The notes under the pieces are model-generated. The model was not told the DNA's origin. It saw only the letters and a list, made by a program, of their open reading frames with translations, and searched no databases. From positions 1 through 64,000 of the forward strand of contig JAUJPG010000011.1 in NCBI GenBank assembly GCA_030447245.1: 64,000 bases of DNA. The letters run 5' to 3'. The DNA is from Chloroflexota bacterium (GTDB taxonomy: Bacteria > Chloroflexota > UBA6077 > JACCZL01). Both the position numbers and the translations under genes were made by a program. Below, piece by piece: positions 1-64,000 of the stretch; positions within the stretch are counted from its first letter, which is position 1, and each line of letters opens with the position of its first letter.

Positions 1-666
1 TTCCCCGAGCGCCTGGGTGATGAGCGGGTCATCGTCGGACGCGACGACCTCCAGGCGGGTGGGCGCCTGCGAGGTGAAGGCACGGATGTCGGCGTAGCGG
101 TCCAGCTGCTCCGCTTCGTCGAGCAGCCCGGTGACGGTGCGCGCCGTCTCTCGCCGCACCCTGTACGCCAGCGAGCCGGCGTCCGGGTTGCCGTCGAGTG
201 CAACGACACGGTCACCACGCCAAGAGGCGAACGTGTGGCCGAGCATCAGCGTCGTGGTGGTCTTGCCGACCCCGCCCTTGCGCGACAGCACCACGATCCG
301 ACGTGAACCCCTGACCGGCGCCTTGACCCGAGCGGCCAGGATCTCTCCTAGCACGGCGGCGCGGATGTCGCCGCGAGCGTCGAGGACGAGCACCTCGTCG
401 GGTCCCATGGTCTCGACCGCCTCTCGCTGCGGGTGGTCTGGATTGCCCAGCGACTCGAAGGTGTCGAGGTCCTCGCGGGCCGGGACGTAGCGGACCGTTA
501 CGGCCTGGCCGACCATCACCTGGCTCGCATCCAACGGTGCCACGCCGGTCATAAAACTGTGGCGGATGCCGAGCCTGAAGAGCTCGGAGGTGACCGACGC
601 GGTGCTCGCCGCCCGCAACAGGTCAAGCGTCCCATCCGGCAACGGCTCCAACCCGTTGACGAGCAT
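1..666 (-). CDS. RraA-like half-domain fused to ParA/MinD-type P-loop ATPase (partial)
   Basis: One uninterrupted frame from ATG at 664-666 runs off the window edge (222 residues visible). Residues 1 to about 112 read as the N-terminal half of an RraA-family protein: STASVTSELFRLGIR, GVAPLDASQVMVGQAVTVRY, then VLVLDARGD and LGEILAAR. The second half of that fold (the RGxxGxVxDGxxRD region) is absent. From about residue 114 the chain becomes a ParA/MinD-like ATPase with Walker A RKGGVGKTTTT (residues 129-139) and the switch region ALDGNPDAGS (157-166). A GGAGGG Shine-Dalgarno lies 5 nt before the ATG and a good promoter lies upstream, so the composite looks expressed. ParA-type ATPases act in partitioning or secretion; RraA proteins are aldolases or RNase E regulators. 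The function of the fusion is unknown, and an assembly chimera is possible. Confidence 0.8.
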   Translation of the reverse strand, partial: MLVNGLEPLPDGTLDLLRAASTASVTSELFRLGIRHSFMTGVAPLDASQVMVGQAVTVRYVPAREDLDTFESLGNPDHPQREAVETMGPDEVLVLDARGDIRAAVLGEILAARVKAPVRGSRRIVVLSRKGGVGKTTTTLMLGHTFASWRGDRVVALDGNPDAGSLAYRVRRETARTVTGLLDEAEQLDRYADIRAFTSQAPTRLEVVASDDDPLITQALGE

Positions 667-708
667 CGCGTCCCTCCACCCCGCGGCCAAGCGCCGACGT
701 TCGGCCCG

Positions 709-737
709 AGTGTAGCGTCACTCGCCAGGCGCCGCAA
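709..737 (-). promoter_or_regulatory. Promoter for the RraA-ParA gene
   Basis: On the minus strand, TTGCGG (732-737) and TACACT (709-714) are separated by exactly 17 nt. Transcription would begin near 702, about 36 nt before the ATG at 666. Divergent from the fabF promoter. Consensus match only. Confidence 0.55.
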
Positions 738-781
738 CGCGGATCGCTGAACCACCGCGATCGGTTGTGGAGCCGCTGCGA

Positions 782-787
782 TATACT
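782..787 (+). promoter_or_regulatory. Extended -10 box upstream of fabF
   Basis: TATACT (one mismatch to TATAAT) lies 53 nt before the fabF ATG. No convincing -35 element at 16-18 nt is visible, so the assignment rests on the -10 box and on its position in the divergent intergenic region. Confidence 0.4.
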
Positions 788-840
788 TGCAATTCACTGC
801 TCCGGTCGCTCTGATGACCGTGCGGTTCAGGGGGCAGAAG

Positions 841-2082
841 ATGAGTACGCGGGTCGTGGTCACAGGCCTGGGGTGTATCTCGCCGCTCGGTCACGACGTG
901 GCATCTACCTGGGACGGTTTGATCGCGGGGCGATCCGGCGCCGCACCGATCACGGCGTTTGACGCGAGCGAGTACGACACGCGTATCGCTGCTGAGGTCA
1001 AGGACTTCGACCCGACTCGCCACTTTAGCGCCAAAGAGGCCCGTCGCATGGACCGCTTTGTCCAGCTTGGCCTGGTAGCCGCCCACGAAGCCTGGAAGGA
1101 TGCGAACATCCAGGTCGACGGGCCAGCCGCCGAGCGGGCTGGCGTGATCGGCGGCTCCGGGATTGGTGGCATCGGCACGCTATCCCAGCAGTTCGAGGTG
1201 CTCCACACCAAGGGCCCGGGTCGAATCAGCCCCTTTCTCATTCCGATGATGATCGTCGACATGCTGGCGGGACAGATTGCGATGACGTTCGGGCTCCGGG
1301 GTCCGAACTGGGGGTTAGCCTCAGCGTGCTCAACGGGCAATCACGCCATTGGCGAGGCAGCCGAGATCATCCGTCGCGAGGATGCAGACGTCATGGTCGC
1401 CGGCGGCAGCGACTGTGGCATCTATCCGATAGGCGTGGCCTCATTCTCGTCGATGAAGGCACTGTCGACCTGCAACGATCAGCCTGAAAAGGCGAGTCGA
1501 CCATTTGACGCACAGCGCGACGGCTTCGTCCTCGGAGAAGGCGGCGCGATGCTGGTGCTCGAGTCGCTAGAGCACGCCCGTGAGCGGGGGGCGAGGATTC
1601 ATGCGGAGCTCGTGGGCTACGGGGCGACCGACGACGCCTTCCACATGACCGCGCCCTGCGCGGATGGCGACGGCCTAGCGCGCTCGATGCAGATGGCTCT
1701 GCGGAAAGCTGGGCTTGGGCCACGTGACGTCGACTACATCAACGCACACGGGACGTCGACGCCGCTCAACGATCTGGCCGAGAGCGAAGCGATCAAGGCG
1801 GTGTTCGGCGCCGCTGCCTACGACGTGCCGGTCAGTTCGACGAAGTCGATGACCGGCCACATGATGGGTGCGGGGGGAGCCGCCGAGGCTATTGCCTGCA
1901 TCAAGGCAATCCAGGAAGACCTGATTCCGCCCACGATCAACTACGAGTACCCGGACCCGGCCTGTGATCTGGACTACGTGCCGAATGAGGCTCGCAAACG
2001 GAACGTCGAGGTTGCGCTCTCCAACTCGGCCGGCTTCGGCGGCCACAACAGCACTCTCCTGATCGCCCAGTTCAGGGGCTGA
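841..2082 (+). CDS. fabF: Beta-ketoacyl-ACP synthase II
   Basis: Elongating condensing enzyme of type II fatty-acid synthesis; condenses malonyl-ACP with acyl-ACP in the cytoplasm. At 413 residues the length is that of FabF. The catalytic triad falls at the same numbers as in E. coli FabF: Cys163 (SACSTGNHA), His303 (NAHGTSTPLND) and His340 (TKSMTGHMMGAGG). The frame is open 54 nt further upstream, but ATG at 841 is chosen because AGGGGG sits 7-12 nt before it and the protein then begins MSTRVVVTGLG as is usual. First gene of a tight fabF-accB-fabH operon; accB starts 3 nt after its stop. Confidence 0.96.
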   Translation: MSTRVVVTGLGCISPLGHDVASTWDGLIAGRSGAAPITAFDASEYDTRIAAEVKDFDPTRHFSAKEARRMDRFVQLGLVAAHEAWKDANIQVDGPAAERAGVIGGSGIGGIGTLSQQFEVLHTKGPGRISPFLIPMMIVDMLAGQIAMTFGLRGPNWGLASACSTGNHAIGEAAEIIRREDADVMVAGGSDCGIYPIGVASFSSMKALSTCNDQPEKASRPFDAQRDGFVLGEGGAMLVLESLEHARERGARIHAELVGYGATDDAFHMTAPCADGDGLARSMQMALRKAGLGPRDVDYINAHGTSTPLNDLAESEAIKAVFGAAAYDVPVSSTKSMTGHMMGAGGAAEAIACIKAIQEDLIPPTINYEYPDPACDLDYVPNEARKRNVEVALSNSAGFGGHNSTLLIAQFRG

Positions 2083-2085
2083 TCG

Positions 2086-2529
2086 ATGTCGGGTGTAGAG
2101 TGGCTCGAGCAGGTGAAGCGTGCCCTGCATCACATCCGCGGCAGCGATGCGACCGAAGTCGAAGTGAGCCAGCCTGGACTCCGATTGCGGGTCCGCCGCA
2201 CACTCGCCGTGGCGCGAGCGGCGGAGGTGGACGTGGGTGGCGCGGTCGCTCCGAGCGCGGGTACGACGATTGTTGCGCCGCTCACAGGCATCTTCTATCG
2301 TGCGTCGTCGCCGGCGACGCAGCCGCACGTGGTCGAGGGGGATCCCGTCCAGCCGGACACCGTAGTTGGGCTGATCGAGGCGATGAAGATCTTCAATGAG
2401 GTGCTCGCCGAACGACGCGGCCGAGTCCGGGAGATCTTGGTGCAAGGCGGCGAGTTGGTCCAGGCGGGCGATCGGCTGATGTTGATCGACGAAGCGGTCG
2501 AGGTCAACCCCGGACTGGGGCTGCGGTGA
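2086..2529 (+). CDS. accB: Biotin carboxyl carrier protein of acetyl-CoA carboxylase
   Basis: Carries biotin between the carboxylase and carboxyltransferase halves of acetyl-CoA carboxylase, supplying malonyl-CoA. At 147 residues it has the usual AccB length: an N-terminal helix, a linker, and a C-terminal biotinyl domain with IEAMKIFNEV, in which Lys101 is the biotinylation site. Between fabF and fabH, overlapping fabH by 4 nt (GTGA). No biotin carboxylase (accC) follows, so the partner subunits must be encoded elsewhere. Confidence 0.95.
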   Translation: MSGVEWLEQVKRALHHIRGSDATEVEVSQPGLRLRVRRTLAVARAAEVDVGGAVAPSAGTTIVAPLTGIFYRASSPATQPHVVEGDPVQPDTVVGLIEAMKIFNEVLAERRGRVREILVQGGELVQAGDRLMLIDEAVEVNPGLGLR

Positions 2530-3518
2530 GTGAGTTGACCGTCCGCATCGCTGGGTGGGGCAAGTACCTGCCCGCGCGGGTGATGGACAACCACGAGATC
2601 GAGCGGCTGGTCGATACTTCGGACGAGTGGATTCGCGCCCGCAGTGGCATCGTGGAGCGGCGGATTGCCGCGGACGACGAGACCACCTGCAGCATGTCGG
2701 TGGCCTCCGCAAGACCGGCGCTCGACATGGCAGGCGTTGACCCGCTCGACCTCGAGTTGATTATCGTCGCCACCGGCACGCCAGACCACCCGGGGTTCCC
2801 GGCCACAGGGTCGCTGGTGCAGCAGGCGCTCGGTGCCACGCGCGCCGGCGCCTTCGACGTCGGCGCGGGTTGCGGGGCCTTTGGCTACGGACTGGTCGCC
2901 GGCGCCCAGTTTGTCCTGAGCGGCGCCCACCGCAACGTGCTCGTCGTCGGCGCGGACGTCATGTCGCGCGTCATCGACTGGCGAGACCGCTCGACCTGCG
3001 TGCTATTCGGCGACGGCGCGGGCGCGGTGGTCCTCCAGGCCAGCGACACGCTGGGCGGCCTTCGGTCATTCGTACTCGGCTCGGACGGCTGCGGCGCGCC
3101 ACGTCTGTACATCCCGGCAGGTGGCAGCCGCCAGCCCGCAAGCCACGATTCGGTCGAGAACGGAGCCCACTACCTGAAGATGGACGGGCGCGATGTCTAC
3201 CGTTTCGCTACTCGAGTCATTCCGGAGTCGATCCTCGGAGCGTTGGTCAAGGCCGGCCTGGCCCCGCGCGACCTCGACTTGCTCATTCCGCACCAGGCAA
3301 ATAGCCGAATCATCGAGCACGCGCGCAAGAAGTTGGAGCTTCCCCCCGAGCGAGTATTCGTCAACGTCGACAAGTACGGCAACACGTCGTCCGCGTCGAT
3401 TCCGGTGGCGTTGTGCGAGGCACTCGAGCAGGGCCGGATCGCACGTGGAGACATCATAGGCATGTGCGCGTTCGGGGCCGGTCTGTGCTGGGCGGCAGCG
3501 ATCTGGGAGTGGAACTAG
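2526..3518 (+). CDS. fabH: Beta-ketoacyl-ACP synthase III
   Basis: Initiates fatty-acid synthesis by condensing an acyl-CoA primer with malonyl-ACP. At 330 residues it has the FabH Cys-His-Asn triad: Cys116 (DVGAGCGAFGYGL), His256 (LIPHQANSRI) and Asn286 (VDKYGNTSSASIP). The GTG start overlaps the accB stop in a GTGA, implying translational coupling. Substrate preference (straight or branched primer) cannot be read from the motifs. Last gene of the operon. Confidence 0.95.
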   Translation: MSELTVRIAGWGKYLPARVMDNHEIERLVDTSDEWIRARSGIVERRIAADDETTCSMSVASARPALDMAGVDPLDLELIIVATGTPDHPGFPATGSLVQQALGATRAGAFDVGAGCGAFGYGLVAGAQFVLSGAHRNVLVVGADVMSRVIDWRDRSTCVLFGDGAGAVVLQASDTLGGLRSFVLGSDGCGAPRLYIPAGGSRQPASHDSVENGAHYLKMDGRDVYRFATRVIPESILGALVKAGLAPRDLDLLIPHQANSRIIEHARKKLELPPERVFVNVDKYGNTSSASIPVALCEALEQGRIARGDIIGMCAFGAGLCWAAAIWEWN

Positions 3519-3687
3519 CCGCCTTCGATCGACGTTGCTTCTGATGTTCCCCTGGTCGGTGCAGATAGCCCAGTTGGCGTCCGTGGGTCTTGTGCCGGCC
3601 CGCCCTGGCATGCAAAGATGAGTCAGGGCAAAGATGCCCCGAACCGCCGCCGAGCTGGGCGGCTCTCCAAAGGAGGAGGTATCCGGC

Positions 3688-3873
3688 ATGCTGTTCCGAC
3701 TGCGCTGCGATCATTGTGAGGCAGTACTCGGCGAAAGACACCTGGAACGAGATCGCAAGCGCTTCTGCTGTGCCGATTGCGCCCGCGCCTTTGACCGCGG
3801 CGAGAGCAAAGCGATCAGCCCCCACACCCATGACGAGGCGGCGACCAGGATAGAGGTCGGCGGACGGCACTAG
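3688..3873 (+). CDS. Small zinc-ribbon protein, TRASH/YHS-like
   Basis: A 61-residue protein of unknown function. It has a CDHC knuckle near the N terminus and FCCADCARAFD about 20 residues later, the spacing of a small treble-clef or TRASH-like metal-binding module, with a His-rich tail. The frame is open from 3634, but a very strong AAAGGAGGAGG Shine-Dalgarno ends 8 nt before the ATG at 3688 and fixes the start. A monocistronic gene between fabH and a convergent response regulator. The metal-binding role is inferred from the cysteines. Confidence 0.7.
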   Translation: MLFRLRCDHCEAVLGERHLERDRKRFCCADCARAFDRGESKAISPHTHDEAATRIEVGGRH

Positions 3874-3926
3874 CGCCAGACATCAGGCGCGAGGATCTGC
3901 GCGTCTAAAGCAAGGTCACGCGGCAC

Positions 3927-4478
3927 TCACCAGCTGTTCAGATGGGTGTCGTGGGGCTCGTACTCACGCTCTGGAACATCCTGTTCAGGATCCCCGAGGG
4001 CGCGCCGGAACACATTCATCAGCTTGTCGATGTCGAACGGTTTGGCAACGGTCTCGGTGATCAGTGCGCGATCCTCCGGGGTGAGCTGCAAGATGTTGCC
4101 CGAGACCACCACGATGGGCGCATCCCTGGTGTCCTCGTTGCCACGCAGTTCGTAGAGTACCTCGAGTCCATCGCGGTACGGGAGGCTCAAGTCGAGGACG
4201 ATCAAGTCAGGCCGGCGGTCACGGGCCATTTTCATGGCCTCGCCGCCGTCCCAGGCGCGCAGCGACCGGTATCCTTCCTCGCGGAGCAGCGCGACGAGCA
4301 GGCCGCCAATCGTAGCGTTGTCCTCAACCACTAACACGCACTTCCGCCGTGGTGCCGCGGTCTGGCTGCCCTTGGCCTCCAGCATCCTATCTGTCGACGT
4401 GCCGTTGGTCGGGCTGCTGGGCCGCTGACGCTCAGGTCGCAAGTTGTTGTTGTTCGATCGTTTGGCCCTGCTGCGCAT
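3927..4478 (-). CDS. Single-domain response regulator (receiver protein)
   Basis: 183 residues with one REC domain and no output domain. The acidic pair is in VLVVEDN, the predicted phospho-acceptor is Asp96 in VLDLSLP, and the conserved lysine is in VAKPFD. A basic, Asn-rich N-terminal extension of about 45 residues precedes it. ATG at 4478 is preferred to an upstream in-frame ATG at 4526 because AGGAG lies about 5 nt before it. CheY/Spo0F-like proteins relay phosphate to other proteins; no histidine kinase is encoded nearby, so its partner is unknown. Confidence 0.85.
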   Translation of the reverse strand: MRSRAKRSNNNNLRPERQRPSSPTNGTSTDRMLEAKGSQTAAPRRKCVLVVEDNATIGGLLVALLREEGYRSLRAWDGGEAMKMARDRRPDLIVLDLSLPYRDGLEVLYELRGNEDTRDAPIVVVSGNILQLTPEDRALITETVAKPFDIDKLMNVFRRALGDPEQDVPEREYEPHDTHLNSW

Positions 4479-4575
4479 TTCCGCTCCTAGCCCACACGAT
4501 ACCACGCCGCCGCGAAACGAAGGCATCTACATGTGCACGCTCCTGGACCACGCGGCGAATATCGCATAGCGGGCT

Positions 4576-4605
4576 TTGGACGCCAGCACGAGCGGCCTCT
4601 ACAAT
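4576..4605 (+). promoter_or_regulatory. Promoter giving a near-leaderless GT2 transcript
   Basis: TTGGAC (4576-4581), an 18-nt spacer and TACAAT (4600-4605). The ATG of the next gene begins 8 nt after the -10 box, so transcription should start at or next to the start codon. There is no room for a Shine-Dalgarno. Confidence 0.5.
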
Positions 4606-4613
4606 AGCGGCCC

Positions 4614-5363
4614 ATGTGGCACGGCCGCCTCGTCTCCGTAATCCTACCAACCTACAATGAGCGCGAGTCGATCCGCCGCAGCATCGAGGACTTCTTCGAC
4701 ACTGGTGTCGTCGACGAGGTCGTTGTCGTCAACAACAATGCGGCCCGCGGGACGTCCGAAGAGGTGGCCAAGACGCGGGCCCGCGAGGTCCACGAGGCGC
4801 GCCAGGGCTACGGCAACGCGATCCGACGTGGCCTGCGTGAGGCCACCGGCGAGTACCTCGTCGTCTCCGAGCCGGACGGAACGTTTCTCGGGCGGGATGT
4901 GCTCAAGTTGCTCGCGTACGCCGACGACTTCGACGTCGTGTACGGGAGCAGGACGGCGCGGATGTTCATCTGGCGCGGCGCGAATATGGGACTCTTTTTG
5001 CGATGGGGTAACTGGGCGGTGGCTAAGCTGATGGAGTTCCTCTTCAACGCCACGAACCTGACTGACGTCGGCTGCACGACGCGCCTTATCCGCGGCTCAG
5101 CGCTCCAGCGGATCGAGCCCGCCTTCACTGTCGGGGGCAGCGCGTTCGGTCCGGAGATGATGGTGCTCACGCTCCTGTCCGGCCTCAAGGTGATCCAAAT
5201 CCCGGTCAACTACCTGCCGCGGGTTGGCCAATCGGCCGTGACCGGAGACTTTCGCAGAGCCGTGCTGCTCGGGCTGGAGATGATAGGCCTGGTGCTCCGC
5301 TACCGATTGCGGAGCTGGCTCGGCTGGCGCATTCCGCGGACGAGGGTGAAGCAGGCGGCATGA
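4614..5363 (+). CDS. Family 2 glycosyltransferase, dolichol-phosphate-mannose-synthase-like
   Basis: 249 residues with a GT-A fold. It begins VSVILPTYNERESI, has VVVNNN for the nucleotide-binding strand, and shows the acidic EPDGTF where DPM-type enzymes carry their metal-binding motif. No transmembrane anchor. Enzymes of this type transfer a hexose from an NDP-sugar to a polyprenyl phosphate; the C-terminal neighbours (methyltransferase, GT-C membrane protein) fit a lipid-linked-sugar pathway in which the GT-C protein uses the product. The last point is inference. Overlaps the next gene by an ATGA. Confidence 0.85.
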   Translation: MWHGRLVSVILPTYNERESIRRSIEDFFDTGVVDEVVVVNNNAARGTSEEVAKTRAREVHEARQGYGNAIRRGLREATGEYLVVSEPDGTFLGRDVLKLLAYADDFDVVYGSRTARMFIWRGANMGLFLRWGNWAVAKLMEFLFNATNLTDVGCTTRLIRGSALQRIEPAFTVGGSAFGPEMMVLTLLSGLKVIQIPVNYLPRVGQSAVTGDFRRAVLLGLEMIGLVLRYRLRSWLGWRIPRTRVKQAA

Positions 5364-6238
5364 GCGCGGATACCCTACACTGGGCGACGCACCGTTCACC
5401 GATCACCGCGGCCTGCCCGGCCTGCCACGCGCCACTGCCCGCCAACGATGGCCGTGAGCACCTTCGATGCCCGACCTGCGGCGCCTCCTACGCGATCACC
5501 CGCGGTGTTCCCGAGCTGTTCCTGAATCGAGAGGCCGACCGGAGCACGGGACGGGTCCAAGCGTTGTACGACCATGTTGCCCACGACTACGACCAGGTGT
5601 TCAGCCCGCATGTCGCCGAGCATTACCTTGAGAAGCGCACCGCGCTGGTTCGCGCCCTGTTGCCGAACGGCGGGACTGTGCTGGACGTTGGCTGCGGGAC
5701 TGGTGCGCTGGCGGGCGGGATCCAAAAGGAGGGCTATGACGTGGTCGGCGTCGACGCCTCGCCAGGCATGCTGGCCGAGGCACTCGAGCACGGCGTAGGG
5801 GCGGTCTACGCGGCGTACTCGACCGCGCTGCCGTTCGCTGATGGCGTCTTTGACCTGGCGCTAAGCGTGGCGACGATGCACCATCTGGAAACACCCGAGC
5901 GAGTCGCGGCAACGATCGCGGAGATGGCGCGAGTAGTTTGCCCTGGCGGCTACGTGTTGATCTGGGACCACAACCCCCTCAACCCGTACTGGCCGATCCT
6001 GATGAATCGCGTGCCGCAGGACCACGGCGACGAACGCCTGGTCAGCATCTGGGAGATCGTCGAGGCGGTGCGAATGGCCGGGCTGCGGCTCCACCACCTG
6101 GCCCGGAGCGGGCTCGTTCCCGACTTCATGCCGCGAGCGCTGATGCCATTCTGGACGCGCGTCGAGGCACTGGTGGAGCAGAACCCGGCGCTCAGCTTGT
6201 TCGCCGCGCACAATGTCGTCGTTGCCCGCAAGTCGTGA
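5360..6238 (+). CDS. SAM-dependent methyltransferase with N-terminal zinc ribbon
   Basis: 292 residues. Residues 20-55 form a Trm112-like zinc ribbon (CPACHAPLPAN, then CPTCGASYAI). A class I Rossmann methyltransferase follows, with motif I VLDVGCGTGALAGGI and the motif I acidic strand VVGVDASPGM, then a type-11 methyltransferase pattern (LALSVATMHHLE). Substrate not identifiable; quinone, lipid or sugar are all possible. Overlaps both neighbours by 4 nt (ATGA before, GTGA after), so it belongs to the same translationally coupled unit as the GT2 and GT-C genes. Confidence 0.85.
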   Translation: MSADTLHWATHRSPITAACPACHAPLPANDGREHLRCPTCGASYAITRGVPELFLNREADRSTGRVQALYDHVAHDYDQVFSPHVAEHYLEKRTALVRALLPNGGTVLDVGCGTGALAGGIQKEGYDVVGVDASPGMLAEALEHGVGAVYAAYSTALPFADGVFDLALSVATMHHLETPERVAATIAEMARVVCPGGYVLIWDHNPLNPYWPILMNRVPQDHGDERLVSIWEIVEAVRMAGLRLHHLARSGLVPDFMPRALMPFWTRVEALVEQNPALSLFAAHNVVVARKS

Positions 6239-7569
6239 GCCGAGGCCGATCGTCGGTCGTCAGCCGCCACGTGCTCGCGCTCGGAATGGTTGTCGCGGCC
6301 GCCGCGCTTGCATCGCTGGCGTTGATGCTGCTGCCGTCGCACGCCGCCGCCGACGTGACCCACTACAAGTATTGGACGCGCCAGGTGACGCTCGCCGGCG
6401 TCGCAGGCGCCTACTCGGGGACCTATCCTGAGACGGCCGCGATCTACCCGCCGTTGACGATGTACGGGTATTCGATGGCCGGCTGGTTGTACACCACTCT
6501 GGTCGATCCAGAGTTCGACAGGGACCGAGCGCTCGGTAGCAGAACGCTGACGGTGCTGGTCAAGCTCGTCGCCGTGGTGCCGCACCTGCTTGGGATCTTG
6601 GTCATCTTCGGGCTGCTGGCCCGCCGTTACGGGCCCGCTGTCGCCCTCGCGGCGGCTGCGGCGTACGGCCTGAATCCCGCGGCGTTGTTCGACCTGGCGT
6701 ACTGGGGCCAGCCAGATTCGGTACATGCTCTGCTCCTGCTGGTCGCAATCTGGGCGTTCGAGGAGTGGCGACCTCAGTTCGGGTGGGCGTTCGTCGGACT
6801 GGCCGCGGCGACCAAGCCGCAGGCGTGGGCCTTGTTGCCGTTCCTTGTCTACGTCAGTATGCGTCGATTCGGTTTCGGTCGAACGGCGATTGGAGGCGTG
6901 TCGGCTGGCGCGGCAGCGCTCTTCGTCTGCCTCCCGTATCTGGTGGCAGGAACGTTCGGCGAACTGTTGTCCCTGCCGCGACTGATTGCCGAGACGATGC
7001 CGGTCGCAACGGCGAACGCCCATAACGTCTGGTGGTTGGTCACCGGCGGGAGCGGGTGGCCCGACTCGGTGCCAGATGCCGAGCGGCTGATCGGACCGCT
7101 CACCTACCGCCACCTGGCCTTGATCCTGACGGCTGTCCTATTCGGCTACGGCATGTGGCGGACCGACCCGCGGCGCGGCGACGGACAGCTCTTCGAGAAA
7201 GCGGCATACCTGGCGTTCGGCTGGTTCCTGGTCACGACCCGCGCCCACGAAAACCACTACTATGTTGTGTTGCCGTTGCTGGTCATGGCTGCACCCAGTT
7301 GCCGTTTCTTGAGGGCCGCGTTCGTCGTCATCTCGGCGACGCTCCTCTTCAATATGGCCGTGCACGACTTCACGCTCGGCCCGGCCCGCGGGGCGCTCGC
7401 CGGGTCCGCGACCTGGACCCGCCTCACGCTCCTGAACGCTGGCGTGAACGTGCTCCTGTTTCTGGTCTGGAGTGCCCGCTTGTGGCCTGCTGGGCAGCAG
7501 CGCCAGGGCCGGCAGCGTGCGCGCCACTCCCCGGCACACGAGATGCACGGAGCCGGCGCGGCACCGTAG
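6235..7569 (+). CDS. Multi-pass GT-C glycosyltransferase (GT87/PMT-like)
   Basis: 444 residues with about 10 hydrophobic segments. After the first membrane helix comes an acidic loop typical of GT-C enzymes (ADVTHYKYWTRQV) and then AIYPPLTMYGY and LFDLAYWGQPDSVHA, a pattern seen in polyprenyl-phosphate-mannose-dependent transferases. The frame is open from 5938, but the GTG at 6235 overlapping the previous stop (GTGA) matches the coupling used throughout the operon and puts the first helix at the N terminus. Probably uses the lipid-linked sugar made by the GT2 two genes upstream; substrate and acceptor unknown. Confidence 0.8.
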   Translation: MSRGRSSVVSRHVLALGMVVAAAALASLALMLLPSHAAADVTHYKYWTRQVTLAGVAGAYSGTYPETAAIYPPLTMYGYSMAGWLYTTLVDPEFDRDRALGSRTLTVLVKLVAVVPHLLGILVIFGLLARRYGPAVALAAAAAYGLNPAALFDLAYWGQPDSVHALLLLVAIWAFEEWRPQFGWAFVGLAAATKPQAWALLPFLVYVSMRRFGFGRTAIGGVSAGAAALFVCLPYLVAGTFGELLSLPRLIAETMPVATANAHNVWWLVTGGSGWPDSVPDAERLIGPLTYRHLALILTAVLFGYGMWRTDPRRGDGQLFEKAAYLAFGWFLVTTRAHENHYYVVLPLLVMAAPSCRFLRAAFVVISATLLFNMAVHDFTLGPARGALAGSATWTRLTLLNAGVNVLLFLVWSARLWPAGQQRQGRQRARHSPAHEMHGAGAAP

Positions 7570-7596
7570 GATTGCGCGAGCGAAGGAGACTCAACC

Positions 7597-8694
7597 ATGT
7601 ACGTGCAACCAGTTGGGACCCCGAAGCTCGAGCTCGACACGCCGGCGCTGATTCTTGACCTGGACGTGGTCGAGGCCAACATCCAGCGGATGGCCGACTT
7701 CCTCCGAGACAAGCCAGCCAAGATCCGTCCCCACATGAAGACGCACAAGACCCCCGCGCTGGCTCACAAGCAGCTCGCAGCGGGGGCGCTCGGTGTGACC
7801 TGTGCGAAGCTCGGCGAGGCCGAAGTGATGGCGGCGGCCGGCATCAAGGACATCCTGATCGCCAATCAGATCGTAGGCCGCTTGAAGCTGGAGCGGCTCA
7901 TGAGCCTCGCCCGATCGACTGACATCATGGTAGCGGTCGACGACGAGCAGAACGTGGCCGACCTGGACGAAGCAGCCAACCGATGGGGGGTCCGCCCGCG
8001 GGTGCTCGTCGAGATCGACAACGGGACGCATCGCTGCGGGGTTCAGCGCGGCGAGCGCACGATCCGCCTCGCTAGCCAGGTCGCCGAGTCGCGTAACCTG
8101 CGGTTGGCCGGCGTGATGGGCTACGAAGGCTTCGCGGTGTTCATCGCGGATGCCGAGGAGCGCGCGGCCGCCGCACGTGGCGCGATGGAGATCCTGACCG
8201 GCGCGGCCGACGACTGCCGAAGCTCCGGATTGGAGATTGGCATCGTGAGCGGCGGCGGCACCGGCACCTTCGACACCAGCGGCGCCTTCCCGGGCGTCAC
8301 CGAGATCCAGGCCGGCTCGTACATCACGATGGACGGCCGCTACAAGGGCATCGGCCTTCCATTCGAGTGCGGACTGAGCGTCTTATGCACGGTGATCAGC
8401 CGCCCGCGCCCTGGAGTCCTGATCACGGATCTTGGCATGAAGCAGATCAGCCACGAGTTCGGCATGCCGCACGTTCTGAACGTCCCAGGCGCATCGCTGA
8501 CCAAGCTCTCCGAAGAGCACGGGCTCATCGAGCTGGCCGATCCACCCTCGGTCCCGCACCAACCGGGCGACACCCTGGAGATCCTCCCGACCCACGGCGA
8601 CACCACGATCAACATCCATGACTATTTCTTCGCCGTCCGCGGCGGTCTCCTCGAAGCCGTCTGGGCGGTTGGCGCGCGGGGCAAGAGCCGTTAG
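7597..8694 (+). CDS. D-threonine aldolase / D-serine dehydratase family PLP enzyme
   Basis: 365 residues, fold type III (alanine-racemase-like) PLP barrel plus a C-terminal beta domain. The PLP lysine is in RPHMKTHK (Lys48). The metal site near the C terminus reads THGDTTINIHDYF: a His-x-Asp pair, as in metal-dependent D-threonine aldolases, rather than the His-x-Cys of D-serine dehydratases. It therefore probably cleaves a D-beta-hydroxy amino acid to glycine and an aldehyde. A GAAGGAGA Shine-Dalgarno precedes the ATG. Convergent with the ABC permease downstream. Confidence 0.88.
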   Translation: MYVQPVGTPKLELDTPALILDLDVVEANIQRMADFLRDKPAKIRPHMKTHKTPALAHKQLAAGALGVTCAKLGEAEVMAAAGIKDILIANQIVGRLKLERLMSLARSTDIMVAVDDEQNVADLDEAANRWGVRPRVLVEIDNGTHRCGVQRGERTIRLASQVAESRNLRLAGVMGYEGFAVFIADAEERAAAARGAMEILTGAADDCRSSGLEIGIVSGGGTGTFDTSGAFPGVTEIQAGSYITMDGRYKGIGLPFECGLSVLCTVISRPRPGVLITDLGMKQISHEFGMPHVLNVPGASLTKLSEEHGLIELADPPSVPHQPGDTLEILPTHGDTTINIHDYFFAVRGGLLEAVWAVGARGKSR

Positions 8695-8795
8695 CTACGT
8701 CGTTGGGTAGCCCGTAGCCGGAGGCGGTGCAGCACTCCCCGCAGGTGGTCACCGCCCGTTTGCGGCCGGCCCTCTGCGCAGCACGCCCGACTGTG

Positions 8796-9587
8796 CTACT
8801 CGCCCGCGCTGGCGAGACGGCCGATTGCGCGGGCGTAATCGAGACCGGTCAGATAGTAGGCGGTGCCGAGGGCGAGAGTAATGACGCCGCCCACGATGCC
8901 GATCAGGAGCTCGCCCCAGGCGGGGGCGCCGGCCGCGGCAGCGCGGGTGGCTTCGAAGACGTGGGTTGGGGGCAACAGGCCCGCGATGACCTGGAGCGAT
9001 GGCGGAAGCACCTGGAGAGGGTAGACGGCGCAGACCAGTGGCTGGAAGACGATCGTGAGGCTCCAGGCGAGTACGTCTACCTGGCGGCCGTAACGGAGAG
9101 TCAGGCCCATGGTGAACAGCCCGAGAGACCAGCCAAAGGCAACCAAGGCCGGGACGGCCACGAGCAAGGTGGGCCCGAGCTCCCATACCGCGTAGCCGTA
9201 GAACAGGGCGGCCAGGCCGGTGACAGCGAAACCAGCGCCGAGCACCTTGACTGTCCCGACCAACATCGAAGCGGCCAGATACTCTAGCGGCCGGAGCGGC
9301 GAGGCAAACAGGTTCGGTAAATTCTGCGACCAGCTCTCCTCGAGAAAGGCGATCGATAGGTCCTCGGCCGACCGGTGGAGCAGCGTCCACAAGATCATCC
9401 CGCCGATCAGCAGGCTCGGGGCGAAGCTGGCACCAGCCTGGGTCAGCAGGTACTGGGTGACCAATCCCCAGAGAACGACTTCGAGGATTGGCCAGTAGAA
9501 GACGTCGAACAGGCGCGGGAACGAGCGCCGCAGGGTCAGCCACTGGCGCAGGGCTATTCCCAGGACCCGACGGCCGCTCACGCGCAA
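8796..9587 (-). CDS. ABC-2 type transporter permease
   Basis: 263 residues with six predicted membrane helices in the ABC-2 pattern. It includes the amphipathic LFASPLRPLEYLAA region between helices 2 and 3 and the re-entrant VYPLQVLPP before helix 5. Encoded 8 nt downstream of its ATPase, which it must pair with as a dimeric exporter in the cytoplasmic membrane. The substrate is unknown. Proximity to the polysaccharide island is suggestive, but the ATPase lacks the C-terminal carbohydrate-binding domain of Wzt. Confidence 0.9.
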   Translation of the reverse strand: MRVSGRRVLGIALRQWLTLRRSFPRLFDVFYWPILEVVLWGLVTQYLLTQAGASFAPSLLIGGMILWTLLHRSAEDLSIAFLEESWSQNLPNLFASPLRPLEYLAASMLVGTVKVLGAGFAVTGLAALFYGYAVWELGPTLLVAVPALVAFGWSLGLFTMGLTLRYGRQVDVLAWSLTIVFQPLVCAVYPLQVLPPSLQVIAGLLPPTHVFEATRAAAAGAPAWGELLIGIVGGVITLALGTAYYLTGLDYARAIGRLASAGE

Positions 9588-9595
9588 CTCGCCAG

Positions 9596-10501
9596 TCAGG
9601 CCCAGCCGCCGCGCGCCAGGATCAAGAACAGGTCCTCGAGCGTCGGGCGCTTTAGCTCGACCCCCTCCAGACCGACGGCCTGGTGGCTGGCAGCGACGAG
9701 CTCGGCGGCTTCCGGTTCGTCAACCGCCTCGGCCCGCAACCAGCCGTCGGAGGACTCGGGCTGGAAGCGGGCAGACAGCGCGGACGGCAGCCCCGCGCGC
9801 GGGCGGATCCTGACCAGAACCCGGCCCGCGTGGCGGGTCAGGTCGCGCGGCGGGCCGTCCAGCACCACCCGCCCGCCGTTCATGAAGACCACGCGGGTGC
9901 AATGGGCCTCCACCTCGGCGAGGTTGTGACTGGTCCAGAGCAGGGTCTTGTCCTCGGCGGCATACGCTGCCAGATCGGCGCGGATGCCGTCCGCCGTCTC
10001 CGGGTCCATGCTGGCGGTCGGCTCGTCGAGCAGCAGCAAGTCCGGCCCGCTGAGTAGCGCCTTGGCCAGAACGACGCGGGTGCGCTGGCCCGCCGAGAGC
10101 TGTCCCACCCGTCGATTGGTCAGTGCACCCAGATCGAGCTGCTCGACCACAGCCTGGATCCTCGCCGACGGATCGCGAACTTCGTACAGGTGGGCGAAGA
10201 CGCGCAGATTCTCTACGACGCTCAGGTCTCGCGGCAACCCCACGTAGGCCGAGGCGAAGTTGACACGCCTGAGCACGCGGGAGCGCGCGCGGGCCAGGTC
10301 CTCGCCGAACAACTCAACCCTCCCACCGGAAGGCGACAGCAGCCCCAGGATCAGGTTGACCGTCGTCGTCTTGCCAGCGCCGTTGGGCCCGAGCAGACCG
10401 ACGATCTCCCCCTCGCCGATCCGCAGTTCAAGGTTGTCGACGGCCGTGACCGCGTCAAAGTTCTTGGTCAGGCCAATGGTGCGAACGACGTCGTGGGACA
10501 T
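9596..10501 (-). CDS. ABC transporter ATP-binding protein
   Basis: 301 residues from ATG 10501 (a TTG three codons upstream is less likely). Walker A GPNGAGKTTT, signature LSAGQRTRVV, Walker B LLLLDEPTASMDP and switch His in TSHN are all intact. A C-terminal extension of about 85 residues resembles the DrrA/CcmA family of exporters. The start codon interlocks with an ATG on the other strand in a CATG palindrome. TATAGT 9-14 nt before the ATG could give a very short leader. Co-transcribed with the permease. Confidence 0.93.
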   Translation of the reverse strand: MSHDVVRTIGLTKNFDAVTAVDNLELRIGEGEIVGLLGPNGAGKTTTVNLILGLLSPSGGRVELFGEDLARARSRVLRRVNFASAYVGLPRDLSVVENLRVFAHLYEVRDPSARIQAVVEQLDLGALTNRRVGQLSAGQRTRVVLAKALLSGPDLLLLDEPTASMDPETADGIRADLAAYAAEDKTLLWTSHNLAEVEAHCTRVVFMNGGRVVLDGPPRDLTRHAGRVLVRIRPRAGLPSALSARFQPESSDGWLRAEAVDEPEAAELVAASHQAVGLEGVELKRPTLEDLFLILARGGWA

Positions 10502-10511
10502 GCGTCTCAAC

Positions 10512-10517
10512 TATACT
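10512..10517 (+). promoter_or_regulatory. -10 box at the head of the polysaccharide island
   Basis: TATACT with no clear -35 element. Transcription would start near 10524, downstream of the in-frame ATG at 10500 and upstream of a GGGAGG Shine-Dalgarno at 10537-10542. This supports a start at 10551 rather than 10500. Confidence 0.4.
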
Positions 10518-10550
10518 TCCGCCACCCGCCAACCTTGGGAGGTTTCCGGC

Positions 10551-11930
10551 CTGGCCGTCCCGCCGCTCCGCATTTGCATTGCGTCCGGCACGTTCCACCC
10601 GGAGAGCGGCGGGCCACCGACGTACCTCCTTGCTCTTGGCCAGGAGCTCACACGCCGCGGACACCATCTCCACGTGATCACCTATGGAGACGCGCCGGCC
10701 TCGCGAAGCGCAGGTATTCCAAGCGGCGCGGAACACCGGGCAAACGCTCCCGCGGCGTGCCGCTACCCGTACCAGGTGACAAGGATTCCCCGTACCCGGC
10801 CGGCGGCTAGCCGCTTGGCCCTGTTCGCGCGCGAGGTCCTGCGGGCGGGTCGCGCCGCGGACCTCCTGTTCGTCAGCGACTATGGGCTGCCTGCCACGGT
10901 TGCCAACCTCGCACTCTGCAAGCCACTCGTGATGAAGATCGTCGGCGACTTTGCCTGGGAGTACGCGGTCCGTCACCGGCTGGTGCCGCCTGACGAGCCG
11001 CTGGAGCACTTCCAGCGGCGGCGCCACGGGCCGCGGGTGCGGGCACTTCAGCGGATGCAAGCCGGCTATGCGCGCCGTGCCGATCTGATCGTCACGCCGA
11101 GCCGCTACGTCGCGGCGTACGTCGTTGGGTGGGGCGTCCCGCCCGAGCGCGTCCGAGTTGTCCAGAACGCGGTAACCGATCCGACCGCTGGGCTGGGCCT
11201 CGATTCTCGTACCGCTCGAGCCGAACTGGGCATCGACCTAGCCGCGGACGTGGTTCTTGTAGTGGCCCGCTTGACAGCGTGGAAAGGCGTCGACACTCTC
11301 ATCAGCGCATTGAGGGGGCTACGCGCGCAGCGGCCGAACGCTTTGCTGCTCGTCATCGGTGATGGTCCGGATCGGCTACGTCTGGAGGCGCTCGCGGGCG
11401 CATTGCCGCCTGGCACGGTCCGCTTCTTCGGCGAGATGGCCCACGAGCGTGTCGCGCGCTACCTGATCGCGGCCGACGTGCTGGCCCTCTGCTCGGGATA
11501 CGAAGGTTTGTCCCACGTGCTGCTCGAGGCGATGACGTCGGGCGTGCCAGTTGTCGCGTCGGCCGTCGGCGGCAACCTGGAGCTGGTCCGAGACGGTGCG
11601 AACGGCTTGCTGGTCCCCTTCGGGGATATTGCAGCGACCCGCGCGGCACTGTTGCGACTGCTCGAAGATCGTCCGTTCGCCACGCGGCTGGCGGCCGCGG
11701 CGCGCACCGAACGGCGAGATCGCACCGTCGAGCGGATGGTGGACGAGACGCTCGGCCTGTTCGAAGCCGCCCTGGTGGCGCGAGCGGGACGGGGGGAACA
11801 CGGACGCCGTGCAGGGGCGACCAGGCTAGGATGGCGCGAAACCGGCGGGCTGGCTTGTGGAGTCGCTCCTCCGCGGTCGACAGGGTGCGCCGGTGCCCGC
11901 GACGATGAGCGCTTGGTGGGACGCGGGTGA
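10551..11930 (+). CDS. GT4-type glycosyltransferase, probable CTG start
   Basis: GT-B fold, about 459 residues. It begins RICIASGTFHPESGGPPTYL (the glycine-rich acceptor loop of GT4), has VARLTAWKGVDTLI at the start of the donor domain, and carries the E-x7-E motif YEGLSHVLLEAM. The frame has no ATG, GTG or TTG between 10503 and this N terminus. CTG at 10551 sits 8 nt after GGGAGG (10537-10542) and gives the family's usual N terminus. The alternative ATG at 10500 would lie upstream of the likely transcription start. First gene of the plus-strand island; ends in a GTGA overlap with the next gene. Sugar specificity unknown. Confidence 0.85.
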   Translation: MAVPPLRICIASGTFHPESGGPPTYLLALGQELTRRGHHLHVITYGDAPASRSAGIPSGAEHRANAPAACRYPYQVTRIPRTRPAASRLALFAREVLRAGRAADLLFVSDYGLPATVANLALCKPLVMKIVGDFAWEYAVRHRLVPPDEPLEHFQRRRHGPRVRALQRMQAGYARRADLIVTPSRYVAAYVVGWGVPPERVRVVQNAVTDPTAGLGLDSRTARAELGIDLAADVVLVVARLTAWKGVDTLISALRGLRAQRPNALLLVIGDGPDRLRLEALAGALPPGTVRFFGEMAHERVARYLIAADVLALCSGYEGLSHVLLEAMTSGVPVVASAVGGNLELVRDGANGLLVPFGDIAATRAALLRLLEDRPFATRLAAAARTERRDRTVERMVDETLGLFEAALVARAGRGEHGRRAGATRLGWRETGGLACGVAPPRSTGCAGARDDERLVGRG

Positions 11931-12991
11931 GACTGCTACTGATCACGCCCAAGGTGGACCCGCGCGATGACCTGTTCGGGCACGTCCACACCTGGATCGA
12001 ACATCTGGCGTGCCGTGTCGACCGGCTGGACGTTGTCACGCTGTGGGCGGGCCGGCCGACGTTGCCCGGGAATGTCCGATTCGCCAGCCTCGGTAAGCAA
12101 GCGACCCGCGACAAGCTGCTCTGGCTTGCGCGTCTGCAACGGCTGGTGGGGCGACTCTGCCTCGGGCGCCAGGTTGATGCGATCCTGGCCCACATGGGGC
12201 CGATCTTCGCGGTGGCTGCCGCGCCAGCCGCGCGGCTCGCCGGGGTGCCGCTCTTCCTGTGGTACGCGCACGGGCAGGTCAGCCCGATGCTCAGGCTGGC
12301 CCATGCCCTGGTCGACGGAGTCGGGACGTCGACTCCGGAAGGCTTCCGGATCCCGAGCCGCAAGGTCACCATCACCGGACAGGGGATCGAGACTGACCGA
12401 TTCTGCCCCGCCCATCGGGGGGCCGTCGATCGCGCGACCGTGCTCAGTGTCGGCCGCTTCTCGCCGATCAAGGACTACGAGACGCTGCTCGATGCCGGCG
12501 CGCGCCTAGCAACAAAGGGACTGAGGCTCGAGCTGGTCGGCGGCGCGCACTCATTCCATGAAGCAGCCTACCTCTCTCATCTGCGAGGCTCGGTTGAACG
12601 AATCGGTCTGGATGGGCGGGTTAGGTTCACGGTAGGTGTGCCCCACGCCGAGATCGTGCCGATCTACCAGCGGGCCACCGTCTTCGCAACGTGCAGCCGG
12701 ACAGGGAGCCTGGACAAGGCAGTCCTAGAAGCCGCGGCCTGCGGCGTCCCGGCGCTCGTCTGCAACGAGGCGTTTAGGGTGCCATTCGGTGCAAACTGGG
12801 CGGCTCTTTCCTTCCCGCCCGGCGATGCGGGTACACTCGCGGCGCGGTTGGCGCACTGGTTGGACCGTGGCGACCACGAGCGCCAGGAGGTTGGGCAGCG
12901 CCTGCGCGAGGTGGTCGTCCGCGATCACGGTGTCGAGCGTCTGGCGGACCGAGTCGTCGAGATGATCGAGCCGAGAGCGATCCTGGGTTGA
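11927..12991 (+). CDS. GT4-like glycosyltransferase
   Basis: 354 residues with a GT-B fold. The N-terminal strand is RLLLITPKVDPRDD, the acceptor domain has ILAHMGPIFA, and the donor domain opens VLSVGRFSPIKDYETLL. The first glutamate of the usual E-x7-E is not conserved (GSLDKAVLEAAACG keeps only the second). The C-terminal GVERLADRVVEM fits the family. GTG start overlaps the upstream stop (GTGA); its own stop overlaps a TTG start (TTGA). Confidence 0.82.
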   Translation: MRLLLITPKVDPRDDLFGHVHTWIEHLACRVDRLDVVTLWAGRPTLPGNVRFASLGKQATRDKLLWLARLQRLVGRLCLGRQVDAILAHMGPIFAVAAAPAARLAGVPLFLWYAHGQVSPMLRLAHALVDGVGTSTPEGFRIPSRKVTITGQGIETDRFCPAHRGAVDRATVLSVGRFSPIKDYETLLDAGARLATKGLRLELVGGAHSFHEAAYLSHLRGSVERIGLDGRVRFTVGVPHAEIVPIYQRATVFATCSRTGSLDKAVLEAAACGVPALVCNEAFRVPFGANWAALSFPPGDAGTLAARLAHWLDRGDHERQEVGQRLREVVVRDHGVERLADRVVEMIEPRAILG

Positions 12992-14262
12992 CCTCCCGCG
13001 GGCGTGAGCCGCGCCTGCTCTACCTCGGTGGGTTTGACATCCCCACGTCGCGAGCGCGCGGCATCCAGACTCTGCAGACGGCGCATGCTCTGGCTCGCGC
13101 CGGCTGGAGCGTCAGCGTACTGGCGCAGCGCGGCCAGGGACCGGTCAGCGTCCATGACGCTCTGCGGTCGTATGGGCTCGAGATGCACCCGCGTCTCGCG
13201 ATCGTGCCCCTTCCGGTCTTTCGCCTGCCCCGACTTGTCGGGCTTGAAATCCATGCGCGGCTGGCCCTGACCAACTGGTCCTACGGTGTAGCCTGTCTCG
13301 CGCACCTGCTGTGCCGCCGCCCGCTCCCTGATCTGATCCTTGCCCGCGACCCGCGGCTGGCGTGGATCTTTCTGCGCACGCGTGTCCTCCACCGCCGCCC
13401 GGTCATCTACGAAGTCCACGAGATCTTTTCGACGCGGCCACGCGACAATAGATCGTTGGTACCCACCGAGTTGCGCGGCGTCGCGGATCGGACACGGGCC
13501 CTGGAGCGGTTCGTGCTTGGCAACGCCGACCTGCTGCTGCCGCTGACGCAAGCCTGCGCCGATCTGCTCACCCGCGAGTTCGGCGTGCCCCGCGCCAGGA
13601 TCGCGGTGGTGCCGGACGGCACGGCCCCGCCCGGCCCCCCGGCGCCGCCTCGCAGCCCGAGGTCCCGCGAGGTGGTCTACGCCGGTCAGCTCTATCGCTG
13701 GAAAGGTGTCGATGTCCTGTTGAGGGCGATGCCGTACCTGCCCGACGCAGTCCTGACGGTGTACGGCGGCGATGTCACGGCCGGACAACCCGATCGGGAC
13801 CTGACGGCGTGCCGCGCGCTGGCTTGGGAGCTAGGTGTTAGCGACCGGGTACGGTTCGCGGGATTCGTTCCGCATGCTGAGCTGCGCCCCCGTCTTGCCG
13901 GTGCGCGAGTCGGCGTCCTGCCGCTACCGGACCGTCTGATGTCGCGCTACTTCACGTCGCCGCTGAAGCTCTTCGACTACATGGCGGCCGGCGTGGCAAT
14001 CGTCGCGACTGACCTGCCGGCTGTGAGGGAGGTGCTGGTTGATCGCGAAAACGCATTGATCGTCCCGCCCGACGAGCCCCGGGAACTTGCCAGTGCGATC
14101 AGAAGGCTGCTGGACGACGATGCGCTTGCCGAGCGGCTACGGCTGCGCGCATTCCTTCAGGTGGGCGCCTACACCTGGGACGCGCGGGCCGCGCGTATAA
14201 TCCAGGCCGCCGCGCCGCTCGCGAGGAGTACTCGGAATACCGCCGACTGTACGGGCGCGTAG
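12988..14262 (+). CDS. GT4-like glycosyltransferase, paralog A
   Basis: 424 residues with a GT-B fold. TTG start inside a TTGA overlap with the previous stop. The acceptor domain begins LLYLGGFDIPTSRARGIQ and the donor domain VVYAGQLYRWKGVDVLL. Instead of E-x7-E it carries YFTSPLKLFDYMAAGVAIVA, the variant found in a subgroup of GT4 enzymes. It shares this motif, the AYTWDARAAR end and the N-terminal pattern with the next gene, so the two are probably tandem duplicates. Confidence 0.85.
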   Translation: MTSRGREPRLLYLGGFDIPTSRARGIQTLQTAHALARAGWSVSVLAQRGQGPVSVHDALRSYGLEMHPRLAIVPLPVFRLPRLVGLEIHARLALTNWSYGVACLAHLLCRRPLPDLILARDPRLAWIFLRTRVLHRRPVIYEVHEIFSTRPRDNRSLVPTELRGVADRTRALERFVLGNADLLLPLTQACADLLTREFGVPRARIAVVPDGTAPPGPPAPPRSPRSREVVYAGQLYRWKGVDVLLRAMPYLPDAVLTVYGGDVTAGQPDRDLTACRALAWELGVSDRVRFAGFVPHAELRPRLAGARVGVLPLPDRLMSRYFTSPLKLFDYMAAGVAIVATDLPAVREVLVDRENALIVPPDEPRELASAIRRLLDDDALAERLRLRAFLQVGAYTWDARAARIIQAAAPLARSTRNTADCTGA

Positions 14263-14296
14263 CCGACGGCTCAGGGATGACGGCTGAAGGCTGGTC

Positions 14297-15634
14297 ATGC
14301 GGCTGCTGTACCTGGGAAGCAGCGACTTCCCCCAACCCAAGGCTCGGGCCATCCAGATCATCCATACCTGCCACGCGCTGGCGCGAGCAGGAGCGGAGGT
14401 GACTCTGGTCGTTGGTCGGCGTAACCGGGCGCGCCCGGAGCGTGCCCTCGCGGCGTACGGCCTCGCCCCCCATCAGCGGCTCCGACTCGTCACAGTGCCG
14501 ATCATCCGGCTCCCACCCAGCTCCCCGCCCGTCGTCTTGCGCCAATTCACCCGACTCTGGCAGGCAAGCTATCTCCTCGGGCTTGCGGTGATCCTCCCGC
14601 GCGAGCTGCTGGCGCGGCGACCGGACGTCGTCTACGCCCGTGACCCTCGGACGGCGCGCCTGGCGGCCAGCCCGGCCCATGCCGCCGGGGCGTGGCTCGG
14701 CTTCGAGGTGCACGGGCTGCCGTCTGTCGAAGCGCGCGAGCGCGCTCTCCGCTCTGGCCTGCCTCCGTCCGAAGCAAGCCGCCTGCGCCGCCTCGAAGCG
14801 GCAGTCTTTGCCAGGGCCGACCGGATCATCACCATCACTGAGTGCGGGCGGCGCCTGCTGTTGGACGAGTATGGCGTCGCTCCGGAACGGGTGCGGACGA
14901 TTCCTGACGCGGCGGCACCCTCGTCCTCGGGAGACGAGTCCGGCGCTGCTGCTCCGCACGTCGCTACGGGAGCGAGCGCTCCTGGCGGGTTTCGCCGAGA
15001 CAACGGGCCGGCAATGCCGCCGCATGAAGCGGACGCGCGTCCCGCCGTCTACTACGTGGGGCAGCTCTATCCATGGAAGGGCGCTGGGCTGGTGGTCCAG
15101 GCCGCGGCGCTCGTGCCCGGCGCCCGTTTCGTGGTGGTCGGCGGACTTCCGACTCCTGACGGCAGCGATCCGGACGTGCGGGAGCTCGCGGCACGGGCGC
15201 AAAGCCTGGGGATCGCCGAGCGCGTGCGGTTCCGAGGGTACGTCCCTTACGGACGCGTGCAGGGTGAGCTAGTCGGCGCTGCCGCCGCCATCCTGCCGTT
15301 GCCAGATGAGCCGGTTGCGCGCTGTTTTACCTCGCCGTTGAAGCTGTTCGACTACATGGCGGCCGGCGTGCCGATCGTCGCTTCTGACTTGCCCGCGATC
15401 CGCGAGATCCTGAAGGACGGCCGCAATGCCCTGCTCGTCCCGCCTGGCGACGCGCGAGCCCTGGCCAGTGGCATCGAGCGCCTGCTCCGAGAACCGGCAC
15501 TGGCCCGCCGCCTCGCTGGCCAGGCCCGGTGCGACGCCGCGGCACACACCTGGGACGCGCGGGCCGAGCGGCTACTCAAATTTCTTGCAGAAACACAGCC
15601 AGTGACGGACTGCGCTCCAGGGACGAGGGGGTAA
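14297..15634 (+). CDS. GT4-like glycosyltransferase, paralog B
   Basis: 445 residues, closely patterned on the preceding gene: LLYLGSSDFPQPKARAIQ at the N terminus, YYVGQLYPWKGAGLVV opening the donor domain, CFTSPLKLFDYMAAGVPIVA as the nucleotide-sugar motif, and HTWDARAERLL at the end. It differs by a Ser/Ala/Gly-rich interdomain insert around residues 215-250. ATG at 14297 follows a weak GAAGG; 34 nt separate it from the previous stop. The next gene starts at the base after its stop. Confidence 0.87.
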   Translation: MRLLYLGSSDFPQPKARAIQIIHTCHALARAGAEVTLVVGRRNRARPERALAAYGLAPHQRLRLVTVPIIRLPPSSPPVVLRQFTRLWQASYLLGLAVILPRELLARRPDVVYARDPRTARLAASPAHAAGAWLGFEVHGLPSVEARERALRSGLPPSEASRLRRLEAAVFARADRIITITECGRRLLLDEYGVAPERVRTIPDAAAPSSSGDESGAAAPHVATGASAPGGFRRDNGPAMPPHEADARPAVYYVGQLYPWKGAGLVVQAAALVPGARFVVVGGLPTPDGSDPDVRELAARAQSLGIAERVRFRGYVPYGRVQGELVGAAAAILPLPDEPVARCFTSPLKLFDYMAAGVPIVASDLPAIREILKDGRNALLVPPGDARALASGIERLLREPALARRLAGQARCDAAAHTWDARAERLLKFLAETQPVTDCAPGTRG

Positions 15635-16753
15635 GTGCGAGTCCTGGTGGTCACCTGGCAGATGGCGCCCGATAGCGGCTGGGGCAGGTACAGCCTGGGG
15701 CTGGTCCGCGGGCTGCGGGAGCGTGGAATACAGATCAGGATCCTGACCGAGCGGCGCTCACCGGCCGGCCCCGAGTACCGCGACATCGACGTGATCCCCT
15801 GCCTGTCGACGCCGCTCGCTCCGCTGGATCGCCTGGACGCGCTGGCCTGGAACCTGGGGCAAGTGGTTCGCCACTCGGGCGGTTCGGACCTCGTGCACTT
15901 CTTCGTCGAGCCGTATGCGCTCGCGGCGTCGTTGCTGTTTCCGCGTCCGTACCTGCTGACGGTCCATGGGACCTACGGTGTGGTGCCTCTTCGTGGCAAC
16001 CCGATGGTCCGCATCCTGTTCGCACGGGCGCTCCGTCGAGCGGAGGCAGTCATCTGTGTGAGTCGTTTCACCCGTTCGCGCGTCGACGCGGCGCTACGCC
16101 TCGACAATCTGGCGGTCGTCAACAACGGGCTCGAGCTGCCGATGCGCTCGAAGAACCCTGCTGCGCCGTCCGAGTCCGTCCCGGGCGATCCGGTGCTGCT
16201 TGGCGTGGGCGCCCTCAAGCCACGGAAAGGCTACCACGTGGCGGTCGAAGCTCTATCGACCGTCCGTCAACGCTACCCGAACGTCCACTACTACCTGGTT
16301 GGCGACGATCGCGACCATCGCTACGTCGACCAGCTCCGCGAATCCATCCGAAGCCTGGACTTGGAACGCTATGTGACGATCACCGGCCGGGTCGACGACA
16401 ATCGACTCGACGCCCTGTACCGTCACGCTAGGGTGTTTGTCCTGTCGCCGGTCAACAGTGGGCTGGCCTTCGAGGGGTTCGGGCTGACGTACCTGGAAGC
16501 GAATGCCTACGGCACGCCGGTGGTCGGCTCGTTCGATTGCGGCGCCGAGGATGCCATCCAGGACGGCGTCAACGGGCTGCTGGCGCCGCAAGGCGATGCT
16601 GCGGCGCTGGCGCGCCAGATCCTCCGCGTGCTGGATGATCCGGCCGGGGCGGCCCGGATGGGCGAGCGCGGCCGCGAGTTGGCACGCGCGCGCGATTGGA
16701 CGCACGTGGCCAATGAATACTGCCGCCTGTATGAGCGAGCGCTTGGCCGCTGA
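15635..16753 (+). CDS. GT4 glycosyltransferase
   Basis: 372 residues with a GT-B fold. The N terminus VLVVTWQMAPDSGWGRYSLG is the glycine-rich acceptor loop; LTVHGTYGVVPLR and VICVSRFTRSRV are the interdomain region; LLGVGALKPRKGYHVAV starts the donor domain; FEGFGLTYLEANAYG is the E-x7-E motif. GTG start directly abuts the previous stop codon. The 3' end overlaps the flippase gene by 23 nt. Confidence 0.9.
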   Translation: MRVLVVTWQMAPDSGWGRYSLGLVRGLRERGIQIRILTERRSPAGPEYRDIDVIPCLSTPLAPLDRLDALAWNLGQVVRHSGGSDLVHFFVEPYALAASLLFPRPYLLTVHGTYGVVPLRGNPMVRILFARALRRAEAVICVSRFTRSRVDAALRLDNLAVVNNGLELPMRSKNPAAPSESVPGDPVLLGVGALKPRKGYHVAVEALSTVRQRYPNVHYYLVGDDRDHRYVDQLRESIRSLDLERYVTITGRVDDNRLDALYRHARVFVLSPVNSGLAFEGFGLTYLEANAYGTPVVGSFDCGAEDAIQDGVNGLLAPQGDAAALARQILRVLDDPAGAARMGERGRELARARDWTHVANEYCRLYERALGR

Positions 16754-18089
16754 CCGACTCCGACGACCCCGGCGCGGGGTCGAGCTTCTGATCGGCGCTC
16801 TTGGCGGCGCGCGATTCGTGCGGGCGGCTGCCGTGTTGCAGCTTGGCTCGCTTGGCTTGACCGCGGTCAGCTTCGTCGGGTCGGTCCTCCTGGCGCGGGC
16901 GCTCGGCTCGGCCGGCTACGGCAGCTACGCCCTCGTGATGTCGATAGGCACAACGATTGGCCTGCTGCGCCGGCTCGGTCAAGACTACGCCGCGACGACC
17001 CACTTGGCTGAGGCCCATGCCGACGGCAATCTCCAGGTGGCTCGTGACGCGCTGAGGGTCTACGTCTTCCTGAGCGTGGTGACGTCCGTCGTCATCCTCC
17101 CCCCGGCGATCGTCCTGGCGCCATGGATCGGCGAGCACGTCTTCGGTGACCCGGACCTTGGTGTGCCGCTCCAACTGTACCTGGTGCAGGGGTTCTGGGC
17201 TGTCGTGCCCGGCTGGACAGTGATCGCGCTCCAGGCGACTCGACGGCTGGGCACGCTGGTCCGATTTGAGAATGCCACCATGCTGCTCGGCACGCTCCTA
17301 CCCGTTGCACTCGCCCTGGCGGGCCTGGGCGTGCTTGGCGTCTTCTGGGGCCAGGTCGTGGCCAGTCTGGCGAGCCTCAGCCTCGCCGCGCTGGTATACG
17401 CACGGCTACGCCGCGCCGAGCCACTTGTGCCGAGCGAGCGGGAGCTAGCCGTGGCCGTGTTTCGGCCAAATGCGCCCCTCTGGCGCGAGACTCGGTTCAG
17501 TCTGTCGATCGCCTTCGACAAGAACCTGGTTTCGCTGTTCACCCTGGTGCCGATCCTGCTGCTCGGGCTGGAGGCGGTGGAGTCAGAGGTCGGCCAGCTT
17601 CGCGTGGCGCTCAGCTACATGGCCATTCCCGCCGTGCTGCTCAGCCCGGTCTCGCGGCTGCTGATGGTCGACTTGCCGCAGCTCAGGGTCTCATCGCCGG
17701 AGCGGGTCCGCCCGTTCTTTCTGCGAGTGACGCTTCTTGGCGGGCTCGCGTCGATCGGGCTGGCGCTCCCCTTCGCGCTCTTAGCGGGAGTCGTGCTGCC
17801 GTTGCTCTATGGGCCCGAGTTCCGCGCGGCGCCGCCCTTGGCCCTGGCGCTGCTCCTCGACGCGGCATCGCTCGGCATTGGAATCGCCGCCGGCCCGGTC
17901 TTCCGCACCTATGGTCGAACCGACTTGCCCATACTGGCCAGCGTCGGCATTCTGCTCTTCGGCCTGCCGGCTACCTGGGGGCTGATTCGACTATGGGGTC
18001 CGCTCGGCGCGGCGGTGGGCTACGGTGGGATGATGCTCACTTCGCGATTCGTGAGCTACGTCCAGTGCCTGCGGATCATCCCCAGATGA
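16731..18089 (+). CDS. Wzx-like polysaccharide flippase
   Basis: 452 residues with about 12 to 14 hydrophobic segments and the MATE/MOP-superfamily N-terminal pattern LARALGSAGYGSYALVMSI followed by LGQDYAATTHLAE. These proteins flip undecaprenyl-linked oligosaccharide repeat units across the cytoplasmic membrane. The frame is open upstream in the glycosyltransferase gene; ATG at 16731 is chosen because it places the first helix about 35 residues in. No clear Shine-Dalgarno; translation is probably coupled. The island's only flippase, which suggests a Wzx/Wzy-type route. Confidence 0.85.
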   Translation: MSERLAADRLRRPRRGVELLIGALGGARFVRAAAVLQLGSLGLTAVSFVGSVLLARALGSAGYGSYALVMSIGTTIGLLRRLGQDYAATTHLAEAHADGNLQVARDALRVYVFLSVVTSVVILPPAIVLAPWIGEHVFGDPDLGVPLQLYLVQGFWAVVPGWTVIALQATRRLGTLVRFENATMLLGTLLPVALALAGLGVLGVFWGQVVASLASLSLAALVYARLRRAEPLVPSERELAVAVFRPNAPLWRETRFSLSIAFDKNLVSLFTLVPILLLGLEAVESEVGQLRVALSYMAIPAVLLSPVSRLLMVDLPQLRVSSPERVRPFFLRVTLLGGLASIGLALPFALLAGVVLPLLYGPEFRAAPPLALALLLDAASLGIGIAAGPVFRTYGRTDLPILASVGILLFGLPATWGLIRLWGPLGAAVGYGGMMLTSRFVSYVQCLRIIPR

Positions 18090-18102
18090 ATGGTGGCCCC
18101 TG

Positions 18103-19359
18103 GTGAGCCGCCGCCCGCGGCTGCTGCTGCTGACAGACGCCTTTGACAATCGCGGTGGCGGCGAGGTCATCGTGGGGCACCTTGCTGGCGCGCTGCGGGA
18201 GCGCTGGGAGGTGTCTGTGCTGACCACGACGCGCGGGGCAAGCGAGGTGATCTCAGCCGAGCAGATCACCGTCTACCGCGTGCATTCCAGCTACCACCCG
18301 CGACTGCGGCCCTGGGTGGCCTTCCTGAACCCGCAAGTAACGACAGCAATCGAGGCGATCCTCCGAAGGGTCCAACCGACCGTGGTGCACGCCTGGAACG
18401 TCCACGGGCATCTGTCCTACGACTCGTTGCGCCTCGCGCGGCGGGCCGGCGCACCGGTGGTGCTGACGTTCCAGGACGCTCAACCCTTTTGCTACAGCAA
18501 GTTCAAGTGCTGGGTCAATCCGGCCGAACCGTGCCCCGAGCGGCCGGACTACCGTGTGGACCCCCGCACCTGCCGAAGCTGCCGCCAGCACTACTGGCTG
18601 TTCCCACCCCGAAATCGTGTCGTTCGAGCCTACCTGCGCCGCTTCGTCAATCGTGGAATTTCGGTCAGCGCGGCGCTTTGGGATGCCTTGCGTCAGAACG
18701 GGATCCCCGTCACCGGGATCATCTACAACGGGCTGCCGCTTGACGATCCGGCACTGCTCGGAGCGGACGGCGTCCGAGCGCGCACACGTCACGGTTGGGG
18801 TTCAGGCCCGCTGGTCGTCACGGGCGGTCGTCTGCACTTCTTCAAGGGTCAGGGTCTCGCCGTCTCGGCGTTCGCGAACGTCGCGTGCCGGCGCCCCGAT
18901 GCTCGCCTGGTTGTTCTTGGCGAGCGCAACGCCTTTCGAGACGGCCTGGCGGCTCAGGCCGCGGAGCTGGGAATTGCCGGCCGCGTCAGCTTCCCCGGGT
19001 TCTTGGATCGGTCGGAGTACCATGACGTGCTGGCAGCGGCCGACCTATTCCTGAACCTCTCCACCTACCTGGATCCGTTCCCGACGGTGAATCTCGAAGC
19101 GATGGCGCTCGGGGTGCCCGTTGTCGGAACGTGCTTCGGCGGCACCCCCGAGGCCGTCGTCGACGGCGCGAGTGGCCGTATTGTCGACCCGCGCGACCAA
19201 GGTGCCGTGGGCGATGCTGTGCTGGCGTTGCTTGACGAGCCGGAGCGCAGGAGGCGGCTTGGGCAGGTCGGCCGCGAGCGGGTGGCCGGAGAGTTCGCCG
19301 TCGAACGGATGGCCGCGCGCTACGAGGCGATCTACCGCGAGCTAGTCAGCGGCCTCTGA
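18103..19359 (+). CDS. GT4 glycosyltransferase with cysteine-rich insert
   Basis: 418 residues, GTG start. The acceptor domain has LLLLTDAFDNRGGGEVI. Residues about 130-165 hold a cysteine cluster (CYSKFKCW, then CPE, then CRSCRQ), typical of a subgroup of GT4 enzymes in which it may bind a metal. The donor domain begins VTGGRLHFFKGQGLAV and carries D-x7-E in YLDPFPTVNLEAMALG. The next gene's ATG is adjacent to its stop. Confidence 0.87.
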   Translation: MSRRPRLLLLTDAFDNRGGGEVIVGHLAGALRERWEVSVLTTTRGASEVISAEQITVYRVHSSYHPRLRPWVAFLNPQVTTAIEAILRRVQPTVVHAWNVHGHLSYDSLRLARRAGAPVVLTFQDAQPFCYSKFKCWVNPAEPCPERPDYRVDPRTCRSCRQHYWLFPPRNRVVRAYLRRFVNRGISVSAALWDALRQNGIPVTGIIYNGLPLDDPALLGADGVRARTRHGWGSGPLVVTGGRLHFFKGQGLAVSAFANVACRRPDARLVVLGERNAFRDGLAAQAAELGIAGRVSFPGFLDRSEYHDVLAAADLFLNLSTYLDPFPTVNLEAMALGVPVVGTCFGGTPEAVVDGASGRIVDPRDQGAVGDAVLALLDEPERRRRLGQVGRERVAGEFAVERMAARYEAIYRELVSGL

Positions 19360-20517
19360 ATGGCGGCGCTTCGGCGGCTGGACTGGCCCGAGATCCTTGC
19401 TGATCCCAGCGCGTGGGAGCGGCTGCGCCGGAAAGCGCCCACCGAGACGCCGTTTCTCACCCCCGACTGGCTCGAGGCGTGGTCCCGGCATCTCGGGCCT
19501 GCTGGCCCTCCAGTGTTGCTGGCCGTCGTGGAGGGGGCCGAGCTGCGCGGGCTCGCCCCACTGCACCGAACGCGAATCGGCGGCACCGGGCTGACCGCCC
19601 TGCGCCCGCTCGGCCTCGGCGTCAGCGACTATCTGGATCTACTGTTGTCGCCAGCCCCGGAAGAGCGGCGGGCCGGGCTCGGACAGGTGATGGAGGCCCT
19701 GGAAACCCGGCTGACCGCCTGGGACCTGCTCGACCTGCCGAACCTGCCGGCCGACTCGCCGACGATCGACGCCCTCACGAGCCTGACCGGCGATCGGGGG
19801 CTTCGTTCGATCGTCCTGCCGGGCTACGTTTGCCCCTCGATCGCCCTGGAGGGCACCTGGGGCGATTTTTCGAAGTCGCGGCCGAGCAAGTTCCGGTACA
19901 ACCTTCGGTCGCGGCTGCGTCGACTCGGCGAGCTTGGGGATGTCCGGTTCCGCACAGCCACTGATGCGGAGGACGCCCGCGGACGCCTTGGAGAGCTGAC
20001 CCACCTGCACGCGCGGCGTTGGCAGGGACAGCGCACCTCGACGATCTTCTCGTCGTCCGCGCGTGGGCGGGCCTTCTACGCCGAGGTGGTCGGATCCTAC
20101 GCCTCGCGCGGGCTGCTCGACCTGACCGTGCTCGAGGTGGGCGGGCGTTTGGCCGCCGGCAGTCTCGGATTCGTCGACCGTGACACGTTCTACTACTACC
20201 TGCCAGCCTGGGAACCAGAGCTGTCGGCCTACGCACCGGGCTCGCTCTTGCTGGCGCACCTCGTTCAACGTGCGTTCGAGCAGGGTCTACGCCGCTTCGA
20301 CTTCATGCTTGGCGACGAGCCGTACAAGGCCGTCTGGGCGACCGAAGAGCGTCGGACCGTGCGATTTCTGGTGGCCAACCGTGGACCGCGCGGCAGGGTG
20401 GCATTGGCCTCCACGGTCGGGGCGCACCACGTCCGCGACCGAGCCAGGCGGTCTGAGTTCTTGCGGCGCGTTCGTCGGTACGGACCAGGGCGCGCCTTGC
20501 TCGGACTACACTCGTAA
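19360..20517 (+). CDS. CelD/BcsL-type GNAT acyltransferase
   Basis: 385 residues that match the double-GNAT architecture of the CelD/FemAB-like group: FLTPDWLEAWSRHLG near the N terminus, SKFRYNLRSRLRRL in the middle, and LAAGSLGFVDRDTFYYYLPA plus LRRFDFMLGDEPYKAVWA at the C terminus. Family members acylate sugars or peptides in exopolysaccharide and cell-wall pathways. Between a glycosyltransferase and an aminotransferase, it probably N- or O-acylates a sugar residue (inference). ATG follows the previous stop directly. Confidence 0.83.
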   Translation: MAALRRLDWPEILADPSAWERLRRKAPTETPFLTPDWLEAWSRHLGPAGPPVLLAVVEGAELRGLAPLHRTRIGGTGLTALRPLGLGVSDYLDLLLSPAPEERRAGLGQVMEALETRLTAWDLLDLPNLPADSPTIDALTSLTGDRGLRSIVLPGYVCPSIALEGTWGDFSKSRPSKFRYNLRSRLRRLGELGDVRFRTATDAEDARGRLGELTHLHARRWQGQRTSTIFSSSARGRAFYAEVVGSYASRGLLDLTVLEVGGRLAAGSLGFVDRDTFYYYLPAWEPELSAYAPGSLLLAHLVQRAFEQGLRRFDFMLGDEPYKAVWATEERRTVRFLVANRGPRGRVALASTVGAHHVRDRARRSEFLRRVRRYGPGRALLGLHS

Positions 20518-20552
20518 CGTCGTGACACATCGCGCTCCAGCGCTGAGGACCC

Positions 20553-21728
20553 GTGCCGTACTTGCCGCCCGACCCGCCGTTGACCCTTGGTGCACTTTCT
20601 GGCATAACACTGCGGCCCGCCGGCCCGCGGCTAGCGGCGTGGCTGCCAGGGCGGACGACCCTGTTCGGCAGTGGTCGCGCGGCGCTCTGGGGGCTTTTGA
20701 GCTCACTCGGTATCGGCGCAGGGGACGAGGTCCTTCTACCAGCCTACCTGTGCGAGTCGGTCGTAAGTCCGGTCGTGGCGGTCCAGGCGCGGCCCACCTT
20801 CTACGCCGTGCGTAGAGACGGGCGGCCGGAGCTGGCCGAGCTGAATGCGGTAATCAGACCGGCGACGCGGGCTGTTGTGCTGATCCATTTCCTGGGGTTC
20901 CCTGGGCCGGTGCGGGAGGTGCGGCAACTGTGCGAAGCACGGGGGATTGCGCTGATCGAGGATTGCGCCCACGGGCTGTTCAGTCGGCTGGGTGACCGCT
21001 TGCTGGGCTCATTCGGGTCGGCGGCGATCTTCAGTCCCTGGAAGTCGCTGCCCCTCCCCGATGGCGGGCTGCTCCAGACGAACGACGCTCGGCTCCGTGC
21101 CCCAACGCCACGCGCGCGGGCGTCCGCGGCGGCCACGCTCGCCCGCCTGGCTTACCGCGCGGTCGGCGCGCTCGAGGCGAGCGCCGGCTGGTCGCCGCGC
21201 ACCTGGCTGCTACGCCGCCCGTGGGTCCGCCGTGACCTTCACGGTCGAACCAGCGGCGCGGCGGTGCGTATTCGAGCCAGCTCTGCAGTCAGCGCCCGGA
21301 TGTTGGCGTCCACAGTCCCGGAACAGGTCGTCGGACATCGCAGAGCGCACTACGCCCACCTGCTCGACTCGGTCGGCCGCCTGAGTTGGGCGCGTCCGCT
21401 CTATGAGGGTTTGCCTGAAGGGGTCTGTCCGCTAGGGCTGGGGATCGTCGTCGAGAACCGCGACCGCTGGCGAGACGCACTGCTGGCGAACGGCGTTAAT
21501 GTCCGCACCTACTGGGAGCATTTGCCAGCCGAAGTCGACACGGATCAATTTCCCGAGGCGGCCTGGCTACGCGACCGGATCCTGGTGTTACCGGTTCATC
21601 AGGGGCTACGCTCCAGGGAGGTCGAGTGGCTGGCGAGACGGCTGCTGACGCTTGACCCAACGCGACGATCATCGGTGAGCGTGCGGCGTACGGCGGCCGA
21701 GCGCCCCACACCGACGGACAAAGGCTGA
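20553..21728 (+). CDS. DegT/DnrJ/EryC1/StrS-family aminotransferase
   Basis: 391 residues, fold type I PLP enzyme. Asp137 (LIEDCAHGLFS) should contact the pyridine nitrogen, and Lys164 (FSPWKSLPLPDGG) is the probable Schiff-base lysine, in the SxxK..GGG pattern of the family. Members aminate keto-sugar nucleotides. The next gene is a deacetylase and the previous one an acyltransferase, which together suggest an acylated amino sugar in the glycan. GTG start 35 nt after the previous stop. Confidence 0.85.
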   Translation: MPYLPPDPPLTLGALSGITLRPAGPRLAAWLPGRTTLFGSGRAALWGLLSSLGIGAGDEVLLPAYLCESVVSPVVAVQARPTFYAVRRDGRPELAELNAVIRPATRAVVLIHFLGFPGPVREVRQLCEARGIALIEDCAHGLFSRLGDRLLGSFGSAAIFSPWKSLPLPDGGLLQTNDARLRAPTPRARASAAATLARLAYRAVGALEASAGWSPRTWLLRRPWVRRDLHGRTSGAAVRIRASSAVSARMLASTVPEQVVGHRRAHYAHLLDSVGRLSWARPLYEGLPEGVCPLGLGIVVENRDRWRDALLANGVNVRTYWEHLPAEVDTDQFPEAAWLRDRILVLPVHQGLRSREVEWLARRLLTLDPTRRSSVSVRRTAAERPTPTDKG

Positions 21729-21736
21729 CCGCTCGA

Positions 21737-22639
21737 ATGCAGCGCGCGCTGATCGTGAATGCCGACGAGTTCGGCCTGACCGAAGGAATCAACGAGGGAA
21801 TCGCCGAGGTCCACTCGCGCGGGATCGTGACCAGTACGACGATGGTCGCGAATCTGTGGGCGTTCGACCACGCGGTTAGACTCTCGCGAAGGTATCCAGA
21901 CCTTGCCGTGGGCGTCCATCTGAACCTGACTCACGGTACGCCGATTCTGCCACCAGAGCGGGTCCACACGCTGGTCGACCACAACGGGTTGTTCTTCCGC
22001 CGGCGGCCATTCCTCAAGCGGCTGATCCTCGGGACGATCAGCATGATCCAGGTCTACGAGGAGTTCCGGGCCCAGATCGACAAGGTGATCGGGGCCGGCA
22101 TCACGCCCAGCCACATTGACAGCCACGAGAGCGTCTACATGTACCCCGAGCTGTTCTTTAAAGTCGTGACTACGATCGCTGGGATTTACCGCCTGCCGAT
22201 CAGGCTGCAGCAAGAGCGGATGGACCGCGCCAGCTTCGCCAGTCGGGCGGCGTACCGCGGGTATGTCGAAAGCGAGGCCTTCTGGAAGAACCACGTCATG
22301 TACGCCCTCGCGCGGCGCTACCGAATGCGCCTGCGAAGGCAGGGGATCAAGACGACCGACCACTTCCTGAGCACCTTCTATTGCCTGCGGCGCTATCCGC
22401 GGGATCTCAAGGGAGGTCTGGGTCGCGACCTGCGCGAGCTTGACCCGGGAACGACCGAGCTGATGGTCCACCCCGGCTTCAGCGACAGTCGGCTGGAGAG
22501 CATGCTCGATGGTGGCCCGGTCGCGGCGCGCTGGCGCGAGGAGGAGGCCCGAGTGCTGGTTGACCGTGACCTTCAGGCCTTGCTGGACAAGCAAGGCGTC
22601 GAACGGATCAACTATCGCGCGCTGGGGGCTACTGCGTGA
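21737..22639 (+). CDS. ChbG/YdjC-family carbohydrate deacetylase
   Basis: 300 residues. The N-terminal metal motif reads VNADEFGLT (usually NADDFG), GVHLNLTHG is intact, and HIDSHESVYMYP replaces the usual HxDSHxHxH, so the second Asp and a C-terminal His of the canonical signatures are changed. YdjC/ChbG enzymes remove N-acetyl groups from amino-sugar oligosaccharides. The substitutions leave activity or metal preference uncertain. Coupled to the next gene by a GTGA overlap. Confidence 0.85.
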   Translation: MQRALIVNADEFGLTEGINEGIAEVHSRGIVTSTTMVANLWAFDHAVRLSRRYPDLAVGVHLNLTHGTPILPPERVHTLVDHNGLFFRRRPFLKRLILGTISMIQVYEEFRAQIDKVIGAGITPSHIDSHESVYMYPELFFKVVTTIAGIYRLPIRLQQERMDRASFASRAAYRGYVESEAFWKNHVMYALARRYRMRLRRQGIKTTDHFLSTFYCLRRYPRDLKGGLGRDLRELDPGTTELMVHPGFSDSRLESMLDGGPVAARWREEEARVLVDRDLQALLDKQGVERINYRALGATA

Positions 22640-23823
22640 GCGCCAACCGCGGCACGCCGACGGCTCAGGCCCGTACCGGTGGCCGGGTCCGAATTCTGCA
22701 CCTGCTGTCCGGCTGCACCGTTGGCGGGTGCGAGCGGCACGTCCTGAGCCTGCTCGCGCGGCTCGATCGGCGGCGTTATCAGTCGTGGTTGGCCTGCTTT
22801 GTCGCAGAGCCAGATGCGGCCGAGCCTTTGGTCCCGCGGTTCCGTGCACTCGGCGTAAGAGTGGTCGATCTGGGCGCTGAGCGACATCTCGATCCTCGAG
22901 CGATCTGGCGACTGGCGCAAGTGATACGGCGCGGCCGCTTCGCGTTGATCCACGCACACTCGTTTCGTACCGAGCTGGCAGCAGTACTCTGCGGCAAACT
23001 GCTCGGCCCGCGACTGCTCGGCCAGACGCCGATCGTCGTGCGGACGGTTCACAACACGGACCCGTTCTACGTCCAGCCCCAGTACGCGCGAGTCGCTCGA
23101 GCGTCCGCCGCGCATCTCGATCGGATCATCGTGATCTCCGACGCGGTGGGGCGCTACCTGCGCGAGCACGGCGGACTGCGCGATCAGAGCATGTCGCGGA
23201 TCTACTACGGAATCGAGGCAAACCCGCTTGAGTCCGAGCGTGTGCTCCCGGACCAGCGTCCTCCGACGATTGGAATCGTCGCCCGACTCGCCCCGCAGAA
23301 GGGTCACCGGGTGCTCTTGGACGCGATGCCGCGAGTGCTTGCGAAAGTCCCGCGCGCGCGGCTGCGGGTGATTGGGCACGAGGAGCTGAGTACCGTTGGC
23401 GAGCTGCGGGCCTACGCCGAGCGGGTCGGCGTGGCCGACCGGGTGAGCTTCGAGGGGTTCCGCGGCGATGTGCCCGCCCTTCTCCGCGAGCTCGATCTAC
23501 TGGTCTTACCTTCGTTCTGGGAGGGGTTCGGGCTGGTCTTGCTCGAGGCAATGGCGGCTGGCAGGCCGGTTGTGGCGACGCGCGTCGGGCCGATCCCGGA
23601 GGTGGTAATGGACGGCGAGACCGGGCTACTGGTCGAGCCCGGAAACGCGGCCGCGCTGGCCGAAGCGATCGTGCGAGTGTTGACCGACGCTGCCCTGAGC
23701 GAGCGGCTCGGCCGAGCGGGACGGTCGCGCGCCGCCGAGCACTTCGGGATCGTCCGGATGGTGGCCGAGACCGAGGCATTGTACGAGGACCTGTTGGCCC
23801 GGCACGGGTCAAGGGCGGCGTGA
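22636..23823 (+). CDS. GT4 glycosyltransferase
   Basis: 395 residues with a GT-B fold. After a 16-residue polar leader it begins VRILHLLSGCTVGGCERHV. The donor domain opens IGIVARLAPQKGHRVLL and has a textbook E-x7-E in FWEGFGLVLLEAMAAG. GTG start overlaps the deacetylase stop; its stop overlaps the methyltransferase start (TGATG). Confidence 0.91.
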   Translation: MSANRGTPTAQARTGGRVRILHLLSGCTVGGCERHVLSLLARLDRRRYQSWLACFVAEPDAAEPLVPRFRALGVRVVDLGAERHLDPRAIWRLAQVIRRGRFALIHAHSFRTELAAVLCGKLLGPRLLGQTPIVVRTVHNTDPFYVQPQYARVARASAAHLDRIIVISDAVGRYLREHGGLRDQSMSRIYYGIEANPLESERVLPDQRPPTIGIVARLAPQKGHRVLLDAMPRVLAKVPRARLRVIGHEELSTVGELRAYAERVGVADRVSFEGFRGDVPALLRELDLLVLPSFWEGFGLVLLEAMAAGRPVVATRVGPIPEVVMDGETGLLVEPGNAAALAEAIVRVLTDAALSERLGRAGRSRAAEHFGIVRMVAETEALYEDLLARHGSRAA

Positions 23824-24770
23824 TGACCGTCGCGCCACCGCCCCTTGTGCAGGTTGCTTGCGCGACCTGCGGAGCCGATCGACCGACGCGAGTCGCGCAT
23901 GAAGGGCCACTCGGGATTGTCCGGTGCGGCGGGTGTGGACTCCTGTACGTCTCGCCGCGCCTGGCCGAGCCGCAAGCACACTACCACGGCGACCGCGATG
24001 CCGTGCTTCGCAAGTACGGTGCGATCTTGCGAGGTGAGCGGGGCCACAATCGCGACCCGAACTACGAGCAGGAGCTCGGCGTGCTGCGGCGCTTGAAGCC
24101 GACCGGCCGGCTGCTCGATGTCGGGACCCACTGCGGCTTCTTCCTGCGCAAGGCGCGCGGGCTGGGGTGGACGCTCGTTGGCGTCGAGCCCTCGCCCATT
24201 GGGGCAGCGCTGGCCCAAGAGTTCTATGGGCTGGACGTCCGCAACGCGCTGCTCGAGGATGCCGGTTTCTCAGACGGGTCGTTTGATCTTGTGACAATGG
24301 TCGACGTGTTCGAGCACGTTGGCGAGCCGATGACCGTCCTGGGCCAGGTACGGAGGGTGCTGCGTGATGACGGCTTGTTGTTCGTCAAGGTCCCGAACGG
24401 GCGCTACAACCTGTTCAAATACCGACTATTCCGCCGCCTGATGGGCCTGCGCGAGGTCGAGATCTTTGACGCCAAGGAGCACGTTGTCCATTACACGGCC
24501 GAGACGCTACGGGCGACGTTAGCTGCCGCCGGCTTCAAAGTGACGCGGGCCTTCGTGCCCCTGCCGATCCAGGACGGGGCGCGGTGGAAGTGTGCCTTGC
24601 GTTCGGTGGCCCACGTGCTGGCGCGCGTTCAGCGAGCGCTCGGCGGCGGCTTCGGCCCGCTCGCAACCGACATCGCCGTGGTGGCCGAGAAAGGGTCGCT
24701 TGGGCACATGCTTGGACGCGCCGCGCCATCGCACTCGGTTCGGCCGGCCGATTCCGAGAAAGCATTGTGA
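23823..24770 (+). CDS. SAM methyltransferase with zinc-ribbon N terminus
   Basis: 315 residues from the ATG at 23823 (an adjacent GTG at 23820 is equally possible). CATCGADRPTR and RCGGCGLLYVSPR form a four-cysteine ribbon. The methyltransferase core follows: LLDVGTHCGFFLRKA (motif I) and DLVTMVDVFEHVGEP. The architecture is that of class I methyltransferases common in O-antigen and lipid clusters. It probably methylates a sugar or a lipid-linked intermediate; the target is unknown. Overlaps the next gene by GTGA. Confidence 0.85.
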   Translation: MTVAPPPLVQVACATCGADRPTRVAHEGPLGIVRCGGCGLLYVSPRLAEPQAHYHGDRDAVLRKYGAILRGERGHNRDPNYEQELGVLRRLKPTGRLLDVGTHCGFFLRKARGLGWTLVGVEPSPIGAALAQEFYGLDVRNALLEDAGFSDGSFDLVTMVDVFEHVGEPMTVLGQVRRVLRDDGLLFVKVPNGRYNLFKYRLFRRLMGLREVEIFDAKEHVVHYTAETLRATLAAAGFKVTRAFVPLPIQDGARWKCALRSVAHVLARVQRALGGGFGPLATDIAVVAEKGSLGHMLGRAAPSHSVRPADSEKAL

Positions 24771-26206
24771 GCACGAGCGTGTCAGCTGTCGAGCGCGACG
24801 CCGATCGCCTGCCCGCGGACGGTGACGCCGGACGCATCGTCCGCGGGCGGTCCGCGACGTTCTGGCATGGCGCGCTGCGCGGAGTCAGCCTGCTGGCGGC
24901 CGTCCTCGCGTTGGGTCTGGCCCTGGCGCGCGGCCAGGGGGCCGCGGTCCCCGTCGCGCTGGTGGGGGCAGGAATCGGCGGGATCCTGGTCTGGCAAATC
25001 TACCGCGGGACGGAGCGCTCGTTCCTGCTGACGCTGTTCCTCGCGGCGTTCGCGTCCCGCCTCCTGGCCGCCGTCCTCCTCCACCCCTATCTGATGACTC
25101 GGCTGGTGACCGGCTCGAGGGACGTGACCTATATCGGCGTGATGTTCGAGGACGACCGCGTCTTCGACAACGTCGCCTGGGCGCTCGCGCGTACCTGGGC
25201 CGGTGTGATCGAGGGCGTCGACAAAAACGACGGCTACCTGATCAACAACTTCACGTACTCGACGGCGTGGCTTTACTACCTGCTCGGCCATGAGCTGTTG
25301 GCGGCCAAATTCCTGAATTGCTTCGTCGGCGCGCTGGTGCCACTCGCGACCTTCTCGCTGGGACGGGATCTCGGCGGTGAGCCGGTGGCACGCTTCGCGG
25401 CATTGGCCGTAGCGTTCTTCCCATCGTTGTTCCTCTGGTCAACCTTGAACCTCAAGGACGTGGCGATCGTCCTTCTGCTCACCGCCACGATCCTGACCGC
25501 GGGGCGCTTCGCTCGTCGGCCGACGCTCCTCAGCGCAGTACTGGTGCTCGGGCCGTTCGTGCTCCTCGAAAACCTCCGCGTCTACGTGTTCTACGTGCTG
25601 GGCTGGCTGCTACCGCTGACGTTCTTCGTCCTGAACCCAAGTCCTTGGCGCCGTCGGCTGGCGATCGGGCTCCCGTTTGCGCTCGCGGTGCTGTCAATCG
25701 TCTACGTCACAAACGAGAGCCAGGCCCTGGGTCTGCGGTACCTGACCGACAGACGATTGGAGGCCCTGGATTCCAGCCGCGCCTTCGGGGCGCAAGCGGC
25801 GGAGACTGGCATCGAGATCGAGAAGGTCCCACGGACGGAGGGCGGACGGGTCATCCAGCTGATCAATGCCCCGCGAGTATTGCCGTACGTGCTGTTCGCG
25901 CCCTTCCCGTGGTCGGCAGGCCGTCCGCGGGACCTGGCCGCGGTGCCGGAGATGCTGGCCTGGTACCTCGTGGAGGCACTGGTGGTGGTCGCGATCGTGG
26001 CGTGCGGTCGACGCCGCTGGCGAGAGTTGTTGCTGCCGGTCGCCTTCGGCGGAGCGATGGTCTTGATCTTCACCATCATTGAGGGCAATGTGGGAACCAT
26101 CTTCCGACACCGCTCGATGCTGATGCCGCCTGCCTTTGTCATAGCCGGCCTCGGTCTGGTCTGGCTGCGAGGCCGCTGGGCGGAGCGGCGCGGGACGGTA
26201 GCCTGA
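24767..26206 (+). CDS. Multi-pass membrane protein, GT39-like or glycan polymerase
   Basis: 479 residues with about 10 to 12 hydrophobic segments. A long periplasmic-type loop carries the acidic FEDDRVFDNVAWALA and later YSTAWLYYLLGHEL, a GT-C/GT39 pattern; a late loop precedes GNVGTIFRHRSMLMPP. It could be a lipid-dependent glycosyltransferase or the Wzy-type polymerase that the island otherwise lacks. The frame is open from 24584; GTG at 24767 in a GTGA overlap is the consistent start. Confidence 0.75.
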   Translation: MSTSVSAVERDADRLPADGDAGRIVRGRSATFWHGALRGVSLLAAVLALGLALARGQGAAVPVALVGAGIGGILVWQIYRGTERSFLLTLFLAAFASRLLAAVLLHPYLMTRLVTGSRDVTYIGVMFEDDRVFDNVAWALARTWAGVIEGVDKNDGYLINNFTYSTAWLYYLLGHELLAAKFLNCFVGALVPLATFSLGRDLGGEPVARFAALAVAFFPSLFLWSTLNLKDVAIVLLLTATILTAGRFARRPTLLSAVLVLGPFVLLENLRVYVFYVLGWLLPLTFFVLNPSPWRRRLAIGLPFALAVLSIVYVTNESQALGLRYLTDRRLEALDSSRAFGAQAAETGIEIEKVPRTEGGRVIQLINAPRVLPYVLFAPFPWSAGRPRDLAAVPEMLAWYLVEALVVVAIVACGRRRWRELLLPVAFGGAMVLIFTIIEGNVGTIFRHRSMLMPPAFVIAGLGLVWLRGRWAERRGTVA

Positions 26207-26207
26207 C

Positions 26208-27161
26208 GTGGCGTTGTGCCTGGTGACCGGGGGGGCTGGGTTCATCGGCTCCCACCTCACGCGTGCGATCGTCGCGGGCGGCGATCGGGTCCGGGTGCTT
26301 GACACGTTCTTGACCGGCCGGCGCGAGAACCTGGCCGACCTACCCGACGTGGAGACCATCGAGGGCGACATCCGCGATCTGCAAGGGCTCACCGAGGCGA
26401 TGGCCGGCGTCGACCACGTCTTTCACCAGGCGGCGGTGCCGTCCGTTGCACGCTCCCTCCGCGATCCAGTGGCCACCAACGCGAGCAACGTCTCGGGAAC
26501 GTTGAATGTCCTGCTCGCCGCCCGGGAGCTCGGCGTTCGGAGGGTGGTCTGCGCCTCGTCGTCGTCGGTCTACGGCGACACGCCGACCCTGCCAAAGGTG
26601 GAGACGATGGCGCCCAACCCACTCTCGCCGTACGCCGTGACCAAGCTGACCGGCGAGTATTACGGCGCGGTCTTCCACCGTCTGTTCGGCGTAGAAGCCA
26701 TCTCACTCCGTTATTTCAACGTCTTCGGCCCGCACCAGGACCCGTCGTCCGAGTACGCCGCGGTCATCCCGAAGTTCATCGCGCTAATGCGTCGCGGTGA
26801 GCGCCCGTTGATCCACGGTGACGGCTCCCAATCCCGCGACTTCACCTACGTTGACAACGTGATACGGGCCAACCTGCTCGCGGCCGAGGCGAAGGCGGTC
26901 GGCGGCGAAGTCTTCAACATCGCCTGCGGTCAACGCTACACGCTGCTCGACCTGATCCGACAGCTCAACAGCGCCCTCGGCACCAGGATCGAGCCGGAGC
27001 ACGGGGAGCCTCGCCCCGGTGACGTCAAGCACTCGCTGGCCGACATCGCGAAGGCGCGCGACGGTCTGAACTACGAGCCCCTGGTGTCCTTCGAGGAGGG
27101 CCTTGAGCGCACCATTGCGTGGAGCCGGTCGGCGCCCCGGATTGCAGAGGCGAATGCTTGA
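26208..27161 (+). CDS. NAD-dependent NDP-sugar epimerase (extended SDR)
   Basis: 317 residues. N-terminal TGGAGFIGSH binds NAD; the catalytic triad is visible as Ser in CASSSSVYGD and Tyr/Lys in YAVTK. RYFNVFGPHQDP and DGSQSRDFTYV are characteristic of UDP-glucose/UDP-GlcNAc 4-epimerases. It would supply a galacto-configured or similar nucleotide sugar to the glycosyltransferases around it. GTG start 1 nt after the previous stop. Confidence 0.9.
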   Translation: MALCLVTGGAGFIGSHLTRAIVAGGDRVRVLDTFLTGRRENLADLPDVETIEGDIRDLQGLTEAMAGVDHVFHQAAVPSVARSLRDPVATNASNVSGTLNVLLAARELGVRRVVCASSSSVYGDTPTLPKVETMAPNPLSPYAVTKLTGEYYGAVFHRLFGVEAISLRYFNVFGPHQDPSSEYAAVIPKFIALMRRGERPLIHGDGSQSRDFTYVDNVIRANLLAAEAKAVGGEVFNIACGQRYTLLDLIRQLNSALGTRIEPEHGEPRPGDVKHSLADIAKARDGLNYEPLVSFEEGLERTIAWSRSAPRIAEANA

Positions 27162-27489
27162 TGTTAGCCACGCGGCGCGAGGTTGCGACATCCGCGCGAT
27201 CATTGTATTCGAGTCGGTTGACGAGATGGCCCACGTACTCCGGGCCGGCTCCGAAAACGAGATCGAGGTCATTGCGACCATGACCCGGGAGGGTGATACC
27301 CTACTCTTGGCCGACGTGCACGTAGAAGCGCCCGAATCGGGATCGTTGGGAATCCACCCTCTGCGCGAACGCCCGCGAATGCTGGGTCGGCCACAGAGTC
27401 CGCGCAGCGTTGCCAACTTCGGCGCGAGGTGTACCGCCGCGGCGCGTCAAGGATATGCAGCGCCTACCGCGGTGATCGAGGTCGTGTGA
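27154..27489 (+). CDS. Small protein of unknown function
   Basis: 111 residues from an ATG that overlaps the epimerase stop by 8 nt. Not recognised. Residues 15-55 look protein-like: IRAIIVFESVDEMAHVL then NEIEVIATMTREGDTLLLA, alternating hydrophobic strands and acidic turns, ending LGIHPLRERPRMLGR. Position and overlap within a tightly coupled operon favour a real gene. Antisense frames exist but have worse composition and no start signals. Confidence 0.5.
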   Translation: MLDVSHAARGCDIRAIIVFESVDEMAHVLRAGSENEIEVIATMTREGDTLLLADVHVEAPESGSLGIHPLRERPRMLGRPQSPRSVANFGARCTAAARQGYAAPTAVIEVV

Positions 27490-27490
27490 G

Positions 27491-27727
27491 ATGGCGAGGG
27501 TGGTGTTGGAAGATCGGAAACTGGAAATGCGCAACGTGTCGCTGAGCCGGTTTTCCGGAGTTCGAGCGGAGCTCGGCCCGCCGGGCATTCGGCAGCATCT
27601 CGATGTTCAACTCCCGCGCATCGACATGCCGCTAGCGAACACGGCTGACGACCTGGCCCAGGCGGCGTCCAACCGGCGGGCCGTGGCACCCATCGCACGC
27701 GCCGCGAAGCAGCGAGTTTCGGCGTGA
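27491..27727 (+). CDS. Small protein of unknown function
   Basis: 78 residues; ATG lies 1 nt after the previous stop, and its own TGA overlaps the GTG of the next glycosyltransferase in the GTGA used repeatedly in this island. That spacing is the main evidence. The sequence is polar with no recognised motif (MARVVLEDRKLEMRN at the N terminus) and ends basic. Function unknown. Confidence 0.45.
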   Translation: MARVVLEDRKLEMRNVSLSRFSGVRAELGPPGIRQHLDVQLPRIDMPLANTADDLAQAASNRRAVAPIARAAKQRVSA

Positions 27728-28821
27728 GAATCCTGTTCCTGGTCCCCTATCCGACCGAGGCGCCGTCGAACCGGCTGAGGGTCGAGCAGTATTTCCCGTA
27801 CCTGCGGCAGCACGGAGTCGAGCCGATCTTGCGGCCATTCATGTCGAGTGACCTCTACAACATTCGCTACGCGCCGGGCAGCATGGCCCGCAAGGTTGCC
27901 TCACTCGGGTTCAGCACGCTCAGCCGCTTCTTGGACGTGCGGCGTGCTGAACGGGCGGACCTCATCTTCGTCCACCGTGAGACGTTCCCGGTCGGGGGCC
28001 CGTTCGTCGAGGAGTTGCTGGCTCGGCGCGGGCGCCCGCTGATCTTCGACTTCGACGACGCGATCTACCTGCTCAACACCGGCGTCACCAGCCGAACGGT
28101 CGGGCTGCTCAAGCGGCCGAGCAAGACCGCCAGGATCATCAACCTGGCGACGACCGTGATTGCCGGCAACGAAAATCTCAAGGCCTACGCGTCGCTTTAC
28201 AACCGCAACATCACGGTCATTCCAACCCCGGTCGATACCGATGTCTTCGCTCCGCGCCTGGGCGGCGCGCGGTCGCGCGACGGCAAGGTCGTGATTGGCT
28301 GGATGGGCAGCAACACGACGGCGCCCTACCTCAAGATGGTTGGCGATGCGCTGGCTCAGGTCGCACGACGCTTCCCGCACGTCGAGATCCGAGCGATCGG
28401 CGGCAGCTACGTGCCTCCGGTCAGTCCATCACAGACGGTCCGTCGCTGGACGCTCGATGGTGAGCTGGATGACCTGCACGGCTTTGACATCGGCATCATG
28501 CCGATGCCGGACACCGAGTGGACGCGTGGCAAGTGCGGCTTCAAGGCTTTGCTCTACATGAGTTGCGCGGTCCCGCCGGTCTGCTCGCCGGTCGGCCTGA
28601 CGACGGACATCGTCCAGGACGGCGAGAACGGCTTGTTGGCCACGACGACTGAGGAGTGGGTCTCCAAGCTCTCGATGCTCGTCGAAGATCCGGCCCTTCG
28701 TAGACGGATTGGCTGTGCCGGGCGCCAGACTGTCGAGGAAAAATACTCGCTGACCGCGCATGCTCCGCGCTTCCTGGAGACGCTCACCCGGACCGTGGAT
28801 CTCGACCGCCGCTCGGCCTGA
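27724..28821 (+). CDS. GT-B glycosyltransferase
   Basis: 365 residues. N-terminal RILFLVPYPTEAPSNRLRV, then LIFVHRETFPVGGPF and LIFDFDDAIYL, a pattern of a GT4-like subgroup. The donor domain has IGWMGSNTTAPYL and the group's GKCGFKALLYMSCAVPPVC in place of E-x7-E. GTG start coupled to the preceding small ORF. The last 38 bp overlap, tail to tail, the gene on the opposite strand. Confidence 0.87.
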   Translation: MRILFLVPYPTEAPSNRLRVEQYFPYLRQHGVEPILRPFMSSDLYNIRYAPGSMARKVASLGFSTLSRFLDVRRAERADLIFVHRETFPVGGPFVEELLARRGRPLIFDFDDAIYLLNTGVTSRTVGLLKRPSKTARIINLATTVIAGNENLKAYASLYNRNITVIPTPVDTDVFAPRLGGARSRDGKVVIGWMGSNTTAPYLKMVGDALAQVARRFPHVEIRAIGGSYVPPVSPSQTVRRWTLDGELDDLHGFDIGIMPMPDTEWTRGKCGFKALLYMSCAVPPVCSPVGLTTDIVQDGENGLLATTTEEWVSKLSMLVEDPALRRRIGCAGRQTVEEKYSLTAHAPRFLETLTRTVDLDRRSA

Positions 28822-29986
28822 CTGTGTCTGACAGAGCCTCGACGTAATCGCAGAATCGTTCCAGCACGGCCTCACGGCTGAACTGCTGAGCGGTGGCGAT
28901 GCCAGCGTAGATCAAGCCCGCTCGTAGCTGCTCGTCGCCGACGAGTCGCCCAATCGCCGCGGCAAGCGCGCGCGGGTCGTTCGGCGGGACCATCAGGCAG
29001 TTCTCGTTGGGTCGGGCGAAAGCGCGGACGCCGCCGCAATCGGTCGTGACGAGGGCGCAGCCGCTGGCCATCGCCTCTAGCGCCGGCAATCCGAACCCTT
29101 CGGCGCGGGAGGAGAACACGAAGAGATCGCACTCGGCATAGAAGCCCGCCATCGCAAGCTCGGTCGTCGGCTGCTCGACGACGACTGGGAAGCGCGTCAG
29201 CGGCGTAACGGGGTCCGGTGCGGCGATTCGGACGCGGATCGGCAGGCCGGCCGGCAGCAGTTCCACCGCCCTGAGGAAGTCGGGGTATCCCTTGGCGTCG
29301 CCGAGCCGGCCAATGGTGCCGATCGTCAGAGCAGGGTGCCTTCGTCGCTCGCGCGGAGGTCGGAACACGCCGGGGTCGATCCCGTGACCGACGACGTAGG
29401 CATGCTGATCACCGGTCTGGTCGCGCAGCCAGTTGGTCGTGACGATCTTGCGCAGCGGTAGGCGATAGCTCAGCCAGGCCAACGAAAAGCGAGCCAGGCG
29501 GCTGGGCAGATTTGCGTGGGCCAACAGTCCATGACTGAGTGGCTCGTACCCGCGGACATTGTAGGCCAGCGCGGCGCGGTCTTTCCGCACTGTCCGGGAG
29601 AGCCACGCGGCGTACGCCGTGGTGAAGTAGTTCGCCAGGCAAACGTCTGCGCCCGCGGTAGCGGTCGTGGCCAGGCGCACCAGGTACATGAGTTTGCGCG
29701 CGGTACCCGGTACCCACGTCGACCCACTCCTCAGGACGCGGACCTGAACCGCCGGATGGAGTGCTCCCGGCGGCGCGGCTGCGTAGTCAGGGACGAGGAA
29801 ACGGACCCGGTGACCGCGTTCGGCCAGGGCGTTGCCCACGCCAATGAGTGATTTCACGCCGCCGGAGAGGTTGTAGCCGGCGAGCGGAATTGCGACCCGG
29901 ATCGCCGGTCGCCCGCGCCGGCTTCCGTGTGTCGAGGCGGTTGCGGCAGCGGTCGACTGGGGTGTAGGGGCGAGCCTGTCGGTCAG
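28784..29986 (-). CDS. GT4 glycosyltransferase, probable CTG start
   Basis: GT-B fold, 400 residues if started at CTG 29986. The usual N-terminal strand and glycine loop (IRVAIPLAGYNLSGGVKSL) is encoded upstream of the first conventional start (GTG 29857), which would cut this loop off. No ATG, GTG or TTG occurs further upstream in frame, but CTG at 29984-29986 overlaps the stop of the upstream gene in a CTGA, like the GTGA/ATGA/TTGA junctions elsewhere here. The donor domain has IGTIGRLGDAKGYPDFL and the E-x7-E motif AEGFGLPALEAMASG. Confidence 0.85.
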   Translation of the reverse strand: MTDRLAPTPQSTAAATASTHGSRRGRPAIRVAIPLAGYNLSGGVKSLIGVGNALAERGHRVRFLVPDYAAAPPGALHPAVQVRVLRSGSTWVPGTARKLMYLVRLATTATAGADVCLANYFTTAYAAWLSRTVRKDRAALAYNVRGYEPLSHGLLAHANLPSRLARFSLAWLSYRLPLRKIVTTNWLRDQTGDQHAYVVGHGIDPGVFRPPRERRRHPALTIGTIGRLGDAKGYPDFLRAVELLPAGLPIRVRIAAPDPVTPLTRFPVVVEQPTTELAMAGFYAECDLFVFSSRAEGFGLPALEAMASGCALVTTDCGGVRAFARPNENCLMVPPNDPRALAAAIGRLVGDEQLRAGLIYAGIATAQQFSREAVLERFCDYVEALSDTVRPSGGRDPRSG

Positions 29987-31221
29987 CGTGGCCGCACCGA
30001 GGTTGCACGGCCTTCCTTCCGCAAGCGGATGCCGCCCATCTTGGCCAGCCCAAGGGCAATCTTGCGGGCGTGCGCCTCGGCACTGTGGGCCCGGGCGACG
30101 GTGTAGGCGCTGGCGATGAGCCGGCGCCGCAGGGTGCCGTCGCTCAACAGGCGGTCGATGGCACTGGCGAGTGCGAGAGGGTCGGCAGCCGGCACGAGCA
30201 GCCCATTGACGTCGTGTGCGACCAGCGTCGGGACGCCGCCCACATCGGTGGCGACGACTGGCAGGCCGGCTGCCATCGCCTCGAGCAGCACGCGCGGGGT
30301 ACCCTCGCCGGGTAGGGTCGGAAGGACGAAGGCGTGGTGCGCGCGGGCGAGCTCCATCACCTCGGGCAGGGTCCGCGGCCCGACGAAGTCCACCTGATCG
30401 CTAATGCCGAGTCGCTCCGCTTCCGCCACGACGCGTGCCTGCTCCTCGGCGCCCAGGGTGCCGACGACCGGGCCGACAATCGTCAGCCGCGCGTCGTGGC
30501 CCCGCGTGCGCACCTGGACGAGTGCCGCGGGCAGGTAGCGTAGTCCCTTGCGCGGGTCGATCCTGCTGACGCAGAGCAGACGGATCGGCTCGTCAGGACA
30601 TCGGTCCGCGAGCGGGTCGGGCCGGTCGCCAACGTCGCGCGCCGAGATGGTCGACGTGGTCGTGACCATCACCTGGCGACCGGCGCGGTTGTACTTGGCG
30701 TAGAGCGCCTGTCCGTTGACGAACGTCGGCGCTCCGCTGACCATCCAGGTCTGGAGTCGCTCCTCGACGGCCAGGTAGATCCGGTAGGCGAGTCGCTTCG
30801 GGCTGTCCACACGGACGGAGGCAGCCACGCCGGCGAGATCGCCGACGACGAGCAGGAAGATCGATCGGCGCCGCAGCCGGGCCAGGAAATACGCGTAGAT
30901 GCCCAGCGGGGTCGGCACGCGCAGATTAACGAGATCCCAGGTTGATAGCTCACACCAGAGTCTACGGAGCATATGGGGTAAGCCGGCGTAGAAGCGGGGC
31001 AGGCCGTCGAAGAACGAGAGCCCGCAGAGCCGAACGTTGTCGGCGTCCAGGCGGTACGCGTCAAAGGGGAACGGCTCGCGACGCTCGGGGACGCACAAGA
31101 CGATCTCGTCGACACGGTCGGCTAGTGACTCGACATACTTGCTAAACGAACCTTCAGCCTCCCACAACCCACCCGAGGAGTCCCGGTAGAATGGTCGGTG
31201 GTAGACGATCGCCATCCGCAC
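29983..31221 (-). CDS. GT4 glycosyltransferase
   Basis: 412 residues from GTG 31221 (ATG two codons later is possible). N-terminal MAIVYHRPFYRDSSGGLWE with the glycine-rich loop, donor-domain LLCVSRIDPRKGLRYL, and E-x7-E in PGEGTPRVLLEAMAAG. The C-terminal tail is basic. Fourth gene of the minus-strand run; 3 nt separate it from the upstream stop, and its stop overlaps the downstream CTG start. Confidence 0.89.
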   Translation of the reverse strand: MRMAIVYHRPFYRDSSGGLWEAEGSFSKYVESLADRVDEIVLCVPERREPFPFDAYRLDADNVRLCGLSFFDGLPRFYAGLPHMLRRLWCELSTWDLVNLRVPTPLGIYAYFLARLRRRSIFLLVVGDLAGVAASVRVDSPKRLAYRIYLAVEERLQTWMVSGAPTFVNGQALYAKYNRAGRQVMVTTTSTISARDVGDRPDPLADRCPDEPIRLLCVSRIDPRKGLRYLPAALVQVRTRGHDARLTIVGPVVGTLGAEEQARVVAEAERLGISDQVDFVGPRTLPEVMELARAHHAFVLPTLPGEGTPRVLLEAMAAGLPVVATDVGGVPTLVAHDVNGLLVPAADPLALASAIDRLLSDGTLRRRLIASAYTVARAHSAEAHARKIALGLAKMGGIRLRKEGRATSVRPR

Positions 31222-31224
31222 GGG

Positions 31225-32385
31225 TCAGGCCGCCGAGGCAACGAGAGACTGGTAAAGGCAGACGAGCTTCTCGGCGCTTCGCCGCCAACTGTGGCGCTCC
31301 AGAACTCGTAGACGGCCGGCTCGTCCCATGCTCGCGCGCAGCGTGGGGTTGACCAGGAGGTCGAGCGTGGCGCGCGCGAAGTCGGACGCGTCGCCCGGCT
31401 CCGTCAGCCGGCCGTTCTCACCATCAACCACATAGCGGGGTACGCCGCCAACCCGTGTGGCGACGACCGGCCGTTCGCAGGCGCCGGCTTCGAGGACGGC
31501 ATTCGGCGAGTTGTCGAACGAAGACGAGAGCACGACGACGTCGGCCAGCGCGTACAGCTCCGGCAGGCGGGTGTGCGGTTGCTGACCAAGGAACCGCACC
31601 ACCTGCTCGAGACCGAGACGGTGAACCTGGCGGCGCACCTTGGGTTCGAGGGCGCCCTCGCCGGCCAGTAGGAGCGTCGCCGTGGGGCGCTCGCGGTGTA
31701 CCAGCGCGAAGGCCGAGATGAGCAGCGGCAAGTTCTTGAGGGGGACGAAGCGTCCGACGTACAGGAGCACGTCACGTCCTTCGAGACCGAGCCGGGCGCG
31801 CTGCTCGATCGGCTCTGACTCAAGTGGCCGGAACAGCTCCACGTCGACGGCGCCAGGGATCACGACGAGCTTGCGACCGAGCGCGTCCTCGTAGTTGTCG
31901 GCGTCCCAACCATCACCAATCACCGCGTCAGCCCGCGGCACGTACGGCCGCAGCCAGCGCTCGGGTAGTCCGCCTTGATTGCGAATGACGACCGGTAGCC
32001 GCCGTCGTCGCTTGACGTCTACGACCGGATAGAGACCCGCCGCCTGAAGGATGTCGATCGGGTAGCCTGGATCGGCGACCAGGTCGACCACGCGCCGACT
32101 GAAGGTGCGGATATCCTGATTCAGGAGGAACGTCGCCAGGCGCCCGGTCTTTGGCAGGACCATCAAATGGTAGACGAGCTCGCGGAAGTATGGTGCGCGG
32201 AGCAGCCGCGACGGTACGCCGGCGATTGGGTGGCGCACGCGGCCGAACACGGGATCCACCGAGACCAGCGTCACCGTGCAGCCGAGGTCTCGCAAATGCT
32301 CAGCAAACGCTAAGTCGCGCGTTTCACCGCCGCCGCGCATCATCGACAGCGTGTAGTTGACCAGCGTCACTCGGAGCCCACTCAC
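31225..32385 (-). CDS. GT4 glycosyltransferase
   Basis: 386 residues. N-terminal LRVTLVNYTLSMMRGGGETR holds the acceptor-side glycine loop; the donor domain opens LLYVGRFVPLKNLPLLI; the sugar-nucleotide motif is D-x7-E in SFDNSPNAVLEAGACE. GTG start overlaps the previous stop (GTGA). Confidence 0.9.
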   Translation of the reverse strand: MSGLRVTLVNYTLSMMRGGGETRDLAFAEHLRDLGCTVTLVSVDPVFGRVRHPIAGVPSRLLRAPYFRELVYHLMVLPKTGRLATFLLNQDIRTFSRRVVDLVADPGYPIDILQAAGLYPVVDVKRRRRLPVVIRNQGGLPERWLRPYVPRADAVIGDGWDADNYEDALGRKLVVIPGAVDVELFRPLESEPIEQRARLGLEGRDVLLYVGRFVPLKNLPLLISAFALVHRERPTATLLLAGEGALEPKVRRQVHRLGLEQVVRFLGQQPHTRLPELYALADVVVLSSSFDNSPNAVLEAGACERPVVATRVGGVPRYVVDGENGRLTEPGDASDFARATLDLLVNPTLRASMGRAGRLRVLERHSWRRSAEKLVCLYQSLVASAA

Positions 32386-33527
32386 GGGCCGACTCGACCT
32401 GGGGTGGCGGCCGCGCCCACGCGTTCGGCCAGCCCGGCGTGGTAGAGGGCCGCTATCTCAGAGACGTGCCGCTCGATCGAGAAGCGCGCTCGCGCCGTGA
32501 TGGCCGCCTGCGCACCCAGCGCGGAGTGCAGGTCCGTGCGAAGCAGCAATGGCTCGATCGCGTGAGCCAGGGCAGCCGGTTCATTTGGCGGCACGAGCAG
32601 GCCGGTCTCGCCATGCTTGAGGACTTCTGGGTTCCCCCCCACGCTTGTCGCGACGATCGGTCGTCCGGCGCCCATCGCCTCGATCAGTGCGAGCGACAGC
32701 CCCTCCCAGAGCGAAGGAAGGATGAACACGTCCGTCGCGGCATACAGCGTCTCGCGGTCACGCTGCACGCCGACGAAATGGACGCGGTCACGCAGGCCAA
32801 GCTCCTCCGCCGTGGCTTCCAGCGTGGCCCGCAGCGGTCCCTCCCCGGCGATCATAAGCTGAAGTCGCGGGAACCGTGAAGCAAGCTGCGCCAACGCCCG
32901 CAGCAGGACCGCATGGCCCTTTTGCTCGGTCAGCCTCCCGAGCGTGCCGAGGATCAGCATGTCAGGATCTAGACCAAGCCTTCTGAGCGCGGGTGCGCGA
33001 TCTTCGGGCGCTGGGGCATGGCCGAACTGCACCGCGTTGTAGACCACCGCGATCTTGTCCGAGGCCACACCAACCTGACGACGATAGACGTCCCCCACTG
33101 CGCGACAACATGCGACGACGCGGTACGTAGCCGGGGCGAGCAGCCGCTCCATCAAGGTGTGGCGGTGGGACTTGTTGGCATAGACGTTCTGCTCCGCCGC
33201 GAGCACCACGGGCACTCCGGCTGCCATCGCCGCCAGGCGTCCGTAGAGGTTGGCGTTCAGCAGGTACGTGTGGACCACGTCCGGCACCTCGCGCCGGAGC
33301 AGGCGCAGCAGGCGGACGAACGCCGCCGGGTCGCGCGGGCCAGGCTGGCCCGACGCGTGGTGGACCGGCACGCCAGCGCGGGCGATCTCTTCGGCAATCG
33401 GCCCACGATGGGTGATCGCCACGACGCCCGCGTTCACGCCCACGGCCCTCAGCTGCCTGCTGGCGCCGAGGACGAGCTCCTCGGCGCCGCCGACGTTCAG
33501 ATTCTGGCAGAGCAGCAGCGCCTTCAT
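32382..33527 (-). CDS. GT4 glycosyltransferase
   Basis: 381 residues with a clean GT-B pattern: ALLLCQNLNVGGAEELVLG, VVHTYLLNANLYGRL, ILGTLGRLTEQKGHAVLL and the E-x7-E motif LWEGLSLALIEAMGAG. ATG start overlaps the stop of the upstream gene in an ATGA. Probably adds a sugar to the lipid-linked repeat unit; specificity unknown. Confidence 0.91.
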   Translation of the reverse strand: MKALLLCQNLNVGGAEELVLGASRQLRAVGVNAGVVAITHRGPIAEEIARAGVPVHHASGQPGPRDPAAFVRLLRLLRREVPDVVHTYLLNANLYGRLAAMAAGVPVVLAAEQNVYANKSHRHTLMERLLAPATYRVVACCRAVGDVYRRQVGVASDKIAVVYNAVQFGHAPAPEDRAPALRRLGLDPDMLILGTLGRLTEQKGHAVLLRALAQLASRFPRLQLMIAGEGPLRATLEATAEELGLRDRVHFVGVQRDRETLYAATDVFILPSLWEGLSLALIEAMGAGRPIVATSVGGNPEVLKHGETGLLVPPNEPAALAHAIEPLLLRTDLHSALGAQAAITARARFSIERHVSEIAALYHAGLAERVGAAATPGRVGP

Positions 33528-34909
33528 GCCGCGCAGGAGGTGCGCCGCGCCTCGGCCACCGCGTCGACGATCAGCGTTGCGATGCGCTCGGTGGCCCGCC
33601 CGTCGAACCGGGTGTAGCGGGCGAGGACGGCCTTGCGCTCGCCCTGAAGCCGCTCGCGGGTCGGCAGGTCCGCCAGGGCCTGGGCAGCCGCTGCGGCGAA
33701 AGCCTCAGGTGTCCGGACGTGGAGGGTCCCCCCGATTTCCTCAAATGCATCAAAGTGCGGAACCGAGTCCAAGTTGACCGTGACGATCGGGCGGTCGAGC
33801 ATCATCGCCAGCAGGACGGTCGACGAAGACGACGAGACGAAGAGGTCGCTCGCCGCGATCAGCTCGGCCATCTCGGCGTCGGCGATCACCCGTACTGGCG
33901 GGTTCAGATCCGCGCAGAAGGCGTACTCTTCGGGCCGTTCGCGTGGATGTAGCTTGAGCACGAGGTGGGGTAGGCCCGGCAGGCCGGCAACGGCCGCGGC
34001 AATTGCTCGGACGCTCGCGCGGAGTTGGTCAGGCGTCATGACCCGCCGCCAGAGGACCGGCTGAGTGGCGTACAGGACCATTGGCCCGTCGGCGGGTAGG
34101 CGGTAGCGTGCGCGGATGGCCGCGCGGGCGCGAGCGTCGATCGCGGCCGCCTGGCTGTGTGCCACGTCGTGGGCCGGGTGACCGGTGACCACGATGCGTT
34201 TGTTGCGCACGCCCTGGGCGCGGTACTGCGCCTCGAACGCCTCGCCCATGACGGCGAACAGGCGGGCTTCGCCCCCACCGTAGCTTTCGGCCAGGTCGAA
34301 CGAGAGACCCAGGCCGCGGAGCAGCATGCGATAGGCAGCACGAGTGAGTGGCGCCGTCAAGCGCCGAACCCCGCGTCGCTCGGCTGGCCGAGGAGCGCCG
34401 TTCTGGACCGTGCGCAAGCGATCGTACATCGGCTGCGGGAAGTTGAACGCCCACTGCACAACGAGGGTCGGCAAGCCCTGGTAGTTCGCCTCACGGACCA
34501 GGAACCTTTCGAAGAGCAGGGTGTCCTGGATGACCACGACTGCCGAAGGGCGCTCACGCTCCAGCGCCGCCTGCGCCAGTTGCCGCGCGACGCGCAGACG
34601 GGCCAGCTCGCTTACCGTCCTGCCGAGGCGAGACTCGGCGACCGGTCCCGGCCACTGGCCACCGGTCTGTTCGGGTACAAAGACGCGGCTCGCGCCGAGG
34701 GCGCGGCGCCTCAGCTCAACGTGCGCCCAACTGCCCGGCTCGTGGTGGAACAGCACACGACTGCCCAGACCATGGCTGGCCCGGAGATGGTCGATCACAG
34801 GCAGAAAGGTTCGGAGTGTCTCGTCTGGCTCACGGGCCACAAAGAGGACTGGTCGCGGGTCGCCGAGAGCACGTGCACTCCGCTGGTCGGCGGGGGGCGG
34901 ACTGGGCAT
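33524..34909 (-). CDS. GT-B-fold polysaccharide biosynthesis protein
   Basis: 461 residues. The C-terminal half resembles capsule/CDP-glycerol-type or UDP-GlcNAc-2-epimerase-like GT-B proteins: VVTGHPAHDVA, LVLKLHPRERPEEY and SSSSTVLLAMMLDRPIVTVN. The open frame extends much further upstream, but ATG at 34909 sits just downstream of a TACACT box and the upstream extension lacks protein-like character. First gene of the minus-strand glycosyltransferase run, so likely the promoter-proximal one. Exact reaction unknown. Confidence 0.8.
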   Translation of the reverse strand: MPSPPPADQRSARALGDPRPVLFVAREPDETLRTFLPVIDHLRASHGLGSRVLFHHEPGSWAHVELRRRALGASRVFVPEQTGGQWPGPVAESRLGRTVSELARLRVARQLAQAALERERPSAVVVIQDTLLFERFLVREANYQGLPTLVVQWAFNFPQPMYDRLRTVQNGAPRPAERRGVRRLTAPLTRAAYRMLLRGLGLSFDLAESYGGGEARLFAVMGEAFEAQYRAQGVRNKRIVVTGHPAHDVAHSQAAAIDARARAAIRARYRLPADGPMVLYATQPVLWRRVMTPDQLRASVRAIAAAVAGLPGLPHLVLKLHPRERPEEYAFCADLNPPVRVIADAEMAELIAASDLFVSSSSSTVLLAMMLDRPIVTVNLDSVPHFDAFEEIGGTLHVRTPEAFAAAAAQALADLPTRERLQGERKAVLARYTRFDGRATERIATLIVDAVAEARRTSCAA

Positions 34910-34918
34910 GCGGCGCAC

Positions 34919-34924
34919 AGTGTA
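34919..34924 (-). promoter_or_regulatory. -10 box for the minus-strand glycosyltransferase run
   Basis: TACACT on the minus strand, ending 9 nt before the ATG at 34909. The transcript would carry a leader of only 2-3 nt, so the gene appears nearly leaderless. No strong -35 element was recognised. Confidence 0.4.
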
Positions 34925-34938
34925 GCACGAGTGGATGG

Positions 34939-34966
34939 TTGCACCGGTCGGAATCATGAGTAGAAT
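34939..34966 (+). promoter_or_regulatory. Promoter for comEA-comEC
   Basis: TTGCAC (34939-34944), a 16-nt spacer and TAGAAT (34961-34966); predicted start near 34973, about 60 nt before the comEA start. Divergent from the minus-strand glycosyltransferase promoter within the same short intergenic region. Confidence 0.5.
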
Positions 34967-35032
34967 GCGAAAGGGCCGGGCAGGGCCGAGAGGCGAGACA
35001 CGTCGGCGACCGGCCTCGTGGAGGGTGGCCTG

Positions 35033-35614
35033 GTGCCGCGTGTGGTTGTCGACTGGGTCGAGCGCAATCGAGGCGGTTTGGCGCTCGGCATCATCGGGAT
35101 GGTGCTGGTTGGACTCTCCGCCGCGTACCTCCAGCGGCCGTCGCCGGCACCGCTCGTCGTGCAGGTGCCCACCGCACGCCCGAGTCCCTCGCCGCAAATC
35201 GTACCGATCGCCGTCAACGTGGTCGGCGAGGTTCCCCACCCTGGCCTGTATCATTTGCCCCCGGGCTCACGCATCGACGACGCCATCAAGGTGGCCGGTG
35301 GTGCGACTGACGCGGCCGACGTGCAGCGCCTGAACCTGGCGGCGCGCCTGGCCGATGGGCAGCAGGTCGTCGTCCCGCGCACGGTTCAGACGCTCGGCGC
35401 GGGATCCCCCGCCGCGTCGCCGGCGCTTGTCAACGTCAACGTGGCACCCGTGCCCGAGCTGGACCGCCTTCCGGGCGTCGGACCCGTCATCGCTCAGCGG
35501 ATCGTGGCCTATCGCGAGCAGTACGGTCCTTTCACAAGCGTGGAACAGCTCCGCGAAGCCAAGCTCGTCAACGCCGCGACGTTCGAGAAGATCAAGGACC
35601 TGGTGACGGTGTGA
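35033..35614 (+). CDS. comEA: Competence DNA-binding protein ComEA
   Basis: 193 residues. One N-terminal membrane anchor (ALGIIGMVLVGLSAAYL), a Pro/Ser linker, an SLBB-type region (VNVVGEVPHPGLYHLPPG) and a C-terminal helix-hairpin-helix pair (LDRLPGVGPVIAQRIVAYRE, then FTSVEQLREAKLVNAAT). It binds incoming DNA at the membrane and passes it to ComEC, encoded next with a GTGA overlap. GTG at 35033 is preferred over GTG at 35018 because GGAGGG lies 7-8 nt upstream of it. Confidence 0.92.
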   Translation: MPRVVVDWVERNRGGLALGIIGMVLVGLSAAYLQRPSPAPLVVQVPTARPSPSPQIVPIAVNVVGEVPHPGLYHLPPGSRIDDAIKVAGGATDAADVQRLNLAARLADGQQVVVPRTVQTLGAGSPAASPALVNVNVAPVPELDRLPGVGPVIAQRIVAYREQYGPFTSVEQLREAKLVNAATFEKIKDLVTV

Positions 35615-37892
35615 CGCTTCTGGCCGCGGCGATCGGCTGGGTGGCGGGGATCGCGGCCGGATTGCATGTGCCGGAGCTGGGTTGGCTTGGCGTGTCGGCG
35701 TCGGTGGGGTGCGCGGCAGCCGCCTGGATCGGCGGTGCGGGAGCTCGGCGATCAACGGCGTTAGCCGTGCTCGCCGCTTGCCTCGGCATGGGTTGGGCGG
35801 CACGCACGGGCAGCGTCGAGCCAGACCAGTTCGGGGATCTGTCTGGTCAGGTACTGCTAGTAGGGCGAGTGGCCGATGCGCCAATGCCTACTGGTCGACG
35901 CCTCCAGTTCCCGCTCGACGTGGTCCGCGTCCAGAGTGCGTCGGGCGAAGTGCGTGCTCATCCAACTGGCGCGCGCGTGCTCGTCCGCGGGACGGCTCAA
36001 TCCATCGAGTATGGTGACCTCATCGAGATCCGTGGAAAACTCGTTGAGCCGCGCTCTCGGCCGGGCTACCCGGCGGCCGAGCTGCTTGCGCGCCAAGGGA
36101 TCGCGCGCGTTGCAGATGCCACGTCGATCCGTCGACTGACTCGCGCCGAGCCAAGCGCAATGGCCGCGTTGCACCGGCTTCGAGGTCGACTTGAGACGAC
36201 CCTCCGCGAGTCGCTGCCGGAGCCGCACGCTTCGCTGGTCGCCGGCGTGCTACTCGGGACTCGAACCGGCGCTCCGCCGGAGCTGCGGAGCGCGCTCGCC
36301 GCGACCGGCACTACTCACGTCGTCGCCGTCTCGGGCTTCAACGTCGTGGTTCTGGCGGGCGCAGTCGAGCTGCTGTTGACCCGAGTGGTGCAGGTGGTCG
36401 GTCGCCCGTGGGCGCTGCTCCCGATGTTCGTGACGGTCTGGGGCTACACTGCGCTCGTGGGCGCCCCGCCCTCGGCGATTCGCGCTGCAGTGATGATCTC
36501 ACTCGTGTTCGCCGCCCGCGCCGTCGGTCGGCTCCCCGACCCAGCCACGGTCCTGGCGGTCGCCGGGGCGGTGATGCTCGCGTGGGATCCGCGGCTGGCA
36601 CTCGACCTCAGCTTCCAGCTTTCGCTCGTGGCCACAGCGGGCCTGATCCTGTTCGTTGCGCCGATCGCCGACCACCGGTCGGTGGCGTGGTTGCCTCGCC
36701 CGATCCGCGATCTCCTGGCAGTCGCGCTCGCGGCCCAGATTGCCACGCTGCCGATCATCCTATCCACCTTTCACACGTTGTCGCTCGTCTCACCACTGGC
36801 GAACGTGCTGATTGGGCCAGCCGTGCCCGGCATCATGCTCGCCGGCGGCCTGCTGGTCCTGTTCGGCCGCTCCCCGGCCTCGGGACGCTTCTGGCGTGGC
36901 TGGGCTGGGCGCTGTCCGGCTATGTCCTGGCCTCGATTGACTGGGCAGCGGGACTGCCGGGCGCCGTGGTGTTCACGGGGCGAGTCCCGGCCTCGGTCGT
37001 CGCGGGCTGGTATGGGGCGCTCCTGCTCTGGGCAGCGGCGGGCTCGGCTGACGTGCGTGCTTGGCTCGGGTATCGGCGCTACGTCGGCCGCGGGCTCGCC
37101 GGGGCCGGGCTGGCGTTGCTGCCGATGTCGGCCTTGCTGGCGGCGTCGCGGCCGGACCACGTGGCCGTCTCCGTGCTTGACGTGGATGCGCCCGCCCTAT
37201 TCGTGCGAGCTGGCGAGCGTACGATGCTCGTCACGGGTGCCGCGGGTTCCGGTCCGTTGGCCGCGTCGCTCGCCGAGCGCCTCGGGTTGTGGGAGCGTGG
37301 CATTGATCTGGCGGTCCTGGTCGACCGGCCTGAACTCGTGGCCGAGACCTTGCGCCGCTACCCTGCCAGCCTGGTGGTCGCGCCCTCGGCCGACGCGGTG
37401 CGGAGCGGCGGCCCAGCGCCCGCCACGCCCGCGCTCGGAGGCTCCTCCGTCGTGCCTCAGGAGGGCCAGCGCATCGATCTCGGCGAGGACGTGTGGGTCC
37501 ACGTGGTCGACGTCCGCGAGCATGCGGACGTGGCGGTACTGGACGTGAGGGTCGTGGTCGGCGAGGTGTCAGTCTGGCTGCCAGGCCCAGGACCGGCGAG
37601 CGCGCGCTGGGGCGAGGTCGCGGAGGACGGGCGCCATGTGCTCGTGCGACTGCCGTCGCGGTCACTGGCCTGGACTCGGGTCGCGCCGAACGTCCCGTGG
37701 CTAGCGATCGTCGGCGACGGCCTGGAGCTCGCAGATCGATCTGGCACCGGGTCCACCGACGACGCCGACGGACCCCGGCTCGTGCTCGATCAGCGAGCGT
37801 ACGGCGGCGTCGAGTTGGTGCTCGCCGCGAGCGGGTGGAGCGTGCGGACCGAACGTTGCCCGCGAGGCCGTGGCTGTGTCGTGGTGCCGTAG
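35611..37892 (+). CDS. comEC: DNA-uptake channel ComEC/Rec2, interrupted by a frameshift
   Basis: Two frames make one protein of about 760 residues. The first frame (35611 to about 36875) holds the DUF4131 N terminus and the competence membrane core (VVAVSGFNVVVLAG, ALVGAPPSAIRAAVMI, LDLSFQLSLVATAGL). The second frame (about 36870 to 37892) resumes at PGLGTLLAWLGWALSGY. Adding one C to the C4 run at 36872-36875 restores a continuous reading across the join. The C-terminal metallo-beta-lactamase-like domain lacks the HxHxDH motif (LAVLVDRPELVAE stands where LTHPHADH is expected). Either a sequencing slip, a phase-variable site or a recent mutation. Confidence 0.88.
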
Positions 37893-37954
37893 GTGCTGGC
37901 TCAGTCGTGGGATACAATCGCGGCGGACGCGCGGCGTTCGCGGTCCGGGGGAGG

Positions 37955-38407
37955 ATGACGGTGTCCGTTGTGAGCCTCGCTCGCGCGGCGGCCCTGATAT
38001 TCGTAGGCAGCATTCTCATCAGCGGCTGCCAGTACCTGCCTGCCAATCCGTTCCGCCCGGCGGCACCAGATCCCGCTCCGGAGCGGAAGCCGCCTGCGGC
38101 CAGCTCACCGAACCCGGCCGGAGGGTTCACGGCGTTCTGGGTGAAGAACCACAAGATCACCGAGATGTGGAGTGGGCCAGCCGGCGAGGCCAACGCCACG
38201 AGCTTCGGCCCCACCTCCGCGCAATTCTGCTCGTTCCAGGTGGTCCTTCCGCCCGAGGGACCTCGGGTGTACGTGTTCAACCCGTACACCGGCAACTACC
38301 TCTGGATGGACGCAGATGCCATCGGCCCGGTCGGCGGTGAGCCGGAGACGCGGACTGGCCCAAAACCGGCCAATCAGAACTGCGCCGAGGCCATCTACGA
38401 GGGCTGA
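37955..38407 (+). CDS. Secreted lipoprotein of unknown function
   Basis: 150 residues. The signal peptide (ALIFVGSILISGC) ends in a lipobox with the cysteine to be lipidated. A Pro-rich linker follows, then a compact domain with FTAFWVKNHKITEMWSG and VYVFNPYTGNYLWMDADAIG, not recognised. The start is either ATG 37955 or GTG 37961: GGGGGAGG directly abuts the ATG but is well spaced for the GTG. Downstream of comEC, 62 nt after its stop. Predicted to sit on the outer face of the membrane. Confidence 0.78.
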   Translation: MTVSVVSLARAAALIFVGSILISGCQYLPANPFRPAAPDPAPERKPPAASSPNPAGGFTAFWVKNHKITEMWSGPAGEANATSFGPTSAQFCSFQVVLPPEGPRVYVFNPYTGNYLWMDADAIGPVGGEPETRTGPKPANQNCAEAIYEG

Positions 38408-38429
38408 GTTCGGGGCAGCGGTCAGACGG

Positions 38430-38531
38430 TCAGGTCAATCCGGTCCAGCGTTGGATCAGCACCAGGGCAACAAGGTTGGCGATCATCACCGCCAAGACGA
38501 TGATCAACTCCATCCCTTCACTCACGATCAC
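38430..38531 (-). CDS. Single-pass membrane microprotein (33 residues)
   Basis: A short frame, GTG at 38529-38531 to TGA at 38430-38432, with GAGGAG 8 nt before the start. The product has a 19-residue hydrophobic helix (MELIIVLAVMIANLVALVLI) followed by QRWTGLT. It is the only sensible product in the 235 bp downstream of the bactofilin gene and is co-oriented with it. No homology is claimed; the case rests on ribosome site, composition and position. Confidence 0.45.
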   Translation of the reverse strand: MIVSEGMELIIVLAVMIANLVALVLIQRWTGLT

Positions 38532-38645
38532 AGCTGCGTCTCCTCGACTATGGCTTCTTGAACCATCGTGGCCCCTGCGTCGGCTCGCTCATGCGCCGTT
38601 CATGGCTCACGGACGATGGCGTCCCAGTCGGCCGTCTGTGCCGGG

Positions 38646-39365
38646 TCAGGAGCCCTCGGTCTGGTCACCCTTGTTCAGCATTTTAAGGGTGCCCTCGAAA
38701 AAGCCGCCCTCTTGCATCACCAAAGACCCGGCGCTGACCTCCCCGGTCACCCGCCCGTTTGGGGCAATCTCGACCCGTCCCCGGCAGACGACCTCGCCAC
38801 TAAGCTCGCCGCGAATCACAATCTGCTCGGCGCGCACTGTGGCACTAACGCGAGCACCTTGCTCGATGACGACGCGCCGCTTGCTCGACAGCTCACCTTG
38901 CACCGCGCCGAGGATCCGAATCGAGTGTTCTGAGCGCAGGTGTCCCTCGACCTCGGTCCCCGCGCCGATCACGCTCTCTGAATCCTCCGCGGCCATGTCC
39001 CTAGCGTTCGGCCCATCCGACGAGATGGGCGACGGCGCAATCGTCTGAGGCTCGGATGGCCCGCTCATTGATCCGGCGCTGAGCTGGTTCGGATCCGCCG
39101 TCTCAGCCGTAGCTGGCGAGGGCACTCGCGCGGATTGCGTCTGGATCGGGGGGGCAACCGCGGGGCCCGCCGCCAGTGGCGGCGCGGCAGCCTCGATCGG
39201 CTCCCGGGTTTGGGACGGCGAAGCCGCGGCGGTTCCCGAAGACCGGTCCTCGATCAGCTCGTCATGTGGCTCGACAACGGGTTCCTCGAGGTCGCGCGTC
39301 TGTTCCTTGCTGCCGAGCGCTCGGGAAAAGCGAGTCCACTCCGATTCTTCCGTTTTCTTGAACAT
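38646..39365 (-). CDS. Bactofilin-like polymer-forming cytoskeletal protein
   Basis: 239 residues. An acidic, Pro/Ala-rich disordered N-terminal region of about 125 residues precedes a beta-helical bactofilin domain: SVIGAGTEVEGHLRSEHSIR, ILGAVQGELSSKRRVVIEQG, VVCRGRVEIAPNGRVTGEV and GGFFEGTLKM, i.e. short repeats of about 18 residues. Bactofilins polymerise into cytoskeletal filaments near the membrane. ATG at 39365 has AGGAGG 5 nt upstream. A good promoter lies about 60 nt upstream. The long N-terminal tail is unusual for the family. Confidence 0.88.
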   Translation of the reverse strand: MFKKTEESEWTRFSRALGSKEQTRDLEEPVVEPHDELIEDRSSGTAAASPSQTREPIEAAAPPLAAGPAVAPPIQTQSARVPSPATAETADPNQLSAGSMSGPSEPQTIAPSPISSDGPNARDMAAEDSESVIGAGTEVEGHLRSEHSIRILGAVQGELSSKRRVVIEQGARVSATVRAEQIVIRGELSGEVVCRGRVEIAPNGRVTGEVSAGSLVMQEGGFFEGTLKMLNKGDQTEGS

Positions 39366-39423
39366 GCTGCCTCCTGACGCGAGGTCGGCTGCCGAAGCGC
39401 CGCGATGCGGCAAGACTCGGGTC

Positions 39424-39452
39424 AGTATACTGTGGCGAGTGGTGGGTCGCAA
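39424..39452 (-). promoter_or_regulatory. Promoter for the bactofilin gene
   Basis: On the minus strand TTGCGA (39447-39452), exactly 17 nt, then TATACT (39424-39429). Predicted start near 39417, about 50 nt before the ATG. One of the best consensus matches in the window. Confidence 0.6.
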
Positions 39453-39684
39453 TCAAGACCACGCCGCGCTCAGGCACGCTGCATGGCTTGACTCTGCCTC
39501 GCTGGCGCTCCATTTGTCGCAACCAGGCGTAGGCTCGGCAAGCCGTCTGCCGGCGCGGATGGGCCGCGTCCATGGCACTGAATGATCCTGTGATGCAGAC
39601 CGCGGTCATGGCGGGTTGGCGCGCTCCTCGCGTCGGGACACTCCACTACAATTGGCCCGAGGAGTTGCTCCGGAGGCAGCCACG

Positions 39685-40602
39685 GTGAAACCAGCGCTCT
39701 TCGAGTACTTCGCGCCGACTACGGTACCCGAGGCGCTCTCACTACTGGCCGAGCAGGGCGACGAGGTAAAGATCCTGGCCGGCGGCCAGAGCCTCGTTCC
39801 GCTCATGAACATGCGCCTGGCGCGTCCGGCGGCACTGGTCGATATCAACGGGATTGCGGATCTCGCCTTCATGCGCGAGCGCGACTCTGGAATCGGCGAA
39901 CCTCCGGGACTGACCATTGGGGCCATGACCCGCCAACGGACCCTCGAACGGTCCGAGCTGTGTCGAGCGCGAGCGCCGCTGCTCCACGAGGCCATCGGCT
40001 TCGTCGGTCACATGGCGATTCGAGCCCGGGGCACGATCGGTGGGTCCGTGGCGCATGCCGATCCCGCGGCCGAGCTGCCGGCGGTGATTACCGCGCTGGG
40101 TGCCGAACTGGTCGTGCAGGGCGCGGCAGGCGAGCGCATCGTGCGACCTGACGAGCTGTACCAAACCTACTTGACGACCACGCTGGCGCCCGAAGAGCTG
40201 CTCACCGAGGTTCGGCTGCCGTTGTGGCCCCAGGGCGCCGGCTGGTCGTTTATGGAGGTCAGCCGGCGGCATGGCGACTACGCCCTGGTTGGGGTGGCCT
40301 GCGTCGTCCAGGTAGACGGCGCAGGACGCTGCTCGGACGCACAGCTTGTGCTCACCGGCGTCGGCGGCACCCCGTACGTGTCACATCTCGGGCAGCAGGC
40401 GTTGCTCGGAGAGCAGCCGGACGACTCCCTCTTCGAGCGGATTCAGGGCGTGGTCTCGGCCGACGTCGGGCTGGAGCCAGAGTCGGACCTTCACGCATCG
40501 GCGTTGTACCGCAAGGAGGTCGCGGGTGTGATGGTCAAGCGCGCGCTCAAAGTCGCCTTTGAGCGGACTACCCGGCGCGTGGGGAACGGCGCGTCGGTCT
40601 GA
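39685..40602 (+). CDS. CoxM-like FAD-binding subunit of a molybdenum hydroxylase
   Basis: 305 residues. FAD-binding (PCMH-type) motifs AGGQSLVPLMNMRLARP and RARGTIGGSVAHADPAAELP, plus the C-terminal CO-dehydrogenase flavoprotein domain. In xanthine-dehydrogenase/CO-dehydrogenase complexes this subunit passes electrons between the 2Fe-2S subunit and FAD. Neither the molybdopterin (CoxL) nor the 2Fe-2S (CoxS) subunit is encoded next to it, so its partners are elsewhere or absent. GTG at 39685 has GGAGG 8 nt upstream; a TACAAT box is at 39647-39652. Confidence 0.9.
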   Translation: MKPALFEYFAPTTVPEALSLLAEQGDEVKILAGGQSLVPLMNMRLARPAALVDINGIADLAFMRERDSGIGEPPGLTIGAMTRQRTLERSELCRARAPLLHEAIGFVGHMAIRARGTIGGSVAHADPAAELPAVITALGAELVVQGAAGERIVRPDELYQTYLTTTLAPEELLTEVRLPLWPQGAGWSFMEVSRRHGDYALVGVACVVQVDGAGRCSDAQLVLTGVGGTPYVSHLGQQALLGEQPDDSLFERIQGVVSADVGLEPESDLHASALYRKEVAGVMVKRALKVAFERTTRRVGNGASV

Positions 40603-40604
40603 GC

Positions 40605-42425
40605 GTGGCGGGCAGCCTTCGGTTTGCGAGTCGCGGGCGCTTCGTGGCGCCACCAGAAGCACTCTGGCCCTTCCTGGCCGACACGTCCAGGCTAAACCGA
40701 GCGATCGGCCTACCGCCGGTCCACTACACGATGAGGCCGGCCGATGGTGGCGGCTCGCACATCGAGGCCCAGATTCGTCTCGCGGGGCGCGTCGTCGCCA
40801 GCTGGAACGAGCAGCCGTTCTCCTGGCGCCAACCCTACGGCTACGTCATCGTGCGCGAGTTCCATGGGGGCCCATTCGAGTCGCTCCGGTGCGGCGTCGA
40901 GCTGACGCCGGCGGGCGGCGGCACGGATCTGCTCGTGTTCGCTGAGTTTGAGCCGCGCAGCGCTTTCGGCTCGGCGACTCTTCGAGCAGGACTGGGCCGC
41001 CATTCGACGGAGAGCATCGTCCGCCAGTGCCGTTCGTTCGAGCGGCACTGGAAGGGACGAGCCCGGAGTCCGTTTCCTTCGCTAGTGCCGCGGGGCCCGC
41101 TGCCGCGACGGGTGGGCGTGTTGGCCGCTCGCCTGGCCACGGCAATTGGGGACGCGGAAAGCGTCGAACGCCTGCGTCATCATCTGGAAACCGGCCGAGA
41201 CGACGAGGTGGTCAAGATGCGCCCGTTCGAGCTGGCCGATCGGTGGGGGCGCGATCGTCGCGCGACACTGGCGTTGTTCCTCCGGGCGACGACTGCCGGC
41301 TTGCTCACGATGAGCTGGGACGTGCTGTGTCCGAATTGCCGCGTAGGCAAGGCCGAGTACTCTACGCTGAAGGATCTGAGGACGGAGGCGCACTGTGACG
41401 GCTGCAACATCGTCTTCGACGCGAGCTTCGACCGACTGGTGGAGGTGCGCTTCAGTGTAGCAGCGGCCGTCCGCGCGGTCGATGATCGCGAGTACTGCGT
41501 GGGTGGACCGATGAACACCCCGCACGTGGTGGCGCAGGCCGCCGTGCCGCCCGGCCGCACTCAGCAGATGGCCTGCCGGCTTGGGTTAGGTTCCTACCGG
41601 GTCCGCTCGCCCCAGGCTGCCTCCCCGGCCACCCTCCAGGCCGTCGAGGATGGGCCAGAGCGGGAGCTCTCGATCGTGATCGGAGCGAACGGGCTGGAGG
41701 TCGACCCGAACGTCGTTGCGCCCGGTGAGCGCGGTTTGACGATCCTGAACGGTACTGTCCGCGCGGCCGTAGTCGCCATCGAGGGAAATCTCTGGCCAGA
41801 CACGATCGCGACAGCAGCAACCGTGAGCACCTTGCAGGAGTTCCGTGACCTGTTCTCTTCGGAAGTGCTTGCGCCGGGTTTGCAGCTCGGCATCCGACGG
41901 CTGGCATTCCTGTTCACCGATCTGACGGAGTCTACCGCGCTCTACGGCCGGGTCGGGCAGGCGCGCGCCTTCCGCATCGTCCAGGACCATTTCGGCATCC
42001 TCAGGGATGCGATCGCAGCTCACCAAGGGGCCCTGGTGAAAACGATCGGCGACGCTGTCATGGCTACGTTCGAGACGGGTGCCGACGCGCTTGCAGCCGC
42101 GGTGGCCATCCAGCGCAACATCCGCGCACTGGATGTCGGGGGTGTCGCCGATCCGGCGCATCTGGTCAGGGTCGGTGTGCACATGGGGCCGTGCGTCGCC
42201 GTGACGCTGAACGAGCGGCTCGACTACTTCGGTACAACGGTCAATCAGGCGGCGCGCGTCGAGCACGAGGCGCGTGGCGGAGAGATCGTGGCCACCGCCG
42301 AGGTCTGTGACATGCAGGAGGCGCGGACAGTGTTGGCGGACGCAGGTGTCGCCGTCGCCGGGGGCCACGTCCGGCTCCGCGGCCTCGCTGAGCCGGTGCG
42401 CATCTACCGGATCACCGTTCCCTGA
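40605..42425 (+). CDS. SRPBCC-DUF5939-class III nucleotidyl cyclase fusion
   Basis: 606 residues in three parts. Residues 1 to about 150 are a START/SRPBCC-like ligand-binding domain (FVAPPEALWPFLADTSRLNR). Residues about 200-330 match the DUF5939 module found in bacterial cyclases, including CPNCRVG and CDGCNIVFD knuckles. Residues about 430-606 are a class III cyclase homology domain with both metal aspartates (LFTDLTEST, KTIGDAVMATF), the substrate-binding DYFG and the transition-state Asn/Arg (VNQAARVEHEA). All catalytic residues look intact; the Lys/Asp pair favours ATP. Starts 2 nt after the CoxM stop. Possibly senses a hydrophobic ligand and makes cAMP (inference). Confidence 0.88.
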   Translation: MAGSLRFASRGRFVAPPEALWPFLADTSRLNRAIGLPPVHYTMRPADGGGSHIEAQIRLAGRVVASWNEQPFSWRQPYGYVIVREFHGGPFESLRCGVELTPAGGGTDLLVFAEFEPRSAFGSATLRAGLGRHSTESIVRQCRSFERHWKGRARSPFPSLVPRGPLPRRVGVLAARLATAIGDAESVERLRHHLETGRDDEVVKMRPFELADRWGRDRRATLALFLRATTAGLLTMSWDVLCPNCRVGKAEYSTLKDLRTEAHCDGCNIVFDASFDRLVEVRFSVAAAVRAVDDREYCVGGPMNTPHVVAQAAVPPGRTQQMACRLGLGSYRVRSPQAASPATLQAVEDGPERELSIVIGANGLEVDPNVVAPGERGLTILNGTVRAAVVAIEGNLWPDTIATAATVSTLQEFRDLFSSEVLAPGLQLGIRRLAFLFTDLTESTALYGRVGQARAFRIVQDHFGILRDAIAAHQGALVKTIGDAVMATFETGADALAAAVAIQRNIRALDVGGVADPAHLVRVGVHMGPCVAVTLNERLDYFGTTVNQAARVEHEARGGEIVATAEVCDMQEARTVLADAGVAVAGGHVRLRGLAEPVRIYRITVP

Positions 42426-42432
42426 GAGGGCT

Positions 42433-42702
42433 TCAGCGAGTTGGCGGCCTCGTGGGTGGCTGCCCACGGGTAAGCGCCCGACCGCGTTGATAAAAGAGCC
42501 AGAAGGCCGGTGGGACTGAGAGCGCGGCGAGGCCGATCAGGACTGGATCGCCAAAGAGGCGTCCAGTGATCGCCAGGCTCACGGTCACGAGCCCGAGTAG
42601 GGCGAGCATCATCCCGAACACATACGGGTCGCCTATCCAGGGGCGGCGTCTCCGCGGACCCGTTGTCTTCCGCTCAGGTCTCCGCTGGTGCATGTTGCTC
42701 AT
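42433..42702 (-). CDS. Small two-helix membrane protein
   Basis: 89 residues: a very basic N terminus (RRPERKTTGPRRRRPW), two hydrophobic helices (VFGMMLALLGLVTVSLAI and VLIGLAALSVPPAFWLFY) and a basic C-terminal tail. Both ends are predicted cytoplasmic by the positive-inside rule. A GGGGGG tract lies upstream of the ATG. Function unknown; tail to tail with the cyclase gene, 7 bp apart. Confidence 0.65.
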   Translation of the reverse strand: MSNMHQRRPERKTTGPRRRRPWIGDPYVFGMMLALLGLVTVSLAITGRLFGDPVLIGLAALSVPPAFWLFYQRGRALTRGQPPTRPPTR

Positions 42703-42717
42703 CGAGGCCCCCCAAAT

Positions 42718-42741
42718 CTCGTGACCGACCTCGTGACCGAT
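42718..42741. repeat. Two 12-nt tandem repeats upstream of a small membrane-protein gene
   Basis: CTCGTGACCGAC followed by CTCGTGACCGAT: 11 of 12 positions identical, in the 144-bp intergenic region 16 nt upstream of the minus-strand ATG at 42702. It could be a direct-repeat operator or chance. Confidence 0.4.
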
Positions 42742-42846
42742 CGTCGAGCGTCTATCCTACCCGTCCGGGGGTCGTGGGCCTCGGGCGTGACAGCGCCACC
42801 TGGCTCGGACACGTCGCGGTACTTGAATCCCTGCACGGTCTAAGAG

Positions 42847-43629
42847 TCAGTCCGGAGCGGGCGTGGCACCAGCCGTGAGGTCGACTGATTGACGCGTGGG
42901 GTCCGTCTGCCACGGGTCAGTGTTCGACAACGGCACGGTCGTCGCCAGCGGTACCATCGTCGGCGCGGCGACCGTCGGCAGCGGCTGGCGCGGTCCGACG
43001 CTGAAGTACCATCGGTAACTGCCCATTTGCCCCTGGTCGTTGCGCGCTTCTACGCGGACCTCGTGCATCCCGATCGGGAACCAGAGCACAAAACTGAGCA
43101 CGAACGTCCTTCCAGGCGACCCGTCGAACAGCGGCTCGATCGAGGTTCCGTTCACAAACGCGGCCACGTCGACGAGGTCACTGCCGCCGGTCACGCGGGC
43201 GCCGATGATGACGTTGCCCGGCGGGACGGCCGCGCCGGGCGCGGGCTGGAGGTTGGTGATGAGCGGGTAGACGCCCGGCAGGGCGGGACGGCTAGGACCG
43301 GCTGAGATGGGAGGCACTGGCGTGGGCGTTGTGCTCGTGCCAACCGTGCGGGCCGGAATTGCGGTGCTGGGAGGGCGCTGCACGATCGGTGCGACGAGCG
43401 TCGGAGGCGGCTGCACCACCAGCCCTTCCGACGGCGTGCCGGCTAACCACGGTAGGGCGCCGTCGCGGGGCCGAGCGCCCGAGCGCGAGCACGCCGCCGC
43501 GCACACAGCGGCTCCGAGCAACGCGGCGACCCAGGTCCGGCGTCCGCCGAGGTGCAGCAGGCGGGCGGCGTTCCTCAGGTTGCGGGGCGCCCTCTGGGTC
43601 CCATTCATCCCCACGACGCCGCCGAGCAT
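42847..43629 (-). CDS. Lipoprotein with Ig-like domain
   Basis: 260 residues. A signal segment (WVAALLGAAVCAAAC) ends in a lipobox cysteine; a long Pro/Thr/Ser-rich linker follows; the C-terminal part has the strand pattern of an Ig-like or big domain (VDVAAFVNGTSIEPLFDG, LSFVLWFPIGMHEVRVEARN, SYRWYFSVG) and a Pro/Thr tail. ATG at 43629 or, seven codons in, ATG at 43608. Predicted surface-anchored; function unknown. Confidence 0.72.
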   Translation of the reverse strand: MLGGVVGMNGTQRAPRNLRNAARLLHLGGRRTWVAALLGAAVCAAACSRSGARPRDGALPWLAGTPSEGLVVQPPPTLVAPIVQRPPSTAIPARTVGTSTTPTPVPPISAGPSRPALPGVYPLITNLQPAPGAAVPPGNVIIGARVTGGSDLVDVAAFVNGTSIEPLFDGSPGRTFVLSFVLWFPIGMHEVRVEARNDQGQMGSYRWYFSVGPRQPLPTVAAPTMVPLATTVPLSNTDPWQTDPTRQSVDLTAGATPAPD

Positions 43630-43789
43630 AGATGGCTATGGCAGCCACGTCAAGACGGGGCGGGCACCAGCTGACCCCTGTAGATTTGCCGTTGTTGACC
43701 TGGGCGGGTCCTCGGCGGTCTCGTTCGGCTACCATATCTCCGCTCGGCGGCGGGTCGCCGCGGCCATCACGAGGACGAGGCGAGCGGCG

Positions 43790-44380
43790 GTGGTACGTGC
43801 GTCCCGCGATCGGTCTGTGTACACGGACCCTGGCGACGGCGACGAGCTGATTGCCAACGTCGTTGCGCGGCCACTGCGCGTGAACCGCGACCCACGGGGG
43901 ATCCTCGTGGAGACGCTCAGGGCGGATTGGCGTGACTGCTACGACGCCGCCGAGCGCCCGTTCGCGCAGAGCTATTACTCGCTGACCGAGCCGTGGATCG
44001 CCCGTGACGAAGACCGCTGGCACGTCCACGCTCGGCAGGAGGACCGGTTTGTGGTCCCGGCCGGCGACGTCGCCCTGGCGCTGCACGACGTGCGCGATGG
44101 CTCGCCGACGCGCGGGCGTCTGAACCTGATCCGGCTCGGTGACTCGAACGGTGACAACGGCCAGTACCTTGTCGTGATTCCATGCGGCGTCCTGCATGGG
44201 TTCATGGTCGTCGGACCTAAGGCCGCGCTCCTGCTTAACTACCCAACACGACTGTACGATCCGGCTGATGAAGGGCGTGTGCCCTTCGCGGAGGTCGCCG
44301 CCCGGCTCCCGGACGGCACGTTGTTCTCCTGGGACCTGGTGCGCCAGGTGGAGGGCGGCGCTGTGATGACTGCCAGCTAA
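43790..44380 (+). CDS. RmlC-like dTDP-sugar epimerase (cupin)
   Basis: 196 residues. VNRDPRGILVETLRADW matches the RmlC N terminus. HVHARQEDRFVVPAGDVALA and DVRDGSPTRGRLN are the cupin core, and VVIPCGVLHGFMVV with LLNYPTRLYDPADEGRVPF completes the fold. These enzymes epimerise dTDP-4-keto-6-deoxyhexoses on the way to rhamnose and related sugars. The usual catalytic-His neighbourhood is altered (WHVHARQ), so the exact reaction is uncertain. The open frame extends to 43307 but overlaps the divergent lipoprotein gene; GTG at 43790 has GAGG 9 nt upstream. Confidence 0.78.
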   Translation: MVRASRDRSVYTDPGDGDELIANVVARPLRVNRDPRGILVETLRADWRDCYDAAERPFAQSYYSLTEPWIARDEDRWHVHARQEDRFVVPAGDVALALHDVRDGSPTRGRLNLIRLGDSNGDNGQYLVVIPCGVLHGFMVVGPKAALLLNYPTRLYDPADEGRVPFAEVAARLPDGTLFSWDLVRQVEGGAVMTAS

Positions 44381-44401
44381 CGTGGGGATCCAGCGACGCG
44401 C

Positions 44402-45322
44402 ATGAAGGTCCTCGTCACTGGCGGGGCAGGCTTCATCGGTTCACATGTGGTCGACCAGATGCTGTCGGCGGGCCACGAGGTTTCGGTGGTGGACAACCTT
44501 CGGACCGGCCATCGTGCCAACGTGAGCCCCGACGTTGAACTCCATGACGTCGACATCCGGGACGCCGTCGCGCTTCGGCAGGTGTTCGAAGCGCAACGTC
44601 CGGAGGTCGTCTCGCACCAGGCCGCCCAGGCCAGCGTGCGGCTCTCGATGGAGGATCCGGTCGGTGACGCCGACATCAACGTGATCGGATCCCTCCAAGT
44701 CCTGGAGGCGTGCCGTTACTCCGGGGTGCGTAAGCTAATCTATGCCGGGACCGGCGGTGCAGCCGTCGGCGAGCCGCGCTACACGCCGGTCGACGAAGAC
44801 CATCCCGTCAACCCGCTGAGCCCGTACGGCGCGAACAAGCACGCGGTGGAGCATTACTGCTCCCTCTACCGGGCGAACTGGGGCCTCCAGACAACGATTC
44901 TTCGCTACTCGAACATCTATGGCCCACGTCAAGACCCCCACGGCGAGGCCGGGGTGATCGCCATCTTCGTCGGCCAGATGCTAGCGGGTGGTGACCCGGG
45001 GCCGACCGTCAACGGTACCGGCGAGCAGGAGCGTGACTACGTCTACGTGAGCGACGTCGCCGAGGCGAACGTGCTCGCGCTCGAGCGTGGGGACGGGGGG
45101 ATGTACCACCTCGGCACTGGACTCGGGACGTCGGTCAACGAGTTGTTCGATCGGCTGGCGGGCATGATCGGCTACCGCCGCCCCCGCCAGCACGGCGCGG
45201 CCCTGCCCGGGGAGGTCTACAAGATTGCCCTGTCAGCCGAGCGGGCGAAGCGGGACCTCGGCTGGCAGGCCCGGGTGCCCTTAGAAGCGGGACTGCGCCT
45301 CACGGTGGAGAGCTTTCGATGA
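44402..45322 (+). CDS. NAD-dependent NDP-sugar epimerase/dehydratase
   Basis: 306 residues, extended SDR. TGGAGFIGSHVV binds NAD; YGANK holds the catalytic Tyr/Lys. The serine position is replaced in context AGTGGAAVGEP, where most homologs read (S/A)SSxxVYG. RYSNIYGPRQDP and GTGEQERDYVYVSDVA are typical of GalE-like enzymes. Twenty-one nt after the RmlC-like gene; the pair probably makes a nucleotide sugar for the surface glycan. Confidence 0.88.
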   Translation: MKVLVTGGAGFIGSHVVDQMLSAGHEVSVVDNLRTGHRANVSPDVELHDVDIRDAVALRQVFEAQRPEVVSHQAAQASVRLSMEDPVGDADINVIGSLQVLEACRYSGVRKLIYAGTGGAAVGEPRYTPVDEDHPVNPLSPYGANKHAVEHYCSLYRANWGLQTTILRYSNIYGPRQDPHGEAGVIAIFVGQMLAGGDPGPTVNGTGEQERDYVYVSDVAEANVLALERGDGGMYHLGTGLGTSVNELFDRLAGMIGYRRPRQHGAALPGEVYKIALSAERAKRDLGWQARVPLEAGLRLTVESFR

Positions 45323-45373
45323 GGATCGACGACTGGCCGGAACGCGACGTCGTCGCGTCGGGAGGATGCTCAG

Positions 45374-46495
45374 GTGAGTGAGATGCACACTGTGCGCGCG
45401 GTGCGGGCCACGGCGGTGGCCGTGCCGTTGGCACAACCGACTCGGATCGCGACCCGCGAAGTCTTCGCCCGCGAGTACGTCCTCGTCGAGGTGGAGACCC
45501 ACGATGGGCTCGTGGGCGTGGGGTACACCTACACCGGGACGAGCGGAGCTAGGCTGCTCGCGGCGCTGGTTGATGAGTACTTCGCCCCCAGGCTCGTGGG
45601 CCAACCAGCGCTGGGACCGGAGCGGTTTTGGACTGCTCTCTACCAGGAGCTACTGTTGATCGGCCGCCGGGGATTCGTGCTCCGCGCGCTATCCGCGCTG
45701 GACATTGCGCTCTGGGACCTGCTGGGTCAGGCCGCGGGTCTGCCGCTCTACTGCCTGCTCGGCGGCCACCGCGATAGCGTCCCGGCCTACGCGTCCGGTG
45801 GCTACTACCGTGCCGGTGACCCGCTCCGCGAGGTCGAGCGCGAGCTGGGCCTCTACCGTGACCTGGGCTTCACCGACTTCAAGATCAAGGTCGGAGGCGC
45901 GACGCTCGAGATTGACGTCGAGCGAGTGAGGGTCGCGCGCGAAACGATTGGTCCCCGTGCGCGGCTCGGCCTGGACGCCAACAACGCCTGGAGAACGGCA
46001 CCTGAAGCGCTGCGCTTCGCACGGGCGGTTGAGCGCTACGAGCCGTGGTGGCTCGAGGAGCCGCTCGGGCCGGACGACGTCGAGGGGCACGCCCAGGTAG
46101 CGGCCGTGCTCGACTGGCCGGTGGCGACAGGCGAGATCCACAGCTCCCGCTGGGATTTCCGACAGTTGATCGAGCGGCGCGCCGCCGATATCCTCCAGCC
46201 GGACGCCGCGGTCCTGGGTGGCGTGGGCGAGTGGATGCGGGTGGCCCACGCCGCTGCGACCTTCGACCTCCCGGTCGCGCCACACTGGCACGCGGACCTC
46301 CACGTCCACCTGGCCGCGGCCGTGCCGAATGCGTTGACGGTCGAGTACTTCCTGCTGGAGGAAGACATTTACAACTTCGAGCGATTGCTGGCCGAGCGCC
46401 TTCGTCCTCAGAATGGAGTGATCCCGCTGCCTCAGCGCCCAGGGTTGGGGCTGGTCCTGGACCGTGACGCGCTGTCGCGCTACCGGATCGGCTGA
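45374..46495 (+). CDS. Enolase-superfamily mandelate racemase/muconate lactonising-type enzyme
   Basis: 373 residues with an alpha/beta capping domain and TIM barrel. Catalytic positions are visible: KIKVG (Lys-x-Lys), metal ligands in LGLDANNAW, WLEEPLGPDD and VATGEIHS, and the C-terminal PHWHADLHVH, where the histidine acts as general acid/base. Such enzymes dehydrate or racemise acid sugars or related carboxylates; the substrate cannot be assigned. GTG start with GGAGGA 8 nt upstream. Lies between sugar-nucleotide genes and glpK. Confidence 0.88.
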   Translation: MSEMHTVRAVRATAVAVPLAQPTRIATREVFAREYVLVEVETHDGLVGVGYTYTGTSGARLLAALVDEYFAPRLVGQPALGPERFWTALYQELLLIGRRGFVLRALSALDIALWDLLGQAAGLPLYCLLGGHRDSVPAYASGGYYRAGDPLREVERELGLYRDLGFTDFKIKVGGATLEIDVERVRVARETIGPRARLGLDANNAWRTAPEALRFARAVERYEPWWLEEPLGPDDVEGHAQVAAVLDWPVATGEIHSSRWDFRQLIERRAADILQPDAAVLGGVGEWMRVAHAAATFDLPVAPHWHADLHVHLAAAVPNALTVEYFLLEEDIYNFERLLAERLRPQNGVIPLPQRPGLGLVLDRDALSRYRIG

Positions 46496-46562
46496 CTATT
46501 GGACGCTCCCCACGGCGGAGCCATCCGATTCCGCTGAGCCGCTCGGGACGAGGCGCCAGGTC

Positions 46563-46580
46563 TATACTCGCCGGCGGAGG
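46563..46580 (+). promoter_or_regulatory. -10 box and Shine-Dalgarno of glpK
   Basis: TATACT at 46563-46568 and GGAGG at 46576-46580, 7 nt before the GTG. Transcription would start close to the Shine-Dalgarno. No strong -35 element is visible. Confidence 0.35.
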
Positions 46581-46587
46581 TGGCGGC

Positions 46588-48105
46588 GTGGCGAGTTCGA
46601 ATCAACGATTCGTCCTGGCGATCGATCAGGGGACGACCGGATCGGCAGCGCTAGTGTTCGATGCGCGCGGACTGCCGGTCGCCGCGGCGGACCTCGACAT
46701 TCGCCAGATCTACCCGCGCCCCGGCTGGGTCTCGCATGACCCTGAGGAGATCTACCTGAGCTGCCTGACGGTTGTGCGCCGAGCGCTCGAAGAGGCGCGG
46801 GTGGGCCAGGGCGGGCTGTCGGCGATCGGGATCACCAATCAGCGGGAGACGACGCTCGTCTGGGATCGGGAGACTGGCCAGCCGATCTCGGAGGCGGTAG
46901 TCTGGCAGTGCCGACGCAGCGCCCCGCTCTGTCACGAGTTGATTGCGCGCGGACTCGAGCCTACCGTCCGTGCCCGGACCGGGCTGCTGATCGACGCCTA
47001 CTTCTCGGCCACCAAGATCCGCTGGTTGCTCGACAATGTCGCAGGTGCCCGCGCCAGGGCTGAAGCCGGCGAGTTGGCGTTCGGGACGGTCGACAGTTGG
47101 CTGCTCTGGCGGCTGAGCGGTGGACGAGTCCATGCGACCGATGTGACGAACGCCGCGCGGACGATGCTGTTCAACATCCACGAACAAGCGTGGGACGCCG
47201 ACCTGCTACGGGAGCTGGACATCCCGGCGATGCTGCTCCCTGAGGTGCGGCCGTCGAGCGGGCTCTTCTGCGAGCTCTCGGACGAGGCTCGCACAGCGAT
47301 CGGCGGTGTCGACGCCCCGATCACTGGCGTGGCGGGCGATCAGCACGCCGCGCTGTTCGGCCAGGCCTGCTTCCGTCCGGGTATGGTCAAGAACACGTAC
47401 GGCACCGGCTCGTTCCTGCTGCTCAACACTGGCCCGCGGGCAGTCAGCTCCGAGCGGGGGTTGCTTACGACCGTCGCCTGGGGGTTGGACGGCGGCGTGG
47501 AATACGCGCTGGAAGGGAGCGTCTTCGTCACCGGCGCCGCGGTTCAGTGGCTGCGGGACGGGCTCGGGATCATTGCGAGTGCTGACCACACCGAGGCGAT
47601 GGCCGAGAGGGTCAGCGACACTGGCGGTGTCTACTTCGTGCCGGCATTCGCTGGGCTGGGGGCGCCGCACTGGGACATGCACGCCCGCGGCACGATCGTC
47701 GGGCTGACCGGTGGGACCAGGCGCGAGCACCTGGCGCGGGCCACGCTCGAAGCCATCGCGTACCAGACGGTCGACGTCGTCCAGATGATGCGTCAAGAGG
47801 CCGGCACCGACGTCCCGGTCCTGCGGGTCGACGGCGGGGGGAGCGCGAACGGGTTTCTGATGCAGTTCCAGGCCGACGTGCTGAACATCCCGATCGAGGT
47901 TGCCGAGGTCCAGGAGACAACGGCCCGCGGCGCCGCCTACCTGGCGGGGCTGGGCGTCGGCTTCTGGGACAGCCGCGACGCGCTCACCCAACAGTGGCGC
48001 CCGGCGCGTCGGTTCTTGCCCGAGATGCCAGCACGTCGGCGGGACGAGCTGCTTGGAAACTGGCATCGCGCGGTGGAATGCGCGCGGGGCTGGGCACCGG
48101 CCTGA
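46588..48105 (+). CDS. glpK: Glycerol kinase
   Basis: 505 residues, the usual length. FGGY-family motifs throughout: FVLAIDQGTTGSAALVFD at the N terminus, GITNQRETTLVWDRETG, GTVDSWLLWRLSGG, MLFNIHEQAWD, GVAGDQHAALFGQACF and LRVDGGGSANGFLMQFQAD. Phosphorylates glycerol to sn-glycerol-3-phosphate in the cytoplasm. No glpF or glpD is next to it. GTG start with a well-spaced GGAGG. Confidence 0.96.
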   Translation: MASSNQRFVLAIDQGTTGSAALVFDARGLPVAAADLDIRQIYPRPGWVSHDPEEIYLSCLTVVRRALEEARVGQGGLSAIGITNQRETTLVWDRETGQPISEAVVWQCRRSAPLCHELIARGLEPTVRARTGLLIDAYFSATKIRWLLDNVAGARARAEAGELAFGTVDSWLLWRLSGGRVHATDVTNAARTMLFNIHEQAWDADLLRELDIPAMLLPEVRPSSGLFCELSDEARTAIGGVDAPITGVAGDQHAALFGQACFRPGMVKNTYGTGSFLLLNTGPRAVSSERGLLTTVAWGLDGGVEYALEGSVFVTGAAVQWLRDGLGIIASADHTEAMAERVSDTGGVYFVPAFAGLGAPHWDMHARGTIVGLTGGTRREHLARATLEAIAYQTVDVVQMMRQEAGTDVPVLRVDGGGSANGFLMQFQADVLNIPIEVAEVQETTARGAAYLAGLGVGFWDSRDALTQQWRPARRFLPEMPARRRDELLGNWHRAVECARGWAPA

Positions 48106-48139
48106 AGTGCGATTTTCCCAGCGGCGACCCTGGTCCACT

Positions 48140-48343
48140 ATGTCGGTGATCCTGGTGCCGACGCTGCTGGGGCTGATCGCGGCCGCCGCGATCGTGCTTG
48201 TCTTCGTGGGGTTGGGCCAAGTGATTGGTCGCGACCGCGGAATCCCCTGGGTCTGTGACGACACTCGCTATGTCGACACGGTGCCGGTTGGTCGTGGTGT
48301 CGTTGGCCCCGCCGTGAGCGCGCCGCCCGGCTGCGGGCGCTAG
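48140..48343 (+). CDS. Small membrane protein of unknown function
   Basis: 67 residues from ATG 48140: a 25-residue hydrophobic segment (ILVPTLLGLIAAAAIVLVFV) and a short polar tail with two cysteines. No clear Shine-Dalgarno. It fills the gap between glpK and the O-antigen ligase gene, which starts 7 nt after its stop. Plausible but not certain. Confidence 0.45.
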   Translation: MSVILVPTLLGLIAAAAIVLVFVGLGQVIGRDRGIPWVCDDTRYVDTVPVGRGVVGPAVSAPPGCGR

Positions 48344-48350
48344 GAGGCCT

Positions 48351-50768
48351 GTGTCGACGCTGGCGCGCCACGTGGCAGAATCGCCACGGGCAGGCCAGGG
48401 ATCAGGCGGACGCCACCGGGGCGCCGAGGCGGTGTGCCTGCTGGCGGGTGTGCTGACGCCGTTGGCGTTCCACACGCTGGGCACGCTCGGTTTCGAGGCG
48501 GCCAAGGCTACGCTGATCTGGCTGCTTGCACTCGTGCTCGTCCTGGGATGGGCAGCTGGCCGCGCCGGCAATCGACGCTGGCCGATCGGCAGCGGCGACC
48601 TTGGCCGGGTCACCGGGCTACCGCGTCTTGCCGCCTTCGCCGTGGCTGGCTACATGGGCGCGCTGCTGGTCGCGGCAGGGTTCTCGATCGCGCCCGGGGC
48701 GAGCATCTGGGGTTCGTACGATCGGCTCCAGGGGTTGCTGACGACCCTGGCCTGGATTGCGCTCGGCGTCGCCGCGGCTGTCGCGGGGCGGGTCGGCGAG
48801 CGCCGCTGGCTGATGGTCAGGGTCTGGCTCGTGACCAGCCTACCGATCTGTCTGTATGGGCTTGCGCAGCGGTTTCGCCTCGATCCGATCGACTGGCTGA
48901 ATCAACCGATCGGGGTGACGAGTACGCTCGGCTCGTCTACCGCGCTCGGGACCTATCTGGCCATGCTGCTCCCGCTCACCCTTGTCCTGGCGGTCGACAG
49001 CGCAGAGGGACTGCTCGACCCGCGCGGCGTGCGGCGAGGGAGGCCAGGTTCGGGATGCCTACGCCGCGTCCCCTACACCGGCTGGGTCACGCTGGCGGCG
49101 CTTCACGTCGTCGTGCTGTTGCTGACGGAGGTGCGTGGTGCGGCCGTCGGCGCCCTGATGGGTATCGGGCTAGCCGTGGTAGCGATCGGCTGGCAGCGCT
49201 TCGGCCGCGACGCGACGCCCGTCATTCTGGTCGGCGCAGGCGTCCTCGTGGGCGGGATCGCAGCGCACGGTGCATGGGTCGAGCAGCGCGCCGGTGGTCT
49301 GGAAGAGAGCTCGGTCCGCCAGAGGCTGCTAATCTGGGGTGCAACGCTGGAGACGGTCGCGTCGGGCGGCTGGCGCGGGCTGGTCGGGTTTGGGTCAGAG
49401 ACACAGGCGCTGGCCTTGGAGGCGCGCTTCCCGGCGGCGCTGGCAGCACGCTACCCGGACGCGAGATTCGACCGCGCCCACAACCTGGTGCTCGACGCGC
49501 TGCTGACGACCGGCCTGCTCGGTCTCGCCGCGTCCGCCGTCCTGATCTGGGCACTCGGGCGGTGCGGGCTGTCCGCGCTCAAGCTGTCTGGCCGGGACGG
49601 GCTGCTGGCCGCTGGCCTCGTCGGTGCGCTCGGGGCCAATCTGACGGCCGGGCTGTACGCCTTCGATTCCATCGCCACCGGCGCGCTCTTCTGGCTGCTG
49701 GCGGGTCTGCTCGTCGCACCGCTATGTCCGGCTTCGATGCCCGAGCCCGCGGCGCGTGCCGCGTCCGCCCGCACTGCGCGGCCCGACCGATGCGGCCCCC
49801 TGACGGTGCCGAGTGCGCGGTTGCGCGCAACCTCCACCCTGGCGGCGTTCGCCATCGGAGCAACGGCAGTTCCGACGATGGTCGGGCCGTTGATAGCCGA
49901 CCTGTACTACACTCGTGGGCTCGCCTTGCGCGCTGGTGAGGCGCCGGCACAGAGCATCACGGAGCTCCTGAACGCAACGGGCTGGGCGCCGAACCAGGAC
50001 GTCTACTACCTCGCCCTGGGCCGCGCCTACCAGGAAGTGGCATCCACGACGGCGGCGCGGGAGTCCCCGGTGCCCGCCACCTTCGACGACCTGGCAGCTT
50101 TTACGCCGACCGGGCGCGACGGGCTGTTCGCTGCCGCGCGACTGGCGCTGGAGCGCGGAGTTGACGTCAACCCCCGCGACCCGTACAGCTACCTTCACCT
50201 GGCACGCTTCTGGGCTCTCTGGGGCGATGTCGACCGCGGCTCGAATGAGCGCATGGCCCGGCTCGGGCGGGCGGCGGATGCCTACGACACGGCCATCGCC
50301 TTGAGTCCGAACCGGGCGACGTTCTACGACGAGGCTGGACTGGCCTACTTACAGTTGGGGCACGCCGACGACGCTGAGCGTCGCTATCAGGAAGCTGAGG
50401 TGCGCGATGCTCCCTCCGCCGAGCGGCTTGCGCGTCTTGGCGACGCGGCGCAGCTGCGCGGTGACGCGGCCGCGGCGAGCGCACGTTACGCCGCCGCGCT
50501 CGCACTGAACCCGCGCTCGGCCCCGGCCGAGCGCGGCCTGGCCCAACTGGCTCGCGAGCGCGGCGATCTCCAGGAGGCGCTGGAGCACGCCGAGCGCGCG
50601 GCCCGCTTCCAGATGCGTGAATGGACCTATCGACGTGACCTGGCATTGATCCACCAGGAGCTCGGTCAGGCGCAGCAGGGACTCGAGGAGGCGCGGGCGG
50701 CGCGGCGCCTGGCACCGGCCTGGGAATGGAACGCCCTGAGGATGTTGATCGAGTCACTCCGCACTTAG
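48351..50768 (+). CDS. O-antigen ligase/polymerase with C-terminal TPR domain
   Basis: 805 residues. About 10-12 hydrophobic segments (residues 25-460) with the Wzy_C/WaaL-type periplasmic loop (LTEVRGAAVGALMGIG, then RQRLLIWGATLETV, GFGSETQAL and HNLVLDALLTTGLLGL). The C-terminal 300 residues carry TPR repeats (LSPNRATFYDEAGLAYLQLG, LNPRSAPAERGLAQLARERG). Such proteins attach or polymerise lipid-linked glycans; the TPR part probably scaffolds partners. It could supply the polymerase or ligase function absent from the main island. Confidence 0.88.
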   Translation: MSTLARHVAESPRAGQGSGGRHRGAEAVCLLAGVLTPLAFHTLGTLGFEAAKATLIWLLALVLVLGWAAGRAGNRRWPIGSGDLGRVTGLPRLAAFAVAGYMGALLVAAGFSIAPGASIWGSYDRLQGLLTTLAWIALGVAAAVAGRVGERRWLMVRVWLVTSLPICLYGLAQRFRLDPIDWLNQPIGVTSTLGSSTALGTYLAMLLPLTLVLAVDSAEGLLDPRGVRRGRPGSGCLRRVPYTGWVTLAALHVVVLLLTEVRGAAVGALMGIGLAVVAIGWQRFGRDATPVILVGAGVLVGGIAAHGAWVEQRAGGLEESSVRQRLLIWGATLETVASGGWRGLVGFGSETQALALEARFPAALAARYPDARFDRAHNLVLDALLTTGLLGLAASAVLIWALGRCGLSALKLSGRDGLLAAGLVGALGANLTAGLYAFDSIATGALFWLLAGLLVAPLCPASMPEPAARAASARTARPDRCGPLTVPSARLRATSTLAAFAIGATAVPTMVGPLIADLYYTRGLALRAGEAPAQSITELLNATGWAPNQDVYYLALGRAYQEVASTTAARESPVPATFDDLAAFTPTGRDGLFAAARLALERGVDVNPRDPYSYLHLARFWALWGDVDRGSNERMARLGRAADAYDTAIALSPNRATFYDEAGLAYLQLGHADDAERRYQEAEVRDAPSAERLARLGDAAQLRGDAAAASARYAAALALNPRSAPAERGLAQLARERGDLQEALEHAERAARFQMREWTYRRDLALIHQELGQAQQGLEEARAARRLAPAWEWNALRMLIESLRT

Positions 50769-50840
50769 GGCCGGCCCCGGGGGAAACACAGAGGTCACCG
50801 GCCGCGCCCAACGCGTGCGCCAGTGGCCGCGCCTGGCCGG

Positions 50841-50846
50841 TACAAT
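50841..50846 (+). promoter_or_regulatory. -10 box giving a leaderless transcript
   Basis: TACAAT ends 6 nt before the ATG at 50853, so transcription is expected to begin at the start codon. No -35 match and no Shine-Dalgarno. Confidence 0.4.
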
Positions 50847-50852
50847 GGCGCC

Positions 50853-51713
50853 ATGCCGACGCGGGACGCCCCCCATCGAATCCTGATTGGTCGGGTGCCC
50901 TACGACCGGGCGCCGGCGGCGCGGGCGCCGGTCGTCCCCGAGCCGCTCGGGGACGACGCCGAAGGGCGACCGGTCTACGTCGAGGCAGGTCGGGCCAACT
51001 CGCGCAAGCTCGTGTTCCTGCCGATCGGTGAGGCGCCGCTCGTCGGCTACGTTCGAGCAGACCCGCCGGAGGGTCTGTCGTTGGCCGATGTCGTGCACGC
51101 CGCGTTCGACGAGCCTTTGCCTCGGCCAGACGCGCTCTGCATGTTAGGCGTGCTTGCAGCCAAGCATGTGGTGCTTGTCGACGGCACCCGCCTTGGCGGT
51201 CCGCGCGAGATCCTCACCGCCGCGGTCGCCGGTGTGGCCCTGGAGCCGGCCGGCTTCGGCGCACAGGCCGCGCGGGTTCCAGATTGGGCGCTGCTCGAAG
51301 CGGCCCGCCCGCGCTGGGACGCGCTGGCGGCCCGACTGCTCGCGGTGCGGTGGTTGCGTGAGCTGGCCGACCCCGAGTTCGGCTTCGTCCGCGCGATTGC
51401 CCCGGGCGCGCTGACCCTGAACCGGACGACGCGCGATCCCGTGGACGTCGACCAGCTGCTCGTCGTCCGCTCGCAGGACTGCAGCCACGACGACCTGGTC
51501 GTTCGCGTGTCCGAGGTGGGCGTCCGCGTCGTCCAAGCTGTCCAGGCGGACCTCGGACGAGAGTTCTGCCTGGCGCATGGCGATTCGGTCGAGTTCCTGC
51601 CGGTGGCCAAGACCGCGGGCGCTGGCGCGTCACCTCCGGCCAAACCTGCAGCGGCGGCGGATTCAGGGGCCGACCCCGCGCTCGGAGGGTCAGCGGACTC
51701 GCCATGGCCGTGA
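50853..51713 (+). CDS. Protein of unknown function
   Basis: 286 residues, not recognised. Soluble, no signal peptide. HRILIGRVPYDRAP opens it; residues 55-145 alternate strands and turns (KLVFLPIGEAPLVGYV, LSLADVVHAAFDEP, KHVVLVDGTRLGG); the C terminus is an Ala/Gly/Pro-rich tail. ATG at 50853 is chosen because the -10 box is just upstream. Overlaps the DUF2079 gene by 10 nt, so the two probably function together. Confidence 0.65.
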   Translation: MPTRDAPHRILIGRVPYDRAPAARAPVVPEPLGDDAEGRPVYVEAGRANSRKLVFLPIGEAPLVGYVRADPPEGLSLADVVHAAFDEPLPRPDALCMLGVLAAKHVVLVDGTRLGGPREILTAAVAGVALEPAGFGAQAARVPDWALLEAARPRWDALAARLLAVRWLRELADPEFGFVRAIAPGALTLNRTTRDPVDVDQLLVVRSQDCSHDDLVVRVSEVGVRVVQAVQADLGREFCLAHGDSVEFLPVAKTAGAGASPPAKPAAAADSGADPALGGSADSPWP

Positions 51714-53545
51714 TCGAGACCACCGCCCGCCCGACCGGCGGGGCGGAGCCGGGTCCGCCCGCGGCTTCTCCTTCTCGGGACGTGCCGAGGCGTTGGGCGG
51801 GGCTCAGTCACGCTCCGGCCGTGGCCATCGGGCTGCTCTGGTTCGTGACGGCGTCCTGGATCGCGGTTGCAGAACACCAGACGTACAACAGCACCTCCCG
51901 TGACCTGGGCGTCTACCTCCAGGTGCTCTGGAACGATGCCCACGGTCGTCCGTTCGGGACGACGCTCCTCGAATCGAACCGTGTCCACCTGGCGGAGCAC
52001 GTCGCGCTGCTGCTGCCGGCGCTCGCGCCGGCCTACGCGTGGGTGTCGGACCCGCGCTGGCTGTTGATCTTGCAGCAAGCATCGCTCGCGCTCTCGGCCG
52101 CGCCAGTGTATTTGCTCGCGCGACGTCTCCTTGGCGTTGGATGGCTGCCCACGCTGGTGCTGGCCGCCTTCTACGCGACCCCGACGCTGGCCGAGATCGG
52201 CCTGGACGCGTTCTACCCGGTCACGTTCACCGGGTTGCCGATCGCCTGGGCCGCCTACTCGTTGCTCACCGACCGGCCGCGACAAGCCACAGCGTCTGCG
52301 CTGCTCGCCGTCCTCATCGAGGAGGAGGCCGGCCTGATGCTGATAGGCCTCGGAATGTTCGCACTCTCGCGTGCGGGCACGCGACGTTGGGGTACGGCCA
52401 TGCTTGCTCTCGGCCTCGGCTGGCTGCTCGCGCTGGCGTTGCTGGTGATGCCGCCGTTCCACGATCCGTCGACGGTGCCGGCGGCGGAGAATCGGACCGT
52501 CGGCCACTTCGACACGCTGCGCTCGGACCCGGCTGGGACGCTCGCGACCGTGTGGCATGAGCGGGTCGGTCCGGCTGCCCGCTGGTGGCTGCTGCCCACC
52601 GGAGGGCTGGCCCTGCTCGCACCGGAGGTGCTGCTGATCGACGCCCCGCACGCCGCGACGCTCCTGCTCGCCGATAAGGAGGGCCGGTTCCGACGCCACT
52701 GGGCCGCGCCAATGCTGCCGGTACTCTGGCTTGCGACCGTCGTCGGCCTGGCCCGCCTGCGCCGTCCCGGCCTCCGAGCGGCCGGGCTGGCGTTGCTGGT
52801 CGTGGGCGCTGGCGTCAGTTATTGGTTCGACAGCGGGCTGCCCGGAGGGCGGAACTGGGAGCCTCAGGACGTCGCCTGGAGCGGACGCGCCGAGCAGCTC
52901 GACTACCTGGTTCAGCAGGTGCCGCCGGGCGCATCAGTTGCCGGAAGTCGCCGAGCGCTTGGCCACCTGGCGGACCGCCCCGAGCTGTACGTGTTCCCAC
53001 CGAGCTACGCCGGGCGTCTCTGGCCACCGGAGCGTCGCCCTCAGGTCTACATTCTCGACCTCACCAACGACGGCACCCGAGACGCGCTAGTCAGTCGCCA
53101 GAGCCCCCTCCGCGCCGCCCGCCCCTACGCGATCCACCTGGCCGGGCCTGACGCCATGCTGCTCACTGAGCGTGCCCCGAGCCCGACCACGGTGGTGGGC
53201 CACGAGGTAGGCGGCCTCCGCCTCGTCGGCTACGACGCACGCCGCGACAGTTCCGTGCTCGAGCTGACCCTTCACTGGCTCGCCCCGAGCCGCCCCGCCC
53301 GCCCACTCACGCGGGTCGTCCGTCAGCTCGATGGCTCGGGCGTGGTGATCGCCGAGCAGCGCGGGACGGCGCTGGACGAGCTGTGGCCGACTCAGGAGTG
53401 GGCCGGCGGCCAGCTGATGCTGGACCGCGTACGCCTGCCCAGGTCTGACAGGTCGATGCCATTGGAGGTCGGCTGGGCCACTCCTGATGGGCTGTTCGAC
53501 GCTGTCCGTCTGGCCGTCGACGAGAATGCACGCCCGTCCAGGTAG
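51704..53545 (+). CDS. DUF2079 family membrane protein
   Basis: 613 residues. Multi-pass N-terminal half with the DUF2079 hallmark DLGVYLQVLWNDAHGRPF, HLAEHVALLLPALAPAYAW and DPRWLLILQQASLAL; a cytosol- or periplasm-facing C-terminal domain follows. The fold resembles GT-C glycosyltransferases, but the activity is uncharacterised. Overlaps the preceding unknown gene by 10 nt. A probable terminator hairpin lies about 210 nt downstream. Confidence 0.85.
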   Translation: MAVIETTARPTGGAEPGPPAASPSRDVPRRWAGLSHAPAVAIGLLWFVTASWIAVAEHQTYNSTSRDLGVYLQVLWNDAHGRPFGTTLLESNRVHLAEHVALLLPALAPAYAWVSDPRWLLILQQASLALSAAPVYLLARRLLGVGWLPTLVLAAFYATPTLAEIGLDAFYPVTFTGLPIAWAAYSLLTDRPRQATASALLAVLIEEEAGLMLIGLGMFALSRAGTRRWGTAMLALGLGWLLALALLVMPPFHDPSTVPAAENRTVGHFDTLRSDPAGTLATVWHERVGPAARWWLLPTGGLALLAPEVLLIDAPHAATLLLADKEGRFRRHWAAPMLPVLWLATVVGLARLRRPGLRAAGLALLVVGAGVSYWFDSGLPGGRNWEPQDVAWSGRAEQLDYLVQQVPPGASVAGSRRALGHLADRPELYVFPPSYAGRLWPPERRPQVYILDLTNDGTRDALVSRQSPLRAARPYAIHLAGPDAMLLTERAPSPTTVVGHEVGGLRLVGYDARRDSSVLELTLHWLAPSRPARPLTRVVRQLDGSGVVIAEQRGTALDELWPTQEWAGGQLMLDRVRLPRSDRSMPLEVGWATPDGLFDAVRLAVDENARPSR

Positions 53546-53712
53546 CGATCCTGTATGTCGTGGAGGACCGCGGTCCCGCATTGTTGAACTGTCCCTCGGC
53601 GGTGTTGGTCGTGGCGGAGCAAGTACCCTCTGACCTCCGCGGCGCGCACAGGTGTTTACTGGTGCGTGTCATGCAGAACATCCTGGCTCACGAATGGTAG
53701 TGATGGCTCGCG

Positions 53713-53742
53713 TTGCCGTGTTCTCTGGCGTCCCGCTACACT
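53713..53742 (+). promoter_or_regulatory. Promoter for the M16 peptidase gene
   Basis: TTGCCG (53713-53718), an 18-nt spacer and TACACT (53737-53742). Predicted start about 53749, just before a GC-rich hairpin. Confidence 0.45.
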
Positions 53743-53752
53743 CGACGTAACG

Positions 53753-53778
53753 CGGCCCGCGGATGCGGGCCGTTTCTT
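53753..53778 (+). terminator. Intrinsic terminator or leader hairpin
   Basis: A perfect 8-bp stem CGGCCCGC/GCGGGCCG with a GGAT loop (53753-53772) followed by TTTCTT. It could end the DUF2079 transcript, or act as an attenuator, as it lies directly downstream of the M16 promoter. Confidence 0.6.
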
Positions 53779-53802
53779 GTGGGGGAGGTGGCGACGGCCA
53801 GC

Positions 53803-55065
53803 ATGTTCGAGAAGACGATCATGGACAATGGGCTGCGGGTGGTGAGCAGCTCGATGCCGCACACGCGCTCGGTGAGCGTGGCGTTCTTCGTCGGGGCCGG
53901 CTCGCGCTACGAGACTGACGAGATTGCAGGCGTCTCGCATTTCCTCGAGCACATGCTCTTCAAAGGGACCGAGCGGCGGCCGACCGCCCAGGAGATCGCC
54001 GAGGAGATCGAGGGCGTCGGCGGCGTCATGAACGCCGCGACCGACAAGGAGCTGACGGTCTACTGGGCCAAGGTCGGTCACCAGCACTTTGCCCGTTGCC
54101 TGGACGTGCTGTCGGACGCGCTGCTCCATTCGCTACTCCAGCCCGAGGAGATCGAAAAAGAGCGGCAGGTTATCATCGAGGAGCTGGCCCAGACCGAGGA
54201 TAGCCCGGGTGACCTGGCCGGCCTGTTGATCGACGAGATTATCTGGCCGAATCAGCCACTCGGCCGTGACATCGGCGGCTCAAGGCAATCGGTGAGCCGC
54301 ATTGATCGCGACGACATCCGTGGCTACGTCGCGCGCCAGTACGTCCCCGAGAACACGGTCCTGGCCGTCGCAGGCAACGTCGACCACGCAACCGTGGTCG
54401 AGCACGCCCGCGGTCACCTGGGCACCTGGGAGCGCGCGCCATTCAACCGCTTGTACCCGGCGGTCAACGGCGAGCATGCCCCGCGCGTGGCGCTCAAGTC
54501 CAAGAAGACGGAACAGGCTCAGGTGTGCCTCGGTGTGCCGGGGCTGTCCAGTACCCACCCCGACCGCTACGCGCTCGACGTCCTGAACACCGTTCTCGGC
54601 GAAGGGATGTCGTCGCGGCTGTTCCTGGAGATCCGCGAGAAGCTGGCCCTGTGCTACGACGTTCACTCCTATGCCAGCCACTTTCTCGACACCGGCTCGG
54701 TCGTCATCGGCGTCGGCGTCGATCCGAAGCGCGTCGAGCCGACGGTCAAGGCGATCCTGAGCGAGTTGACACGCCTCAACGGGGGCGTGCCGGAGCCGGA
54801 GCTGCGCAAGGCGAAGGAGTTCATCAAGGGTCGCACCCAGCTGCGGATGGAGGACACCCGGGCGGTGTCTTCCTGGCTCGGCGGCCAGGAGCTGTTGCGC
54901 GGCGAGATCCTGACCGTCGACGAGATCCTGGACGCTATCGAGCGGGTGACCGCCGACGATCTGCTCCGTCTCTCGCGCGACCTGTTCACGCCCGAGCGGA
55001 TGCACCTGGCGGTCGTCGGCCCTTACAAGAGCGAGCGGCGTTTCACCAGGATGCTCCCGCGCTAA
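53803..55065 (+). CDS. M16 family zinc metallopeptidase
   Basis: 420 residues. The inverted zinc motif HFLEH gives His46, Glu49 and His50, with the distal zinc Glu expected in EEIEKERQVIIEE. The C-terminal LuxS/MPP-like half is complete (VLGEGMSSRLFLEIREKLAL). Processing-peptidase-like enzymes of this kind degrade or trim peptides; no signal peptide is seen, so it is probably cytoplasmic. ATG at 53803 is chosen; a GTG at 53788 beside GGGGGAGG is an alternative. Usually paired with a second M16 gene, not present here. Confidence 0.9.
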   Translation: MFEKTIMDNGLRVVSSSMPHTRSVSVAFFVGAGSRYETDEIAGVSHFLEHMLFKGTERRPTAQEIAEEIEGVGGVMNAATDKELTVYWAKVGHQHFARCLDVLSDALLHSLLQPEEIEKERQVIIEELAQTEDSPGDLAGLLIDEIIWPNQPLGRDIGGSRQSVSRIDRDDIRGYVARQYVPENTVLAVAGNVDHATVVEHARGHLGTWERAPFNRLYPAVNGEHAPRVALKSKKTEQAQVCLGVPGLSSTHPDRYALDVLNTVLGEGMSSRLFLEIREKLALCYDVHSYASHFLDTGSVVIGVGVDPKRVEPTVKAILSELTRLNGGVPEPELRKAKEFIKGRTQLRMEDTRAVSSWLGGQELLRGEILTVDEILDAIERVTADDLLRLSRDLFTPERMHLAVVGPYKSERRFTRMLPR

Positions 55066-55141
55066 TCGCATGGCGCCGTGCTGCGAGTCCTTTCCCGGCC
55101 GTGGTGCGATTTCAGGCCGGCGCTGATGGCGACCTGGCCCG

Positions 55142-55993
55142 TCAGCGCCGGCCTGGAGACGTGCCTCCGCGCTTCTGGCAGCGCGGGCAGAACCAGGTGC
55201 CACGCTGCGCTATCACTATCCGCTGGATCGGGCGGCCGCAACGTAGGCAGGGAAGGCCGGTCCGTCCGTAAGCACGGAGGTGCTGCTGGTTCTCGCCGCG
55301 TGCGCCGGTTTCGTCGACGTAGCCGGCGAAGGTTGTCCCGCGACGCTCGATCGCTGCTTCGAGGATCCCTCGGGCGGCATGGAGTAGGCGGACTCGCTCC
55401 GGTGGCGTCAGGCTGTCGGCCGCCCGCTCCGGGTGCAGGCGCGCTTCCCAGAGGATTTCGTCGGCATAGATGTTGCCGATGCCGGCCAGGAAGCGCTGGT
55501 TCAGCAAGAGCGACTTGAGCCGGCCGCGTCGCCCGCGGATGTGCGCGGTCAGGCGACGGGCGGTAAGGTCGGCGAGCGGCTCGAGGCCCAGGCGGTCGCT
55601 CAAGAAGGCGTCGAGCCTGGCGCGGCTCTCGAAGAGGTAGACTCGCCCGAACTTGCGCGGGTCGACGAAATGAAGCTCGGCGCCCCCCTCGAATCGGAGG
55701 GCGAAGTGGGTGTGCGGTGCCGGCGCGTCGCCAGCCTCGTGGAGCAGCAGATTGCCGCTCATCTTGCGGTGGACGACCAGCCAGCAATCGCCCTCGAGCC
55801 CCATCAGCAGGTACTTGCCACGGCGGTCGACGGTCTGGACGGTGCGCCCGCGCACCGTCGCTTCGAGGTGCTCTGGAGCGGCGTTGGGCAGCATGGGTGG
55901 CCAATCCATCGCCCCGGCCGCGGCGACTCTGCTGCCGAGGATGCGTGCGCGCAGCCCCCGCGCGGTAATTTCGACCTCAGGGAGCTCAGGCAC
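55142..55993 (-). CDS. mutM: Formamidopyrimidine-DNA glycosylase, copy B
   Basis: 283 residues; excises oxidised purines such as 8-oxoguanine. The catalytic N terminus is PELPEVE after the GTG start codon, so Pro2 and Glu3 are intact. The beta-lyase lysine region RRGKYLLMG, the H2TH motif (LLLNQRFLAGIGNIYADEIL) and the C-terminal zinc finger (CLRCGRP, then CPRC) are all present. GTG at 55993 overlaps the stop of the upstream mutM copy by 8 nt. Last gene of the thiL-to-mutM operon. Confidence 0.93.
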   Translation of the reverse strand: MPELPEVEITARGLRARILGSRVAAAGAMDWPPMLPNAAPEHLEATVRGRTVQTVDRRGKYLLMGLEGDCWLVVHRKMSGNLLLHEAGDAPAPHTHFALRFEGGAELHFVDPRKFGRVYLFESRARLDAFLSDRLGLEPLADLTARRLTAHIRGRRGRLKSLLLNQRFLAGIGNIYADEILWEARLHPERAADSLTPPERVRLLHAARGILEAAIERRGTTFAGYVDETGARGENQQHLRAYGRTGLPCLRCGRPIQRIVIAQRGTWFCPRCQKRGGTSPGRR

Positions 55994-56873
55994 TGGGGGA
56001 GCGACGGGCGACAGGGGCCGCCTGGCAGGTTGGGCAGGTGTACGTGCCCCTGCCGGCAAACCGGGTCTTGACGATCGTGGTCCCGCACCTGGGGCATGGA
56101 GTGCCGGCCCGGCCATGGACCTTCGGGAAGTCGCATCCTGACGCGGCGATCCCATTCAGGATCCTGGCGACTCCGTACTGGACCGCGAACTCCAGGACCG
56201 AACGGATCGCCCGGTGGAGCCGATCCAGCCCGGCCCGATCGATCTCGCCCGCCAGGGTGTCGGGGCGTAGCCTGGCGACGAAGATGATCTCGTCGGCGTA
56301 GATGTTGCCCACGCCGCCGATGACGCTCTGGTCGAGCAGCAGCGGCTTCAGCAACGCGCGCGGCCGGCGCGCCAGCCTTCCGGCCAGCACGTCAACAGTG
56401 AACGCTGGATCAAGAGGCTCTGGCCCGAGGCGGGCCCTGTCCAACAGCGGCTCCACGTCGGACGGCGGCATACACCAGACCCGACCGAACTGCCGAATGT
56501 CGGTCAGGTACAGCGTGCTCGCGTCATCAAGCGTGAAGATCATGTGCGTCGACTTGTGCGGGAGGGGGGCCCCCCACGCGGGAACCGGGTGACCTCCCTG
56601 GGCCAGCGTAGAGCCCGTGGCGTCGCGGTGGACCAACTGACCGGCCAGCCGCAGGTGGAACACAAGCGTTGCGTTCTGGCTCAACTCGACGATCAGGAAC
56701 TTGGCCCGACGCCGGAGCTGGAGCACGGTCCGTTCGACGAGCGCCTCCGGCCCCCCACCGTCCGCCGCGACGAAGATCTTGGGCAGGCGCAGGTCAACGC
56801 CGACAATCGTGCGGCCCGGCAGACTGCGCGCCAACTCGGAGCGCAGCGTCTCGACCTCGGGTAGCTCAGGCAT
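55986..56873 (-). CDS. mutM: Formamidopyrimidine-DNA glycosylase, copy A
   Basis: 295 residues with intact catalytic MPELPEVE, RRAKFLIVEL, H2TH LLLDQSVIGGVGNIYADEI and zinc finger CPRCGTT/CPTCQ. It differs clearly from copy B in the intervening sequence, so this is a diverged paralog rather than a recent duplicate. Both copies look functional; they may divide substrates between them (8-oxoG, formamidopyrimidine, Nei-like lesions). Sits between polA (54 nt upstream) and copy B (8-nt overlap). Confidence 0.93.
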   Translation of the reverse strand: MPELPEVETLRSELARSLPGRTIVGVDLRLPKIFVAADGGGPEALVERTVLQLRRRAKFLIVELSQNATLVFHLRLAGQLVHRDATGSTLAQGGHPVPAWGAPLPHKSTHMIFTLDDASTLYLTDIRQFGRVWCMPPSDVEPLLDRARLGPEPLDPAFTVDVLAGRLARRPRALLKPLLLDQSVIGGVGNIYADEIIFVARLRPDTLAGEIDRAGLDRLHRAIRSVLEFAVQYGVARILNGIAASGCDFPKVHGRAGTPCPRCGTTIVKTRFAGRGTYTCPTCQAAPVARRSPSA

Positions 56874-56927
56874 CGCGGGGGGTGTGGCGAATGGCGAACG
56901 AGCAACGGGGAGCTAGCGGAAGGGTTC

Positions 56928-59726
56928 TCATCCAGTCGTCTTCGGTGCTAGAGGCTGCAGCTCCTCCCAGTTGTCGCCGGCCTTGAACTCGACCTTCAAG
57001 GGGACGGAGAGCTCGGTTGCGCTCTCCATGAGTGGTCGAACCGCTTCGGCGAACCGCCCCACGTCTGCGCGAGGGACTTCGAAGACCAACTCGTCGTGGA
57101 CCTGTAGCTCCATCAGGGGACCGGGCGGCTGCTCGTCGAGCCAGTGCTGGACGCGGATCATCGCGACCTTGACGATATCGCTGGCGGTGCCCTGAATCGG
57201 ATGATTGATCGCCATGCGCTGCCCCGCGGCTCGCACCGCACGGACCCCGCTTTTCAGCTCGGGAATGTAGCGGCGCCGGCCGAGCAACGTCGTGACGTAG
57301 CCGCGCTCCTCAGCCTCGCGCAGGATCTCGTCCTGGTACGCCCTGATCGTCGCGAAGCGTTCGAAGTAGCCACGGATGAACGCACCGGCTTGCTCGGGTG
57401 GTAGCCCGCTCTGCTGCGACAGTCCGAACTCGGTCATCCCGTACAGCACGCCGAAGTTCACGATCTTGGCCAGCCGTCGCATGTCCGGGGTGACCTGTTC
57501 GATCGGCACGTCGAGGACTTCGGCCGCGGTCGCCGCGTGGATGTCCCGCTCAGCCCCGAACGCCTCGACGAGTGTCGGGTCGCGGGTGACGTGGGCCAAT
57601 ATCCGCAGCTCGATCTGGCTGTAGTCGGCACTCAGCAGGCATCGGCCTTCGGTCGCCGCGAACGCGCGGCGGACCCGCTTGCCCAGCTCGGTCCGGATTG
57701 GGATGTTCTGGAGGTTCGGGTCCGATGACGAGAGCCGCCCGGTTGACGCGACCGTCTGGTTGAACGAGGTGTGGACGCGGCCGGTCTCCGGGTTCACCAG
57801 GAGAGGCAGCGCGTCGACGTAGGTCGACTTGAGCTTCTGGAGCTGGCGCTGCTCCAGGATCAGCCCCACGATGGGGTGAGCGCCGCGCAACTCCTCGAGC
57901 ACGTCGGCGCCGGTCGAGGCCTGGCCGGTTCGGGTGCGGCGAGAGCCCGGCAACTTCAGCTCCTCGTAGAGGACCTTGCCGAGTTGCTGGGGCGAGCCGA
58001 TGTTGAAGCGGTGACCGACCTGCGCGTAGATCTCCGCCTCGAGCTCGCCCAGTCGCCTTGCCAACTCGCCGCTCAAGGCATTCAGGTACGCGCTATCGAC
58101 GGCGATTCCGTTACGCTCGATCCGCGCCAAGACCGGCACCAACGGTAGCTCGATGTCGCGGAACAACTCGTCCAATCCGGCCTGCTGAAGCTCAGCTTCA
58201 AGGATCGGGACCAGTCGGCAGACCGCGGCGCCCTCGTTGCAGGCGTAGGCGGCGACCTGCTCTATCGACAGCCGGTCCATCGTCGTGGCGGATTTGCCGG
58301 TTCCAAGCAAGGTGCTACCAGCGGGCAGCTCGAGCTGGAGTTTGGACCAGGCAAGATCGCGCAGTGCGAGTGCTCGCTGGGAGCTTTCCAGCAGGTAGGC
58401 GGCGATCATCGTGTCGAAGCCCAGCCCGCGCACCTCGATGCCGTGTCGGGCCAGGACGATCTCGTGGAACTTCGCGTTGTGCGCCCAGGTGACGAGGCCG
58501 CGGTCCTCCAGCACCGGCCCGAGCGCCGCGCGGACGGTCACCCAGTCTAGCTGGTCGCCGTCGACATGGCCGACCGGAACGTAGAACGCTTCCTCGGCGC
58601 TCAGTGCCAGGCCGAGCCCGACGACGTCGGCGCGCATCGCCACCGCGCCGGTCGTCTGGACGTTCAGCGCCACACGGGCGGCCCCCCGCACCCGCGCGGC
58701 AATGTCCTCTAACTCCCGGGCGTCGCGGATGACGCGGTGGGCGGCGGCCACCCGGGTCGGTTCGTCCAGCTTGTTGTCGCCCCCGCCGAACATGTCAAGC
58801 TGGCCATCTCCGGAGCCGTCATTCCGCCCGCTTCCGGTCGCGGTGGTGCCCATGGACTTGCCGATCGTGTCGATCAGGCTGCGGAACCCGAGCTCGTGGA
58901 AGAGGGCGACGACGCGCTCGCGCTCGAAGCTGCGCAGCTCGGCGGCGTTCAGGTCGAGCGTGACCGGCAGGTCGCGGACGATCGTGGCCAGATCCTTGGC
59001 CATCATCACCTGGTCACGCAGCGGCGCGAGCAGGGCACGCTGCTTGGCGGGCACCTGGTCAAGATGCTCGTAGAGGTTCTCGACGGTCCCGTGAGTCGCC
59101 AGGAGCTTCGAGGCGGTCTTGTCGCCGATGCCCGGCACGCCGGGAATGTTGTCGGATGTATCGCCGCGCAAGGCCTTGAAGTCGGGGATCTGCTTCGGCT
59201 CGAGCCCGTACCGTTCGCGGACGGCCTGCTCGTCGTAGAGCAGCGTGTCGGAGAAACCGCGGCGCGAGGTGAGCACCCGCACGTGCGGTCCGACAAGCTG
59301 GAGGGCATCCATGTCACCGGTCAAGATGACGCTGTCAACGCCGCTGTCCTCGGCCTGGCAGGCGAGCGCGCCGAGCAGGTCGTCGGCCTCGTAACCATCG
59401 AGCCTGAAGACGGGGATGTTCATGGCATCGAGCAGGCGGTAGACGTGGCGAAATTGTGGCCGCAACCCGTCCGGCTGGGGTCCGCGGGTGGCCTTGTACG
59501 CATCGTAGTTCGCGCTACGGAAGGTCTGGGCCGAGGTATCGAAGGCCGCGACAACGTAACGCGGGTTCAACTCGCGCCAGGCCTTGAACAGCATCGTCGT
59601 GAAACCGTAGACCGCGTTGACCAGCTCGCCCTTCGGGCTGGTGAACGGGGGCAGGGCGTGGTACCCGCGGAAGACCAGCGCATGGCCGTCGATGATGACG
59701 ATAGTGTCGCTTAGCGTCTCACTCAT
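56928..59726 (-). CDS. polA: DNA polymerase I, proofreading site degenerate
   Basis: 932 residues. The 5'-3' exonuclease domain (residues 1-300) is intact (AAFDTSAQTFR, DGYEADDLLGALA, LRGDTSDNIPGVPGIG). The 3'-5' exonuclease domain is present as a fold but has lost its acidic residues: DxE is Asn355/Gln357 (LNVQTTG), NxxxD is NAKFH, and YxxxD is YACNE. The polymerase domain is intact: motif A LSADYSQIELRIL, motif B RRLAKIVNFGVLYG, motif C QVHDELVFEV. Works in lagging-strand maturation and repair. Overlaps the upstream rimI by 8 nt. Confidence 0.96.
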   Translation of the reverse strand: MSETLSDTIVIIDGHALVFRGYHALPPFTSPKGELVNAVYGFTTMLFKAWRELNPRYVVAAFDTSAQTFRSANYDAYKATRGPQPDGLRPQFRHVYRLLDAMNIPVFRLDGYEADDLLGALACQAEDSGVDSVILTGDMDALQLVGPHVRVLTSRRGFSDTLLYDEQAVRERYGLEPKQIPDFKALRGDTSDNIPGVPGIGDKTASKLLATHGTVENLYEHLDQVPAKQRALLAPLRDQVMMAKDLATIVRDLPVTLDLNAAELRSFERERVVALFHELGFRSLIDTIGKSMGTTATGSGRNDGSGDGQLDMFGGGDNKLDEPTRVAAAHRVIRDARELEDIAARVRGAARVALNVQTTGAVAMRADVVGLGLALSAEEAFYVPVGHVDGDQLDWVTVRAALGPVLEDRGLVTWAHNAKFHEIVLARHGIEVRGLGFDTMIAAYLLESSQRALALRDLAWSKLQLELPAGSTLLGTGKSATTMDRLSIEQVAAYACNEGAAVCRLVPILEAELQQAGLDELFRDIELPLVPVLARIERNGIAVDSAYLNALSGELARRLGELEAEIYAQVGHRFNIGSPQQLGKVLYEELKLPGSRRTRTGQASTGADVLEELRGAHPIVGLILEQRQLQKLKSTYVDALPLLVNPETGRVHTSFNQTVASTGRLSSSDPNLQNIPIRTELGKRVRRAFAATEGRCLLSADYSQIELRILAHVTRDPTLVEAFGAERDIHAATAAEVLDVPIEQVTPDMRRLAKIVNFGVLYGMTEFGLSQQSGLPPEQAGAFIRGYFERFATIRAYQDEILREAEERGYVTTLLGRRRYIPELKSGVRAVRAAGQRMAINHPIQGTASDIVKVAMIRVQHWLDEQPPGPLMELQVHDELVFEVPRADVGRFAEAVRPLMESATELSVPLKVEFKAGDNWEELQPLAPKTTG

Positions 59727-60414
59727 GTTCCTCCAACTTGCGGGCGAGGATCTCGCGATTCGCCCGCAGCGCCCGTTGGAACGTCTCGGAGTCGATGGGG
59801 TCGGTCCACATCACCAGGGCGTCCTCACCATTGTCGCTGTAGTAGCGCGGCCGGCGTCCCATCTCCTTGAAGGTGTACTTGCGGTACAACGCCTGGGCGA
59901 CGTGGTTGGTCACCCGGACCTCAAGCGTCAGCTTGCGGGCACCGATCTGCTTGGCCCGGTCCAGCAGGCCGAGCAAGAGCAGCTCGCCGATGCCGTGGCC
60001 CTGGTATTCTGGATCCACCGCGATCGTCGTGACGTGGGCTTCGTCAGTCATCAGCCACAGGCCGGCGTACCCGGCGATGCGCGGCAGTTGAGCTTCGATT
60101 GCCGTCGATGGCTCATCTTCGGTCGGGCCACGGAAGAGGCGCGCCAGTCTGCCGAGCAGACCGTCGTCTCCGCTGATTGAGGTGGGCGACGCCGATGACG
60201 CCGCCACCGCGGTGACCGGGGCCAGTGTGCCGCTCTCGACGCCATTCGGGCTCTGTTCATCGACCCGACGGACTACGAAGTAGTGCGCCATTCGGTTCGA
60301 CTGGATCTCCTTGCGGTAGGCGTTCGACGGCCATGGCTGGGTGAAGCAGCGTCGCTCAATCGTCCCGACGGCCGGGATGTGCTCTATCCGCATGGGCTCG
60401 ACTCTGAACCGCAT
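59719..60414 (-). CDS. rimI: RimI-like ribosomal-protein-alanine N-acetyltransferase
   Basis: 231 residues, longer than the usual 150 or so. GNAT motifs: VTTIAVDPEYQGHGIGELLL (acetyl-CoA loop) and EVRVTNHVAQALYRKYTFKE. The extra length is a low-complexity insert at about residues 55-105 between the N-terminal strands and the core, and a helical tail. RimI acetylates the N-terminal alanine of ribosomal protein S18 and is often encoded with tsaB, as here. ATG 60414; the tsaB stop lies 5 nt before it. Confidence 0.9.
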   Translation of the reverse strand: MRFRVEPMRIEHIPAVGTIERRCFTQPWPSNAYRKEIQSNRMAHYFVVRRVDEQSPNGVESGTLAPVTAVAASSASPTSISGDDGLLGRLARLFRGPTEDEPSTAIEAQLPRIAGYAGLWLMTDEAHVTTIAVDPEYQGHGIGELLLLGLLDRAKQIGARKLTLEVRVTNHVAQALYRKYTFKEMGRRPRYYSDNGEDALVMWTDPIDSETFQRALRANREILARKLEEHE

Positions 60415-60419
60415 CGCTC

Positions 60420-61133
60420 CTAGCCCTCAGCCCGGCGTACCGCGTGGGGGAGGACGGACGATGGAAGATAGATCGGCTCGCCATCGTCCGCCCCTGGTGT
60501 CACGCCGCGCTGCCAGGCTCGCCAGGCCAGCTCGGCGAGCACTGCCGGCCGGCGTACCGAGGCTGACGGCGGCGCCACCCAGACGCGCTCGCCAAGGTCG
60601 GCCAGGCGCCCGCGGACCTCGTCGCCGAATTCCCCGCTGATCGCACACCGTTCACCCTCGAACCGCTCGTCGGCTAAGCGTAGCAGGCCTCCAAGGTCTA
60701 CCCCCACTACCTCTTCCGCACGCGTCCAGGACTCGTCGTCGCGCCGGTACACGGCCGTGGCAAAGCGGCCGCGGCCGGCGTCAAGAACCGCGCGGACCGG
60801 CCACCGGCAGGCCGGCAGCCCGGCGGCCTGCACGTCGAGCGACCCTATTCCGTAGAGCGGGCTGCCGAGTGCGAACGCCAGTCCGCGCGCCGCGGCCAGT
60901 CCGACGCGCAGCCCGGTGAAGGAGCCTGGGCCACGCGCGGCAGCCACCACCGTCACCCCGCTCGGTGCACACCCGAGTTGGTCGAGCAGGCATCGAACCG
61001 CCGGCATGAGTTGGCGGGCATGGTTCCGGCCAGCGGTCCAGAGTAGCTCGGCACGAACCTGCCCGTCGTAGACGGCCACACCGGCTTGCGTCGTCGAGGT
61101 GTCGATCGCCAGCAGCAACCCGGGTTTATCCAT
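60420..61133 (-). CDS. tsaB: tRNA threonylcarbamoyladenosine biosynthesis protein TsaB
   Basis: 237 residues. ASKHA-fold scaffold partner of TsaD in making t6A37 of ANN-decoding tRNAs. N-terminal LLAIDTSTTQAGVAVYDG, NHARQLMPAV and the conserved GPGSFTGLRVGLAAARGLA are all present. Overlaps the tsaE stop by 8 nt and leads into rimI. TsaD and TsaC are not in the window. Confidence 0.93.
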   Translation of the reverse strand: MDKPGLLLAIDTSTTQAGVAVYDGQVRAELLWTAGRNHARQLMPAVRCLLDQLGCAPSGVTVVAAARGPGSFTGLRVGLAAARGLAFALGSPLYGIGSLDVQAAGLPACRWPVRAVLDAGRGRFATAVYRRDDESWTRAEEVVGVDLGGLLRLADERFEGERCAISGEFGDEVRGRLADLGERVWVAPPSASVRRPAVLAELAWRAWQRGVTPGADDGEPIYLPSSVLPHAVRRAEG

Positions 61134-61617
61134 GCGTGTCGCCTGGCCCGTCGTGGGCCCCCGCGTCGCGCGCCGCGGCAGCCAGGTGGTTGCTCGGGGT
61201 TGCGATGTCGATCGTACGCGTCGTCTCGTCCACGGGTGTCAAGCGGAGCTCGGTGGACCGGGCGCGTAGCTCGGCCGGCAGTAGGCCAGGCCACTCGACC
61301 GCGCCGATGGCGTCCCCCCCGAGTTCTTCCTCCAGTTGGGCCAGGGTTTCCGGATCGAGCCGCTGCTCGACCCGATAGAGGTCCACGTGAACCAGACGCA
61401 AGCGACCGTAATGCTCGTTGATCATGATGAAGGATGGGCTGCTGACGTACTCCGTCACATCCAGTCCGAGGGCCAGTCCCTGGACGAGTACGGTCTTGCC
61501 CGAGCCGAACGGCCCATCCAGCAGCAAGATGTCCCCCGCCTGGGCTGCCCGCCCGAGCGCGACCCCGAACTCACGGGTCTGGTCGGGCGTCGTCGACGTC
61601 GTCCGCAGACGATGCAC
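61126..61617 (-). CDS. tsaE: tRNA threonylcarbamoyladenosine biosynthesis ATPase TsaE
   Basis: 163 residues. P-loop DGPFGSGKTVLVQGLA, a TsaE-specific SSPSFIMINEHYG region and the HVDLYR motif are intact; later IGAVEWPGLLP is also characteristic. ATP hydrolysis by TsaE drives the TsaB-TsaD cycle. The frame extends upstream into thiL, but GTG at 61617, 2 nt after the thiL stop, gives the normal length. Confidence 0.93.
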   Translation of the reverse strand: MHRLRTTSTTPDQTREFGVALGRAAQAGDILLLDGPFGSGKTVLVQGLALGLDVTEYVSSPSFIMINEHYGRLRLVHVDLYRVEQRLDPETLAQLEEELGGDAIGAVEWPGLLPAELRARSTELRLTPVDETTRTIDIATPSNHLAAAARDAGAHDGPGDTHG

Positions 61618-61619
61618 GC

Positions 61620-62750
61620 TCAGCGCCCCTCGGTTGGCGCAAAGTGATCCCACGAGATTGGCTCGGCCTCGACGGGCCGGCCCGAGCAGTCGAGCAGTCT
61701 TACTCCAGTGGCGGGCTCGGCTGTCAGGTCGCCCACGATGGTAAGCGGAGAGAGACCACGGTCGACCAGCACCGCCGACGCGTGTTCGACGACCGGCTGA
61801 GGAGCGGCGATCAAGAGTTCGTAGTCTTCCCCGCCGGCGAGCGCGAGGTCGCGCGCGCGCACTCGGAATCGTCTTGCCAGCGCGCGGTCCACCGGCACGA
61901 GGTCTCGGCGAAGCGCGACACCGACGCCTGACGCACGCGCCAGCTTCGCAGCGTCCCCGAGCAGTCCGTCGCTGAGGTCCATGCCGCATCGCGCGCCGAC
62001 ATGGGCGAGCACGAGGCCCTCAGCCACTCTCGGACACGGGCGTCGGTGGCGCGCGATCAATTGCTGCTCGTCAGGATCGTCGGTGTCGGTCAGGCCGCCT
62101 TCAAGGAGCTCCAACCCGCCCCGGGAGCCACCCAGGGTGCCAGTGACCGCCACCAGGTCGCCGGGTTGACCGGCCGCCCTACGCAAGCCCGGACCATCCA
62201 CCTCGCCGACGACGCTGATGCTGATGAACACCATCGCCGCCGCGACGGTGTCGCCCCCGACGATGGCCAGCTGGTACTCCGAGCAAAGCTCCTGCATGCC
62301 GAGGTAGAGGTCCTCGAGGTTGGTCACACGGCTCTTGCCCGGAACGCCGAGGGTGACGAACGCTCGTCGCGGCCGCCCGCCCATCGCGGCCACGTCGCTG
62401 ACGTTCTCAGCCATCGCCTTCCAGCCGAGGTCGCGCCAACCGGTCGTCGAGAGGCGGAAGTGGATACCTTCTACCAGGGCATCGGTGGTCAGCACCTCCC
62501 AGCGGCCCGGCGTCGGAAGCCAGGCGGCGGCGTCATCGCCGATCGCGATCTCGCCGTCGGATGGCGGCCACGCGGCCTTGCGCGGTGTGATCCCGAGCAC
62601 GCCGGCGAGCCGCTCGATCAGGGCGAACTCGCCGATGTCGGCGACGGAGGTGGTGTCGTCGCTCGCGGGCGATCGACCCGTGGGTAGGCCGCGTCGGCTG
62701 TCGAGCGACCCTTTCTCCCGGGGTGCCTTCCGCACTCGTCGGTCACGCAT
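61620..62750 (-). CDS. thiL: Thiamine-monophosphate kinase
   Basis: 376 residues. AIR-synthase-like fold with GEFALIERLA, the Mg/ATP-binding AIGDDAAAWLP and TTDALVEGIHF, plus AMGGRPRRAFVTLG and CGMDLSDGLLGDA. Phosphorylates thiamine monophosphate to the cofactor. A basic N-terminal extension of about 40 residues precedes the conserved start. ATG at 62750 has GAGG 5 nt upstream; a TACAAT box lies at 62784-62789. First gene of the seven-gene operon. Confidence 0.93.
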   Translation of the reverse strand: MRDRRVRKAPREKGSLDSRRGLPTGRSPASDDTTSVADIGEFALIERLAGVLGITPRKAAWPPSDGEIAIGDDAAAWLPTPGRWEVLTTDALVEGIHFRLSTTGWRDLGWKAMAENVSDVAAMGGRPRRAFVTLGVPGKSRVTNLEDLYLGMQELCSEYQLAIVGGDTVAAAMVFISISVVGEVDGPGLRRAAGQPGDLVAVTGTLGGSRGGLELLEGGLTDTDDPDEQQLIARHRRPCPRVAEGLVLAHVGARCGMDLSDGLLGDAAKLARASGVGVALRRDLVPVDRALARRFRVRARDLALAGGEDYELLIAAPQPVVEHASAVLVDRGLSPLTIVGDLTAEPATGVRLLDCSGRPVEAEPISWDHFAPTEGR

Positions 62751-62783
62751 CGAGGCCTCGCTTACCACGCGGGGTTCGAGATC

Positions 62784-62789
62784 ATTGTA
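62784..62789 (-). promoter_or_regulatory. -10 box for the thiL-tsaE-tsaB-rimI-polA-mutM operon
   Basis: TACAAT on the minus strand, 33 nt upstream of the thiL ATG. No good -35 element is seen. Divergent from the XRE-type gene. Confidence 0.4.
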
Positions 62790-62936
62790 GCGACGGCCGG
62801 TGGGGGAGCACGCCCGACCCGCGCAGGGAATGCGGAGCTCGAAGGGGCGCCGACGAGCGAGTTGTGCAGACGCGGTGTCGGCCTTGAGGTAGGCGCGACA
62901 AATTGGCCCGTGGTGTCGCAATCGGGTCGGCGATGC

Positions 62937-62942
62937 TATACT
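62937..62942 (+). promoter_or_regulatory. -10 box upstream of the XRE-type gene
   Basis: TATACT ending 28 nt before the ATG at 62971; GGAGGG at 62962-62966 provides a Shine-Dalgarno. The -35 region (near 62914) is a poor match. Confidence 0.4.
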
Positions 62943-62970
62943 CACCGCGACTGGTACACCTGGAGGGCTC

Positions 62971-63399
62971 ATGACAATCGGCAAGGCAGTTCGCGACCTC
63001 ATCGAAGCGCGCGGACTATGACCAGCCGAGGTTGCCGACCGTCTCGGAGGCAAGAGGAACCGGGCGACGTTTTACCGGCTGCTGAGCGGCGAGACGGGTG
63101 ATCCTCGAGTAAGCACGCTCCTGGAAATCTGTAAAGCGCTGATGACCACTCCGAGTGAGCTGCTGCAGCTCGCCGGATTCCTCAACTACCAGGATCGCTC
63201 GCTTACGCTGATCGACGTTGAGCTTCGCCAGGCGTTCGGCGAGCTGCAGAGGTTGAACGACGACGACAAGCATGTCTGCCTGGCGATGCTGCGCAGCGTG
63301 ATTGACCTGCGCGCACGCCGCCACCAGAAGAGGTCGCGTCGGCGCTCCTCGGAGGTAACGGACGCCACCGTGGACGACGAGCCAGCAAGCGACGCGTAG
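62971..63399 (+). pseudogene. XRE-type HTH regulator interrupted by in-frame TGA
   Basis: From a well-formed ATG (GGAGGG upstream) the frame reads MTIGKAVRDLIEARGL, then TGA at 63019-63021 (codon 17), then continues PAEVADRLGGKRNRATFYRL and LSGETGDPRVSTLLEICKAL to a stop at 63397-63399. Ignoring the TGA this is one XRE/Cro-type helix-turn-helix (the TGA stands where Thr or Ser is usual in GLTPAEVA) plus a helical and basic C-terminal region, 142 codons in all. TGA is an ordinary stop elsewhere in this window. Likely a nonsense mutation or sequencing error; recoding is unlikely. Divergent from thiL and upstream of fdh. Confidence 0.7.
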
Positions 63400-63709
63400 C
63401 ATCAGCGGACGACTAGCTTGGGCGCAGGTCACGCGGCCCCGCTCGCCAGCGTGACGAGTCGGGGTGCACTCCGTCCAGGGGGTTGTGTGCCTGTCTTCCA
63501 GTCGGTGCGCGGATGGCTCACCCGTCAGGCTCCGCGACTGTCCTGGCTGCCTCGGCGCGGCGCACCCTGGTTCGGGCAATTTCTTGCAACCTTGGTGGGC
63601 GCTACTATAATCAGACCGCGGCGGCTGGCGGCACACATTGGATGCGCCCGCGAGTCCGGGGGTCGCGTGCCGCGGCCCCCCTCGGCCCTAGTACAGTGAG
63701 GTGCTACGG
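63400..63709 (+). other. Gene-free stretch upstream of formate dehydrogenase
   Basis: 310 bp with no convincing coding frame; apart from the fdh promoter at 63584-63611 and a GAGGTG Shine-Dalgarno about 7 nt before the ATG at 63710, nothing recognisable was seen. The leader of roughly 90 nt could hold a regulatory structure, but none is evident. Confidence 0.5.
63584..63611 (+). promoter_or_regulatory. Promoter for the formate dehydrogenase gene
   Basis: TTGCAA (63584-63589), a 16-nt spacer and a perfect TATAAT (63606-63611). Predicted start near 63618, about 92 nt before the ATG. The strongest -10 match in the window. Confidence 0.6.
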
Positions 63710-64000
63710 ATGGCCGTCTCGAGACGGGATTTCCTGCGTGCGGGATCTGGTGCTACCGCCCTAGGAACCATGGCGGCGCTGGGGATAGACCTGGCGCCGA
63801 CCGTTGCGCGTGCACAGCAGCTGCGCATTGCGAACGCCCGGGCGGTGCCGACCATCTGCCCATATTGCGCCGTAGGCTGTGGGATGATTGCCCACGTGGT
63901 CGACAACAAAGTCGTCAACATCGAGGGCAATCCAGACAGTCCGGTCAATGAGGGGAATCTGTGCCCGAAGGGGGCGGCGAGCTACCAGCTCCAGGACAAC
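63710..64000 (+). CDS. Formate dehydrogenase-type molybdopterin oxidoreductase, catalytic subunit (partial)
   Basis: First 97 residues; the gene runs off the window. A Tat signal peptide with SRRDFLRAG and a hydrophobic stretch ending near ARAQ predicts export of the folded cofactor-loaded protein. The N-terminal 4Fe-4S cluster site is intact (CPYCAVGCG, then NLCPKG). These features match the FdnG/FdhA family. Whether the active-site residue is Cys or selenocysteine lies beyond the edge. Preceded by a good promoter and, upstream, by the broken XRE-type gene. Confidence 0.9.

Follow-up and report, generated by a model that had tools for sequence, protein, structure and literature searches.

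The reading frame that opens contig C76 of a Chloroflexota draft genome, in which the front half of an RraA-like aldolase runs directly into a MinD/ParA-type P-loop ATPase, is very probably an assembly chimera formed at the contig end and not a new protein, judging from sequence comparison with relatives of each half. The window analysed here is the whole stretch of 64,000 nucleotides from the start of that contig, so that base 1 of the window is also base 1 of C76 (G000:C76, 133,984 bp). The genome to which it is assigned (the host, below) is a draft assembly of 131 contigs with a completeness of 90.2% and a contamination of 4.2%. If true, the fusion would be a new combination of a metabolic enzyme fold with a positioning ATPase. 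The case also carries a caution, in that about 20 shared bases can create a plausible in-frame fusion at a contig end, and artefacts of this kind are exposed by a check of the contig end together with synteny in relatives. The features discussed are collected in Table 1.

Table 1. Features at and around the join, in window coordinates.
Feature	Position	Strand	Basis
MinD/ParA-type ATPase domain start, Walker A SRKGGVGKTTT	1..339	-	80-81% identity, profile match, contig start
Junction stretch LAARVKA, CTGGCCGCTCGGGTCAAGGCG, residues 110-116	319..339	-	in-frame reading possible for both families; profile overlap
RraA-like aldolase N-terminal part, residues 1-116	319..666	-	identity to relatives, tree, synteny, NF006093
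Shine-Dalgarno-like GGAGGG	within 667..690	-	5 bases before ATG 666; sequence
FabF-type (KAS II) ketosynthase gene, syntenic anchor	841..2082 (ATG 841; ORF tool start 787)	+	same rraA neighbour in G001, G002

A frame truncated by the contig edge

On the minus strand the translated frame is open throughout, from the ATG at 666 to base 1, and encodes the RraA-like N-terminal half (residues 1-116) followed by the MinD/ParA P-loop ATPase (residues 110-222). The sequence-only reading had described a single uninterrupted frame with its own promoter and ribosome site. The frame is indeed uninterrupted, but its end at base 1 is a truncation by the edge of C76, and it lacks a stop codon because the contig ends there. 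The ribosome site could likewise be located (GGAGGG), but the promoter could not, as no consensus sigma-70 promoter was found at threshold in 600-900. The ATG at 666 agrees with the start of the homologue in genome G001 ('MLIEGLEPLP'), and the TTG start at 690 given by the ORF tool lies upstream of GGAGGG. A quick look at the opposite end of C76 revealed ordinary open frames.

The assignment of an RraA domain followed by a ParA/MinD domain was borne out both by Pfam and by family profiles built here. The RraA-like domain PF03737 was matched with an E value of 3.9e-11, but only over positions 1-83 of the 152 in the profile, and the P-loop that follows the RraA part was recognised as CbiA/AAA_31 (PF01656, E 1.2e-8; PF13614, E 1.6e-6). 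Our RraA profile aligned to residues 4-125 with 157.9 bits, fading after residue 116, and our ParA profile to residues 110-222 with 236.6 bits; the RraA half also matched NCBIfam NF006093 (PRK08245-like) with an E value of 6.5e-32. Measured against the RraA-like aldolase family as a whole (PF03737; NF006093/PRK08245), residues 1-116 of the fusion align to family relatives without a gap and at an identity of up to 78-79%, but the fusion then stops at profile position 83, without the GAAGxVTDGAxRD segment and the C-terminal half. The cut falls just ahead of this conserved segment (G-x-x-G-x-V-x-D-G-x-x-R-D), which the relatives keep and in place of which P-loop sequence stands in the fusion; the absence of the C-terminal half of RraA, remarked on in the sequence-only reading, thus holds. 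The solved structure nearest to the RraA relative in G001 is 5x15.

The ATPase half carries the deviant Walker A motif of the ParA/MinD family, KGGVGKT, within SRKGGVGKTTT (SRKGGVGKTTTTLMLGHTFA). It shares this motif and the residues next to it with a group of Pro-rich-leader MinD/ParA ATPases from Actinomycetota and Dormibacteria, with 80-81% identity to proteins of Egibacteraceae and Nitriliruptorales. It differs from them in that RraA sequence replaces the leader with its (G)WRR...GPS motif ahead of the P-loop, and in that the C-terminal half of the domain lies past the contig end. Searched against PDB sequences, the ParA half gave no match at E 0.001.

Differing affinities of the two halves

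Up to residue 116 the closest matches to the RraA half are found in two genomes of the host's family, with 78% identity in G002 (G002:C999) and 66% in G001 (G001:C113), and in a phylogenetic tree the RraA half groups with these relatives with support of 97/93. In the window, G001 and G002 alike (3/3) rraA is divergently paired with a FabF-type ketosynthase gene, and in G001 the rraA gene at this same syntenic place is complete. The G002 gene (L004, G002:C999 1-60) likewise breaks off where its contig ends, some 19 residues beyond the point at which the window switches, and is of RraA type up to there. By tree and synteny, then, the RraA half is native to the host.

Divergently from rraA, the window carries genes for the FabF-type (KAS II) enzyme, a biotinyl/lipoyl carrier-like protein and a KAS III-type enzyme in succession (787-3518), and FabF and KAS III types likewise adjoin rraA in G001. 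A SelA/DgaE-like PLP enzyme gene overlaps and follows the complete rraA of G001 (L062, G001:C113, 9323-11562). This gene was considered as a second synteny anchor and rejected, the host homologue (56%) being located inside C106 by a PEP carboxykinase-like gene with no rraA remnant adjoining.

The ATPase half has other relations. When 84,980 named genomes were scanned, 24 relatives emerged, the best of which belong to Egibacteraceae and Nitriliruptorales in the Actinomycetota, with 81% identity in L047 (Egibacteraceae) and 80% in L030 and L031. Within the host phylum, close versions occur in family f19 (G345, 65%; G032, 55%; G242, 42%), and family f31 has a weaker one (G071, 48%); no ParA of the window's type was found in the 15 other genomes of the host order. 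The G345 sequence is identical to that of a Dormibacterota MAG over the stretch that corresponds to the ParA half, which points to a host phylum that takes in Dormibacteria, probably Chloroflexota in GTDB terms. In the ParA tree, few branches of which are well supported, the nearest sequences by path length are those of Actinomycetota (L047, L030, L031, L032 and L033), the exact position of the ParA half having low support; the host phylum's own versions (L084/G345 and L006/G032) form a separate Dormibacteria-type group with support of 80/89. The ParA half therefore looks foreign and of actinobacterial type on these comparisons. Codon usage and GC3 were also tried as a means of separating the two halves and set aside, both halves being alike and both fitting the host (GC3 of 0.87 and 0.87, at the 78th and 81st percentile among fragments of the host); this comparison is a weak discriminator, candidate donor DNA being GC-rich too.

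In the place taken by RraA in the window, each of the 18 ParA frames read (L030-L047) carries a leader that is rich in Pro or otherwise unrelated and that in most cases contains the (G)WRR...GPS motif. Together with L084, these sequences make up an Actinomycetota and Dormibacteria MinD/ParA family in which the leader is long and Pro-rich and the (G)WRR...GPS motif ahead of the P-loop is conserved. L032 and L033 additionally show a long hydrophobic, membrane-like region upstream in the same open frame as ParA.

The junction and its distribution

The sequence-only reading had placed the switch at about residue 113, within an Ala-Arg-Val-Lys-Ala-like stretch at about 325-340. The shared stretch stands, and its position is corrected to that given in Table 1: the fusion has ParA character only below 319 and RraA character only above 339. 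RraA relatives read GEILMARIKA or GNILAARIKA here (GEILMARIKAVGGAG / GNILAARIKARGAAG) and ParA relatives QLVARVKAP or AMAARVRAP (RRQLVARVKAPVSGSRRI / AMAARVRAPVSGSRRI). The residues allowed by both families permit at most 21 identical bases, the parental DNA itself not having been found, and the reading frame is preserved across the join.

We searched for the same layout among 61 relatives, the order's 16 genomes, a sample of up to 400 genomes from the phylum (with the best seven candidates per genome scored) and ten ParA-bearing genomes, and the window itself was the one confident match to span the junction. RraA matches give out by about residue 126 of the query (222 residues), except that two weaker paralogues (G025, G009) align a little beyond it, and ParA-type matches begin at about residues 99-117. 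Weak, loose alignments across the junction, such as those in G010:C110 (28%, E 7e-5) and G026:C12 (27%, E 2e-5), belong to long frames that resemble other P-loop proteins. Viral contigs yielded no match to the exact 33-base pattern of the junction. On the other contigs of the host genome, searches for the remainder of ParA and for the C-terminal half of RraA returned only unrelated paralogues; since both remainders are missing, their absence does not separate an artefact from recombination. In homologues, RraA is complete and the ATPase stands apart from it, which is the arrangement that the sequence-only reading had named as the one that would count against a genuine fusion.

Origin of the join

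Three explanations had been offered from the sequence: a novel combination of domains, a recombination event at a short region of similarity, and an assembly chimera. A functional protein, in which half an RraA fold would form the N-terminal module in front of a ParA/MinD ATPase within a genuine single gene, is the least likely of the three and in our view highly improbable, because the RraA part is severed right before a segment that its relatives keep and the usual leader of the ATPase is missing. What speaks for it is a frame that is open and preceded by a ribosome site, but that frame is cut short by the contig end, and no homologue of the same layout occurs in the searched genomes. With the relative's rraA complete in the same place, ParA leaders that differ in every frame read, and a junction absent from the searched genomes, the new combination was not upheld. 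Real recombination, by which an acquired actinobacterial-type parA fragment would have joined the host rraA at a short shared stretch to leave a chimeric and probably non-functional gene, is the chief alternative to a chimera and is likewise unlikely, if less so. It would accommodate the frame maintained through the join and the host-compatible codon usage of both halves, and a short shared stretch could serve illegitimate recombination too; against it, the contig ends just ~340 bases from the join, the rest of the ParA gene was not found in the host genome (about 10% of which is, however, missing), and the junction is absent from all relatives searched.

The evidence favours an assembly chimera, in view of the contig end, the two differing affinities and a syntenic relative whose RraA is complete, together with a switch point that both families can read and the lack of a second instance in the genomes searched. 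Under this explanation, C76 would be host DNA as far as the middle of the rraA-like gene, at which point the assembler would have stepped, via a short identical stretch (at most 21 bases, encoding LAARVKA), into the ParA/MinD gene of another organism, probably a member of the Actinomycetota from the same sample. The path would have run about 320 bases into that gene and then stopped. The rraA gene of the host probably continues to full length, and the ATPase probably belongs to a gene apart that begins with a Pro-rich leader. This one step accounts for the contig end, for halves of unlike affinity and for a join placed in sequence that both genes can share. The halves differ in taxonomic affinity by both trees and searches, the ParA placement being weakly supported, and the join lies some 320-340 bases from the end of C76. 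Points that count against a chimera are the preserved frame, the host-like codon usage and GC3, the low tree support for the ParA half and the rarity of misassemblies in MAGs, where those within contigs are relatively rare compared with mis-binning (PMC8201837). Assemblers based on k-mers can yield paths that are not real sequence, and in a mock-community test chimeric sequences were always located at contig ends (PMC8172020). What the window has in common with such chimeric metagenome contig ends (PMC8172020; PMC8201837) is the DNA of what appear to be two organisms, joined at the end of a contig through sequence that the two may share.
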